From: Clostridia bacterium
Lineage (GTDB): Bacteria; Bacillota_A; Clostridia; Christensenellales; Aristaeellaceae
DNA: 32,548 bases
Reading direction: 5' to 3'
Assembly: GCA_017397695.1 (NCBI GenBank)
Contig: JAFQIF010000116.1
Location: 1-32,548, forward strand
Part shown: positions 1 to 32,548 of the stretch, one piece after another
Numbering within the stretch: the stretch's first letter is position 1
Layout of the letters: each line of letters starts with the position of its first letter
Notes under the pieces: generated by a model
What the model was told of the DNA's origin: nothing
The model's input: the letters and a program-made list of their open reading frames with translations, nothing else
Databases searched by the model: none
Translations under genes and position numbers: made by a program

Positions 1-33
1 CAGACTCCCTATTACGCTTCGCGGCGGCTTTAA
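1..33 (-). repeat. hairpin repeat copy A, cut by window edge
   Basis: Read on the minus strand this begins TTAAAGCCGCCGCGAAGCG and continues toward AGGGAGTCTG. It matches the 5' part of the other copies, most closely the ones at 6776-6865 and 27729-27812. The rest lies outside the window. It faces copy B (102-184) across a hairpin, so A and B form an inverted pair. Confidence 0.6.
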
Positions 34-49
34 GAGAGATATATAATCA

Positions 50-77
50 AACGAGCCTTCCGATAGGAAGGCTCGTT
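50..77. terminator. bidirectional hairpin terminator
   Basis: A perfect 12-bp stem (AACGAGCCTTCC at 50-61 with GGAAGGCTCGTT at 66-77) closes on the four-base loop GATA. A short T-rich stretch follows on the plus strand and an AT-rich stretch on the minus strand. It could end the leftward pepT transcript, a rightward gene beyond the left edge, or both. Confidence 0.6.
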
Positions 78-101
78 CGTTTATCTCGTGATTTCCCACT
101 T

Positions 102-184
102 GCTTCAAACCGCCGCGAAGCGAAGAAGGGTCAAGGGATGAAATCCCTCAGGCAGGGATTGGGACGGCAGTCCCAACGTTCCCC
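102..184 (+). repeat. hairpin repeat copy B
   Basis: The copy opens with GCTTCAAACCGCCGCGAAGCG. It has a first hairpin with arms AGGGAT (134-139) and ATCCCT (143-148), loop GAA, and a second with arms TTGGGAC (159-165) and GTCCCAA (170-176), loop GGCA. It ends at the base next to the pepT stop codon, so it would be transcribed in antisense as the pepT 3' untranslated region. Confidence 0.75.
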
Positions 185-1399
185 TCACAGCTCTCCGGTC
201 ATCAGGTACTCGACCATCTTTGCGCAGCGGTCCATGCTTTCCATGGCGATGTGCTCGAACTTGCCGTGGTAGGCGAAGCCGCCGGTGCACAGGTTCGGCG
301 TGGGCATGCCCATTTCGCTGAGACGGCAGCCGTCCGTACCACCGCGGACCGGCTCGACGAAGGGCTCCATGCCAGCCTTTTTGGCGGCAGCCTTGGCGTT
401 TTCGATCAGCTCCATGTGCGGGGCGATTCTCTCTGCCATATTGTAATAGGTATCGGCAAGGGTCAGCTTTACGACGTCCTTGCCGTAACGCTCATTGATC
501 ACCTTGGCGGCGTGGCGCATGGTCTCCTTGCGCGCCTCAAAGACGGTGCGGCTGTGGTCGCGCACGATATATTCCAGCTCGGCATGGGATACGTCGCCGT
601 GCATATCGTGCAGATGGAAGAAGCCTTCGTAGCCTTCGGTCATGCGCGGGGTATCGCCGGCGGGCAGCAGGGCGTTATACTCCATCGCCACCAGCGCAGC
701 GTTGATCATGGTATCCTTCGAGCTGCCCGGATGCACGCTCATGCCGGTGATTTCGACCTTGGCAGAGGCGGCGTTGAAGGTTTCAAAGGCGATTTCGCCC
801 TCCTGACCGCCATCGACGGTATAGGCAAACTTTGCGCCGAACTTTTCGATGTCAAAGTGTGCCACGCCCATGCCGATCTCTTCGTCCGGAGTGAAGGCGA
901 TGCAGAGCTTGCCGTGCGGCTTCTTTTCTGCGATGATGGTTTCCACAGCGGCGAGGATCTCGGCGATGCCGGCCTTATCGTCCGCGCCCAGCAGCGTGGT
1001 GCCGTCGGAGGTGATGAGCGTCATGCCCGCGAGGGACTTGAGCGTCGGGAAATTCTCGACCGTCAGAACGTCGCCCGTACCTGCGAGCACTACGTCGCCG
1101 CCGTCGTAATTAGAGATAATCTGAGGCTTCACGTTCTCGCCGGAGTAATCCGGAGAGGTGTCCATATGCGCGATGAAGCCGAGGGCCGGCTTGTCTTCAT
1201 AGCCTTCGGTGGCGGAAAGCCAGCCATAAACCACGCCGAACTCATCGACATGCGCGTTCTTAAGGCCGAGCTCGGTCATTTCCTTGACCAGCATATGCGC
1301 CAGATCGAACTGGATCGCGGAAGACGGCGCGGCGGAGGACGCCGGATCGGAGGTGGTGTGGATTTTGATGTAGTTGAGGAATCGTTCACAGGCTCGCAT
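185..1399 (-). CDS. pepT: peptidase T (tripeptide aminopeptidase)
   Basis: The 404-residue protein is a cytoplasmic M20-family zinc peptidase that removes the N-terminal residue from tripeptides. The whole active site is visible at the numbering of E. coli PepT: His78 and Asp80 in the HMD motif, Asp140 in GADDKAG, Glu173 and Glu174 in PDEEIG, Asp196 in TVDGG, and a C-terminal His378. The GxSxHPG stretch of the dimerisation domain is also present. The start is the ATG at 1399 because a GGGAG ribosome site lies 8 bases upstream. A TTG two codons earlier sits almost on that site and is less likely. The gene is 35 bases downstream of an AEC carrier on the same strand, so the two are probably co-transcribed and may link peptide use with transport. 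Confidence 0.95.
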   Translation of the reverse strand: MRACERFLNYIKIHTTSDPASSAAPSSAIQFDLAHMLVKEMTELGLKNAHVDEFGVVYGWLSATEGYEDKPALGFIAHMDTSPDYSGENVKPQIISNYDGGDVVLAGTGDVLTVENFPTLKSLAGMTLITSDGTTLLGADDKAGIAEILAAVETIIAEKKPHGKLCIAFTPDEEIGMGVAHFDIEKFGAKFAYTVDGGQEGEIAFETFNAASAKVEITGMSVHPGSSKDTMINAALVAMEYNALLPAGDTPRMTEGYEGFFHLHDMHGDVSHAELEYIVRDHSRTVFEARKETMRHAAKVINERYGKDVVKLTLADTYYNMAERIAPHMELIENAKAAAKKAGMEPFVEPVRGGTDGCRLSEMGMPTPNLCTGGFAYHGKFEHIAMESMDRCAKMVEYLMTGEL

Positions 1400-1434
1400 A
1401 ATCAAATCTCCCTTTCAATGAGCGTATTTGCGGA

Positions 1435-2349
1435 TTAAAGAACGGCGGCGATCATTGCGCAGACCAGCGGCAGCGAGACGGCGCTCATGAGCGTGGAAAC
1501 CATCACGCAATGGGATGCGGTCATGTCATCGGGGGTGTAGATGTCCGAGAGCATGGCGCAGTTTCCGGCGATGGGCATGGCGGCCAGCAGCACGCTGATG
1601 CCGGCAAGCATGGGATCCACCGGCATGAACATGACGACCAGCAGCACCAGCACGGGCATCAGGAACATGCTGAGCAGGCACACACGGTACATGCGCGGGT
1701 TGGTCAGCGCCTTGCGCACGTTGCTGTGCGCCATCGACGCACCGATGACCATCATCGCCAGCGGCGTGTTCATCGCGCCGACGGAGGCCATGGTGCTCTC
1801 AACCGGGGCGGGCAGATGCCAGCCGGTGACGCCGAAGAAAAGGCCCGCCAGCGCGGCGAAGATGCAGGCATTCAGGAGGGATCTCCAGTTGAACGAAGCG
1901 CTGGAGGAAATCAGCAGCACGCCATAGGAGAAGAAGAACAGATTGAAGATCAGGATGAACATGGACAGAAGCGCTACGCCGTTTGTGCCGTAGATGGACT
2001 GAACGACAGGGATACCCATGAAGCCGACATTGGTGAAGATGAGCATCATCTGATCCAGACCGCGCTCCTGCTGACTGATGCGCAGCACGCGTACGATGAT
2101 CGCAGAGAAGGCGATCATGATCACAAAGAAGAACACGCCCATGCCGGCTGCGCCGAGCATCTTCATGGGATTGCTGTCGCTCTCCAGCACGGAGGAGAGG
2201 ATGATGCAGGGTGCAGCGGTATTGAGGGTGAAGGTGGACAAACGCTTGCGGAAGTCGGGCGTGATGATGCCCGCGCGGGCGGCGATATAACCGATAAGCA
2301 TCATCAGAAACAGCGAGATGAGCTGCTGAATGACGGCAAAAAGATTCAT
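1435..2349 (-). CDS. AEC-family (auxin efflux carrier type) transporter
   Basis: This is a 304-residue, very hydrophobic protein with about ten predicted membrane segments in two halves, as in the Mem_trans/AEC family of secondary carriers. Family traits seen are the N-terminal LISLFLMMLIGYIAARAG segment, NTAAPCIIL after the first helices, and the NVGFMGIPV stretch in the middle. Bacterial members move malate, malonate, amino acids or other small anions; the substrate cannot be told here. The ATG at 2349 follows a GGAGG with 9 bases of spacing. The frame stays open further upstream, but no ribosome site supports the earlier starts. It is the first gene of a leftward pair with pepT. Confidence 0.85.
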   Translation of the reverse strand: MNLFAVIQQLISLFLMMLIGYIAARAGIITPDFRKRLSTFTLNTAAPCIILSSVLESDSNPMKMLGAAGMGVFFFVIMIAFSAIIVRVLRISQQERGLDQMMLIFTNVGFMGIPVVQSIYGTNGVALLSMFILIFNLFFFSYGVLLISSSASFNWRSLLNACIFAALAGLFFGVTGWHLPAPVESTMASVGAMNTPLAMMVIGASMAHSNVRKALTNPRMYRVCLLSMFLMPVLVLLVVMFMPVDPMLAGISVLLAAMPIAGNCAMLSDIYTPDDMTASHCVMVSTLMSAVSLPLVCAMIAAVL

Positions 2350-2405
2350 AAGGATTAGCCTCCGGATCATGCGGGATGAATCATAAACAATGGATGTCAC
2401 AGCCT

Positions 2406-2435
2406 ATTGTACACCTTGGGCGGCGAGGTTGTAAA
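2406..2435 (-). promoter_or_regulatory. candidate promoter for the AEC-pepT operon
   Basis: On the minus strand, TTTACA (2435-2430) and TACAAT (2411-2406) are separated by 18 bases. This is a moderate sigma-A match. The -35 box shares bases with the divergent dnaX promoter. Confidence 0.45.
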
Positions 2436-2457
2436 GTTGCCATTTTTATGCTATTCT
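2429..2457 (+). promoter_or_regulatory. candidate promoter for dnaX
   Basis: TTGTAA (2429-2434) and TATTCT (2452-2457) are spaced by 17 bases, with the dnaX ribosome site GGAGGA downstream. The match is moderate. The -35 box overlaps that of the opposing promoter. Confidence 0.45.
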
Positions 2458-2493
2458 ACACTCAGAGTCTTTTGAAACGTTTGGAGGAAGATT

Positions 2494-5805
<3,312 letters not shown>

Positions 5806-5837
5806 AGGCTGAATCGGTCCGAAAAATCAGATAGAAC

Positions 5838-5885
5838 AAGCTCCATATTTTGTATAAAATACAAAATATGGAGCTTTTGTTTGTA
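5838..5885 (+). terminator. intrinsic terminator after the GH13 gene
   Basis: An 18-bp perfect stem (5838-5855 with 5859-5876) closes on the loop AAA and is followed by a T-rich tail. It separates the dnaX-GH13 transcript from the amino acid importer. Because the stem is symmetric and AT-rich it might also work weakly in reverse. Confidence 0.85.
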
Positions 5886-5891
5886 ATTTTG

Positions 5892-5920
5892 TTGACATTT
5901 GCGCGTTAAAGCGGTAATAT
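5892..5920 (+). promoter_or_regulatory. strong sigma-A type promoter of the amino acid importer
   Basis: A perfect TTGACA (5892-5897) and TAATAT (5915-5920) are 17 bases apart. The leader then carries a small hairpin, CACGGC (5940-5945) with GCCGTG (5949-5954), just before the AAGGAGG ribosome site. It may protect the 5' end of the message. Confidence 0.8.
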
Positions 5921-5973
5921 AAGACCCACGCGAAACAAACACGGCGAGGCCGTGAATCAAGGAGGATATAACG

Positions 5974-6774
5974 ATGAAGAAGATTGCAATGCTGGCGTTG
6001 GCCATGATGATGCTGTTCGTGTCTGTGATGGGCATGGCGGATACGCTGAAGGTCGGCATGGAGTGCAACTATGCGCCCTACAACTGGACCCAGAGCGCGC
6101 CGAGCGACGAGGCTGTCGCGATCGCCGCGGGCGGCTATGCCGACGGCTACGACGTACGCATTGCCAAGCGCATTGCCAGCGAGCTGGGCATGGAGCTTGA
6201 AATCGTGAAGACCGAGTGGGACGGCCTTGTTCCGAGCCTGATGAGCGGCAAGATCGACTGCATCATCGCCGGCATGAGCCCGACCGAGGAGCGCAAAGTG
6301 ACCATCGACTTCACCGAGCCGTATTACGAGAGCGAGCTGTGCGTGGTCGTGATGAACGACGGCGCGTATGCGAATGCTGCTTCCCTCGCCGATTTCTCCG
6401 GCGCGAAGATCACCGGCCAGCTCAACACCTTCCATTACACCGTCATCGATCAGATTGACAAGGTGAAGAAGATGCCGGCCATGGAGACCTTCCCGGCGAT
6501 GATCGTGGCGCTGACTGCCGGTGCCATCGACGGCTACATCTCCGAGCGCCCGGGCGCTGTCTCCGCCATGGCGTCCAATCCGTCCATCGGCTACGTCGCC
6601 TTTGAAGAGGGCATGGGCTTTGAGGCCTCTCCGGAAGACGTTGCCATCGCCGTTGGCGTTGTCAAGGGCAGCGAGCTGACCGAGAAGATCAACGCGATCC
6701 TTGCGAACATCAGCCGCGAAGAGCGCAGCGCGCTCATGGACGCCGCTGTTGCCGCGCAGCCGCTGAGCGAGTAA
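5974..6774 (+). CDS. amino acid ABC transporter substrate-binding protein
   Basis: The 266-residue secreted protein belongs to family 3 of periplasmic-type binding proteins (polar amino acids). After a signal peptide (about 1-22) come the family hallmarks: LKVGMECNYAPYNW, GYDVRIAKRIASELGMELE, WDGLVPSLMSGKIDCIIAGMSPTEER and the DFTEPYYESELCVVV stretch. The ligand could be an amino acid or opine; the exact one is not readable. The signal peptide has no lipobox cysteine, so how the protein stays at the surface of a Gram-positive-type cell is unclear. The start ATG follows AAGGAGG by 8 bases. It leads the operon with a permease and an ATPase, and it uses the codons of a well-expressed gene. Confidence 0.93.
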   Translation: MKKIAMLALAMMMLFVSVMGMADTLKVGMECNYAPYNWTQSAPSDEAVAIAAGGYADGYDVRIAKRIASELGMELEIVKTEWDGLVPSLMSGKIDCIIAGMSPTEERKVTIDFTEPYYESELCVVVMNDGAYANAASLADFSGAKITGQLNTFHYTVIDQIDKVKKMPAMETFPAMIVALTAGAIDGYISERPGAVSAMASNPSIGYVAFEEGMGFEASPEDVAIAVGVVKGSELTEKINAILANISREERSALMDAAVAAQPLSE

Positions 6775-6775
6775 C

Positions 6776-6865
6776 GGGGGTTACGTTAGGGCTGCCGCCC
6801 TAAGACCCGCCTGAGGGATTTCATCCCTCAGACTCCCTTCTTCTCTGCGCTGCGCGCAGAGGAGG
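6776..6865 (-). repeat. hairpin repeat copy C
   Basis: Read on the minus strand, the first hairpin has arms CTGAGGGAT and ATCCCTCAG (6811-6831). The second has arms TTAGGGC and GCCCTAA (6786-6803) with loop GGCA. The usual GCCGCGAAGCG opening is replaced by another hairpin, CTCTGCGC (6843-6850) with GCGCAGAG (6854-6861). It starts two bases after the stop codon of the binding protein. Confidence 0.75.
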
Positions 6866-6886
6866 GAAGCATAGGTTTTCATTCCC

Positions 6887-6918
6887 AAAGGGAAGCGCGT
6901 CAGCGCTTTCCTTTTCGT
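6887..6918 (+). terminator. hairpin between binding protein and permease
   Basis: AAAGGGAAGCGC (6887-6898) pairs with GCGCTTTCCTTT (6903-6914) apart from one G-U pair, with loop GTCA and a short T-rich tail. It could stop or pause part of the transcripts, or shield the binding-protein message from 3' decay, so that more binding protein than permease is made. Confidence 0.5.
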
Positions 6919-6944
6919 CTGTATTCATGAAAAGCTTCGGCAGA

Positions 6945-7023
6945 TAAGCGCGAAGCGAATATGGGGTCAAGGGGCGAAGCTCCTTGGTGGGTTTCAGGGC
7001 GGCAGCCCTGACGTCCTCCCCCG
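6945..7023 (+). repeat. hairpin repeat copy D
   Basis: After GCGCGAAGCGAATATGGGG come hairpin 1, CAAGGGGC (6968-6975) with GCTCCTTG (6979-6986), loop GAA, and hairpin 2, TCAGGGC (6994-7000) with GCCCTGA (7005-7011), loop GGCA. It faces copy C as an inverted pair and ends five bases before the ribosome site of the permease gene. Confidence 0.75.
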
Positions 7024-7041
7024 TTGCAAAGGAGTTTTTGT

Positions 7042-7848
7042 ATGCCATCTACGTTCTTTGGCTGGGTGGGCTTTCTGCTCAAGCAGTATGGCGGACTGTT
7101 CCTTTCCGGCACGGCGACCACGCTGCTCATTGCGCTCACCGGCACTTTTTTCGGCTTCATCATCGGCTTGCTGGTTGCCATCGTGCGTACGATTGAAATT
7201 CCGCGCGGTATGGGCCCGGTGAAGCGTGCCATCCGCAAGCTGGCGCATATCCTGATCGGCATCTATATCCAGGTTTTCCGCGGCACGCCGATGATCGTGC
7301 AGGCGATGGTCATCTACTATGGCTCGATGCAGTATCTGGGCATCGACATGGAGCGCACGGCAGCAGCGATCCTGATCATCTCGATCAACACCGGCGCATA
7401 CATGGCGGAGATCATCCGAGGCGGCATCATCTCCGTGGACAAGGGCCAGTTTGAGGCGGCGCACGCCATTGGCATGACCCACTGGCAGACGATGACGACC
7501 GTCGTGCTGCCGCAGGCGATCCGCAATATCCTGCCTTCCGTGGGCAACGAGCTGATCGTCAACATCAAGGACTCCAGCGTGCTCAACGTCATCTCCGTCA
7601 GCGAGCTGTTCTTCCAGGCGAAGAGCGCTGCGGGCACGTATTACAAGTACTTTGAGGTCTTCTTCATCATCGCGTGCATCTATCTGGTGCTCACCGTGAC
7701 CGTCAGCCGCGTGCTGCGCTGGATTGAGAAGAAGATGGACGGCCCGGATAACTACGTGATCTGCGGTTCCCAGAGCGACAGCCGCTCGGAGATCGTGGTC
7801 AGCAAGGAGCAGGAAGCGGAGGTGGACAGACAGTGGCAGAGCAAGTGA
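7042..7848 (+). CDS. amino acid ABC transporter permease
   Basis: This 268-residue integral membrane protein of the HisM/GlnP class should form the channel of the importer. The first segment ([30 protein letters not shown]) begins with the LxGxxxTLxI pattern of this class, and FRGTPMIVQ follows. The ATPase-docking EAA loop reads [12 protein letters not shown] and continues [18 protein letters not shown] short charged tail after the last helix is unusual in detail but harmless. The ATG at 7042 follows AAAGGAG by 7 bases. An in-frame TTG at 7024 lies before the ribosome site and is rejected. The end overlaps the ATPase gene by 16 bases, which points to coupled translation. Confidence 0.93.
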
Positions 7849-8570
7849 TTGAGATCAAGGGCCTGCATAAGGCATTTGGCAGCCACGAGGTGCTCAAGGG
7901 CATCGACTTTGCCGCCAATAAGGGCGAGGTGGTCTGCATCATCGGCTCCTCCGGCTCGGGCAAGAGCACGCTGCTGCGCTGCATCAACCTGCTGGAGAAC
8001 CCGGACAAGGGTGCAATCCTCTACCATGGCAAGGACATCCTCACAGACGAAACCATCAACATGCCGCAGTACCACGCAAAGGTGGGCATGGTGTTCCAGC
8101 AGTTCAACCTCTTCGGCAATATGACCGTGCTGGAGAATTGCATGACCGGCCAGATGAAGGTCCTCAAGCGCTCCCGCGAGGAGAGCATGGAAAACGCCAT
8201 GAAGTACCTGCGCAAGGTTGGCATGGAGGCGTATGTCGGCGCGAAGCCGCGCCAGCTTTCCGGTGGCCAGAAGCAGCGCGTGGCCATCGCGCGCTCGCTT
8301 GCGATGGATCCCGAGGTCATCCTCTTTGACGAGCCGACCTCTGCGCTTGATCCGGAGATGGTCGGCGAGGTGCTGTCCGTCATGCAGAATCTGGCTCAGG
8401 AGGGCTTGACGATGCTGGTGGTTACCCATGAGATGGGATTTGCCCGTGCCGTGGCGGATAAGGTGGTCTTCATGGATCAGGGCGTGATCGCCGAGGAGGG
8501 CACGGCCGAGCAGGTGCTCCTCAGCCCGAAGCATGAGCGCCTGCAGAGCTTTCTGCGCAGCATGCTGTAA
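7833..8570 (+). CDS. amino acid ABC transporter ATP-binding protein
   Basis: The 245-residue ATPase of the GlnQ/HisP class powers the importer from the cytoplasmic side. Motifs in order are Walker [10 protein letters not shown] (38-46), the Q-loop in VFQQFNLF (about 87-94), signature LSGGQ (142-146), Walker [13 protein letters not shown] with Asp166 and Glu167, and the switch His in VVTHEM. The start is GTG at 7833, supported by GGAGGTG 8 bases upstream inside the end of the permease gene. All residues needed for ATP hydrolysis are present. It is the last gene of the operon and is followed by a bidirectional terminator. Confidence 0.95.
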
Positions 8571-8588
8571 AATGAATCAAAATAAGAA

Positions 8589-8615
8589 ACGGTCTTCCGA
8601 AAGGAAGACCGTTTT
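8589..8615. terminator. bidirectional terminator between converging genes
   Basis: ACGGTCTTCC (8589-8598) and GGAAGACCGT (8603-8612) form a 10-bp stem with the stable GAAA loop. T runs follow on both strands (TTT on plus; T-rich on minus). It serves the importer operon from the left and the flavodoxin/ferredoxin gene from the right. Confidence 0.85.
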
Positions 8616-8629
8616 GCTATGTAAAAGAA

Positions 8630-9487
8630 TCAGACGACGTAGGCGACTTCCTTGCGCGGGGCGAAGTACTTGGCGTCGGAGGCATTCCAATCGCTCACGA
8701 ACGTGCGCGCAGACATCGGGCAGGCGAACGTGCAGTGCTGGCAACCGATGCACTTCTCCGGATCGGCCGCGATCGTGGCGGCGTCGATTGCGCCGGTGGG
8801 GCAGGAGGAGACGCACAGGCCGCACTTGACGCACTTCTCAGGATCGATCACGTGCTCCTTGAAGATGGCCAGCGGCGTGCTGGGCGCCGGGTCGCCCTCC
8901 ACGGTGATGGTGGTCAGGTTGCCGGTCTTGATCTTTTCCAGAATCGCATCGGCAAAAGCGCGCATGGGCACCAGGTCCTTCATATCCGGACGGCTGTGGC
9001 CGGCCAGCGCAGCGAAGATGTGCGGGGTGATCAGCGTGATGGCGCCGATAACGACGAAGCCGTTGTCGGTGGCGATTTTCTGCATCTGGGCGCAGTTGTT
9101 TTCGCAGGCGCGGTTGCCGTAGGTGCCCACGACGATGCACGGCGTGCCGTCGCCCTTGAGGTTGGTGAACAGGTTCGGTGCGTACGGGATCTTGCCGGCG
9201 TAGCACGGCGCGGTCATGATGCACAGCTCATCCTTGGCGAAGGTGATCTCCTGCTGGCGGGAGGCCAGGGAGGTCTGGTCGATCATCTCGGGCTCGTCGG
9301 TGAGCATGGAGGCGAGCAGGTAGGTGGCGTTCATCGAGCCGCCGGTCGGGGAGAAAACTGCTGCGCGCACCTTGAGCGGGGCTTCCTCGGCGAGCGCGGA
9401 AACGCCGCCCATGGTCATCAGAATGCCGGAGCCGACAGCTGCAGCGGCGCTGCCCTTGAGGAAATTGCGACGGGTCATGTTTGCCAT
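8630..9487 (-). CDS. Tat-signal flavodoxin/4Fe-4S ferredoxin fusion protein
   Basis: The 285-residue protein starts with a twin-arginine export signal, TRRNFLKG (5-12), a hydrophobic stretch and ALAEE near residue 33, so it is probably sent folded across the membrane. A flavodoxin-like domain follows: the FMN phosphate loop FSPTGGS (45-51), then TAPCYAGKIPY and VVGTYGNRACENN. The C-terminal part is a bacterial ferredoxin with two 4Fe-4S motifs, cysteines 219/222/225/229 and 246/249/252/256. Cytoplasmic relatives of this EFR1-like layout exist; the Tat signal makes an extracytoplasmic electron carrier likely. Its partner is unknown and none is encoded next door. The ATG at 9487 has AAAGGA 10 bases upstream. 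A nested hairpin and a palindrome precede it (9515-9574). Confidence 0.85.
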   Translation of the reverse strand: MANMTRRNFLKGSAAAAVGSGILMTMGGVSALAEEAPLKVRAAVFSPTGGSMNATYLLASMLTDEPEMIDQTSLASRQQEITFAKDELCIMTAPCYAGKIPYAPNLFTNLKGDGTPCIVVGTYGNRACENNCAQMQKIATDNGFVVIGAITLITPHIFAALAGHSRPDMKDLVPMRAFADAILEKIKTGNLTTITVEGDPAPSTPLAIFKEHVIDPEKCVKCGLCVSSCPTGAIDAATIAADPEKCIGCQHCTFACPMSARTFVSDWNASDAKYFAPRKEVAYVV

Positions 9488-9514
9488 ACTTTCTTCATCC
9501 TTTCTCTTGCCGAT

Positions 9515-9550
9515 CAGGATATGAACCGAGTGTCGGACGCCCATATCCTG
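9515..9550 (-). promoter_or_regulatory. nested hairpin in the leader of the flavodoxin/ferredoxin gene
   Basis: CAGGATATG (9515-9523) and CATATCCTG (9542-9550) are perfect inverted repeats. Inside them CCGA (9526-9529) pairs with TCGG (9533-9536). The structure lies 28 bases upstream of the start codon and could be an operator or a folded mRNA leader. No known riboswitch was recognised. Confidence 0.4.
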
Positions 9551-9556
9551 TCTTAT

Positions 9557-9574
9557 CTGATAATATTTTATCAA
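9557..9574. promoter_or_regulatory. palindromic operator candidate, Rex-like
   Basis: On the minus strand the site reads TTGATAAAATATTATCAG. It has the shape of a Rex operator (TTGTTAA, four bases, TTAACAA) with three differences in the 14 defined positions. Rex senses the NADH/NAD ratio, which would suit a redox protein gene. The match is suggestive only. Confidence 0.3.
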
Positions 9575-9673
9575 GGTCGTGGGTGGCTGTCAAGAATGAC
9601 GCACGGATTTCCGGCATGATTTGGCGGCGGGGCGTATATATATGGAGCAAGAGGAGACGCAGGAGGGTTTGCA

Positions 9674-10834
9674 ATGAACGCTTTGACAGCGAGAATGATT
9701 GGCGTGCTGGCAGCGCTTGCGATGCTGACGCCGTGTGCGTTGGCGCAGGAAACGATGGAAATCTTTGTAAGCCGCGGCGCGGCGACGGCGCAGCAGGCCA
9801 GGCAGATCGCTTTGCTGCTGGAAGGGGAAACGGAAATCTGCTGGACACTGACCATGGAGCAGGATGAGAGTCTGAAGCAGCGGGTGCTGGCGGGGCGCGC
9901 GCCGGATCTGGCTGTCTGCCCGCCCGGGCAGGCGCTGCCCTATGCGCGGGAAGGCATGCTGCTCGCCCTGCAGACGCGCATCGGCCGTCAGACGCGGATA
10001 CAGCGCCAGGTATTGGGCAGCTGCGTGCATGGGGAAATGCTCTTCATGGCGCCGCTGGCAGCGCGGCACAGACAGATGGCGGTGAATACGGCGCTCTTTG
10101 AGCAGACGGGCCTTGGCTATATGCTCGACAGGGAATCCTCGTCGGTATGGTTCCCGGCGCAGTTTTATCAGATCATGGAAGAATTTATGATGCGAGGTCG
10201 GACGACGCTGGATATCTGGCGGCCGGAGCCGGCGTCGAGCGCGGCGATTGAAGCGCTGACACAGGCGATCTTTGGCGGCATGCTCATGGACGAAAATGCA
10301 GAAGGGTTTGCCGCGGACAGTCCGGATCTGTGCGGCGGTGTGCGATGGCTGAGCGATGCGGTGGATGCGCAGATGATTGGTTATTGCGAAAGCAGGGCGG
10401 ATGCGCTGGAACGTTTCCTGGCGGAGGAAACGGCCATCTTTATCGATTGGACGGCGGAAGAGGATGGGATTTGGCGCGAAAAAATGGAAGAAAGCGGCAT
10501 GGAGACGATGCTCATGCCGTATCCGGCAGCGGTCGGCACGCAGGTGCGTTCCTTCGAACTGACGGGTGTGTGCGCCTTTGCGGGCGGCGATGCTGTGCGT
10601 GAGGCGGGTCTGCTTGCAGCCGTTGAATTGCTGGATATGCAGGCGGAAAGCATTTTCGGCGCGCGGGGCATCTGGCAGGATGAGGCTGTGTGGTTGTGGG
10701 ATCCGGGCGCGCATCCGTATGGCGCGACACTGCGCAGCCTGTACTGCGAAGCGCTTGAACGGGTGCTGGAGGAAGGCGCAGATGCGCAGGCGGCGCTTGG
10801 CGGCGTGCAGGCGGCGATGGAGACGATGAAGTAG
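9674..10834 (+). CDS. orphan solute-binding-like secreted protein
   Basis: The 386-residue protein has a signal peptide (about 1-25, ending ALAQ). Its body resembles the family 1 (MalE-like) solute-binding fold: an early strand MEIFVSRG, an RAPDLAVCPPGQALPYAREGMLLAL segment like the usual PDVV/G-L pattern, MAVNTALFEQTGLG (the typical 'my-N-x-x-L-F-x-x-x-G' turn) and an AAVELLDMQ helix near the end. Identity to well-studied members looks low. AGGAGGG lies just before the ATG. No permease or ATPase gene is nearby, so it may serve an importer encoded elsewhere or have become a sensor or surface protein. The cysteine in the signal region (TPCALA) is a poor lipobox. A low-scoring TATATA at 9635 is the only hint of a promoter. 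Confidence 0.65.
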   Translation: MNALTARMIGVLAALAMLTPCALAQETMEIFVSRGAATAQQARQIALLLEGETEICWTLTMEQDESLKQRVLAGRAPDLAVCPPGQALPYAREGMLLALQTRIGRQTRIQRQVLGSCVHGEMLFMAPLAARHRQMAVNTALFEQTGLGYMLDRESSSVWFPAQFYQIMEEFMMRGRTTLDIWRPEPASSAAIEALTQAIFGGMLMDENAEGFAADSPDLCGGVRWLSDAVDAQMIGYCESRADALERFLAEETAIFIDWTAEEDGIWREKMEESGMETMLMPYPAAVGTQVRSFELTGVCAFAGGDAVREAGLLAAVELLDMQAESIFGARGIWQDEAVWLWDPGAHPYGATLRSLYCEALERVLEEGADAQAALGGVQAAMETMK

Positions 10835-10890
10835 ATAGACAAATACCAGAAAAATCAGCAAAAAAACAGGAAAAAACGGATTTTTTGCTC

Positions 10891-10920
10891 TTGCCAAACA
10901 TGGTGGTCTGATGATATAAT
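10891..10920 (+). promoter_or_regulatory. promoter of rplS
   Basis: TTGCCA (10891-10896) and a perfect TATAAT (10915-10920) are 18 bases apart. They give rplS its own transcription start about 75 bases before the gene, instead of read-through from a rimM-trmD operon as in many bacteria. Confidence 0.75.
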
Positions 10921-10924
10921 AGCC

Positions 10925-10976
10925 TCCGTATGAAACGGACGTTCCGCTGCAGGCGAAGTCGCGCTTGGCATGAGCG
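10925..10976 (+). promoter_or_regulatory. structured 5' leader of rplS
   Basis: The leader holds two small hairpins: TCCGT (10925-10929) with ACGGA (10935-10939), and CGCT (10962-10965) with AGCG (10973-10976). Firmicutes rplS genes often carry an L19 leader that gives feedback control by the protein. Whether this one belongs to that family cannot be judged by eye. Confidence 0.35.
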
Positions 10977-11001
10977 TCTATGATGAAAGGAGAAATCGAC
11001 A

Positions 11002-11343
11002 ATGAGCGAGATCATCCGTGCGATCGAAAGCGAGCAGCTCAAGAAGGATCTTCCCAAGTTCAACGTGGGCGATACCCTGCGTGTTATGGTGAAGGTTGTT
11101 GAGGGCGAGCGCGAGCGTCTCCAGGCGTTCGAGGGCATCTGCATCGCTAAGCGCAATGGCAGCATCCGTGAGACCTTCACCCTGCGCCGTGTTTCCTACG
11201 GCATCGGCGTGGAGCGTACCTTCCCGCTGCACTCCCCGCGTCTTGACAAGATTACGGTGCTCCGCCGCGGCAAGGTCCGTCGTGCGAAGCTGTACTATCT
11301 GCGTAATCTGTCCGGCAAAGCCGCCAAGATTAAGGAGAAGTAA
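11002..11343 (+). CDS. rplS: 50S ribosomal protein L19
   Basis: The 113-residue protein sits at the interface of the 50S and 30S subunits. The sequence is clearly L19: [60 protein letters not shown] and [14 protein letters not shown], at the usual length. AAAGGAGA precedes the ATG. It uses CGT and GTT codons more than most genes here, as expected for a highly expressed gene. It has its own promoter and terminator, so it is a one-gene unit. Confidence 0.99.
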
Positions 11344-11354
11344 TTGTGCTACCG

Positions 11355-11382
11355 GCCGCCGGTTTTTTCCGGCGGCTTTTTT
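11355..11382 (+). terminator. strong intrinsic terminator of rplS
   Basis: GCCGCCGG (11355-11362) pairs with CCGGCGGC (11369-11376) around a T6 loop, and six T bases follow. Confidence 0.93.
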
Positions 11383-11468
11383 GTATGGTATGGTTAGGAC
11401 ATGGATTTTCGGAATTCATGCGCCTTATGATATAGATGCATCACAGGCGGAGATGGATAGGTTTTTAT

Positions 11469-12401
11469 ATGAATAACAGAGAAAACAAGTATGATCATAT
11501 GATTCTGCGCGCCGAGGACAAGGCGATCAACTGGTATCCGGGCCATATGGCGCGGGCAAAGAAGAAGCTGATCGAGCAGCTCAGCCGCGTGGATGTGGTG
11601 GTGGAGCTGTGCGATGCGCGCATCCCGCGCGCCAGCCGCAATCCGGATCTGGGCGAGCTGGTGAAAAACAAGAAGCGCCTGCTGATCCTCAATAAGGCGG
11701 ATCTGGCGGAGGAGGCGGAAACCCGCGCATGGCTGGCGCATTTCCGCGCGCAGGGCATCGACTGCATGAGCTTCGACAGCGCGAAGGGGCGCGCCAAGGA
11801 CGTTGTCAGCCGCATTGAAAAGGCGGCCAGCGAGGCCGTGGCGAAAATGGCGGCCAAGGGCGTCAAAAAGACTGTGCGCGTGATGATCGTCGGCGTGCCG
11901 AACGTAGGCAATAGCACGTTTACCAATAGGGTCAACGGATCCTCGATTGCCAAAACCGGTGACCGTCCGGGCGTGACGCGCAACAATCAGTGGGTCAAGA
12001 TCACGCCGTATCTGGAGCTGTTGGATACCCCCGGCCTGCTCTGGCCCAAGCTCGACGACCAAAGCGATGCGCGTGCGCTGGCCTTTGTCGGCACGATCAA
12101 CGATCAGGTCATGGATCAGGGCATGCTGGCCATCCGTCTGTTGGAGTATCTGATGGAGATCAATCCGCAGGCGGCGGTTGCGCGCTTCAAGATCAAGGAC
12201 GCTTCGCAGCGCGGCGATAAGCTGCTGGACGAGGCATGCCGCGGCCGCGGCTGGCTGATGCCGGGCGGCGTGATGGATACCGACCGCGGCGCGGCGGTGA
12301 TCCTGGATGAATTCCGCGCGGGCAAGCTGGGCAGGATCACGCTGCAGAAAGCGCCGGAGAAGAAGCGGGAGACAACGCCTGCAGAAAAAACAGACGTATA
12401 A
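11469..12401 (+). CDS. rbgA: ribosome biogenesis GTPase RbgA/YlqF, P-loop altered
   Basis: The 310-residue protein is a circularly permuted GTPase that helps late assembly of the 50S subunit. The order of motifs is diagnostic: NWYPGHMARAKK, then G4 NKAD (75-78), G5-like DSAKG, G1 (142-150), PGVTRN (G2 region), G3 DTPG (186-189), and a helical C-terminal RNA-binding domain. The G1 motif reads GVPNVGNST where the family has GVPNVGKST; Asn148 replaces the lysine that holds the nucleotide phosphates. Nearby residues also look unusual (FTNRVNG, RNNQW). The ATG at 11469 fits the family start; the ribosome site is weak (ATAGG, 7 bases away). It precedes rnhB and yraN, a common Firmicutes order, but lepB is absent between rplS and rbgA. 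Confidence 0.93.
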   Translation: MNNRENKYDHMILRAEDKAINWYPGHMARAKKKLIEQLSRVDVVVELCDARIPRASRNPDLGELVKNKKRLLILNKADLAEEAETRAWLAHFRAQGIDCMSFDSAKGRAKDVVSRIEKAASEAVAKMAAKGVKKTVRVMIVGVPNVGNSTFTNRVNGSSIAKTGDRPGVTRNNQWVKITPYLELLDTPGLLWPKLDDQSDARALAFVGTINDQVMDQGMLAIRLLEYLMEINPQAAVARFKIKDASQRGDKLLDEACRGRGWLMPGGVMDTDRGAAVILDEFRAGKLGRITLQKAPEKKRETTPAEKTDV

Positions 12402-12421
12402 CATACTTTGGTAAAGGCCGA

Positions 12422-12478
12422 AGGGTATGCCCTGAGGGCGACCGGAAAGCCCCTGGGCCGGGGGATGGGGCAGAGCCC
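12422..12478. other. cluster of small GC hairpins between rbgA and rnhB
   Basis: Within the 91-base gap are AGGG/CCCT (12422-12433), CCCC/GGGG (12450-12464) and GGGC/GCCC (12468-12478). The style recalls the hairpin repeat, but its conserved opening and loops are missing. It may be a decayed copy or local mRNA structure inside the operon. Confidence 0.3.
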
Positions 12479-12492
12479 TATGAGATGAAAGC

Positions 12493-13113
12493 ATGAAGAA
12501 AGACTGGAACGCGCGTCTTGTCGAGATCAGCGCGACTGACCGCGAAATCTGGCAGACCGGACGCGCATTTGCCGGCATCGACGAGGCGGGCCGCGGCCCG
12601 CTGTGCGGCCCGGTGGCGGCGGCCTGCGTGGTCATGCCCAGCGATCCGCTGCTTTTGTATGTGGACGATAGCAAGAAGCTGAGCGAAAAGCGGCGCGAGG
12701 CACTCTATGATCAGATTCTGGAAACGGCGGTATACGCCAGGGTGATCCTCGCTTCGCCGGAGGAGATTGATCGCGTGAATATCCTGAACGCGACCAAGAA
12801 CGCCATGGCGCTGGCTGCCAAGGATGCGCCCTGCGATCTGTTCCTGGTGGACGCCATCGACAGGCTTGATGTGCCGGGCGAGGTGCGCGGCATCGTGCAT
12901 GGCGACGCGCTGTGCTATTCGATCGCGGCGGCGTCGATCCTGGCGAAGGTGACGCGTGACCGCCTGATGCGCGAACTGGACGAACAGTATCCTCAGTATG
13001 GGTTTGCCAAAAACAAGGGATACGGTACGGCGCAGCACATTGCGGCGCTGAAGGAATACGGTCCCTGCCCGGCGCACAGGCGCTCGTTTATTGGCAACTT
13101 TGTGAAGGTATGA
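12493..13113 (+). CDS. rnhB: ribonuclease HII
   Basis: The 206-residue enzyme cuts RNA in RNA-DNA hybrids and removes misplaced ribonucleotides from DNA. The metal-binding acids are all present: Asp30 and Glu31 in GIDEAGRGPLCGP, Asp120 in LFLVDAID, and Asp138 in the VHGD stretch before IAAASILAKVTRD. The C-terminal FAKNKGYGTAQHIAAL and HRRSF motifs are typical. The length is normal. The ribosome site is weak; the gene is probably read as part of the rbgA transcript. It ends two bases before, or overlaps by four, the start of yraN. Confidence 0.97.
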   Translation: MKKDWNARLVEISATDREIWQTGRAFAGIDEAGRGPLCGPVAAACVVMPSDPLLLYVDDSKKLSEKRREALYDQILETAVYARVILASPEEIDRVNILNATKNAMALAAKDAPCDLFLVDAIDRLDVPGEVRGIVHGDALCYSIAAASILAKVTRDRLMRELDEQYPQYGFAKNKGYGTAQHIAALKEYGPCPAHRRSFIGNFVKV

Positions 13114-13115
13114 CG

Positions 13116-13478
13116 ATGAGCGAATCTTCCCATGTGCGGGGCGCGCTGGGCGAAGTGCGCGCGGAGCAATACCTTGCGCAGAAGGGCTATGCGATCCTTG
13201 CGCGCAATTATGTTTCGCCCGGGTCGGAGATCGACCTGATTGCAGAGAATAAAGGCATGATCGTCTTCATCGAGGTGAAGGCGCGCTCGGGCAGGTTTTC
13301 CCCCGGGCGCGAGGCGGTCACGCCCGCCAAGCAAAAGCGCATCTGTAAGGGTGCCATGTACTATTTGATGCAAAACGGCCTGATGAATCGGCAGGCGCGG
13401 TTTGATGTGATCGAGATTCAGGGCGAACGCATGACGCATATCGAAAATGCGTTTGCCTATCAGGGGCCGGCATACTGA
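13116..13478 (+). CDS. yraN: YraN/UPF0102 family nuclease-fold protein
   Basis: This 120-residue protein has the endonuclease-like fold of UPF0102. The family pattern is clear: GALGEVRAEQYLAQKGYAILARNY, then GSEIDLIAENKGMIVFIEVKAR, with the acid-acid-lysine layout of the PD-(D/E)XK fold (Asp in EIDLI, Glu and Lys in IEVKAR). Its role is poorly known; relatives sit beside rnhB very often. Two ATG codons are possible. The one at 13116 has AAGG 7 bases upstream and is preferred. The one at 13110 overlaps the rnhB stop as ATGA but lies on top of that site. Confidence 0.93.
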   Translation: MSESSHVRGALGEVRAEQYLAQKGYAILARNYVSPGSEIDLIAENKGMIVFIEVKARSGRFSPGREAVTPAKQKRICKGAMYYLMQNGLMNRQARFDVIEIQGERMTHIENAFAYQGPAY

Positions 13479-13509
13479 CCGGCCGTCCCGAAATCGGAGG
13501 CATCACAGG

Positions 13510-16500
13510 ATGAAAAACAAAAAACAAATCGGGATTCTTGCAGCGCTGCTCGTGATCGTTTTGATCCTCAGCGCTACGCTGCTTTTTGGCGGCGGGAAGA
13601 ATCAGCCGGTGCAGCAGGGCAATCTGCTGAAGAACGGAGATTTTTCCGGCGTGACAAACGGCATGCCCGATGGCTGGAACACCGGCATGTGGGTCACCAG
13701 CGCCGGCGCGTCGTATCTGGAGGCGGTGACGCTTCAGGATGGCGCACAGGCCGTGCTCGTTGAAAACGTGGCGGCGAACGATGCGCGCTTTGAGCAGACG
13801 GTTGCCGTGCGCGAAAACGCGACCTATAAGCTGACCGCGCGTGTGATGGCCGAGGGCTGCGATCCGGATCAAATCGGCGCGAACGTGTCGTTTCTGGGCA
13901 TCTTCGGCACGAGCGACGACGTGCACGATACGAACGGTCAATGGGAAACCATCTCGCTCTACGCGCAGACGGGCAAGGGCCAGAAGGACGCGACGGTTTG
14001 CGTGCGCCTTGGCGGCTATGGATCGGAGGCGACGGGACGCGCATGGTTTGACGATGTGACGCTGGAACAGGTGGAAAGCGTGCCGGTGGGTGCGTTTGTG
14101 CTGGATCTGTCCACGCCCGAGCCGCAGAAGGAAACAGCGCCTAAAGGTGAAGGGGACAAGGCCTTGGTGATTCCGGGCCTGCTTGCCATAGCGGCTGCGT
14201 ATCTGCTGGCTGCGTTTGTGCTTGCGCGCACGGTGATCGCCGGCGGCAGCATGAGCGAAGGCAGGGCGCGGGTGAAGCTTGGTGTGCTGCTCATGGGTGC
14301 ACTTGTCCTGCGTGTGGCGCTGGCCAGCGTGGTCAGGGGCTATGGCGTAGATATGGGCTGCTTCGGCGCGTGGGCAGGGAAGATGGCGCATGGCGGTCCG
14401 GCGAATTTCTATGAGGAAGGCTACTTCTGCGATTATCCGCCGGCGTATTTGCTGGTGCTGGGGCTGCTGGGCAGCATCGCAAAGCTTTTCGGTATTTCCT
14501 TTGGCACGATGGGCGGCGAACTGCTGCTCAAGGCCGTGCCGATTTTCTGCGATATCCTGCTGGCGCTGGCAGTATACTGGGTGGCGGAGCGTGCAGCGGG
14601 CAGAAAGAGTGCGCTGGGGCTTTGTGCGCTCGTAGCGCTGAATCCGGCGTTTGTGATCGCAGGCTCATGCTGGGGCCAGATCGATGCGGTGCTCTGCGTG
14701 CTGCTGGTGCTCGTGCTGATCCTTGCCCGCGATGGCCGGTGGCAGTATGCCCTTGCGGCGTTTGCGCTGGCCGTGCTGGCCAAGCCGCAGGCAGGCCTGC
14801 TGGCACCGCTGGGCGTTGCCGCGCTTGCGCGCGACGTGATCCGGCGCAAAGAGGCGCGAAAGCCTGCCGTGCTTGGCTTGCTGCTGGGCCTCGGTGTCAC
14901 GGCGGCTGTCGTGCTGCCATTCTCGCCGAATCAGGATTCGGCCTTCTGGATCGTGGATAAGTACATGGAGACGCTCTCCAGCTACGCCTATGCGACGCTG
15001 TCCACCGGCAACCTGATGTTCCTGCTTGGCGGCAATTGGGTACCCAATGATCAGATTCTCTTTGGCGGCGTAACGTATGGGCTGTTGGGCACGGTGCTGA
15101 TGGTGCTCTCGTTTGCCTTCGGTGTGTTCGTTTATCTGCGCGGCAGGGAGAGAACACGCCTGATGCTTGCCAGCGCCGCAACGATGCAGCTGATCTTTGC
15201 GCTGGGCAGCAAGATGCATGAACGCTATGTGCTGCCTGCGCTGGTGCTGCTGCTGCTTGCGTATCTGGAAACAGGCGATGTGCGCCTGCTGGCGTCTTCC
15301 ATCCTGGCCGGCGCGGCTTCGGCGGTGAATATCGGCGTGGTGCTCGCTTTTGAGCATCTGATTGCGCCCAATCTTTGGCTGGGTCATCTGGTTGGCGCGG
15401 CGCAGCTGATCGCCGCAGGCCTGACCGTGTGGGCGGCTGTGAGCCTGTCGCTGGGCCGTGGGCCGATGCGCCTGAGGCCCCGCACAGAAAAGGCGGCGCA
15501 GGAACGCGGCGAAAGCAGCATGGCCGGCGCGGCGGATGCGCGCATGCGCGAAGAACTGCTGCACGCAAAGGACTACAAGCTGCATATGGGCAAGGCCGAC
15601 TGGGCAATCATGCTGGCGCTGACGCTCATCTACGGCGTGATCGGATTCTGGTGCCTGGGTACGACGAAAGCGCCGCAGGGCGGCTATGCCTCTACGGCGG
15701 CAGGCGAGACGGTGACCATCGATCTGGGCGAAAGCCGCAGCAATTTCCATATCTATTACTATGGCGGCGTGTCGAGCACGCAGTTCACCGTGGCGACGAG
15801 CGAAGACGGCGTCAGCTTCACGGAGGAAACGGGCGCATATTTCGACGTGGGCGAGTGCTATAAGTGGCTGGCGATGCGCAGCCCGGTGTACGATGCGGAT
15901 GGCACGGTCGCCTCGGTAAACGGCGGCATGCTGCCCTTCTCCGGTCGCTATATCCGCGTCACGTTTGACGGCGCGGCAGGCTCCCTGTGGGAGATGGCGG
16001 CGGTGGATGAAAACGGCGTGTTGCTCCCGGCGGTTTCTGCGGTGAATGCGGGCGGCGTGGAAGGCCGCATGAGCGATCCGATGAGCGTGATCGACGAGCA
16101 GGACACCGTGCCGGATAAGCCCTCGTACATGAACAGCATGTACTTTGACGAGATCTATCACGGCCGCACGGGCTACGAGCATGCGCACGGCCTGAGCACC
16201 TACGAGACGACGCATCCGCCGCTGGGCAAGGTGTTCATGTCCTGGTGCATCAGGCTGATGGGCATGACACCTTTTGCCTGGCGGTTTGCGGGCGCGCTTT
16301 GCGGCGTGCTGATGGTGCCGGCGATGTATCTGCTGGCCAAAACGCTGCTGGGCAGCACGATCTGGTGCGCACTGTGCACGCTGCTGCTGAGCTTTGACTG
16401 CATGCACTTCACCCAGACACGCATCGCGACGATTGACTCGTTCCCGGTGCTGTTTATGATGCTGATGTTCCTGCTGATGGCGCGCTGGATGAAGATGAGC

Positions 16501-17436
16501 TTCTATCATCAGCGGCTGCGGGATACATTTGTGCCCTTGGCGCTGTCGGGCGTCTTCATGGGCCTGGCGATCGCCAGCAAGTGGATCGGCTGCTACGGCG
16601 CGGCGGGTCTGGCCGTGCTGTTCTTTGCGCGCTTCTATCAGCTCTGGCGTCAGAGCGTATATGCGAAAGCGCATCGGGATGAAGACCCTGCGTTTGCCCG
16701 CGCGGCGGCGCTGTTTAAGGACAGGGGAACGAAGACGATTCTTGCGTGCTTTGTGTTCTTTGTATTCGTGCCGCTGGCGATCTACGTGGCCAGCTATGTG
16801 CCGTATCTTGCGGCCTACGGCGGCTTTAAGTGGGACATGGCTACGCTGCGCAAGCTCTGGGATGCGCAGGTGCTGATGCTGGATTACCACGCGAACCTTG
16901 TTGCGGAGCATTACTTTGCCTCGCCTTGGTACGAATGGCCACTGATCGTCAAGCCGATGTGGTATTACGCGGCGGACTTCAAAGCGCCGGGTATGGCGTC
17001 GTCTATTCTGGCGTTCGGCAATCCAGCCGTGTGGTGGGCGGGCCTTGCCGGCATCCTGTTTGTGCTTGTTTACAGCGTGTACCGCAATGCGCTGCCGGCG
17101 CTGCGCATCACGGCAGGCCGCGAGGATGCGGACGACCGCGTGATGCCCATTATCTGCGTGGCGTTCCTGTCGGGCTATCTGCCGTGGGTACTGGTGTCCC
17201 GCCTTACGTTCATCTATCACTACTTTGCATCCGTGCCGTGGATCATCATCGCGACGGTGCTGGGGCTTAAGTATCTGGCGAGGGAGCATAAGAAGCTTTC
17301 GTATGCGATTGCGGCGCTGCTGGGCGTTGCAGCTGTGGCGCTGTTTATCGCATTCTATCCGCTGGCCTCGGGTGTCGAGGTGCCGCGCGCTTGGTGCGAT
17401 GCGGTGGCCTGGTTCGATGGGTGGATGTGGTATTAA
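13510..17436 (+). CDS. double GT-C glycosyltransferase with carbohydrate-binding modules (Gpi18-like plus PMT-like)
   Basis: This is a 1308-residue multi-pass membrane protein. Parts in order: one membrane segment (about 7-27); an extracytoplasmic CBM4/9-like beta-sandwich (about 38-190, NLLKNGDFSG to AWFDDVTLEQV); a polytopic GT-C domain like Gpi18/GT87 mannosyltransferases (about 220-665, with GVDMGCFGAWA, CDYPPAYL, WGQIDAV, KPQ and KMHERYVLP); a further membrane segment (about 698-717); an F5/8 C-like module (about 734-842); and a GT39 (protein O-mannosyltransferase) domain with FDEIYHGRTGYEH (about 879-891), THPPLGK (about 901-907) and RIATIDSFPVLF. Both halves should use polyprenyl-phosphate sugars outside the membrane. 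The target could be proteins or a cell-wall glycan. GGAGG lies 9 bases before the ATG. Confidence 0.85.
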   Translation: MKNKKQIGILAALLVIVLILSATLLFGGGKNQPVQQGNLLKNGDFSGVTNGMPDGWNTGMWVTSAGASYLEAVTLQDGAQAVLVENVAANDARFEQTVAVRENATYKLTARVMAEGCDPDQIGANVSFLGIFGTSDDVHDTNGQWETISLYAQTGKGQKDATVCVRLGGYGSEATGRAWFDDVTLEQVESVPVGAFVLDLSTPEPQKETAPKGEGDKALVIPGLLAIAAAYLLAAFVLARTVIAGGSMSEGRARVKLGVLLMGALVLRVALASVVRGYGVDMGCFGAWAGKMAHGGPANFYEEGYFCDYPPAYLLVLGLLGSIAKLFGISFGTMGGELLLKAVPIFCDILLALAVYWVAERAAGRKSALGLCALVALNPAFVIAGSCWGQIDAVLCVLLVLVLILARDGRWQYALAAFALAVLAKPQAGLLAPLGVAALARDVIRRKEARKPAVLGLLLGLGVTAAVVLPFSPNQDSAFWIVDKYMETLSSYAYATLSTGNLMFLLGGNWVPNDQILFGGVTYGLLGTVLMVLSFAFGVFVYLRGRERTRLMLASAATMQLIFALGSKMHERYVLPALVLLLLAYLETGDVRLLASSILAGAASAVNIGVVLAFEHLIAPNLWLGHLVGAAQLIAAGLTVWAAVSLSLGRGPMRLRPRTEKAAQERGESSMAGAADARMREELLHAKDYKLHMGKADWAIMLALTLIYGVIGFWCLGTTKAPQGGYASTAAGETVTIDLGESRSNFHIYYYGGVSSTQFTVATSEDGVSFTEETGAYFDVGECYKWLAMRSPVYDADGTVASVNGGMLPFSGRYIRVTFDGAAGSLWEMAAVDENGVLLPAVSAVNAGGVEGRMSDPMSVIDEQDTVPDKPSYMNSMYFDEIYHGRTGYEHAHGLSTYETTHPPLGKVFMSWCIRLMGMTPFAWRFAGALCGVLMVPAMYLLAKTLLGSTIWCALCTLLLSFDCMHFTQTRIATIDSFPVLFMMLMFLLMARWMKMSFYHQRLRDTFVPLALSGVFMGLAIASKWIGCYGAAGLAVLFFARFYQLWRQSVYAKAHRDEDPAFARAAALFKDRGTKTILACFVFFVFVPLAIYVASYVPYLAAYGGFKWDMATLRKLWDAQVLMLDYHANLVAEHYFASPWYEWPLIVKPMWYYAADFKAPGMASSILAFGNPAVWWAGLAGILFVLVYSVYRNALPALRITAGREDADDRVMPIICVAFLSGYLPWVLVSRLTFIYHYFASVPWIIIATVLGLKYLAREHKKLSYAIAALLGVAAVALFIAFYPLASGVEVPRAWCDAVAWFDGWMWY

Positions 17437-17447
17437 TCCTTATTTCT

Positions 17448-17595
17448 GCCGCGAAGCGAAGAAGGGGTCTGGGGACGACGTCCCCAGGCAGGGGATTGGG
17501 GATGAAATCCCCAAACGTACCCCATGCGCGAAGCGCCGCAAGCAAGAATCAGAGAGGAGCCAAAGGCGACAATTCTGATTCTGAACTGCTTGCTT
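17448..17595 (+). repeat. hairpin repeat copy E, composite form (modules A and B)
   Basis: Module A (17448-17522) has hairpin 1, CTGGGGAC (17469-17476) with GTCCCCAG (17480-17487), and hairpin 2, TTGGGGAT (17496-17503) with ATCCCCAA (17507-17514). Module B begins CATGCGCGAAGCGCC, itself a GCGC/GCGC hairpin (17526-17536). It then forms a long interrupted stem: AAGCAAG (17540-17546) with CTTGCTT (17589-17595), and AATCAGA (17547-17553) with TCTGATT (17574-17580). The same two modules recur in the same order at 27821-27969 on the other strand. Confidence 0.8.
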
Positions 17596-17610
17596 AAAAG
17601 CATAAGAAAG

Positions 17611-17656
17611 CCGGAGACATTCGGGCAAAAGCCTTGGTGTCTCCGGTCATTTTTTA
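17611..17656. terminator. bidirectional terminator between the GT-C gene and the XRE gene
   Basis: CCGGAGACA (17611-17619) pairs with TGTCTCCGG (17638-17646) and is followed by TCATTTTTTAT on the plus strand. On the minus strand a T-rich CTTTCTTATG follows. The stem abuts the stop codon of the XRE gene, so it likely ends both converging transcripts. Confidence 0.85.
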
Positions 17657-17874
17657 TACGGATCAAGTGGATTCGGATCGTTTGTGAATCCTGCGATGTA
17701 GTCAAGGGATACGTTGTAGAATTCAGCAAGTCGGATAGCTAGCGCGAAGGGAATCTCACGTTTTCCCTGCTCATAGTTGGTATAGGTGGTTTTGTGCATG
17801 CCGAGAATCTGAACCAGTTCATCCTGTGTCAGATCTTTGTCTTCTCGCAGATCTCTTAATCGTGGATAGTACAT
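17647..17874 (-). CDS. XRE-family helix-turn-helix repressor
   Basis: The 75-residue protein is a single cI/Cro-type DNA-binding domain. The helix-turn-helix covers about residues 16-40 (LTQDELVQILGMHKTTYTNYEQGKREI), followed by the PFALAIRLAEFYNVSLDYIAGF ending typical of these small regulators. The ATG at 17874 has AGAGGTG 6 bases upstream; the two ATG/GTG codons further up overlap that site. It is divergent from a DUF6809-like gene. The intervening 98 bases hold two nearly identical 18-bp palindromes, so it probably represses that neighbour and perhaps itself. Base composition is more AT-rich than the surrounding genes, which hints at arrival by transfer. Confidence 0.9.
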   Translation of the reverse strand: MYYPRLRDLREDKDLTQDELVQILGMHKTTYTNYEQGKREIPFALAIRLAEFYNVSLDYIAGFTNDPNPLDPYKK

Positions 17875-17902
17875 GCACATCACCTCTGTCTGTATTGCTT
17901 AC

Positions 17903-17932
17903 TTGACAACAATACAACGAACGATGTATACT
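17903..17932 (+). promoter_or_regulatory. promoter of the DUF6809-like gene
   Basis: A perfect TTGACA (17903-17908) and TATACT (17927-17932) are 18 bases apart. Operator 1 covers the spacer and reaches the -10 box, so a bound repressor would block RNA polymerase. Confidence 0.75.
17912..17929. promoter_or_regulatory. operator 1 for the XRE regulator
   Basis: The 18-bp site ATACAACGAACGATGTAT is an imperfect palindrome with half-sites ATACAACG and ATACATCG. It is the partner of operator 2, whose centre is 31 bp downstream, close to three turns of the helix. Confidence 0.65.
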
Positions 17933-17942
17933 CTGCTCAAAA

Positions 17943-17960
17943 ATACAACGTATGATGTAT
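17943..17960. promoter_or_regulatory. operator 2 for the XRE regulator
   Basis: The 18-bp site ATACAACGTATGATGTAT repeats the outer bases of operator 1 exactly (ATACAACG at one end, ATGTAT at the other). It falls in the expected 5' untranslated region, between the transcription start and the ribosome site GAGGGG. Confidence 0.65.
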
Positions 17961-17972
17961 GAGGGGCGGAAT

Positions 17973-18254
17973 ATGGATAGGATTCTGCACGAACTGTATC
18001 ACGGAATGATTCGTCCGGAAGAAGAATACCAGCCTACACAGGAAGTGCGGCAGGAAAGGAGAGAGCTGGATACGCGTCAGCAGGCGCTTTTGGAAAGAAT
18101 GCAGAAGATCGCTCCGGATATCGCTGCCGAAATGAGCAGGCTGTTTGAAGCGGAGAACAGCGCAGATGCAATGGAGATGGAGCAGGCGTATATTCAGGGG
18201 ATGCGCATGGGTGCGCGGCTCACAATTGCGCTGCTCAGAGAGAAGGAGAAATAA
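17973..18254 (+). CDS. small DUF6809-like protein
   Basis: This 93-residue, acidic, mostly helical protein begins MDRILHELYHGMIRPEEEYQP and ends AYIQGMRMGARLTIALLREKEK. Both ends match what I recall of DUF6809, a family of unknown function in gut Clostridia often found near XRE regulators. The middle is rich in Glu and Arg and may form helical pairs. The ATG at 17973 has GAGGGG 6 bases upstream. Codons upstream in the same frame lie inside operator 2 and are not needed. No membrane segment or known catalytic motif is seen. Its divergent XRE partner and two operators suggest a small self-controlled unit. Confidence 0.7.
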   Translation: MDRILHELYHGMIRPEEEYQPTQEVRQERRELDTRQQALLERMQKIAPDIAAEMSRLFEAENSADAMEMEQAYIQGMRMGARLTIALLREKEK

Positions 18255-18261
18255 AAGCCGT

Positions 18262-18391
18262 CTGCCTCTGGCATAACGGAGGCAGGTGGATATCGTACAA
18301 TATAGGCAGGAAGGTCGCTACGCTTTTGCAGTTTTCCTCGCAGAGAGAAATCCAACACCGCCGTGCGGTTGGCGCTGCACGGCGGCTTTTT
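18262..18391 (+). ncRNA. candidate structured RNA downstream of the DUF6809-like gene
   Basis: The stretch folds into a series: TCTGCCTC (18261-18268) with GAGGCAGG (18279-18286), then TGGAT (18287-18291) with ATCCA (18350-18354) enclosing an AGGAA/TTCCT helix, then a strong terminator hairpin (18358-18391). No open frame on the plus strand uses it. It could be the 3' untranslated region of the neighbouring gene or an independent RNA. No Rfam family was recognised. Confidence 0.35.
18358..18391 (+). terminator. intrinsic terminator
   Basis: CCGCCGTGC (18358-18366) pairs with GCACGGCGG (18377-18385) and is followed by C and five T bases. It closes the XRE/DUF6809 region before the polysaccharide operon. 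Confidence 0.88.
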
Positions 18392-18402
18392 GTCATTCTT
18401 TC

Positions 18403-18431
18403 TTTTCATTGCCGTTCCTTTGTGCTATAAT
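18403..18431 (+). promoter_or_regulatory. promoter of the polysaccharide operon
   Basis: A perfect TATAAT (18426-18431) with a weak -35, TTTTCA (18403-18408), 17 bases upstream. It lies about 70 bases before the first glycosyltransferase gene and just after a terminator. Confidence 0.6.
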
Positions 18432-18499
18432 AAACTGATTCATTGTGATTCTTAATATGGAACACCATATACAGAACTCGAAAGTTGGGAGTAAGAAGC

Positions 18500-19537
18500 A
18501 TGCAGCTGCCGTTCATTTCTGTCATTCTGCCCGTGCGAAACGAGGAAAAATATATCGCCGCCTGTGTGGACTCGATCTTTTCGCAGGATTATCCTGCCGA
18601 TCTGATGGAGGTCATCTTTGTCGACGGCAGAAGCGAGGACCGCACCGTCGCGATGCTGCATGACATGCAGAAGGTGCATCCGCAGATCGTCGTGCTGGAT
18701 AATCCCAACCGTACGGTGCCCTACGCGATGAACATCGGCATCCGCGCATGCAAGGCCGACGTGATCGTGCGCCTGGACGCGCATGCGGAGTATCCGGAGG
18801 ATTATATCCGCCTGTCCGTGGAGACGCTGCTGACCCAGGACTGCGATAACGCGGGCGGCGTGTTTGAAACGCGCGGCAGAGGCTTTATGGGCGAGGCGAT
18901 TGCCGAGATGCTCAAGACGCCGCTGGGCGTGGGCAACGCGACCTACCGCCTCACGCAGGAGGACGGCTATGTCGATACAGTGCCCTTTGGCTGCTGGAAG
19001 AAGGAACTCTTTGATCGCATCGGCGGCTTTGACGAGCGCATGACCCGCAACCAGGATAACGAGCTCAACCACCGCATCCGCAAAAACGGCGGCAAGGTAT
19101 ACCTCAATCATAAAATCCGTGTGCTCTATTACTGCCGCGATACCATGCGCGGCATCATGAAGATGGCATATATGAACGGCAAGTGGGGCGTGATCACGAT
19201 GACGCTGGTGCCGGGCTCGATGGGCGTGCGCCATTTCGTGCCGCTGGCGTTTGTGGCCTCCACCATCGGTCTGATTCTTTTGACGCTCATCACCCGCAGC
19301 TGGCTGTTCGGCGGTCTGCTGGCACTGGAGTGGGGCGCGTATTCTTTGCTGGATTTCTTCTATTCCTACACCATCGCGAAGGAGAAGGGGCTGAAGTTCT
19401 TCCCCGTTGAGGTGATCCTCTATCCGGCGTTCCACTTTGCCTATGGCTACGGCTCGCTGGTGGGCATCTGCAATCTGCCCAAGTTCCTCAAGGCCGAGAA
19501 GGAAAAGAAGGCAAAGGAAGGCGGTAAGAAGGCATGA
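18500..19537 (+). CDS. GT2 glycosyltransferase, ExoA-like
   Basis: The 345-residue enzyme adds a sugar from a nucleotide donor to a lipid-linked oligosaccharide at the inner face of the membrane. The GT-A domain shows FISVILPVRNEEKYIAACVDSI, VIFVDGRSEDRT, the metal site region RLDAHAEYPEDY and the acceptor-side QDNELNHRIRKNGG. The segment around GRGFMGEAIAEMLKTPLGVGNATYR is typical of ExoA-type succinoglycan enzymes. Two or three membrane segments follow near the end (about 245-285), then a Lys-rich tail. The ATG at 18500 has GGGAG 8 bases upstream; an earlier TTG overlaps that site. Its stop overlaps the next gene (ATGA), so translation is coupled. Confidence 0.92.
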   Translation: MQLPFISVILPVRNEEKYIAACVDSIFSQDYPADLMEVIFVDGRSEDRTVAMLHDMQKVHPQIVVLDNPNRTVPYAMNIGIRACKADVIVRLDAHAEYPEDYIRLSVETLLTQDCDNAGGVFETRGRGFMGEAIAEMLKTPLGVGNATYRLTQEDGYVDTVPFGCWKKELFDRIGGFDERMTRNQDNELNHRIRKNGGKVYLNHKIRVLYYCRDTMRGIMKMAYMNGKWGVITMTLVPGSMGVRHFVPLAFVASTIGLILLTLITRSWLFGGLLALEWGAYSLLDFFYSYTIAKEKGLKFFPVEVILYPAFHFAYGYGSLVGICNLPKFLKAEKEKKAKEGGKKA

Positions 19538-20625
19538 TTCTGCATATCTGCTGCAACCTGGCGGGCAGCACCGTCTTCCCGCAGATGTTTGAGGCGCTTC
19601 GCGACGAGGGCCTGGAGCAAACTGTATTCGTGCCGGAAAAGCGCAGGAAGGATTTGGGCAAAAACGAGCCGCAGGGCGTGGAAACCTATGCAGCGCTGAC
19701 GGTGAAAAAAAGCGACGCAATCTTTTTCTCCCGCAAGGCAAAGCGCAGCGTGCCCGTGATCGAAAACGGAATCAATCTCAGCCGTGTGAAGCTGATTCAC
19801 GCGCATACGCTCTTTACCGATGGATCCATCGCCTTGGCGCTGCATGAAAAATACAACATTCCTTACGTCGTCACCCTGCGCTACAGCGACATCGAGGCGA
19901 TCTGGAAATATGAGCCGCATCTGCATGCCATGGCCCGGCGAATTCTGCGTGCCGCCAGGCGCGTGGTGTTCCTGAGCAATGCTGCGAAGGAAAAGGTGCT
20001 CTCCAAATGGTTCAGCAAGCGCGAACGCGCGATGATCGAGCCGAAGACAGCGGTCATTCCCAATGGTATTGATGAAAACTGGCTGGACGGCGCGGCGCGC
20101 GAGGGCTGTGAAAGCCCGCTGCGCGTGGGTTTTGCCGGCAGGATGACGAAGCGCAAGCGTCCGCTGGACGCGCTCTCTGCCGTGCATAGGGCAGGCGGAA
20201 TGGGTACGCCCTGTGTGCTGCGCGCTGTGGGCGAGGGCAAGCTGATGAACGAGCTGGTTGCTGCGCTTCACGAGGGCGACGCCTATCTGGGCGTGGCCAA
20301 TGGTATGGATGCGATGAAGCGCTTCTACAGCAGCATTGATGTGCTGCTGGTGCCTTCCAGCGCCGAGACGTTCGGTATGGTCTATCTGGAGGCGATGAGC
20401 CAGGGCGTGCCGGTGCTCTATACGCGAGGTCAGGGCTTTGACGGCCAGTTTGAGGAAGGTGAAGTCGGCTACAGCGTGGTCTGCGGCGATGTGAAGCAGC
20501 AGGCGCAGATGCTGTGCAAGATGGCCGACGACTATGCGGAGCGCAGCGCGCGCTGCGTAGAGCTGGCAAAGGGCTACGCTTGGCCGATCGTTGCCAAGAA
20601 ATGGATGGAACTCTATCAAGCGTAA
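19534..20625 (+). CDS. GT4-type glycosyltransferase
   Basis: The 363-residue GT-B enzyme has an N-terminal Rossmann half (MILHICCNLAG, LIHAHTLFTDGSIALAL, VIPNGID at the hinge) and a donor-binding half with RVGFAGRMTKRKRPLDAL and the family's E-x7-E signature in SSAETFGMVYLEAMSQGVPV. It probably adds one sugar of the repeat unit. Its ATG overlaps the stop of the preceding GT2 gene by four bases. All usual elements are intact. The sugar and linkage cannot be told from sequence. Confidence 0.92.
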   Translation: MILHICCNLAGSTVFPQMFEALRDEGLEQTVFVPEKRRKDLGKNEPQGVETYAALTVKKSDAIFFSRKAKRSVPVIENGINLSRVKLIHAHTLFTDGSIALALHEKYNIPYVVTLRYSDIEAIWKYEPHLHAMARRILRAARRVVFLSNAAKEKVLSKWFSKRERAMIEPKTAVIPNGIDENWLDGAAREGCESPLRVGFAGRMTKRKRPLDALSAVHRAGGMGTPCVLRAVGEGKLMNELVAALHEGDAYLGVANGMDAMKRFYSSIDVLLVPSSAETFGMVYLEAMSQGVPVLYTRGQGFDGQFEEGEVGYSVVCGDVKQQAQMLCKMADDYAERSARCVELAKGYAWPIVAKKWMELYQA

Positions 20626-20630
20626 ATGAG

Positions 20631-20694
20631 CCTTCCCCTATGGGAAAGGAAGAACGCCGAAAGGCGAGATGGATGAGGTCCCGCCCTCAGGCGG
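20631..20694 (+). other. three hairpins between two glycosyltransferase genes
   Basis: CCTTCCC/GGGAAAGG (20631-20649), CGCC-GAAA-GGCG (20655-20666) and CCGCC-CTCA-GGCGG (20681-20694) lie one after another just before the AGGAGGTG ribosome site of the next gene. They may tune expression inside the operon or be a decayed relative of the hairpin repeat. Confidence 0.4.
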
Positions 20695-20713
20695 AGAAGG
20701 AGGTGTTCGCCCG

Positions 20714-21904
20714 ATGCAAGAAAAAAAGCTTCGGATTCTGATGATGATCCACAGGCAGGCGGACAATTCTCCCTATTGCTTTTATGTGCACGAGCAGGCA
20801 AAGGCGCTTGCCGCGCGCGGGCATGAGGTTATCGTGATCTCATGCGTGGGTGTGATACCGATGATGAAACGGTTTCGCCCCAAGCAGGCCGAGGTCGCCG
20901 CGCGGACGCCGAAGGAAGACGTCATTGACGGCATTCGGGTGTTTTATCCCCGCTGCCTGACACTAGGCAACGCCGGAGAAAAATACATCGGCGGGCGGCT
21001 TCTGGCTGCGGCGGCGCTGCCGATTGCCAAGCGGCTCCACAAAGAAAAACCGTTCGATATTGTGCATGCGCACATGCTCCCGCGCGACGGTCATGCAGGC
21101 CTGCTCGTAGCCAGGGCGCTTGGGATTCCCTTTGCGCTGACGGTACATGGCACGGATATTTTCCATTACTTTATTCCCGGCAGGGAGCCGTGGGCGCGCA
21201 ATGTGATGATCGCCGGAGAGGCCGATGCACTGATGGCGGTATCCAGCCTGCTGATGAGCCGCGTCACACCCTATCGCGGCGAGGAAAAGATTTCGCGCAT
21301 CGTGCCCAACGGCGTGGACCTGTCGCTCGTGCCGGATGAGACGACCAATACGCCGCGCACGGTGATTTCCGTGGGCACGCTCAAGGCGCGCAAGTGCATG
21401 GACAGGACGCTGGAGGCCTTTGCGCGGCTGGCGGATGAATTTAAGGATGCGACGCTGACCATCGTGGGCATTGGCGAAATGGAAGGTCAGCTGAGAAGCC
21501 GCATTGAGGAACTGGGGCTGGAAGGCCGCGTAATGCTTACCGGAGGCCTGGAGCACGAGGAGGTGCTCCGGCGGATGGCACAGAGCGATCTGTTTGTCCT
21601 GCCCAGCTGGGGCGAGGGCTATGGCATCGTGTATATCGAGGCGATGGCTGCGGGCTGCATCTCCGTGGGCGCCGAAAAAGAAGGCATCGAGGATACGATT
21701 ACGGACGGGGAAAACGGATTCCTGGTTCCCGCCGGAGACATTGATGCAATTGAGCGCGTGATGCGCGATGTGTTTGAAAACCGCGAGCGGCATGAGGCGC
21801 TGCGCCGCAAGGGGCAGGCAGACGCCAGACAGCTCACCTGGGCGCGGAACGCGGAAACGGTTGAAGCAATTTACTTGGAAGTGTTGAACTTCGGGAGGAA
21901 ATAA
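20714..21904 (+). CDS. GT4-type glycosyltransferase
   Basis: This is a 396-residue GT-B enzyme. The N-terminal half reads KLRILMMIHRQADNSPYCFYVHEQAKALAARGHEVIVIS and DIVHAHMLPRDGHAGLLVAR, with PFALTVHGTDIFHY; the C-terminal half has IVPNGVDLSLV, TVISVGTLKARKCMDRTLEAF and the E-x7-E signature in SWGEGYGIVYIEAMAAGCIS. The ATG at 20714 is chosen because AGGAGGTG lies about 9 bases upstream and it fits the family's start. An upstream ATG at 20669 would add 15 residues translated from the hairpin region. It follows a small gap holding hairpins, while the genes after it are tightly packed. Confidence 0.92.
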   Translation: MQEKKLRILMMIHRQADNSPYCFYVHEQAKALAARGHEVIVISCVGVIPMMKRFRPKQAEVAARTPKEDVIDGIRVFYPRCLTLGNAGEKYIGGRLLAAAALPIAKRLHKEKPFDIVHAHMLPRDGHAGLLVARALGIPFALTVHGTDIFHYFIPGREPWARNVMIAGEADALMAVSSLLMSRVTPYRGEEKISRIVPNGVDLSLVPDETTNTPRTVISVGTLKARKCMDRTLEAFARLADEFKDATLTIVGIGEMEGQLRSRIEELGLEGRVMLTGGLEHEEVLRRMAQSDLFVLPSWGEGYGIVYIEAMAAGCISVGAEKEGIEDTITDGENGFLVPAGDIDAIERVMRDVFENRERHEALRRKGQADARQLTWARNAETVEAIYLEVLNFGRK

Positions 21905-21905
21905 C

Positions 21906-23249
21906 ATGCGCAAAAAAGGCATTGACGGTACGAAGATGCTCAACCTCTACGATAAGGTAACGGGCATCTTCAACGAGATCTTTGACAGCCGGCTGCTGAC
22001 GGCGTCGCTCTTTGCGCTCATCGGCTACTGCGTGCTCTTCACGCAGCGCAAGTTCCCGATGCGCTGGATGATCTTCGTGCTCTTTGGCATGATCCTGCTG
22101 GCGTTTGTGACGCTGACTGCCCGCAGCGGCGTGAAGGCGCGCGTGCATTTTCACAAGGGTATGGCAGGCCTGTGGTTTGCGCTGCACGGCATGATGGTCG
22201 TCTCCGGCGTATTCTATCAGGACTGGCTTTCCGAGAGCGTGCCGCTGCTTATCTGCTATCCGGTGGTCTTCTCCGTGCTTGCCTCGCGTGATGACGAATC
22301 GACCTTCCGCTCGATCCTGCGCGGCTGCGTGTTTGCGGTGCTGCCGTTCTTGGTGGCGTCGTATCTGACCGTGCCGGTGACGCTGGGCTATCCGGGTTAC
22401 AAGGGCGTGTTTTACGACGCGAACTGCCTGTCCATGTGCTGCACGGTGATGACGGCTGCAGCGCTGCTGCTCAGCTATGCGAGCTTCAAGGAAAAGAAGA
22501 CGAAGTCCATGGTCGCCTACGGCGTATGCGCGCTGCTGGCTGCTGCTTCGCTGGTGCTTTCCCTGTCCCGCTCCGGCCTGCTGGCCATGGTGGGCGTGGT
22601 GGCGATTCTGACGGTGGCCATCATTGCGGGCAACGCGAAGAGGCCGGGCAGGCTGCTTGCGCTGCTGGCGGTGTTTGTGCTTTGCTTTGGCGTGCTGGGC
22701 GCAAAGGTGACGCTGGACAAGGTATACGAGGCCTATGAAGAGGATTACGCGCTGGCGGTGTACAACTACGAAACCTATGGACAGGAGATCACCGTACCCA
22801 GACCCGAGGAGCGTAAGCTCTCCATGGATGACCTGACCAGCGACCGCTGGGGCATCTGGATGGCGATTCTGGACAATCTGACCTGGAACGGCCATGAGAC
22901 GAGCGTCGTGCGTGAGTGGGTTGCGCTGGATGGCGCAGGCGATCGCCACTTCAATGCGCACAACGCGTTCTTCGGCGTCACCTATAACAACGGCTTTATC
23001 GCGGGATTGCTGCTTGTCGCCTATACGGCGCTGGCGGTGGTGCGCTCGGTTCAGTATTACTGGACGCACAGGAAGGCGAGCGCCTATGCGGCTACGCCGC
23101 TGGCGTTCTGCGCGGTGTTTATTCTGGTGGGCATGTTTGAATCCGTGTATGCGCCGTTCTCCGTGATCGGCTGCACGTATCTGCTGGTGCAGGCTCCGCT
23201 GTGGCGTGCGGATCTGAGCCGCAGCACGGCGGACAGAATTGAGGAATAA
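21906..23249 (+). CDS. O-antigen ligase/Wzy-like polysaccharide polymerase
   Basis: The 447-residue membrane protein has about eleven hydrophobic segments, and a large outer loop near residues 280-365. The LSLSRSGLLAMVGVV segment and the loop motif FNAHNAFFGVTYNNGFIAGLLL are typical of the WaaL/Wzy superfamily (PF04932), in which a conserved His-Asn follows the loop. It would join repeat units or ligate the chain outside the membrane. GGGAGGAA precedes the ATG, which starts one base after the previous stop. Only one such enzyme is present and no Wzx flippase is seen in the operon. Confidence 0.85.
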   Translation: MRKKGIDGTKMLNLYDKVTGIFNEIFDSRLLTASLFALIGYCVLFTQRKFPMRWMIFVLFGMILLAFVTLTARSGVKARVHFHKGMAGLWFALHGMMVVSGVFYQDWLSESVPLLICYPVVFSVLASRDDESTFRSILRGCVFAVLPFLVASYLTVPVTLGYPGYKGVFYDANCLSMCCTVMTAAALLLSYASFKEKKTKSMVAYGVCALLAAASLVLSLSRSGLLAMVGVVAILTVAIIAGNAKRPGRLLALLAVFVLCFGVLGAKVTLDKVYEAYEEDYALAVYNYETYGQEITVPRPEERKLSMDDLTSDRWGIWMAILDNLTWNGHETSVVREWVALDGAGDRHFNAHNAFFGVTYNNGFIAGLLLVAYTALAVVRSVQYYWTHRKASAYAATPLAFCAVFILVGMFESVYAPFSVIGCTYLLVQAPLWRADLSRSTADRIEE

Positions 23250-23252
23250 GCC

Positions 23253-24275
23253 ATGCATCCGAAGGTATCGGTGATCATTCCGGTGTATAACTGCGAAGCG
23301 TTTCTGCAGGAATGCATCGACAGCCTGCGCAGGCAGACGATGCAGGAGCTGGAGATGATCTTTGTCTGCGACGCCAGTCCGGATAATTCTCTGGCCATTC
23401 TGCGTGAGGCGGAAGAGCAGGACGACCGCATCCGCGTGATCGCTTTTGAGGAAAACCGGGGCGTGTCCGCTGCGCGCAATGCGGGACTGGAGATTGCAGC
23501 AGGCGAGTTTGTGATCTTCTGCGACAGCGACGATTGGATCGAGCCGCAGATGTATGCGCGCCTGTATGAGATGGCGATAGAACATGAGGCGGATATCGCG
23601 TTCTGCCGGGTGTTCAAGGATGACGAAAGCAAGCAGGAAAACGTGCCGCTGGGGTTTGATACTGGCGCGCGGTTTGACGAGGCGGCCATCCGCGAAACGC
23701 TGCTCCCGGCGATGCTCTCCAGAGAGACGGACAGCGACGAACTGCCGCTCTCCGGCTACACGCCGCGCAATCTGTTCCGGCGGGAGCTGGCCTGCAGCCA
23801 TCGCTTCCGCGAGGAGATCCGCTACGCGGAGGATCTGCTGTATATCGTGGAATGTATGCTGGGCGCCAGAGCCGCTGTGGCGGTGGACGAGGCGTATTAT
23901 CATTACCGCTTCCATGGCGGCAGCGTCACCAAGCGCTACAGCGCCCATGTACCGAAAAGTCATGATCTGTCCAATGATGCGATTGCGGCACTGCTGGAAG
24001 ACTATCCGGAGTGCATGCGCCGCATGATAATCCGCCGCAGGAAGATGGCGGTGACGGCCGTGCGCAATCTGTGCTATCCCGGCACGCCATATGGGTTCTT
24101 TGCGCGGGTGCGCCAGGCGCGTGCTTATATGAACCGCGCGGATGTGCGCGCGTGGTTTGCAGATGTAAGGCCGCTGGCCTTTCCGCCGAAGCTGGCGGTG
24201 CGTCTGCTGATGATGAAGCACAGGATGGCGTTTGCGATGTGCTTCCTGTTCACCTATGTATTTGACAGGGTATAG
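23253..24275 (+). CDS. GT2 glycosyltransferase
   Basis: This 340-residue GT-A enzyme starts with KVSVIIPVYNCEAFLQECIDSLRRQT and MIFVCDASPDNSLAIL, and has RGVSAARNAGLEIAAGEFVIFCDSDDWIEP carrying the DxD-type metal site. The ribosome site GAGGA is 7 bases before the ATG, and only three bases separate it from the polymerase gene. The C-terminal part is basic and may touch the membrane. It should add a further sugar of the repeat unit; the donor is unknown. Confidence 0.93.
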   Translation: MHPKVSVIIPVYNCEAFLQECIDSLRRQTMQELEMIFVCDASPDNSLAILREAEEQDDRIRVIAFEENRGVSAARNAGLEIAAGEFVIFCDSDDWIEPQMYARLYEMAIEHEADIAFCRVFKDDESKQENVPLGFDTGARFDEAAIRETLLPAMLSRETDSDELPLSGYTPRNLFRRELACSHRFREEIRYAEDLLYIVECMLGARAAVAVDEAYYHYRFHGGSVTKRYSAHVPKSHDLSNDAIAALLEDYPECMRRMIIRRRKMAVTAVRNLCYPGTPYGFFARVRQARAYMNRADVRAWFADVRPLAFPPKLAVRLLMMKHRMAFAMCFLFTYVFDRV

Positions 24276-24301
24276 TTGAGATTTCTCGAAAGGAATTATA
24301 T

Positions 24302-24946
24302 ATGCAAAAGATGGATATCGCTGCGGTGCTGGAAAAAAGAAAGCTGCAGCTTGCGCTCAAGCGGGCGATGGATATCGTGGTGTCCGGCTGCGCGCTTGCC
24401 GTGCTTTGGCCGGTGCTGGCGCTCATCGCGGTTGCGATCAAGATAGACGATCCGGGCCCGGTGTTTTACCGGCAGGTGCGTGTGGGCAAAAACGGCAAAG
24501 AGTTCCGCATCTACAAGTTTCGCACGATGGTGGTCGACGCTGACAAGAAGGGTCTGGCCATTACCGTTGGCCGAGACAGCCGCATCACACGCGTAGGCGC
24601 ATTCCTGCGCAAGACGAAGCTGGATGAGCTGGCGCAGCTGATCAACGTGTTTACAGGCGAGATGAGCTTTGTGGGCCCCAGGCCCGAGGTGTCCAAGTAC
24701 GTAAGCCTGTACACGCCCTATCAGCGCCAGGTACTGCTGGTGCGTCCGGGCATTACGGATTATGCGTCCATCGCCTATCGCAATGAAAATGACATGCTCG
24801 AGGGGGCCGAGGATCCCGAACGCATGTATATCGATGTGATCATGCCCGACAAGATCGAGCTGAATATGAAGTATCTGCACGAGATTTCGCCTGTGGCGGA
24901 TGTGAAGCTGATCCTTTCCACGGTGATCGCCGTCATCAGGGACTAA
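24302..24946 (+). CDS. undecaprenyl-phosphate sugar phosphotransferase (small monotopic PGT)
   Basis: The 214-residue enzyme starts glycan assembly by moving a sugar phosphate from a UDP-sugar to undecaprenyl phosphate. It has one re-entrant membrane helix (about 22-46), the KFRTM motif (72-76), the catalytic Asp108-Glu109 pair in RKTKLDELAQL, then GEMSFVGPRPE and VRPGITDYAS. It lacks the N-terminal multi-pass region of WbaP/WcaJ, so it is of the short PglC/EpsL type. The ATG follows AAGGA by 8 bases. Here the starter enzyme lies near the 3' end of the operon. Confidence 0.95.
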   Translation: MQKMDIAAVLEKRKLQLALKRAMDIVVSGCALAVLWPVLALIAVAIKIDDPGPVFYRQVRVGKNGKEFRIYKFRTMVVDADKKGLAITVGRDSRITRVGAFLRKTKLDELAQLINVFTGEMSFVGPRPEVSKYVSLYTPYQRQVLLVRPGITDYASIAYRNENDMLEGAEDPERMYIDVIMPDKIELNMKYLHEISPVADVKLILSTVIAVIRD

Positions 24947-24962
24947 ATCAGGAGGTTTGCCT

Positions 24963-26786
24963 ATGCTCTCCAAGTACAGGGTTTATCGTTACGATCAGAT
25001 GCATATGCCCGCTGTGACCGCGGGTACGCACGCCGTGCTCATCGGCGCGCAGAGCGGCCTGTTCCCGGATCTGGGCTTCAATGTCGAGGGCGAGATGGGC
25101 GGCCTGTGGGCCGGCGAGAAGAAAGTTTGCGATGGCTTCTTCTTTGCTATCGACGATGTGCCGCTTACCTGTGCGGATGCATGCGAGATCAATCCGGCTG
25201 CAACCGCGTTCCATTACCGCATGCAGGAGCAGGAACTGCACGTCGTGCGCCGCCAGTATATTCCTGACGGCGTGAACGGCTGCGTGATCGAGCTGACGAT
25301 TGAAAACAGGAAAAGCGCGCCGAGGATGGTGGAGGTATCCTTCACCGTGCGTACGGATATCCTGACCGTGGCAAGCGCGCGCGGCGAGGACAGCATGGAG
25401 CTGGGCCGCGATGTGGGCGAATACGACGAGAAGACGCAGGCGTTTTATGCACGCGACAGCCGCAATCCGTGGCACGCCGTATGGGGCGCGGAGGAGAAGC
25501 ACCGCGTGCTGCAGGCGGATTTGCCGCATAGCGTCTATGGATTTGGCAATACGCTGGGCAAAGGCGTAAACGGCCGCATGTTCTACCGCGTGCGCGTGAA
25601 TGCGGGCGCACAGGTGACGATGCGCCTGTTTGTTGCCGGTGGCTTTGCTTCCCGCTCGAAGGCGGAGGATGCGCTTGCCCAGCTGCGCGCGCAGGCGGGC
25701 GAGCTGATTGCCGCCAAGGAAGCGCGCCTGGCGAAGCTGATGGACGAAAGCAGCGCCGTGCTGCCGGATGAGGCGCTGGAGCGCTGCTGGAACTGGACGA
25801 AGATCTATGGCGACTGGCTGACCCGCGAGCTGCCGCGCGGCGGCGTGGGCCTTTGCACCGATCTGCCGGAGCATCCCTCCCTGTTCGGCGAGGGCTTTAC
25901 GCAGGCGATGAGCGCGCTGCTGCCGCTGGGCGGCGGCATGCAGGTGCAGGAGATGCTGCGCACGCTGGTTCGCCTGAGCGAAGAAGCGCAGCTGGCGCCG
26001 GGCCGTCTGGCCAAGCGCATTTCCCGCAGCGGCCGCATCCGCCAGATTGGCGGCGTGAAGGAGAGCGCGCTGTTTGTTTCGCTGGTACACAGGGTGCTCA
26101 AGTGGACGGGTGACAAGCAGTTCGCGCGCGATATGCTGCCGATGACGGGCCTGTGCGTGAGCTATCTGCGCCGTGCGACGCGCAATTTTGACGATATCCG
26201 TGAGGACATTATGCGCGAGACAGTGCTGGCGCTGAAGGGTCAGGCGTATATCCTGCGCATGACGGGTGAGGACGGCAGCGTCTGCTGCGCAGAGCTGGCC
26301 AAGCTTGCGCCCGCGGAGATGCCCAAGCCGGGTGAGAATGCGCCGCTGGCGCATCTGGCCTACTGGCATGGCAAGCATGAGCATGTGGAGCAGATGATCG
26401 GCTGCCTGAGCCTGATGGCGCACGCAGGTGCGCCGGGCATGCCGGGCGCGATGAAGGCCGAGGAGGCGGGCGTGCTGCTTTCTGCGCGCAGCGCAGCGGG
26501 CTTTATCTGGCCGATGACGGAGAGCCTGTTCGGCTTCACGCCGGATGCACAGAGCAGGACGATCGTTTTTGCGCCGCATACGCCTATCGGCTGGGACGGC
26601 TGGAAGCTGGAGAATGTCGCCATTGGCAGCGCGAAGCTGAACTTCGTCAGCGAACGCGTATCCCCGAGCCAGTGCCGCTACACGATTACGTGCAGCGAAC
26701 CGGGCTGGAGCGTTGCCGTGCGCGAGAACGGCGAAGAGAAGACCGTGGAAATTGGCAGCGAAATTGCACTGACCATGGGTGATTGA
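24963..26786 (+). CDS. six-hairpin glycosidase-like protein
   Basis: This 607-residue protein has no signal peptide. The N-terminal third (about 1-230) is a beta-sandwich-like region with ELHVVRRQYIPDGVNGCVIELTIEN, a pattern common before the catalytic domain of amylo-alpha-1,6-glucosidases and glycan phosphorylases. The rest (about 260-560) is helical, as in (alpha/alpha)6 barrels (AQLAPGRLAKRI, ESALFVSLVHRVLKWTGDKQF, GFIWPMTESLFG). Candidate acids exist, but I could not place it in one GH family. AGGAGG lies 7 bases before the ATG. It follows the PGT gene by 16 bases. It may trim or recycle cytoplasmic glycans made by this operon; that role is inference. Confidence 0.65.
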   Translation: MLSKYRVYRYDQMHMPAVTAGTHAVLIGAQSGLFPDLGFNVEGEMGGLWAGEKKVCDGFFFAIDDVPLTCADACEINPAATAFHYRMQEQELHVVRRQYIPDGVNGCVIELTIENRKSAPRMVEVSFTVRTDILTVASARGEDSMELGRDVGEYDEKTQAFYARDSRNPWHAVWGAEEKHRVLQADLPHSVYGFGNTLGKGVNGRMFYRVRVNAGAQVTMRLFVAGGFASRSKAEDALAQLRAQAGELIAAKEARLAKLMDESSAVLPDEALERCWNWTKIYGDWLTRELPRGGVGLCTDLPEHPSLFGEGFTQAMSALLPLGGGMQVQEMLRTLVRLSEEAQLAPGRLAKRISRSGRIRQIGGVKESALFVSLVHRVLKWTGDKQFARDMLPMTGLCVSYLRRATRNFDDIREDIMRETVLALKGQAYILRMTGEDGSVCCAELAKLAPAEMPKPGENAPLAHLAYWHGKHEHVEQMIGCLSLMAHAGAPGMPGAMKAEEAGVLLSARSAAGFIWPMTESLFGFTPDAQSRTIVFAPHTPIGWDGWKLENVAIGSAKLNFVSERVSPSQCRYTITCSEPGWSVAVRENGEEKTVEIGSEIALTMGD

Positions 26787-26796
26787 CCGCAGAGCT

Positions 26797-26880
26797 GCTT
26801 GAAACAGGCGCGAAGCGTACATGGGGTCAAGGGGCGAAGTCCCTTGTCAGGGGTCTGAGGATGAAATCCCCAGAAAGGGT
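26797..26880 (+). repeat. hairpin repeat copy F
   Basis: The copy starts CTTGAAACAGGCGCGAAGCG. It has hairpin 1, CAAGGGGC with GTCCCTTG (26828-26846, one G-U pair), and hairpin 2, CTGAGGAT with ATCCCCAG (one A-C mismatch). Its 3' end (CAGAAAGGG) supplies the ribosome site for the CHAP gene, whose ATG is 7 bases further on. Confidence 0.75.
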
Positions 26881-26886
26881 TCCAAA

Positions 26887-27645
26887 ATGAAAAGACTGGT
26901 CATGGCGCTTCTCGTCAGTGCGCTGCTGCTTGGTGCAGGTGCGCTGGCGGATACTGCGCCGGTGAATATGAAAACGCCGCCTGAGGCGATTGCCACGCAG
27001 GCGGAAGGCGAACTGGAGACGTATGATCTCACGTTCCCGGAGGATATGCCGCTGGAGGCGCGTAATTTTGTGCTCTTTGCGCGCGCGCAGTTTGAAAAGC
27101 ATCCCTTTGAAAAGCTGCCCAAGGCGAACGAGTACACCAAGTGGTACTATCAGGATAAGCGCGAGATCGGCTGGTGTTCTGTGTTCCAGATTTACTGCGC
27201 GCAGCACAGCGGCGTGCAGCTGGTGAAGCATAAGCAGGATGTGACGGTTGAGCCGGGCGAGGTGATCTCCGCGATGGAGGGCCGCGTAGGCAACGTATAT
27301 TATGTGTTTGAGGAACATGGCCGCTGGCAGCAGGCGGACAAGATGGAAGCGATTCCCAAGCCCGGCTGCATCGTCATCTACGGCAAGCGCGGCTCCACGC
27401 CCTATACGCACGTGGGCATTGTGGAGAGCGTGAAAGAGTTGGGCGAGGGCATGTATGAGCTGACGACCATCGAAGGCAATGTGAACTCGACGATCAAGCG
27501 CATGAACTACCGCTACGATGCGACGCCGAAGAAGAAATACTACAACATGTCCGAGATTCCGGAAGATGAAATCACACGGGAGAACTGCCAGTATACCGTG
27601 CATAAGAAGGATTGGTATATTACTGGATTCGGCAATACATGGTAA
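26887..27645 (+). CDS. secreted CHAP-type cysteine peptidase/amidase-like protein
   Basis: The 252-residue protein has a signal peptide (about 1-21, ending ALAD), a short linker and a CHAP-like catalytic domain. The Cys97 motif reads EIGWCSVFQIYCAQHSG, the His175 motif PYTHVGIVE, and the third acid TTIEGNVN (Glu196, Asn198). Such enzymes usually cut peptidoglycan peptides or amides and help growth or release at the cell surface. Many CHAP proteins carry a separate wall-binding domain; none is seen. The ATG at 26887 is chosen: an earlier in-frame start at 26821 would translate the repeat. It is the last gene of the polysaccharide operon. Confidence 0.85.
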   Translation: MKRLVMALLVSALLLGAGALADTAPVNMKTPPEAIATQAEGELETYDLTFPEDMPLEARNFVLFARAQFEKHPFEKLPKANEYTKWYYQDKREIGWCSVFQIYCAQHSGVQLVKHKQDVTVEPGEVISAMEGRVGNVYYVFEEHGRWQQADKMEAIPKPGCIVIYGKRGSTPYTHVGIVESVKELGEGMYELTTIEGNVNSTIKRMNYRYDATPKKKYYNMSEIPEDEITRENCQYTVHKKDWYITGFGNTW

Positions 27646-27652
27646 AAGCAAG

Positions 27653-27679
27653 AAAGAGCCGTCAATTCGACGGCTCTTT
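27653..27679 (+). terminator. terminator of the polysaccharide operon
   Basis: AAAGAGCCGTC (27653-27663) pairs with GACGGCTCTTT (27669-27679) around AATTC, eight bases after the stop codon of the CHAP gene. The T run lies at the end of the stem. Confidence 0.75.
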
Positions 27680-27728
27680 GGCGTATATGCGGATAGGATG
27701 CGGTGGGAATAGAATGTTTACTAAGGCA

Positions 27729-27812
27729 GCTTAAAGCCGCCGCAAAGCGAAGAAGGGTCAAGGGATGAAATCCCTTGTCAGGGGTTTGGGGATGAAATCC
27801 CCAACGTAACCC
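27729..27812 (+). repeat. hairpin repeat copy G
   Basis: It starts GCTTAAAGCCGCCGCAAAGCG. It has hairpin 1, CAAGGGAT with ATCCCTTG, and hairpin 2, TTGGGGAT with ATCCCCAA, both with loop GAA. It lies downstream of the CHAP gene and faces copy H in inverted orientation, so the pair could form one large cruciform. Confidence 0.8.
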
Positions 27813-27820
27813 AATCGAAG

Positions 27821-27871
27821 AAAAAAGCAAGAATCGGAGCGTCGCCTTCGGCTCCTGTTTGATTCTTGCTT
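27821..27871 (-). terminator. module B of copy H as terminator for the GH20 gene
   Basis: On the minus strand AAGCAAGAATC and GATTCTTGCTT (27861-27871 and 27825-27835) form an 11-bp stem with an inner GGAGC/GCTCC hairpin. A run of six T bases follows at once. This is a complete intrinsic terminator for the leftward GH20 transcript. Confidence 0.8.
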
Positions 27872-27969
27872 ATCTGGCGCTTCGCGCATGGAAACGTTGG
27901 GCTGCCGCCCAAACCCGCCTGGGGACATTGTCCCCAGACCCCTTCTTCGCTTCGCGGCGGTTTCAAGCT
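27821..27969 (-). repeat. hairpin repeat copy H, composite form (modules A and B)
   Basis: Read on the minus strand from 27969: GCTTGAAACCGCCGCGAAGCG, hairpin 1 CTGGGGAC with GTCCCCAG (loop AAT), hairpin 2 TTGGGC with GCCCAA (loop GGCA), then module B with CATGCGCGAAGCGCC and the stem AAGCAAGAATC/GATTCTTGCTT. The order of parts is the same as in copy E at 17448-17595. It fills the 3' untranslated region of the GH20 gene. Confidence 0.8.
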
Positions 27970-27990
27970 GCTTAGTGAACTAAATATCCT

Positions 27991-29802
27991 TTAAAACCCC
28001 GTACCCAATCCCGCTGACGGCGTGACCAGGTGCATATACTGCTGCGAGGAACGCGCCGGAGAAAGCGGCGTTTCATCCAGCTCTTCGATCGTCTTCAGCG
28101 AGCCGGACAGATAGCGCATAATCTCATCTGCAGCATCAGCCAGTCGGCACATCGCAGCGCCATAGCGCAGGCATACGACCTCCCAGCCAAAGCGCTTGCA
28201 GTCCCGCTCCCAGAGTGTCCGATGCGCGCGCATCAGCTGTTCGTATTTTTTAATCAGTGTCGGAATGTCCTGCTGAGCCAGCTTCGCAAGCCATTCGCGG
28301 TCTCCTGCCAGATACTTCTGGCGCAGATCGCGCACAATGCGCGCCTTCTCCGCTGCAATTTCAAAGAGCAGGCGAGCATAGCAGCCGACCGTTTCTTCCT
28401 GATATGCGCGCAGCGCATCCAGCGCTTGCTCGCTGCGGGCGATCACGGCATCCATGCTGTCGCCCATGGGATCGAGAATCGGATAGAGCGGATCGCACCA
28501 GATCAGGCTCTTGCCCGTACGCACATCCTTTTCATTGGGATAGAACTCGCCCAGCGCACAGAGCGCTGCGCGCGGCATGCCGGTCAGGCATTCGCCCGCG
28601 AGAATCATTTCGCTCCTGGGACAGTCTGCACCCTGCCAGCAGCTCTCCGAGAAGATGGGCAGCAGCGAGGACGCCAGGAACAGGTTCGTCTCCGCGCCGT
28701 CGTCGCCCCACAGCGTGGCAAATACCGTATCCACACCGTGCTTCGCACAGGCGGAAAGCCCCGGGAACATTGTTGCTTCAGTCTTTTTCACATGCGGCAG
28801 GAAACCGCTCCATGTCCATATGCCGCCAGCGAATACCGTGCGCTCGCCCATGCGCGCATGCTGCGTGAGCATCGCATCGTAGAAGGCCTCGTCCTCATGG
28901 TAGTAGTCCCAGTAGCACAGATCGACCGCCGGAATCGCCTCGATCACATGCTGGGGTACGTTGGCTTCCAGGTCATAGTACTCATTGGTTTTGGAGCCGA
29001 GCCGGAAGAACATGTCGCTCCACATGATCGGCTTGAAACCGTATTTTTCACAGATGGCTACCACGCGCGAGAGATGGCGGTTGAGGAGTGCATGCCTGTC
29101 CGTTTCGCCGCATTTGAGCAGGTAATTGCCCAGGCCTACGCCATGCGCTTCGTCCATGCCGATATGAATGCGTCCGGAATTCATGCATGCGCGCATGGAA
29201 CGAATTTGCGCCTCGATCAGTTCATAGGTCTTCTCGTCGTCGATGAGCAGAATGTCCATCTGGTCGCGCAGGGGGGCGTTTTCGCTCCACTGCAGAAACT
29301 GGCGCATATGGCCAAGCGTCTGGATACAGGGGATGAGTTCCACGCCGGCCTGCAGCGCATACGCATCCAGTTCGCGCAGGTCCTGCTGCGTGTAGCGGCC
29401 GCGCAGATAGCCCATATACGGATACTCCGGCACTTCGTAGGTATCCTCGCTATAGAGCATGAGCATATTCATGCCCAGGCAGGCCAGCTGATCGATATAG
29501 CGCTTGACCGCATCCACCGTAAGCACAGCGTTGCGGGAGCAATCCGCCATCACGCCGCAGGAGGCAAAATGCCGCTTCTGCGAAACGCTCAGCTCCGTCT
29601 TTCCTTCCTTTGCGCAGCGGCTGAGCAGAAAGAAGCCGCGCGTCAGCGCATTCTCGTCCTGCGCGATGATCTGCGCGCGACCGCCTCTGAGCGTTACCGT
29701 CAGCCCTTCGCCATGCACAGCCGCCGTATCATAGGGCAGGCATACGCCCGTCACGCGCTGCACGCGTGCCTTTGCCCGCTCAATTGCTTCATATGCAAAC
29801 AT
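27991..29802 (-). CDS. GH20 beta-N-acetylhexosaminidase-like enzyme
   Basis: The 603-residue protein has no signal peptide, so it is probably cytoplasmic like the GH20C enzymes of streptococci. A small N-terminal domain (about 1-80) precedes a TIM barrel with MADCSRNAVLTVDAVKRYIDQLACLGMNMLMLYSED, ELIPCIQTLGHMRQFLQW and the catalytic pair Asp217-Glu218 in IHIGMDEAHGVG. Other sites typical of sugar binding are CYWDYYH, GGIWTWSGF and TLWGDDGAE. It would release GlcNAc or GalNAc from short glycans by substrate-assisted catalysis. The ATG at 29802 has GGAGGG 6 bases upstream; frames before it overlap that site. The C-terminal 150 residues are helical. Confidence 0.9.
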   Translation of the reverse strand: MFAYEAIERAKARVQRVTGVCLPYDTAAVHGEGLTVTLRGGRAQIIAQDENALTRGFFLLSRCAKEGKTELSVSQKRHFASCGVMADCSRNAVLTVDAVKRYIDQLACLGMNMLMLYSEDTYEVPEYPYMGYLRGRYTQQDLRELDAYALQAGVELIPCIQTLGHMRQFLQWSENAPLRDQMDILLIDDEKTYELIEAQIRSMRACMNSGRIHIGMDEAHGVGLGNYLLKCGETDRHALLNRHLSRVVAICEKYGFKPIMWSDMFFRLGSKTNEYYDLEANVPQHVIEAIPAVDLCYWDYYHEDEAFYDAMLTQHARMGERTVFAGGIWTWSGFLPHVKKTEATMFPGLSACAKHGVDTVFATLWGDDGAETNLFLASSLLPIFSESCWQGADCPRSEMILAGECLTGMPRAALCALGEFYPNEKDVRTGKSLIWCDPLYPILDPMGDSMDAVIARSEQALDALRAYQEETVGCYARLLFEIAAEKARIVRDLRQKYLAGDREWLAKLAQQDIPTLIKKYEQLMRAHRTLWERDCKRFGWEVVCLRYGAAMCRLADAADEIMRYLSGSLKTIEELDETPLSPARSSQQYMHLVTPSAGLGTGF

Positions 29803-29842
29803 GCCGATCCCTCCATGATGCAACAGTTTATTTCTTTCTTAT

Positions 29843-29871
29843 ATTATACGGGTCAATCGCAGCATGCACAA
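29843..29871 (-). promoter_or_regulatory. promoter of the GH20 gene
   Basis: On the minus strand, TTGTGC (29871-29866) and a perfect TATAAT (29848-29843) are 17 bases apart, about 40 bases before the start codon. Confidence 0.6.
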
Positions 29872-29878
29872 GAATCCA

Positions 29879-29907
29879 TTTGCAAATTGCACGAAATATG
29901 ATATAGT
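29879..29907 (+). promoter_or_regulatory. promoter of the membrane protein-AraC pair
   Basis: TTTGCA (29879-29884) and TATAGT (29902-29907) are 17 bases apart, with AGGAGG downstream before the ATG at 29955. It is divergent from, and close to, the GH20 promoter. Confidence 0.5.
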
Positions 29908-29954
29908 TAGTAGGCATCCTGCAATCCGAAACACCACAAGAGGAGGCGCTTCCC

Positions 29955-30530
29955 ATGGCCCTGAGTCCCGCTGAAGTCAGCAATATCATCTATCGCCAGA
30001 GCGTAAGACGCAAGATTCCCACGATGAAAAAAGTCATCCTGATCATGCTGTATACTGCCGTGGCCATTTTCACATTCCTGGGTACCATGTGGGGCACCGT
30101 CATGCTCATCCCCAGCCTTGGCACGCTGTTTTTTGCCTGGTATTACAAGGGCGTCGTGACCATTTACTATGATTATGAGCTCAATGGATATGATTTCCAT
30201 ATCCGCCGCATCTCCGGCACACGCGCAAAGCCGGTGAACATTGCCTTTGCCTATGTCAATCTTGAAAAGCTGATCGTCATTGCCGACCAGTTCTCTCCGG
30301 AAATCGAGATCGGCGAAGCAGCGTTCAATGCCGCCGATAAGAACCACCGTGTGACGTATTACACATCCGCTCAGGATCCGGACAAGCCCAGCTGCGTGCT
30401 CTATGCGCACGGCTCCGGCCCGGAGGACGGATACATCGTGCGCATCTATCTGCAGGCAACCGGTCCGCTGCTGCATTGCCTGCGAAAGCTCTGCCCGGGA
30501 AAGGTGCATACCCATGCCGAGCTCGTCTGA
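29955..30530 (+). CDS. small membrane protein, DUF6106-like
   Basis: The 191-residue protein has two membrane segments near the start (about 25-47 and 50-66), then a beta-rich cytoplasmic part beginning YYDYELNGYDFHIRRISGTRAKPVNIAFAYVNLEKLIVIA. This order, two helices followed by a PH-like tail with Y-E-x-x-x-x-G-x-D/F-x-I, recalls DUF6106 proteins of Clostridia; the match is from memory and moderate. AGGAGG is 8 bases before the ATG. The end overlaps the AraC gene by 17 bases, so both are made together. Function is unknown. Confidence 0.6.
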   Translation: MALSPAEVSNIIYRQSVRRKIPTMKKVILIMLYTAVAIFTFLGTMWGTVMLIPSLGTLFFAWYYKGVVTIYYDYELNGYDFHIRRISGTRAKPVNIAFAYVNLEKLIVIADQFSPEIEIGEAAFNAADKNHRVTYYTSAQDPDKPSCVLYAHGSGPEDGYIVRIYLQATGPLLHCLRKLCPGKVHTHAELV

Positions 30531-31431
30531 TATTGAGCTGCGCAGGCAGCTGGAAGAGCCGCTCAGCGGAGAATGCCGCAATTATCCCACGGTCGGCGAC
30601 CGCGTTCTGGTTACGATGATCGACACGCCGTACTATCCTCCCTTTATCAGCGATGCGCCGCACTACCACAATTACCTGGAAATCGGCCTGTGTGTCTCGG
30701 GCAGCGCCTTTGTGCGCCTGAACGACCAGCGCTATCCCGCTTCGGCAGGATCGGTGATTGTTGCGCCAAAGGGCGTTCACCACAATCAGGAATACGACAG
30801 CGAACAGATGATCTACTGGCGCTATCTGGTCATCAACGAGGATTATCTGCTGCGCATTGCGCCGGAGCGCTATCGTGCGCCCATCTCTGCCTTTGTGGAA
30901 TCCATCAGCGAAAGCGGCATGTTCCTGAGCAGCGACGCCAGCGGAGCCGCTTCCCTGATTCAGCTGATGTTTGATCTGCGCAGGGGCGACGGCAGTGATT
31001 CCTCTGCGGAGCTGGAGCTGTGCGTGATGCTGCTGATGATGCTCTTTGCCCGCTATGGCGAGAGCGCGCCGCTCAATACGTCCGGTGAGCCGGTGGATGC
31101 GTATCTGCGCCAGCCCATCGAACCTGCGCTGGCATACGTTTATGAGCATTACCGGGAAGACATCGGAATCAGCACCCTGGCCAGAAGCTGCTCGATGAGT
31201 GAAAGCTACTTCCGCAAGCAGTTCTTGCGGATCATGGGACAAAGTCCGCTGGAATATGTGAACGCTTATCGTGTGCATCGCGCCATGAACCTGCTGCGCA
31301 CAACCAGCGACGCCATTCAGAACATCGCTGTGCGCGCCGGCTTTTCCTCCGTCGCTGCCTTCAACCGCAATTTCAAACAGCATGTCGGCATGAGCCCGAG
31401 CGAGTGGCGACGCAGCCGATTGAACAAATAA
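30514..31431 (+). CDS. AraC-family transcriptional regulator
   Basis: This is a 305-residue regulator. The N-terminal half is a cupin-like sensor with HYHNYLEIGLCVSGSAFVRLNDQRYPASAGSVIVAPKGVHH, usual for sugar- or glycan-responsive members. The C-terminal 100 residues hold two helix-turn-helix motifs: ISTLARSCSMSESYFRKQFLRIMGQSPLEYVNAYRVHRAMNLL and IQNIAVRAGFSSVAAFNRNFKQHVGMSPSEWR. The ATG at 30514 follows AAAGG by about 9 bases. The long extension of the frame upstream translates the other gene. It lies directly before a binding-protein gene that lacks a good -35 box, so it probably activates that gene. Confidence 0.93.
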   Translation: MPSSSDIELRRQLEEPLSGECRNYPTVGDRVLVTMIDTPYYPPFISDAPHYHNYLEIGLCVSGSAFVRLNDQRYPASAGSVIVAPKGVHHNQEYDSEQMIYWRYLVINEDYLLRIAPERYRAPISAFVESISESGMFLSSDASGAASLIQLMFDLRRGDGSDSSAELELCVMLLMMLFARYGESAPLNTSGEPVDAYLRQPIEPALAYVYEHYREDIGISTLARSCSMSESYFRKQFLRIMGQSPLEYVNAYRVHRAMNLLRTTSDAIQNIAVRAGFSSVAAFNRNFKQHVGMSPSEWRRSRLNK

Positions 31432-31434
31432 TAT

Positions 31435-31516
31435 ACACCGTTTTGTGAGCATTCGGGACAAGAATGAGCGTTTTCGCTAAGGATTGGATCGAAAATGCGC
31501 ACAAAGCGGTGTTTTT
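31435..31516 (+). terminator. long inverted repeat: AraC terminator and possible operator
   Basis: Arms at 31435-31455 and 31490-31512 match over about 20 positions, with one G-U pair, one mismatch and a two-base bulge (ACACCGTTTTGTG against CACAAAGCGGTGT at the base). A small AGCG/CGCT hairpin sits in the loop, and four T bases follow. The 3' arm covers the -35 region of the next promoter. Confidence 0.65.
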
Positions 31517-31522
31517 GCATGT

Positions 31523-31528
31523 TATAAT
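31523..31528 (+). promoter_or_regulatory. -10 box of the sugar-binding protein gene
   Basis: A perfect TATAAT stands without a recognisable -35; the bases 17 upstream read CACAAA. This is the usual picture of an activator-dependent promoter. A TTCGGC/GCCGAA hairpin (31540-31561) lies in the leader. Confidence 0.6.
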
Positions 31529-31592
31529 GATAACAACAATTCGGCTTTGGAATTGGCCGAACTGAACAAACATCATGAGGAGGAAAACTATC

Positions 31593-32548
31593 ATGAAAAA
31601 GCTTGTTTCCCTGCTCCTGGCCCTGACGATGATCATCTCCTGCACCGCCGCTCTGGCTGCTGAGGATGGCAAGATCACCATCTGGACCTGGGACCCGAAC
31701 TTCAACATCGCCGCCATGAAGGTCGCCAAGGAAATGTACGCGACCATCAACCCGGACGTGGAAGTCGTGATCGAAGAGGTTCTCTCTGAGGACATCGAGA
31801 CCCGCGTCATCACCGCTGCTTCCGCTGGCGACATCTCCAACCTGCCGGACATCATGCTCTGCCAGGACAACTCCTTCCAGAAGATGGTCATGAACTATCC
31901 GGAAGTTTACACCAACATCACCGAGAAGTACGACTTCGAAGGCTTCCCGACTGGTAAGCTGGCGTACTCCGTCATCGATGGCCAGAACTACGGCATCCCG
32001 TTCGACGCGGGCACCGTCGTTGCTACCTATCGTACCGACCTGCTCGAGCAGGCTGGCTACACCATCGCTGACCTGACCGACATCGATTGGGATCGCTTCA
32101 TCGAGATCGGTAAGGACGTCAAGGCCAAGACTGGTCTGCCGATGCTGACCGGCCAGGCTGGTTCCATCGACCACGTCCTGATCATGCTGCAGTCCTGCGG
32201 CGCTTCCATGTTCAACGAGGACGGCTCCGTCAACTTCGTGAACAACGAGGCCTGCCAGAAGGTTCTGGAGTACTACAAGACCATGGTTACCGAAGGCATC
32301 TTCGTCGAAGTTAACACTTGGGACGAGTACTGCGGCACCCTGGCCAACTCTTCCTGCGTCGGCACCATCAATGGCTGCTGGATCCTCGGCACCATCATGG
32401 GCGTTCCGGAGTTCTCCGGCAAGTGGGCTCTGACCAACATGCCGAAGCTGCCGGGCTTCGAGACCGCGACCAACTACTCCAACAACGGCGGTTCTTCCTG
32501 GGCCATCACCAACGGCACCGATATGGACCTGGCTCTGGACTTCATGAA
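31593..32548 (+). CDS. sugar ABC transporter substrate-binding protein (family 1), partial
   Basis: The frame is open for 318 codons and leaves the window without a stop. After a signal peptide (about 1-22, ending ALA) the protein reads GKITIWTWDPNFNIAAMKVAKEMYATINPDVEVVIEEV, then SAGDISNLPDIMLCQDNSF, YGIPFDAGTVVATYRTDLLEQAGY and FVNNEACQKVLEYYKTMVTEG, all typical of MalE-like extracellular binding proteins for sugars or oligosaccharides. A cysteine at 17 (IISC) gives a possible but weak lipobox. GAGGAGGA precedes the ATG. Codons are strongly biased to ACC, TCC, GCT, AAC and GTC, unlike most neighbours, so high expression is expected. Permease genes should follow outside the window. Confidence 0.92.
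   Translation, partial: MKKLVSLLLALTMIISCTAALAAEDGKITIWTWDPNFNIAAMKVAKEMYATINPDVEVVIEEVLSEDIETRVITAASAGDISNLPDIMLCQDNSFQKMVMNYPEVYTNITEKYDFEGFPTGKLAYSVIDGQNYGIPFDAGTVVATYRTDLLEQAGYTIADLTDIDWDRFIEIGKDVKAKTGLPMLTGQAGSIDHVLIMLQSCGASMFNEDGSVNFVNNEACQKVLEYYKTMVTEGIFVEVNTWDEYCGTLANSSCVGTINGCWILGTIMGVPEFSGKWALTNMPKLPGFETATNYSNNGGSSWAITNGTDMDLALDFM

Follow-up and report, generated by a model that had tools for sequence, protein, structure and literature searches.

A dispersed two-hairpin repeat in Clostridia genomes is very probably the core of a MITE-type mobile element family

The two-hairpin repeat that is dispersed over a 32,548-nt contig of a Clostridia bacterium (the whole stretch of DNA that was analyzed, hereafter the window) is very probably a core that is conserved across a family of non-autonomous, MITE-type mobile elements. 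A complete element of this family would span ca. 180–365 bp and consist, from one end to the other, of a terminal inverted repeat, a mini-hairpin, hairpin 1, hairpin 2, a second mini-hairpin, a third hairpin, and the other terminal inverted repeat. Judging from their shared core and from one bracketed site, the copies in the window would be family members, and we read them as old copies of a related lineage because the second mini-hairpin and the third hairpin of the copy at 17437–17602 match the plan of the complete elements.

Copies of the repeat in the window

A first-pass annotation had described eight copies of the repeat lying between genes. Our covariance-model search indeed recovered seven full copies of the two-hairpin core with scores of 61.7–78.7 bits under a model that was trained on these same seven copies, i.e., those at 115–185, 6950–7020, 17451–17522, 26810–26881, and 27742–27812 on the plus strand and at 6777–6850 and 27887–27955 on the minus strand. 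The eighth copy is truncated by the window edge and comprises only the opening (1–33, minus strand, recognized from the sequence). Overlap with called genes does not exceed 20 nt for any of the seven full copies, which bears out their placement between genes. The model was built from 19 copies that include, besides these seven, eight from the loci L001, L008, L009, L011, and L012 and four from the viral contig L013.

The copy that had been placed at 17448–17595 is real, though its extent has to be revised to 17437–17602 (plus strand, 166 bp). The TAA to its left (17434–17436, plus strand) is the stop codon of the upstream ORF 13447–17436, by eye a PMT-like membrane protein, and at the same time the left copy of an inferred 3-bp target duplication, the right copy of which is the TAA at 17603–17605 (plus strand). 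Between them, and all on the plus strand, lie a first mini-hairpin, CGC-GAA-GCG (17450–17458), which corresponds to the “GCGAAGCG opening” and is kept in the core alignment, then hairpin 1, CTGGGGAC-GAC-GTCCCCAG (17469–17487), hairpin 2, TTGGGGAT-GAA-ATCCCCAA (17496–17514), a second mini-hairpin, GCGC-GAA-GCGC (17526–17536), and a third hairpin, AGAATCAGA...TCTGATTCT (17545–17582), which is related to 27841–27871. A similar second mini-hairpin is found at the same place in the complete elements of the related genomes G044 and G008 that are described below, while ends like those of these elements are absent from the window. A terminator-like hairpin with a T-run follows 3′ of the right TAA at about 17610–17656 (by eye), and a copy that lies between a stop codon and a terminator in this way should be transcribed within the 3′ end of the mRNA.

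At the orthologous site in L011, the element is bracketed by TAA on both sides just as in the window, and L012 reads TGA-element-TGA (by eye). L009 has a single TAA that is followed by a similar terminator, with the element absent, and L008 carries an element at the same stop, where a matching duplication was not seen. The eight remaining relatives showed no core opening up to 330 nt from this stop. The orthologous gene was also recognized in G044 (40 of 66 C-terminal positions alike, stop sign counted), and its stop there carries an element of G044's own type. Because the flanks have diverged, those of L009 included, this site supports a target duplication and does not prove it alone.

The remaining copies are found in various positions relative to genes. 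The short copy at 108–184 (plus strand) is flanked by TCA at 105–107 and 185–187, the latter being the stop of the minus-strand ORF 185–1405 that abuts the copy; this bracketing is one case, and other short copies are without consistent duplications by eye. One copy (6776–6850, minus strand) adjoins the 3′ end of the ORF 5974–6774, and another (26797–26881, plus strand) lies in the 5′ leader of an ORF at about 26888–27645. The copies at 27742–27812 and 27887–27955 form a tail-to-tail pair (27726–27971) that has one third hairpin in common and whose outer ends are inverted repeats. The copy at 6950–7020 (plus strand) is located upstream of an ABC-permease-like gene (named by eye), a site where L001, L009, and L011 also carry copies with differing hairpin stems, a pattern compatible both with selection and with their replacement by other copies.

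Elsewhere in the window, a match to the L19 ribosomal protein leader that stays below the gathering threshold (10938–10979; 27.2 vs. 36 bits) lies directly upstream of an ORF at 11002 that is rplS-like by eye. An alpha-glucosidase-like gene (4151–5805, by eye) is split into the overlapping ORFs 4151–4762 and 4723–5805 in different frames, which reflects either a frameshift or a sequencing error.

Covariation and exchange of hairpins

The first-pass annotation had stated that both arms of each stem change together, and the covariation in both hairpins is strong. Our 19-copy alignment contains 47 double-change cells compared to 14.3 after shuffling and no more than 13 after sliding, and an alignment of 119 distinct rows that was fitted to the structure contains 362 compared to 104 and no more than 46, respectively. 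These shuffle and slide controls exclude that the covariation is no better than expected from plain sequence similarity. Further pair types were not in excess over shuffles among the 19 copies (239 of 500 shuffles were as high), and RNAalifold predicted both hairpins from the 19-copy alignment without a supplied structure. The description of the loops as GAA-like or GGCA was too narrow in that hairpin 1 of window copies also has GAC (copy 17451) and AAT (copy 27887), while hairpin-2 loops of relatives further include GGTA, AGCC, and TGC.

The hairpins behave as modules. Two or three hairpin units make up the core, with their number varying between copies; e.g., L011:23624 is a three-hairpin match between codirectional genes. 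In L080, three copies of the repeat follow each other in tandem at 7382–7632, one every ca. 90 bp. Because copies transpose and take their hairpins from a limited repertoire, joint changes of both arms need not be independent compensatory mutations. The covariation could also have arisen only as a side effect when a few hairpin types spread and underwent gene conversion, without structural selection, which would be compatible with the MITE reading and which we consider distinctly possible without favoring it. The recurrence of identical hairpins across several genomes and in several combinations points in this direction, as does the window copy at 102–184, the partly mismatched hairpin 1 of which combines a left arm of one type with a right arm of another. 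Against this, and despite the loss of recognizable ends from the window copies, ca. 93% of cells remain paired over the 119 distinct rows of the structure-fitted alignment. For a MITE-type element, the joint arm changes may come from swaps to other hairpin types, from selection for the fold, or from both.

As DNA, the motif GCGAAGC forms a mini-hairpin of very high stability (PMC4686876), and this stability may matter in single-stranded DNA. That the four G-runs of the repeat form a G-quadruplex is an idea only.

Complete elements, hosts, and placement in related genomes

To find relatives of the window, the large membrane protein encoded beside the copy at 17437–17602 was used as query. The resulting 12 genomes are Clostridia/Clostridiales MAGs, two of them Candidatus Ventricola, and all 12 contain the core. 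At least 150 copies each are present in G001, G008, G011, and G012, i.e., in four of the 12 relatives, which upholds the earlier claim of such a repeat at high copy number in Clostridia and excludes that the genome group holds no further copies. G002 has at least 138, G009 at least 82, G004 at least 48, and G003 at least 23 copies, while 10 or fewer were found among the matches scored in each of the remaining four. Under stricter filters and with few candidates scored per genome, 49 of 120 genomes of the same family matched at E 1e-4 (G011 and G012 included) and 3 of 291 genomes of a class-wide sample matched at E 1e-6, i.e., G011 and two others with one weak match each. The hosts of these elements are a group of uncultured gut bacteria. 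Four core copies also lie on the 7694-bp IMG/VR contig L013, the genes of which match PHROGs portal, large terminase, and small terminase families, so the element is found in prophage or phage-like DNA as well.

Complete elements were recognized in two genomes. G008 contains 23 distinct elements with terminal inverted repeats, of which 21 are 195 bp and two are 192 bp long, and 14 of the 23 sequences are identical. All 23 have TNA at both flanks, and in 22 of them the 3-bp triplet is identical on both sides. This set was compiled from 20 regions chosen by end spacing plus L083, L084, and L177 (45 rows representing 23 distinct elements, 22 of them read in both orientations); a stricter filter leaves 22 elements with 21 identical triplets, dropping L189 with its TAA on both sides. 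The G008 family has the appearance of a non-autonomous transposon with recent activity. In G044, the core lies inside 33 distinct elements of 181–363 bp that are older than the G008 family and have inverted ends related to those of G008. TNA is found at the left flank of 29 and at the right flank of 20 of these, and identical triplets flank 14 of the 33 compared to a shuffled mean of 5.9 (1 of 10,000 shuffles reaches 14). Like MITEs, the elements of both genomes are short, have no room for a transposase, carry terminal inverted repeats, and are flanked, in the proportions given above, by a target site duplication. When the 195-mer is folded, its ends pair with each other and the hairpins lie between them (z −6.1 as DNA and −8.2 as RNA); the RNA fold also clearly beats shuffles, so the fold does not decide between selection at the DNA or the RNA level.

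Placement was analyzed with our own gene caller in 42 fetched loci and the window, with 90 matches of at least 47.6 bits. None of these reaches more than 20 nt into a called gene, and copies often occur in head-to-head pairs. The 74 matches with genes on both sides lie between codirectional (51) or convergent (23) and never between divergent genes, whereas 69 of the 373 gaps between genes that measure 75 nt or more in this sample are divergent (Fisher p = 2e-6 for 73 of the 74 matches, in loci selected for holding copies and with neighboring copies not independent). Among the 33 elements of G044, 18 directly adjoin a called stop codon with no base in between (17 in sense, one in antisense orientation) compared to 9.3% of the available, i.e., non-coding plus stop, TNA sites (p = 7e-11), while stop codons are not significantly favored in G008 (3 of 22, p = 0.11); these p values are rough because the background loci were fetched around the elements and partly overlap. 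Since the young G008 family does not show the stop preference, this preference may reflect survival rather than landing choice. No element of either set was classed inside a called gene, and most TNA sites are coding. We dropped the absence of TAG stops as evidence, with TAG making up only 16 of 706 stops in called genes.

These placements also bear on whether the repeat could be a cis-acting RNA element under selection that is not primarily mobile, e.g., a stabilizer in 3′ or 5′ UTRs, an attenuator, or a protein site. Such an element would go well with the strong covariation, with the differing stems of the copies that the window and three relatives have at one and the same site ahead of the permease-like gene, and with the 17 sense compared to one antisense orientations at G044 stops. 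However, the 14 identical 195-bp copies of G008 with duplications at different sites demonstrate mobility, and no Rfam model matched the repeat in the window, the complete copies in L157, L158, and L179, or the element in L008 and L029. We therefore hold a primarily cis-acting RNA element to be highly unlikely.

A second structured and conserved cassette was observed at 28 flank-distinct places, e.g., in L063, L008, L001, L011, L029, and L154, where it lies in or beside hairpins of the repeat (by eye). It is 90–96 bp long in 26 of the 28, reads GACCGGAGCC...CGTCGGGAATCGCAAGGAGCG...GACTATGCGAGTTCCCCG with its own variable stem, and looks like another hairpin-associated mobile unit. It has no match in the window and no Rfam match in four loci holding the cassette. 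L029 further contains a THF riboswitch match at 1863–1969 that scores just above the gathering threshold (36.9 vs. 36 bits).

Mechanism, candidate transposases, and known systems

As a mechanism for the MITE reading, we propose that a cut-and-paste DDE transposase, probably of the IS5/IS1031 type, moves the element in trans. The element would insert at TNA with duplication of three bases, as seen in the relatives, and intragenic copies would be lost while intergenic ones are kept. TAA and TGA stop codons may thereby be harmless landing sites because the duplication preserves the stop and the gene stays whole, and a duplicated stop codon offers a simple account of how short repeats accumulate beside stops without gene damage. 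Old copies such as those of the window would have lost their recognizable ends and retained the hairpins. In mRNA 3′ regions or 5′ leaders, these hairpins may serve in stabilization or processing, which is the least certain step; a role at mRNA ends is plausible, and the conserved hairpins present a testable case of mobile DNA adopted as mRNA end structure. More speculatively, and with considerable doubt, the repeat might be part of a two-tier mobile hairpin system in which stop-codon settlers with interchangeable stems rewrite many mRNA ends and are themselves invaded, by whichever mechanism, by the second, ca. 95-bp structured cassette.

The TNA target with 3-bp duplication in G008 and G044 agrees with the 3-bp TNA repeats that are described for IS5-family members of the IS1031 group (PMC12016507). 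PF01609 was found in three of six genomes at five loci, none of which was seen to be bounded by element ends in these draft MAGs with their gaps; the loci had other ends or none that were found, though two of the three G008 loci have element ends close to the gene. At L177, an element occupies the place expected for the right end of the IS, and at L178 a single element end was seen close to the IS. The IS5-like transposase loci of G008 were rejected as partner given their different ends (TAGAGTGTGTTTCTAAA). Searching with the element ends in G044, G008 (among the places listed), and G083, we recognized no autonomous partner among ORFs inspected by eye, nor a transposase by eye in the ORFs enclosed by three end pairs of G044 that are 1.3–2.9 kb apart. 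Two of 30 loci around such ends were without the core pattern, and neither had a recognized transposase. With its near-identical members, the G008 family lends itself well to a search for this enzyme.

The first-pass annotation had instead likened the repeat to REP/BIME families and proposed to look for a RAYT transposase in the genome. Transposition as single-stranded DNA by such a Y1 HUH enzyme seems very improbable to us. Y1_Tnp was detected in 12 of 49 repeat-positive compared to 32 of 71 repeat-negative genomes of the family (Fisher p = 0.03, overlap counted by hand), i.e., in the direction opposite to a RAYT link. None was found in the repeat-rich drafts G001, G008, and G012, which may be incomplete, and G011, also repeat-rich, has a weak match with an internal stop. 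Y1/RAYT transposases thus do not track the repeat in relatives or across the family. REPs are also not known to have the terminal inverted repeats and 3-bp target duplications that the complete elements display. What speaks for REPs is the high copy number of palindromes that are intergenic, often paired head-to-head, and never found between divergent genes, features that are described for REPs as well (PMC3733652). In addition, the third hairpin of many G044 elements (GTAGCCCGG...CCCGGG) resembles a GTAG-tagged REP, such tags being described in PMC2817692; e.g., that of L155, GTAGCCCGG-AGCGAAGCG-ATCCCGGG, is like the GTAG-tagged REPs of gammaproteobacteria. REPs carry a GTAG or CGTC tag next to a palindrome of 20–40 bp, and beside the core hairpins no such tag was noticed by eye among the copies viewed. 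The REP/BIME comparison thus holds for a dispersed, structure-conserved, high-copy repeat with palindromes, paired copies, and REP-like positions relative to genes. It fails for REP/BIME in the strict sense, from which the longer element differs by its inverted repeats, its TNA duplications, and the missing link to RAYT.

Pneumococcal BOX elements are modular with a variable number of hairpin units and are alike in this respect to the two or three units found here, in an unrelated host and likened by description only. IS5-family insertion sequences of the IS1031 group and MITEs derived from them share the 3-bp TNA target duplication and the terminal inverted repeats, while our element carries no transposase gene, no partner IS has been identified for it, and its ends (TACTATTCTCAAATAGAA) do not resemble the single IS1031-group end that PMC12016507 quotes. 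Bacterial MITEs such as Correia/NEMIS, ERIC, and RUP are likewise small and intergenic, with inverted repeats, duplications, and highly paired transcripts (PMC2229807), whereas the family described here is distinguished by its TNA target, the 3-bp duplication, a two-hairpin core with exchangeable stems, and the enrichment at stop codons (in G044), a place beside stops that is also reported for REPs (PMC3733652). We recognized no description of this element family in the open-licence literature, though the supplements of PMC8040213, which list candidate structured RNAs from human microbiomes by the thousands, may include it. Bacterial MITEs as such are already known, and what sets this family apart as a novel form is its landing at stop codons, its exchangeable hairpins, and the cassette nested in it.
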